Shown here one piece after another: positions 1 to 5,313 of a stretch of 5,313 nucleotides of DNA. Position numbers and translations under genes: made by a program. The notes beneath the pieces were generated by a model. That model made no database searches. It was not told where the DNA came from and saw nothing but the letters and a program-made list of their open reading frames with translations. The DNA comes from an uncultured beta proteobacterium. Lineage in GTDB: Bacteria; Pseudomonadota; Gammaproteobacteria; Burkholderiales; Rhodocyclaceae. Each line of letters begins with the position of its first letter. The stretch's first letter is position 1. Where the stretch lies: the NCBI GenBank assembly GCA_903910495.1, contig CAIVZW010000462.1, positions 1 through 5,313 of the forward strand, given 5' to 3'.

Positions 1-2
1 GT

Positions 3-191
3 GATGGCAAGCTCGGTATTACCAGCAGCGGCAGCACTTAACTGCCGACGATAAACATCTATCAGACGAACAACATTGATTCTCGCTCGGACAAGGCCAG
101 CATCATGCAAGGCTTGCTGACTATCAAAGAACAAACAAAGGCCGAGATACTTGACAGTATGCGGCGTGGTGGTGCGTTCGCCCGTGGGTGA
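3..191 (+). pseudogene. C-terminal remnant of a phage tail tape-measure-like gene, interrupted by a stop
   Basis: The third reading frame runs from the window edge through a short Gly/Ser-rich stretch (KLGITSSGSST) to a TAA at 39-41. It then continues open for 49 codons to the TGA at 189-191. The part after the TAA contains TINIYQTNNIDSRSD and ends in SMRRGGAFARG. An N-N-I-D-S-R-S-D block followed by a short helix and a basic end is typical, from general knowledge, of the extreme C-terminus of lambda-like tail tape-measure proteins, which set tail length and occupy the tail tube. Since both sides of the TAA read sensibly in one frame, a CAA to TAA change (Gln to stop) is the simplest explanation. 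The alternative is that the part before the TAA belongs to an unrelated gene end. The 5' part lies outside the window, so it is not known whether the rest of the gene is intact. Confidence 0.55.
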
Positions 192-200
192 CGCAGTAAA
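156..200 (+). repeat. Tape-measure-end repeat, copy A
   Basis: This segment encodes MRRGGAFARG plus the stop and the first bases behind it. It aligns without gaps to 938-982, with 33 of 45 bases identical by hand count. The differences inside the coding part fall mostly at third codon positions, and the protein ends differ only Gly to Ala and Gly to Ser. The two copies are therefore diverged homologues of a coding end rather than a recent DNA duplication. Confidence 0.7.
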
Positions 201-214
201 TTGAATCGCCCAAT

Positions 215-227
215 GATTCGACGAATC
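215..227. repeat. Short perfect dyad GATTCG-A-CGAATC
   Basis: Two 6-base arms are separated by one base, between the tape-measure stop and the start codon at 285. It could be an operator or part of an mRNA hairpin, but a 13-base palindrome can also arise by chance. No flanking promoter elements of good quality are visible. Confidence 0.3.
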
Positions 228-284
228 GGACGGATCAGCGATTTCAAAAACTTCAAGCAAACACCCCCAACCGAAAGGACGATC

Positions 285-935
285 ATGAACACTTCTGAAA
301 ACCCATCCCCCCAATATGGCCGCGGGATCGAGCAGCGCATCGTACCGCCGACCGCGTCGCGTGCTGCGCACCAGCAGCCCGAGAAGAAGGGCAGCACAGC
401 GGCACCAGTCAAGCGTGCAGCATGGCGAGGCAGCCAGTCACTGGTCGATTCAGGCCAGCATATCGCAGTGGCGGTGATCAACCGCAAAGACCTTTCCTAC
501 TTGCAGCAGTACGTCGACGACATCTACTCAGCCGACGATCGCGTGCGGGACGACGCCTTGTCGGTTATGGTCGGAATCAGTGCAACGCTGGCATCGATAT
601 TTGAGACTGCGAGGGACGCAGGGAAAATCAGCTTCACCGGCGACCGGCTTCTGACTCCAGTTGACGTGCATTACGCCGCCAGAACAAATTTTGGCCGTTT
701 CGAGGCCTACGTCCGATCACAGATCGAAATGCTCGAAAAGCTTTTCAAATCTAATGCTGGGCTCAAGGTCTCAATCCCTGGCGCAGATGGAGCACAGAAG
801 GCCGATACACCGCCTATAACCGAGCCCCTTGCGGTCCGGGTCGTGTCGCTACCCCCACGTCATACTTTGACTAGCGTCGAATACGACATGGCCGGCCAGA
901 TTGTCGGGTCTGATCAGATCGAAAAGGATCTGTGA
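285..935 (+). CDS. Unrecognised phage-associated protein, 216 aa
   Basis: I do not recognise this protein. The ATG at 285 is preferred because AAGGA at 275-279 lies five bases upstream; the frame is open further up to a TTG at 201, but that start has no ribosome-binding site. Residues 1 to about 60 are polar, rich in Pro, Gln, Lys and Ala, and look disordered. A middle part of about residues 65-165 has helical character and contains DLSYLQQYVDDIYSADDRVR and a hydrophobic SVMVGISATLASIF segment. That segment is too short and mixed for a clear membrane span. The C-terminal 50 residues are again loose and Pro-rich. No signal peptide is seen. It lies between two copies of a tape-measure end, a place where phages often carry tail chaperones, minor tail proteins or cargo genes. 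A structural or accessory phage role is possible but not shown. Confidence 0.8.
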   Translation: MNTSENPSPQYGRGIEQRIVPPTASRAAHQQPEKKGSTAAPVKRAAWRGSQSLVDSGQHIAVAVINRKDLSYLQQYVDDIYSADDRVRDDALSVMVGISATLASIFETARDAGKISFTGDRLLTPVDVHYAARTNFGRFEAYVRSQIEMLEKLFKSNAGLKVSIPGADGAQKADTPPITEPLAVRVVSLPPRHTLTSVEYDMAGQIVGSDQIEKDL

Positions 936-973
936 TCAGCATGCGCCGCGCTGGTGCGTTCGCGCGGTCATGA
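914..973 (+). pseudogene. Second tape-measure C-terminal fragment (copy B)
   Basis: In a frame different from the upstream gene, open from 914, the sequence ends in SVISMRRAGAFARS and TGA at 971-973. The last ten residues match the end of the first remnant (MRRGGAFARG). Only about 13 codons look homologous, so nearly all of the original gene is missing here. The upstream gene overlaps it and stops at 933-935. In the ancestral phage this end would have belonged directly to the tail gene beginning at 1001. I read it as the scar of an illegitimate or homeologous exchange at the tape-measure end. Confidence 0.6.
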
Positions 974-982
974 CGTAGTTTA
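938..982 (+). repeat. Tape-measure-end repeat, copy B
   Basis: This is the partner of the segment at 156-200, offset by 782 bases. The similarity continues past the stop codon (TGACG-AGT-rich in both), so it covers a short intergenic stretch as well as coding sequence. Confidence 0.7.
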
Positions 983-1000
983 AATATAGGAGATATTGAA

Positions 1001-1177
1001 ATGCCAAGTTCAATTATTGCTTATGCCGTTGCAACCATGGCAGAAGAATGGGCTATTACTGCTGTCGCCAGTTTCATGTTCGAAACATCGATAGCCACTG
1101 TTGCTGCGGTGATTGGGGGTGCTACAGACATGGCAGGTCCTACGAGGTTGTTCCCGGCTGAAAGGAAATGCCTGTGA
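1001..1177 (+). pseudogene. Truncated N-terminus of a phage tail (tip or assembly) protein
   Basis: ATG at 1001 has a strong AGGAGA at 988-993 seven bases upstream. The first 40 or so residues are Ala/Ile/Val-rich and amphipathic (SSIIAYAVATMAEEWAITA and AVASFMFETSIATVAAVIGG). This is the kind of N-terminus seen in large tail-tip proteins that follow the tape-measure gene in lambda-like phages. From about residue 41 the composition changes abruptly to TDMAGPTRLFPAERKCL and a stop at 1175-1177, leaving only 58 residues against several hundred expected. The likeliest reading is an internal deletion near 1120 that fused the start of the tail gene to the tail end of another gene or to intergenic DNA. 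A genuine small hydrophobic protein is less likely but possible, because the ribosome-binding site is intact. The stop overlaps the next start as GTGA. Confidence 0.5.
1163..1176 (+). promoter_or_regulatory. Shine-Dalgarno and GTG start within the upstream stop (GTGA overlap)
   Basis: AGGA at 1163-1166 is only one base from the ATG at 1168 but seven bases from the in-frame GTG at 1174. The GTG overlaps the TGA of the preceding reading frame. This spacing favours GTG 1174 as the true start and suggests that translation is coupled to the truncated upstream frame. Confidence 0.5.
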
Positions 1178-1815
1178 GCATCATGAATGTATTCCTACGG
1201 CCGGATCGCGCGCTGGTTGGTGTCGACACCGAGTGCAGCATTATTGGCGCTGCAGGGCATACGGAGACGACCAAGCTATTTCCTTTTGCGCATATACATG
1301 CGGTATTTGCATTCCGGGGGATGGTGCTATTTGGGATGACCGCCTGGCCGATTCTCAATCTCCACATGAGAGATTTTGACGGAACCGCAGAGGATGTTCC
1401 GCGTCTGCTGAAACATGCCAGTGACTCGGCATCTAAGACCTGCGACCAAGTTGGGGTATCACCGGAAGATGTGGCGCGGGCCGAGTGCGTATTGGTTGGC
1501 TTTTCAAGGAAAAGCGGCCAGATCGTTGGATACCATTATGTGCAGGAAAGCCCGGGCGCCGGCTTCACCGTCAATAAAGACTTTTCGAACTGCTACGGGC
1601 CAGACTGGAACGATGGCGAGCTTGATCCTCCAAACCTGAATATCAGTCACGACAAAACGGGGATGATCAACCTATCCCTTAAGCAGGCGATCCTGCTTCG
1701 CTCAAGGCAGGGCCCTGGTGTGGCAGCCGGCGGGAAGCTGATCGTCGCGGAAATTGATCGGCATCGAATAACGATTGAGTGCCTGTGTAGCTTCCCGCCA
1801 AGGGAAACGCAATGA
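1174..1815 (+). CDS. Phage-associated protein, possibly Ntn-hydrolase-like, 213 aa
   Basis: The product is a soluble-looking protein with no signal peptide. Its N-terminal part, DRALVGVDTECSIIG at residues 11-25, then GHTETTKLFPFAHIHAVFAFRG, has the strand-turn-strand pattern of phage proteins thought to share the proteasome/Ntn-hydrolase fold. In that pattern a hydrophobic strand ends in a VDT-like motif and a KL-hydrophobic-hydrophobic strand follows. This assignment rests on pattern memory only, and no catalytic residue can be named safely. A second part around residues 95-125 (VLVGFSRKSGQIVGYHYVQE) continues the alternating beta pattern. The C-terminus contains LKQAILLRSRQGPGVAAGG and a final strand LIVAEIDRHRITIECLC. 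The gene appears full length and unbroken although both phage neighbours upstream are truncated. ATG 1168 and ATG 1183 are alternative starts. A tail-module or virion-associated role is inferred from position. Confidence 0.8.
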   Translation: MSIMNVFLRPDRALVGVDTECSIIGAAGHTETTKLFPFAHIHAVFAFRGMVLFGMTAWPILNLHMRDFDGTAEDVPRLLKHASDSASKTCDQVGVSPEDVARAECVLVGFSRKSGQIVGYHYVQESPGAGFTVNKDFSNCYGPDWNDGELDPPNLNISHDKTGMINLSLKQAILLRSRQGPGVAAGGKLIVAEIDRHRITIECLCSFPPRETQ

Positions 1816-1833
1816 TCAGGCTTGGCTATTGAA

Positions 1834-1849
1834 GTGCATACATATGCAC
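1834..1849. promoter_or_regulatory. 16-bp dyad GTGCATA-CA-TATGCAC over a start codon
   Basis: Two perfect 7-base arms flank a central CA, and the ATG at 1844-1846 lies in the right arm. It shares the frame GTnnnTACATAnnnAC with the dyad at 2832-2847. It could be an operator that covers the translation start, or a hairpin that hides it. No protein can be assigned to it. Confidence 0.35.
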
Positions 1850-2176
1850 AGAATTACGCCAATAATCCCGGTCTATCCCGGTCACAATCCCATTCCTAAT
1901 GCATTAACGGGATACCATAAATACAGCAATACCAAGCCTTGCAGCGTATGTATCCCGACAATCCCGACAATCCCGGCTAAAAATGCACAGTCAGGCTGGG
2001 TAGGCGTGGGTGCCATATTCTTTTGCGCGGCTGAAACTGTCAACTTGGTACAAACTATTCATGCCTTCGGCAAGAAAACGAAGGTAGTGCTTAACAAAGT
2101 TGACGGGTCCTTCCTGAGCTTCTTACAGGCGGGTCCATTCGAGCGCATGAATGCGCTAGGGTGCGAATTAAAATAA
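1844..2176 (+). CDS. Unrecognised protein with Ile-Pro repeats, 110 aa
   Basis: I do not recognise a family. The frame is open from about 1775, but ATG 1844 is the first ATG beyond the upstream stop at 1813-1815; only a weak GAAG (1831-1834) precedes it. Residues 2 to about 45 are rich in Ile, Pro, Asn and Thr and contain PIIPVYPGHNPIPN and the tandem PTIPTIPA. The C-terminal part after a Lys-Asn-Ala turn (about residues 50-110) looks like a folded alpha/beta unit: WVGVGAIFFCAAETVNLVQTIH, then KTKVVLNKVDGSFLSFL and FERMNALGCELK. Small phage proteins with such valine- or isoleucine-proline tandem units occur near replication or early genes, from general knowledge. The N-terminal part may therefore be coding DNA that doubles as a repeat array. 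It ends 28 bases before the terminase start. That the frame is translated at all is moderately certain. Confidence 0.5.
   Translation: MHRITPIIPVYPGHNPIPNALTGYHKYSNTKPCSVCIPTIPTIPAKNAQSGWVGVGAIFFCAAETVNLVQTIHAFGKKTKVVLNKVDGSFLSFLQAGPFERMNALGCELK
1866..1975. repeat. Iteron-like TCCCG repeat cluster
   Basis: TCCCG occurs at 1866, 1876, 1953, 1962 and 1971, with TCCC again at 1889 and the reverse complement at 1908-1912. The last three are exact tandem 9-base units (ATCCCGACA twice, then ATCCCGGCT). They lie inside the 110-residue reading frame, where each 9-base unit encodes Ile-Pro-Thr or Ile-Pro-Ala. Regular spacing resembles initiator-binding iterons, but the coding explanation alone would also give it. 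Confidence 0.5.
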
Positions 2177-2191
2177 ACGATTGACATTGAC

Positions 2192-2197
2192 AAGGAG
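2192..2197 (+). promoter_or_regulatory. Strong Shine-Dalgarno AAGGAG of the terminase gene
   Basis: It is placed seven bases before ATG 2205 and fixes that start over the in-frame TTG at 2181. Confidence 0.75.
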
Positions 2198-2204
2198 CCA
2201 AGTC

Positions 2205-2807
2205 ATGGCGGAACTTATCAGACAAGCCGAGCTTGCACGTCGAATTGGAGTAAGCCGCGCAGCCGTTTCCGCTGCAGCCAAGGCGGGCAGAATTACCCCA
2301 GTCTCCGATGGGCTGTTTGACTCTGCAATAGCTATTTCAGAATGGCGCGACAACACTCGACAGAATTCGGAAAAAACACCCGGTGATCGTGTTGCGACCA
2401 GGGCACCTGGCGGTCAGCCAAAATATGCCAGCTCGAGGGCTCGCAAGGAATTGGCGCTTGCACAAATGGCGGAACTGCGTCTTGCTCAGAAGAGTGGCGA
2501 TTTGTTTCCGCTTGATGATGTCGAAACAACCCTTCTCTTCTTTGGCGGCGAGATGCGCGCCGCAATGGAGAACTTCCCAGATCGGGTAACTCCACTGATT
2601 TCGACTCTCTCATCGCCTGAAGAAATGTACGAAATCCTTAAGGATGAGTGCCGCAACGTGCTGCTGGAAATCGGCCAAGCAGCCGAAAGGAAACTAGATG
2701 CTCTGAAAAGAGGCGATCATTCCGGATCCGGCAGCGAAGCAATTCGAACAAGGCCTGTTCGCTTCACCAGAAAAGTCGGCCAAGGTGAAACTCAAACCGG
2801 TGCGTAA
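2205..2807 (+). CDS. Phage terminase small subunit, Nu1-like, 200 aa
   Basis: The small terminase subunit recognises the packaging site on phage DNA and recruits the large ATPase/nuclease subunit. Residues 7-30 (QAELARRIGVSRAAVSAAAK and on to GRI) form a clear helix-turn-helix: Ala-Glu-Leu-Ala in the first helix, Gly-Val-Ser at the turn, and Ala-Ala-Val-Ser in the recognition helix. A linker rich in Thr, Gly and Pro follows. A long helical part from about residue 75 (SSRARKELALAQMAELRLAQ, KSGDLFPLDDVETTLLFFGG, EMRAAMENFPDRV) has the charged E-x-A-x-x-A-E-L-R-L-A-x-x-G-x-L pattern typical of Nu1-type small subunits. The last 25 residues are basic and Ser/Arg-rich. Length is normal for the family. 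No large subunit follows, so packaging cannot be complete here. The gene itself shows no damage, and reuse as a DNA-binding protein is possible. Confidence 0.82.
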   Translation: MAELIRQAELARRIGVSRAAVSAAAKAGRITPVSDGLFDSAIAISEWRDNTRQNSEKTPGDRVATRAPGGQPKYASSRARKELALAQMAELRLAQKSGDLFPLDDVETTLLFFGGEMRAAMENFPDRVTPLISTLSSPEEMYEILKDECRNVLLEIGQAAERKLDALKRGDHSGSGSEAIRTRPVRFTRKVGQGETQTGA

Positions 2808-2814
2808 TTTCTAA

Positions 2815-2835
2815 AGCGGGTATCAGAGCGGGTAT
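2815..2835. repeat. Tandem AGCGGGTAT pair
   Basis: The 9-base word AGCGGGTAT occurs at 2815-2823 and 2827-2835, a period of 12 bases, eight bases after the terminase stop. The second unit runs into the dyad at 2832-2847. The function is unknown; a protein-binding or attachment-related site is one possibility. Confidence 0.4.
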
Positions 2836-2847
2836 TTACATAAATAC
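2832..2847. terminator. 16-bp dyad GTATTTA-CA-TAAATAC followed by a T run; weak terminator or operator
   Basis: Two perfect 7-base arms flank CA, and AATTTTTTC follows at about 2849-2857. The position just behind the terminase gene suits transcription termination. However, the stem has a single G-C pair and would be weak. The same layout as the dyad at 1834-1849 argues for a protein-binding site instead. Confidence 0.3.
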
Positions 2848-3084
2848 AATTTTTTCTTCAAACAGACAAACCAATAAACGGCAAGCCTTTGAAAGCGTGT
2901 TCTTCCTGTTCAACGTCTAAGTCGATGAACAGCAAATTGGACGATACGGTGCCGCATTGAGGCTATGAGCGCAGTCCCCTCCACAAAAAACCACGTAATT
3001 GCCGGTCGAGCGAGCATATTGTTGGCGTCATGCAAATCGTGACCGACCTTGCTGCGTCAAATTGCAGTTCCGATAAACCTCAAA

Positions 3085-3174
3085 ATTATGGAAACTCTTC
3101 AGCGACATCGACTACCCGTAAAGCCATGTGCACCAAGGATTTACGAGGGTTATCGACTCATAAGTTTCCATAAT
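3085..3174. repeat. Long imperfect inverted repeat, recombinase-site-like
   Basis: ATTATGGAAACT at 3085-3096 is perfectly inverted as AGTTTCCATAAT at 3163-3174. A second, nearly concentric pair, CGTAAA at 3117-3122 and TTTACG at 3140-3145, lies inside, and GTGCAC sits at the centre (3128-3133). The 90-base element could extrude as a cruciform with unpaired internal bulges. This architecture resembles folded tyrosine-recombinase substrates such as integron attC sites or the ends of recombinase-carrying elements. The canonical integron core GTTRRRY/RYYYAAC was not matched at the ends, so an attC call is not made. No recombinase gene lies in the window. Confidence 0.55.
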
Positions 3175-3179
3175 CTAAG

Positions 3180-3192
3180 ACTTTGCATAATC
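3180..3192. repeat. Direct repeat of the inverted-repeat end motif
   Basis: ACTTTGCATAATC at 3180-3192 matches AGTTTCCATAATC at 3163-3175 in 11 of 13 bases, with an offset of 17 bases. Two direct copies plus one inverted copy of one motif suggest an array of binding sites for a single protein. Confidence 0.45.
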
Positions 3193-3451
3193 GGCCTTTA
3201 CCGACGTTCAGGGGCTTGGCTGTCTAGGTCCGTAATGACCGCCCACCAGCCGGTTATGGGTAAACCACGTTGAACGGCGGCTTCTAATCGAGGACTCGCG
3301 TGGACCATGCCTGATTGCTGTAAGGATAGAAGGTGTCAACTTGGATTCTTGCTATGGATTACTCATGCAATAGCGGGTACGGCGTGGCCATTCCAAGAAT
3401 ATAGATGGCGACCTCTGTAGTGCTAATGACCACTTAAGTTGTCGCTTGCCC

Positions 3452-3481
3452 TTGCGGGCAGGTATCGACAACGCTGATAAT
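3452..3481 (+). promoter_or_regulatory. Possible sigma-70 promoter of the accessory operon
   Basis: TTGCGG at 3452-3457 and GATAAT at 3476-3481 are 18 bases apart. The -10 box matches five of six consensus bases, but the -35 box matches only the TTG. Transcription would begin near 3488, leaving a leader of about 90 bases before the TTG start at 3582. An alternative -10, TATAGA at 3400-3405, has no good -35. Confidence 0.25.
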
Positions 3482-3572
3482 GATTGCTGTAGGGCGATCG
3501 CGAACCTCGTCAAGGCCTATAACAACGACCAGAAGAAGGCACGCGCATTGCCCATTCATTTCGCGTTCTTCT

Positions 3573-3584
3573 GGGGAAGCATTG
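3573..3584 (+). promoter_or_regulatory. Ribosome-binding site GGGGA with TTG start
   Basis: GGGGA at 3573-3577 lies four bases from TTG 3582. The longer in-frame extension up to 3480 encodes Arg/Ser/Thr-rich low-quality sequence with no family resemblance. The TTG directly precedes the conserved part LPDLDVVTGYLPPGIH. Confidence 0.5.
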
Positions 3585-4142
3585 AGCACACTGCCAGACC
3601 TCGACGTGGTTACCGGATATCTTCCGCCCGGCATTCACTACGCAACGCAGGACGTTTTCGCGCAGGCCTTCGGCGGATACTGCGAGGCGACGCCATTCAA
3701 CTTTGAGCGTCTTTCGCATCGCCGAAAGCTCTACTCCGGCTATGCACGACTCGTCGAGATGCTCGAAAATACAGGCCTGACCGCACGACAGTGGGTCGGC
3801 GGCAGTTTCGTGACAAACAAGGCAGTGCCGAGCGACGTTGATGTGGTGAACTTCTGCGACGTCCAGCGCTACGAATCACTCTCATCTGAAGCAAGAAAGC
3901 TTCTCGATCCATTCTTCCAAGGGAAAAAGACGGCACAAGTCTGTTATTGTGACTCTTATTTCGCTCCAACGGCCCAACTGGATCATCCGAATCGCGTGGA
4001 TTTTGACGTCATTGCGGCGTACTGGCATACGACTTTTGGGCACGACCGCGCTGGACGCGCGAAAGGAATCGTCGCGCCCATGGTCGACGCGGAGAAAGCA
4101 CTGAAAATACTCACGGAGCACATCGATGCAGCCGTTAGCTGA
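3582..4142 (+). CDS. DUF6932-type nucleotidyltransferase-like protein, 186 aa
   Basis: The order of motifs matches what I know of DUF6932. An N-terminal GYLPPGIHYAT (residues 12-22) is followed by a helical part with RRKLYSGYARLVEMLE (47-62). Then comes the nucleotidyltransferase signature GGSFVTNKAVPSDVDVV (73-89), with Gly74-Ser75, Lys80 and the acidic pair Asp85 and Asp87. RVDFDVIAAYW (138-148) may provide the third acidic strand (Asp140 or Asp142). The family end FGHDRAGRAKGIV spans 152-164. Proteins with this Gly-Ser/Asp-x-Asp core transfer nucleotides to small molecules, RNA or protein, and some are antitoxins or toxins, such as MNT and AbiEii. The substrate here is unknown. The catalytic residues appear present, so it is probably active. 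The gene overlaps the next by 17 bases, indicating one operon and a likely partner. The TTG start makes low expression likely. An inactive relative of a nucleotidyltransferase is an alternative. Confidence 0.82.
   Translation: MSTLPDLDVVTGYLPPGIHYATQDVFAQAFGGYCEATPFNFERLSHRRKLYSGYARLVEMLENTGLTARQWVGGSFVTNKAVPSDVDVVNFCDVQRYESLSSEARKLLDPFFQGKKTAQVCYCDSYFAPTAQLDHPNRVDFDVIAAYWHTTFGHDRAGRAKGIVAPMVDAEKALKILTEHIDAAVS
4115..4128 (+). promoter_or_regulatory. Shine-Dalgarno GGAG of the overlapping partner gene
   Basis: GGAG at 4115-4118 lies seven bases before ATG 4126, inside the end of the upstream gene. It supports this start and coupled translation of the two genes. Confidence 0.6.
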
Positions 4143-5115
4143 ACTGCGATCATGGAAAGAGGAGGTCAGCCCCGATCTGGCAGAAAGCCGCGTCAAATGG
4201 CTCCGCCAGCAGATACTTGCCGCCGATAACGCCATCGAAGCTCAGCAAAGGATCATCGCTGTCGACGGCCCTCTCCTTGCATATGCCCTCTCCATAGACA
4301 GTCTCCGCGCTTCGCAGCGTGATCTCGAAAACGAACTCGCGGAAGTGATGCAGCAGCGCGAATTCGAAGTCGTGAACTTCGCATTGGGGGGACGGCGGTA
4401 CGACCAGCACCGAGCTGGTGCAGCAGCGTTGGCTGAGGTTCTGGCCAACATGCAGCACTTGTACGAGCGAGTCGCTCAGGCAATTTCTACCGCGAAGATC
4501 ACAAAGAAAATTCAGGAGAACGTTCTAGCTAACGCCCAACTCGAGGTTGCCGGCTTTTTCTCCTCTTCGTTCGGTATTCGGTTCGCAACGCGCACGAACG
4601 TGCAGATAACCGGCGATAGTCTCGCCGATTCGGCACTTGACGCAACGTTCGATCTCATTAATGCGCAAAACCCCGTGGATCAAGCAGCTCGACTCGGGAC
4701 GCGAGTTCTCTCCCGTTACCGTAGCTTGGTAAAGACGCTAGTCCAGGCGCAAGCCGAGCCGAAGGCGCAGTGGACAACGCCGACCGGGGATGAACGCGAG
4801 TGGAATTGCTCGTTCGACGACCTAACAGTCCTTTACAACCGACTTTCCAGTATAGAGATCCGCAAACCCCGAACGGTGACTTCTGTCGGTTTTCTTTCCG
4901 GCGCTAACTTGAGGCGACACCGTTTCGAGCTTCAGAGCGACCTGGGAAACATCACAGGGACTGCCTCGGCAGATTTGAAGGATAAGATCACCCAAAATTT
5001 CGGGACCGTTTGCCAAGTCACCTATGTGGAAACTTCGTTTATGGATGAGACCACTGAGCAGGAAAAATTCAATAGAACGCTCATTAACGTCGAGCCACTA
5101 AAACCGCTGAGATAA
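4126..5115 (+). CDS. Uncharacterised partner protein of the nucleotidyltransferase, 329 aa
   Basis: No named family is assigned. Residues 18-78 are long, charged helices, probably coiled coil (SRVKWLRQQILAADNAIEAQ and SLRASQRDLENELAEVMQQ). A compact part follows: a strand FEVVNFALGG, a helix LAEVLANMQHLYERVAQAIS (101-120), and the motif FFSSSFGIRF (143-152). This pattern recalls, from memory, a group of unstudied bacterial proteins with a hydrophobic helix containing a conserved Gln and a later F-x-G/S-S-F-G strand. Helices around 165-208 come next. Residues 250-325 (VGFLSGANLRRHRFELQSD, then NITGTASADLKDKI and VCQVTYVE) look like a small beta-barrel of the kind that binds nucleic acid or protein. 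There is no signal peptide or membrane span, so the protein is cytoplasmic. The 17-base overlap with the nucleotidyltransferase and matching codon use suggest they act together. It could be the effector, the target or the neutralising partner. Confidence 0.85.
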   Translation: MQPLAELRSWKEEVSPDLAESRVKWLRQQILAADNAIEAQQRIIAVDGPLLAYALSIDSLRASQRDLENELAEVMQQREFEVVNFALGGRRYDQHRAGAAALAEVLANMQHLYERVAQAISTAKITKKIQENVLANAQLEVAGFFSSSFGIRFATRTNVQITGDSLADSALDATFDLINAQNPVDQAARLGTRVLSRYRSLVKTLVQAQAEPKAQWTTPTGDEREWNCSFDDLTVLYNRLSSIEIRKPRTVTSVGFLSGANLRRHRFELQSDLGNITGTASADLKDKITQNFGTVCQVTYVETSFMDETTEQEKFNRTLINVEPLKPLR

Positions 5116-5138
5116 GATGGTTGCAATAAGTGACCAAA

Positions 5139-5313
5139 ATGGTTAATAATCTAGATCCGAGGAGGCTCGTCAGTGGCGAATACCGCCTCACAAAATCCGG
5201 TGGTCGGGCTCGCGTTAGAAACGGACCAATTTACGACCTGAGCATCGTCAAGCAGCTAGTACAGCAATTCGGATTGCATGTTGTTATCAACGCAACAAAC
5301 GCTATGGCGACAA
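5139..5313 (+). CDS. N-terminus of a third operon gene, possibly an MqsR-type toxin (partial)
   Basis: From ATG 5139 the frame stays open to the window edge (58 codons). No strong ribosome-binding site precedes it; GTG 5130 is an in-frame alternative. The first 30 residues are basic (DPRRLVSGEYRLTKSGGRARV). They are followed by IYDLSIVKQLVQQFGLHVVI and NATNAMAT. The Y-x-L-x-x-V-K-x-L-V block, followed by a short strand and T/N-A repeats, recalls the start of MqsR-family toxins, which are mRNA-cleaving RelE-like ribonucleases that act in the cytoplasm with an antitoxin. The N-terminal extension is longer than usual for MqsR, and the catalytic part lies beyond the window, so the assignment is tentative. 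The gap of 23 bases after the partner gene's stop suggests the same transcript. Confidence 0.5.
   Translation, partial: MVNNLDPRRLVSGEYRLTKSGGRARVRNGPIYDLSIVKQLVQQFGLHVVINATNAMAT
5159..5241 (+). other. Strong Shine-Dalgarno with a 22-codon micro-frame overlapping the third gene
   Basis: GAGGAGG at 5159-5165 is the best ribosome-binding site in the right part of the window and lies seven bases before GTG 5173. That start gives only MANTASQNPVV and 11 more residues before TGA at 5239-5241, in a different phase from the longer frame starting at 5139. It may be a leader peptide, a frameshift trace, or chance sequence in the Arg-Arg codons. Confidence 0.3.

What the first reader, a model, noticed from the sequence alone, without database searches (positions are those of the whole stretch)
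3582..5313. Candidate three-gene toxin-antitoxin or phage-defence unit
A nucleotidyltransferase with an apparently complete Gly-Ser and Asp-x-Asp core overlaps by 17 bases a 329-residue coiled-coil plus beta-barrel protein. A likely MqsR-type toxin start follows directly. Nucleotidyltransferases paired with an unknown partner are a known pattern in toxin-antitoxin and defence systems, and phage remnants are common homes for them. I know of no described system with this exact set.
Basis: inference. Interest (0 to 1): 0.7.

Follow-up and report, generated by a model that had tools for sequence, protein, structure and literature searches.

The report
Prophage nucleotidyltransferase gene pair beside toxin-antitoxin
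A small nucleotidyltransferase gene and its partner, a pair already listed as a candidate phage-defence system, sit near a phage gene and directly in front of a toxin gene; relatives in known phages occupy the spot where phage lambda keeps its phage-exclusion genes.

Summary
Window 3582-4142 encodes a DUF6932 nucleotidyltransferase; it overlaps by 17 bases 4126-5115, predicted to be a helical hairpin, a middle domain and an OB-fold barrel. The pair is not undescribed: both genes match PADLOC candidate PDC-M63 (A, E 2.8e-21; B, E 2.4e-25), and deleting PDC-M63AB in E. coli NILS69 showed no defence (PMC12409345). Pairing is strong: of 19 DUF6932 places found in 398 genomes, 13 have B next door and 4 an XRE-ImmA/IrrE protein; A and B diverge together (r 0.93, 17 pairs). 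In three lambda-like phages A-B lies right behind cI, the rexAB slot. In the window's close clade a toxin operon follows: MqsR-MqsA-SecB-like in Zoogloea, HicA-HicB elsewhere. So the "three-gene unit" is a two-gene module abutting a separate toxin operon. B's core also sits behind a PD-T4-10B-type domain, and one alternative partner matches PD-lambda-2B; both named proteins are proven toxins. I therefore favour B as effector and the nucleotidyltransferase as its neutraliser; no experiment shows this.

The parts
3582..4142 (+). M63A: DUF6932 minimal nucleotidyltransferase, 186 aa from TTG 3582 (the protein database holds a 178-aa version, which would start at GTG 3606)
   Evidence: PF22014 E 8.4e-27; PDC-M63A E 2.8e-21; TTG start and N-terminus shared with L001; AF2 pLDDT 84.3; 178-aa version P0021
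3801..3842 (+). Catalytic motif G74-S75 ... D85-x-D87
   Evidence: invariant in 65 of 65 aligned A proteins and 17 of 17; both changed in the relative L049 (read by eye)
3951..3953 (+). D124, third catalytic carboxylate
   Evidence: invariant in 65 of 65, 90% or more of 17
4126..5115 (+). M63B: 329 aa partner protein (N-terminal helical hairpin, middle domain, C-terminal OB fold)
   Evidence: PDC-M63B E 2.4e-25; 19 other relatives found, one of them partial; AF2 pLDDT 86.9
4171..4350 (+). N-terminal helical hairpin of M63B (residues 16-75)
   Evidence: AF2 secondary structure
4864..5103 (+). C-terminal OB-fold barrel of M63B (residues ~247-326)
5139..5313 (+). start of an MqsR-like toxin gene, cut by the window end; first gene of a separate toxin-antitoxin operon in relatives
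   Evidence: 39% and 50% identity to L001 and L002 counterparts; L001 counterpart MqsR_toxin E 1.4e-4 (below cut-off), next gene MqsA E 5.6e-14
3469..3581 (+). conserved stretch just upstream of M63A, possibly the 3' remnant of an XRE/CI-type repressor gene
   Evidence: window 3469-3654 is 75.5% identical to L001 1119-1302; in L049 an XRE-type gene ends just before A. The remnant reading is inference: the L049 repressor found no match in window 2700-3620 by tblastn
2205..2807 (+). phage terminase small subunit (context)
   Evidence: phrog_57 E 2.3e-32

Best explanation
The pair is a two-gene, toxin-antitoxin-like module of the PDC-M63 family, carried by prophages and by some neighbourhoods with restriction-modification genes, and probably used for abortive infection or superinfection exclusion. 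M63A is a catalytically competent minimal nucleotidyltransferase that I think keeps M63B silent, either by nucleotidylating it or by binding it. M63B is the effector: its N-terminal hairpin docks A, and its middle domain plus OB fold acts on a nucleic acid or the translation machinery. Infection would upset A's control and free B. Shown here: gene pairing, intact active site, domain layout, prophage slot in relatives, shared modules. Inferred: who is toxic, the docking, the target, the trigger, and that it defends at all. The MqsR-like gene behind it starts a separate toxin-antitoxin operon.
For: Pairing: of 19 DUF6932 places in 18 of 398 genomes, 13 have M63B directly downstream, 4 an XRE-ImmA/IrrE protein, 1 no partner (L022), 1 (L028, E 7.4e-4) I judge spurious; each of 18 B proteins is recovered by a profile of the others at E 1.6e-35 or better (database of one sequence); A and B distances correlate, r 0.932, 0 of 10,000 permutations as high, 17 pairs. 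Phage slot: the 6 phage records with the pair are three lambda-like phages; in the 3 records opened, one per phage, A-B directly follows cI on its strand. B as effector: M63B's core (profile positions 58-310) also occurs behind a PD-T4-10B-type N-terminal domain in L006 and L057 (E 1.6e-39, 3.3e-30; DUF6575 by Pfam in L006), whose first gene matches the antitoxin PD-T4-10_A (E 3.9e-5, 1.1e-12); of two alternative partners of DUF6932 scanned, L046 matches PD-Lambda-2_B strongly (E 1e-75) and L037 weakly (E 2.2e-7). PD-T4-10B and PD-lambda-2B were each toxic alone and neutralised by the upstream gene (PMC9519451, section 9 read). In G1001 an A whose core reads intact by eye stands without a detected B, so A alone is tolerated there. 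Structure lists for A include MNT antitoxins.
Confidence: 0.45

Rival explanations
1. The nucleotidyltransferase A is the toxin (for example a tRNA-end or protein modifier, as MenT/AbiEii toxins are) and B is the antitoxin or phage sensor, its hairpin wrapping A as type II antitoxins wrap toxins.
For: A has a complete catalytic core conserved in 65 of 65 aligned proteins; B has a helical hairpin and an OB fold, suited to sensing; the alternative partner carries a helix-turn-helix domain, usual for antitoxins; the A of L049 has lost its core as decaying toxins do; B stands without a detected A in G002.
Against: An A with an intact-looking core stands without a detected B in G1001; DUF6932 is a minimal nucleotidyltransferase with no extra domain; the two related second-gene proteins were the toxic partner when tested (PMC9519451).
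Confidence: 0.3
2. The pair is a prophage accessory module with another job (lysogeny maintenance, control of the host or of the repressor operon) and no defence role.
For: Position behind cI in lambda-like phages; no effect of deletion on 10 phages in NILS69.
Against: It also stands beside DNA methyltransferase or restriction-modification genes in L033, L034 and L060, 3 of the 6 A-B loci of which one neighbour was scanned with Pfam, and shares modules with tested defence proteins.
Confidence: 0.23
3. Chance neighbours in a decayed phage remnant, no functional pair.
For: A phage terminase gene lies upstream, and a repressor remnant is possible just before A.
Against: Co-occurrence, overlapping genes and correlated divergence across 17 pairs.
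Confidence: 0.02

Closest known systems
PDC-M63 (PADLOC phage-defence candidate, genes M63A and M63B)
   Same: both genes match (B over profile 5-308 of 309, A over 29-146 of 152) in the order seen in the relatives
   Different: the window's clade differs in sequence from the lambdoid type (27.9% identity of A to mEpX1; B not found in phages by tblastn) and is followed by a toxin gene
PD-T4-10 (validated toxin-antitoxin defence system, DUF6575)
   Same: M63B's core occurs fused behind the PD-T4-10B-type N-terminal domain in L006 and L057, next to PD-T4-10_A-like genes
   Different: the window's B lacks DUF6575 and its partner is a nucleotidyltransferase; the C-terminal part of PD-T4-10B does not match M63B
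PD-lambda-2 (HigB-like, XRE-ImmA/IrrE, third gene)
   Same: its second gene matches an alternative partner of DUF6932 (L046, E 1e-75)
   Different: the window has M63B in that place; those loci have DUF6932 where PD-lambda-2 has the HigB-like gene
HEPN-MNT (nucleotidyltransferase antitoxin)
   Same: minimal nucleotidyltransferase with GS...DxD beside a partner gene; MNT antitoxins appear among A's weak structural matches
   Different: partner shows no sign of HEPN
Lambda rexAB (recalled)
   Same: position behind cI in lambda-like relatives
   Different: not compared by sequence; no rex family among the Pfam matches
MqsRAC toxin-antitoxin-chaperone
   Same: the operon behind M63AB in L001 is MqsR-like, MqsA with a long C-terminal extension, and SecB-like
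   Different: read here as a separate operon; the window shows only its first 58 codons, and two of the three L001 genes score below Pfam's cut-offs

Membership tests
PDC-M63 | M63A model match | tested here: met
   PDLC04744 E 2.8e-21, residues 40-165
PDC-M63 | M63B model match | tested here: met
   PDLC04747 E 2.4e-25, residues 24-322
PDC-M63 | A directly upstream of B, same strand | tested here: met
   17-base overlap
PDC-M63 | anti-phage activity | not testable with these tools
   candidate system only; the one deletion test found gave no evidence of activity (PMC12409345, passages)
HEPN-MNT | nucleotidyltransferase GS and DxD core | tested here: met
HEPN-MNT | HEPN partner with a conserved RX4-6H motif (motif recalled) | tested here: not met
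   no HEPN Pfam match in B at E 1; no histidine is invariant in 21 aligned B proteins; the model holds a beta barrel
AbiE / MenAT | AbiEii-type toxin and AbiEi-type antitoxin domains | tested here: not met
   Pfam scan at E 1: DUF6932 for A, no AbiEi or AbiEii match for A or B
PD-T4-10 | DUF6575 domain in the second gene | tested here: not met
   no DUF6575 match in B; PADLOC gives M63B only
PD-T4-10 | PD-T4-10A-type first gene | tested here: not met
   A matches M63A only
MqsRAC (gene at 5139) | MqsR toxin | tested here: inconclusive
   window fragment: no Pfam match; 39% and 50% identical to relatives, of which L001's hits MqsR_toxin at E 1.4e-4, below cut-off, and L002's has no match
MqsRAC (genes after the window) | MqsA antitoxin and SecB-like chaperone | not testable with these tools
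   beyond the window end; present in L001 (MqsA E 5.6e-14; SecB E 3.6e-4, below cut-off)
RexAB | homology to RexA/RexB | not tested
   only the position of relatives was compared

The most novel reading that the evidence does not exclude
In the window's clade M63AB and the following toxin-antitoxin(-chaperone) operon form one layered defence unit: M63AB occupies the prophage exclusion slot, uses a nucleotidyltransferase to restrain an OB-fold effector or sensor, and the swappable MqsRA or HicBA operon behind it is a second arm that fires when the first is disabled or that M63AB itself triggers.
Probability: 0.15. Interest if true: 0.75.

Novelty: new variant of a known kind. Interest (0 to 1): 0.45.

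Why it matters
PDC-M63 is a named candidate for which I found no mechanism in the papers searched. The anatomy here gives it a testable one: an exchange network in which one nucleotidyltransferase family pairs with two different second genes, and one second-gene core sits behind two different N-terminal domains, with links to proteins already shown to be toxic. The position behind cI in cultured coliphages such as mEpX1 offers a ready laboratory lysogen to test it, and the toxin operon attached to the window's clade asks whether prophages stack exclusion modules.

Tried and rejected
Shared N-terminal hairpin as a common A-binding module of M63B and the XRE-ImmA partner: no sequence support (best E 0.39, score -1.4 bits); dropped, kept only as a structural idea. 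A 204-aa protein in L010 (G470) does match the hairpin part alone (profile positions 31-74, E 9.7e-8).

M63B core equals the toxic C-terminal part of PD-T4-10B: tested on pieces of L061, no match; dropped.

SecB in L049: I first read the third gene after HicB as SecB-like by eye. It was not confirmed (no PF02556 match there at E 10; no Pfam match to the longer open frame; hhalign probability 5% or less; nothing by BLASTP or against solved structures); it is reported as an unidentified third gene. A SecB profile (three housekeeping SecB and L001's own gene) run over 25 loci found only L001's gene at E 1 or better, so nothing in the other 24, L049 included; the profile is thin and could miss divergent ones.

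Searches that found no relative: B by tblastn in plasmids and phages, B in genome contigs by the single sequence (the alignment then gave L001 and L002), B in viral contigs, A in viral contigs, A alone in the protein database beyond itself (the alignment then gave 795). Solved structures by sequence: none for A, only weak hits for B. Foldseek in the PDB: no match at E 0.001 for A or B. Promoter and terminator scan not above shuffles; no tRNA. (PADLOC on P0020) told nothing new.

Defence-neighbour test: 102 open frames around 12 A-B loci against 102 control frames elsewhere in the same genomes (a thirteenth pair, L075/L076, gave 0 frames and fell out; frames under 110 or over 900 aa left out, so L060's MmeI gene was not in it). 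PADLOC families at E 1e-10: 72 against 29, only the first 25 of each listed. The neighbour list is led by mad2 and by type I, II and III methyltransferases and Cas1; the control list by PD-T4-6 models (serine/threonine kinases by PMC9519451's account), with MzaA, mad6, mad3, AriA and MkoA. It counts families, not genes, and holds housekeeping look-alikes (DndA, SspA, RtcR; my reading); indicative only.

Full report

It is a known candidate. PADLOC lists both genes as PDC-M63A (E 2.8e-21) and PDC-M63B (E 2.4e-25). Paper searches for PDC-M63 gave one paper, PMC12409345, of which I read passages. It deleted PDC-M63AB, which lies in a prophage of E. [quoted passage not shown] DUF6932 is in no paper of the library searched.

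Conservation. PDC-M63A was sought in 398 genomes of the phylum: 18 have it, at 19 places. Reading the neighbours: 13 places have an M63B-type gene directly downstream, 4 have an XRE-ImmA/IrrE protein (L018, L019, L025, L027; two of these were scanned with PADLOC, the others read by eye), 1 has neither (L022, larger flank L040), and 1 (L028, E 7.4e-4, among glycosyltransferase-like genes) I judge spurious. From the B side, searches with the window's close family hit 9 different genomes: 6 hold a full M63B, of which 5 have A adjacent (G001, G658, G1094, G1311, G1562) and 1 (G002) has no A detected in the genome held; 2 hold DUF6575-type proteins (G359, G1298) and 1 (G470) matches only the hairpin. 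Each of 18 B proteins is recovered by a profile built from the others (E 1.6e-35 or better for a database of one sequence). A and B divergence agree over 17 pairs, r 0.932, none of 10,000 permutations as high; this does not correct for kinship of the hosts. The 4 A proteins with the XRE-ImmA partner form one clade (support 100/99), but the tree program warns that long branches meet there.

Where it lives. In the phage collection the 6 records that hold the pair are three lambda-like phages (mEpX1 three times, vB_EhrS_59 twice, PhiR30_1); I opened one record of each, and in all three A-B follows cI on the same strand, with cro and cII divergent. That is the rexAB position of lambda (recalled). 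The mEpX1-type pair is in 18 of 5,426 E. coli genomes; the one opened shows the same order, as does a Klebsiella record; in an Enterobacter record the pair is broken up. G1090 has a CI-like repressor, read by eye, just before A, and G658 (L049) an XRE-type gene ending 5 bases before A. In the window the 113 bases before A are conserved with L001 (75.5% over 188 bp including the start of A); I suspect a repressor remnant, but the L049 repressor did not match window 2700-3620 by tblastn. A terminase small-subunit gene lies upstream (phrog_57 E 2.3e-32). Of 6 A-B loci of which one neighbour was scanned with Pfam, 3 have a DNA methyltransferase or restriction-modification gene (L033, L034, L060), 2 a housekeeping-type gene (L038, L041) and 1 no match (L030). 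The neighbour scan of 102 against 102 frames points to defence genes but is only indicative.

The third gene. In L001 the order is A, B, MqsR-like (PF15723 E 1.4e-4, below cut-off), MqsA (E 5.6e-14, 241 aa, so about 110 residues beyond the matched domain) and a SecB-like gene (E 3.6e-4, below cut-off). In L002: B, an MqsR-like gene with no Pfam match, MqsA (E 1.4e-10), then the contig ends. In L049: A with a lost core, B, HicA (E 4.6e-8), HicB (E 3.3e-16) and a third gene that I could not confirm as SecB. So in the close clade 4 of 4 loci, the window included, have a toxin-type gene 23 to 57 bases behind B, of two different kinds. In the more distant M63AB loci I noticed no such operon when reading, but I did not search them for toxins; a SecB profile found nothing in them. 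I therefore read M63AB and the toxin operon as two abutting modules. MqsRAC of E. coli C496_10 protects against T2 (PMC9519451, section 9 read).

Mechanism. Two lines suggest that B, not the nucleotidyltransferase, is the effector. First, M63B's core (profile 58-310) is found in L006 and L057 (E 1.6e-39 and 3.3e-30) behind an N-terminal part that matches PD-T4-10_B, and their upstream gene matches PD-T4-10_A (DUF6575 by Pfam in L006). PD-T4-10B is a toxin neutralised by A. Second, the alternative partner of DUF6932 in L046 matches PD-Lambda-2_B (E 1e-75; L037's only at 2.2e-7), which was unexpectedly the toxic gene, neutralised by the upstream one. In both, gene 1 neutralises and gene 2 acts. 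Against this: the C-terminal part of PD-T4-10B does not match M63B; the L049 A has lost its active site while B stays whole; and B stands alone in G002, as A does in G1001. I put B-as-effector at 0.45, A-as-toxin at 0.3, a non-defence prophage role at 0.23.

Verdict. A real, conserved, phage-borne pair of a known candidate family, in a divergent clade with a toxin operon attached. The pair itself is not new; the modular links to tested toxins, the exclusion slot and the attached operon are what I add. I did not find them in the searches made, but of the papers listed I read only passages of PMC12409345 and passages and one section of PMC9519451, so this is no proof that they are not in print.

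Noticed in passing
L006 755-2340, L057 714-2244: Two-gene loci with a PD-T4-10_A-like gene and a second protein that joins a PD-T4-10B-type N-terminal domain to the M63B core, a bridge between two defence families.
   Followed up: partly
L037 4367-6291, L044 130-2038, L046 9894-11632, L018: DUF6932 paired with an XRE-ImmA/IrrE protein instead of M63B (PD-lambda-2B-like at E 1e-75 in L046); this may be an undescribed nucleotidyltransferase version of PD-lambda-2.
   Followed up: partly
L010 4808-5422 (-): A 204-aa protein whose N-terminus matches the M63B hairpin alone (E 9.7e-8).
   Followed up: no
L049 10293-10838: Full-length DUF6932 frame in which both the Gly-Ser and the Asp-x-Asp motif are changed, beside a full-length B.
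   Followed up: partly
L060 1-3957: Integrase-like gene (read by eye), M63A, M63B, then an MmeI-type restriction-modification gene.
   Followed up: no
L023 2029-2370 (-): A second, MNT-like minimal nucleotidyltransferase gene (113 aa, read by eye) directly upstream of M63A.
   Followed up: no
window 1171-1812 and 285-932: Two open frames without a Pfam match; 1171-1812 has only a weak phrog_13702 hit (E 0.0028, terminase large subunit).
   Followed up: no
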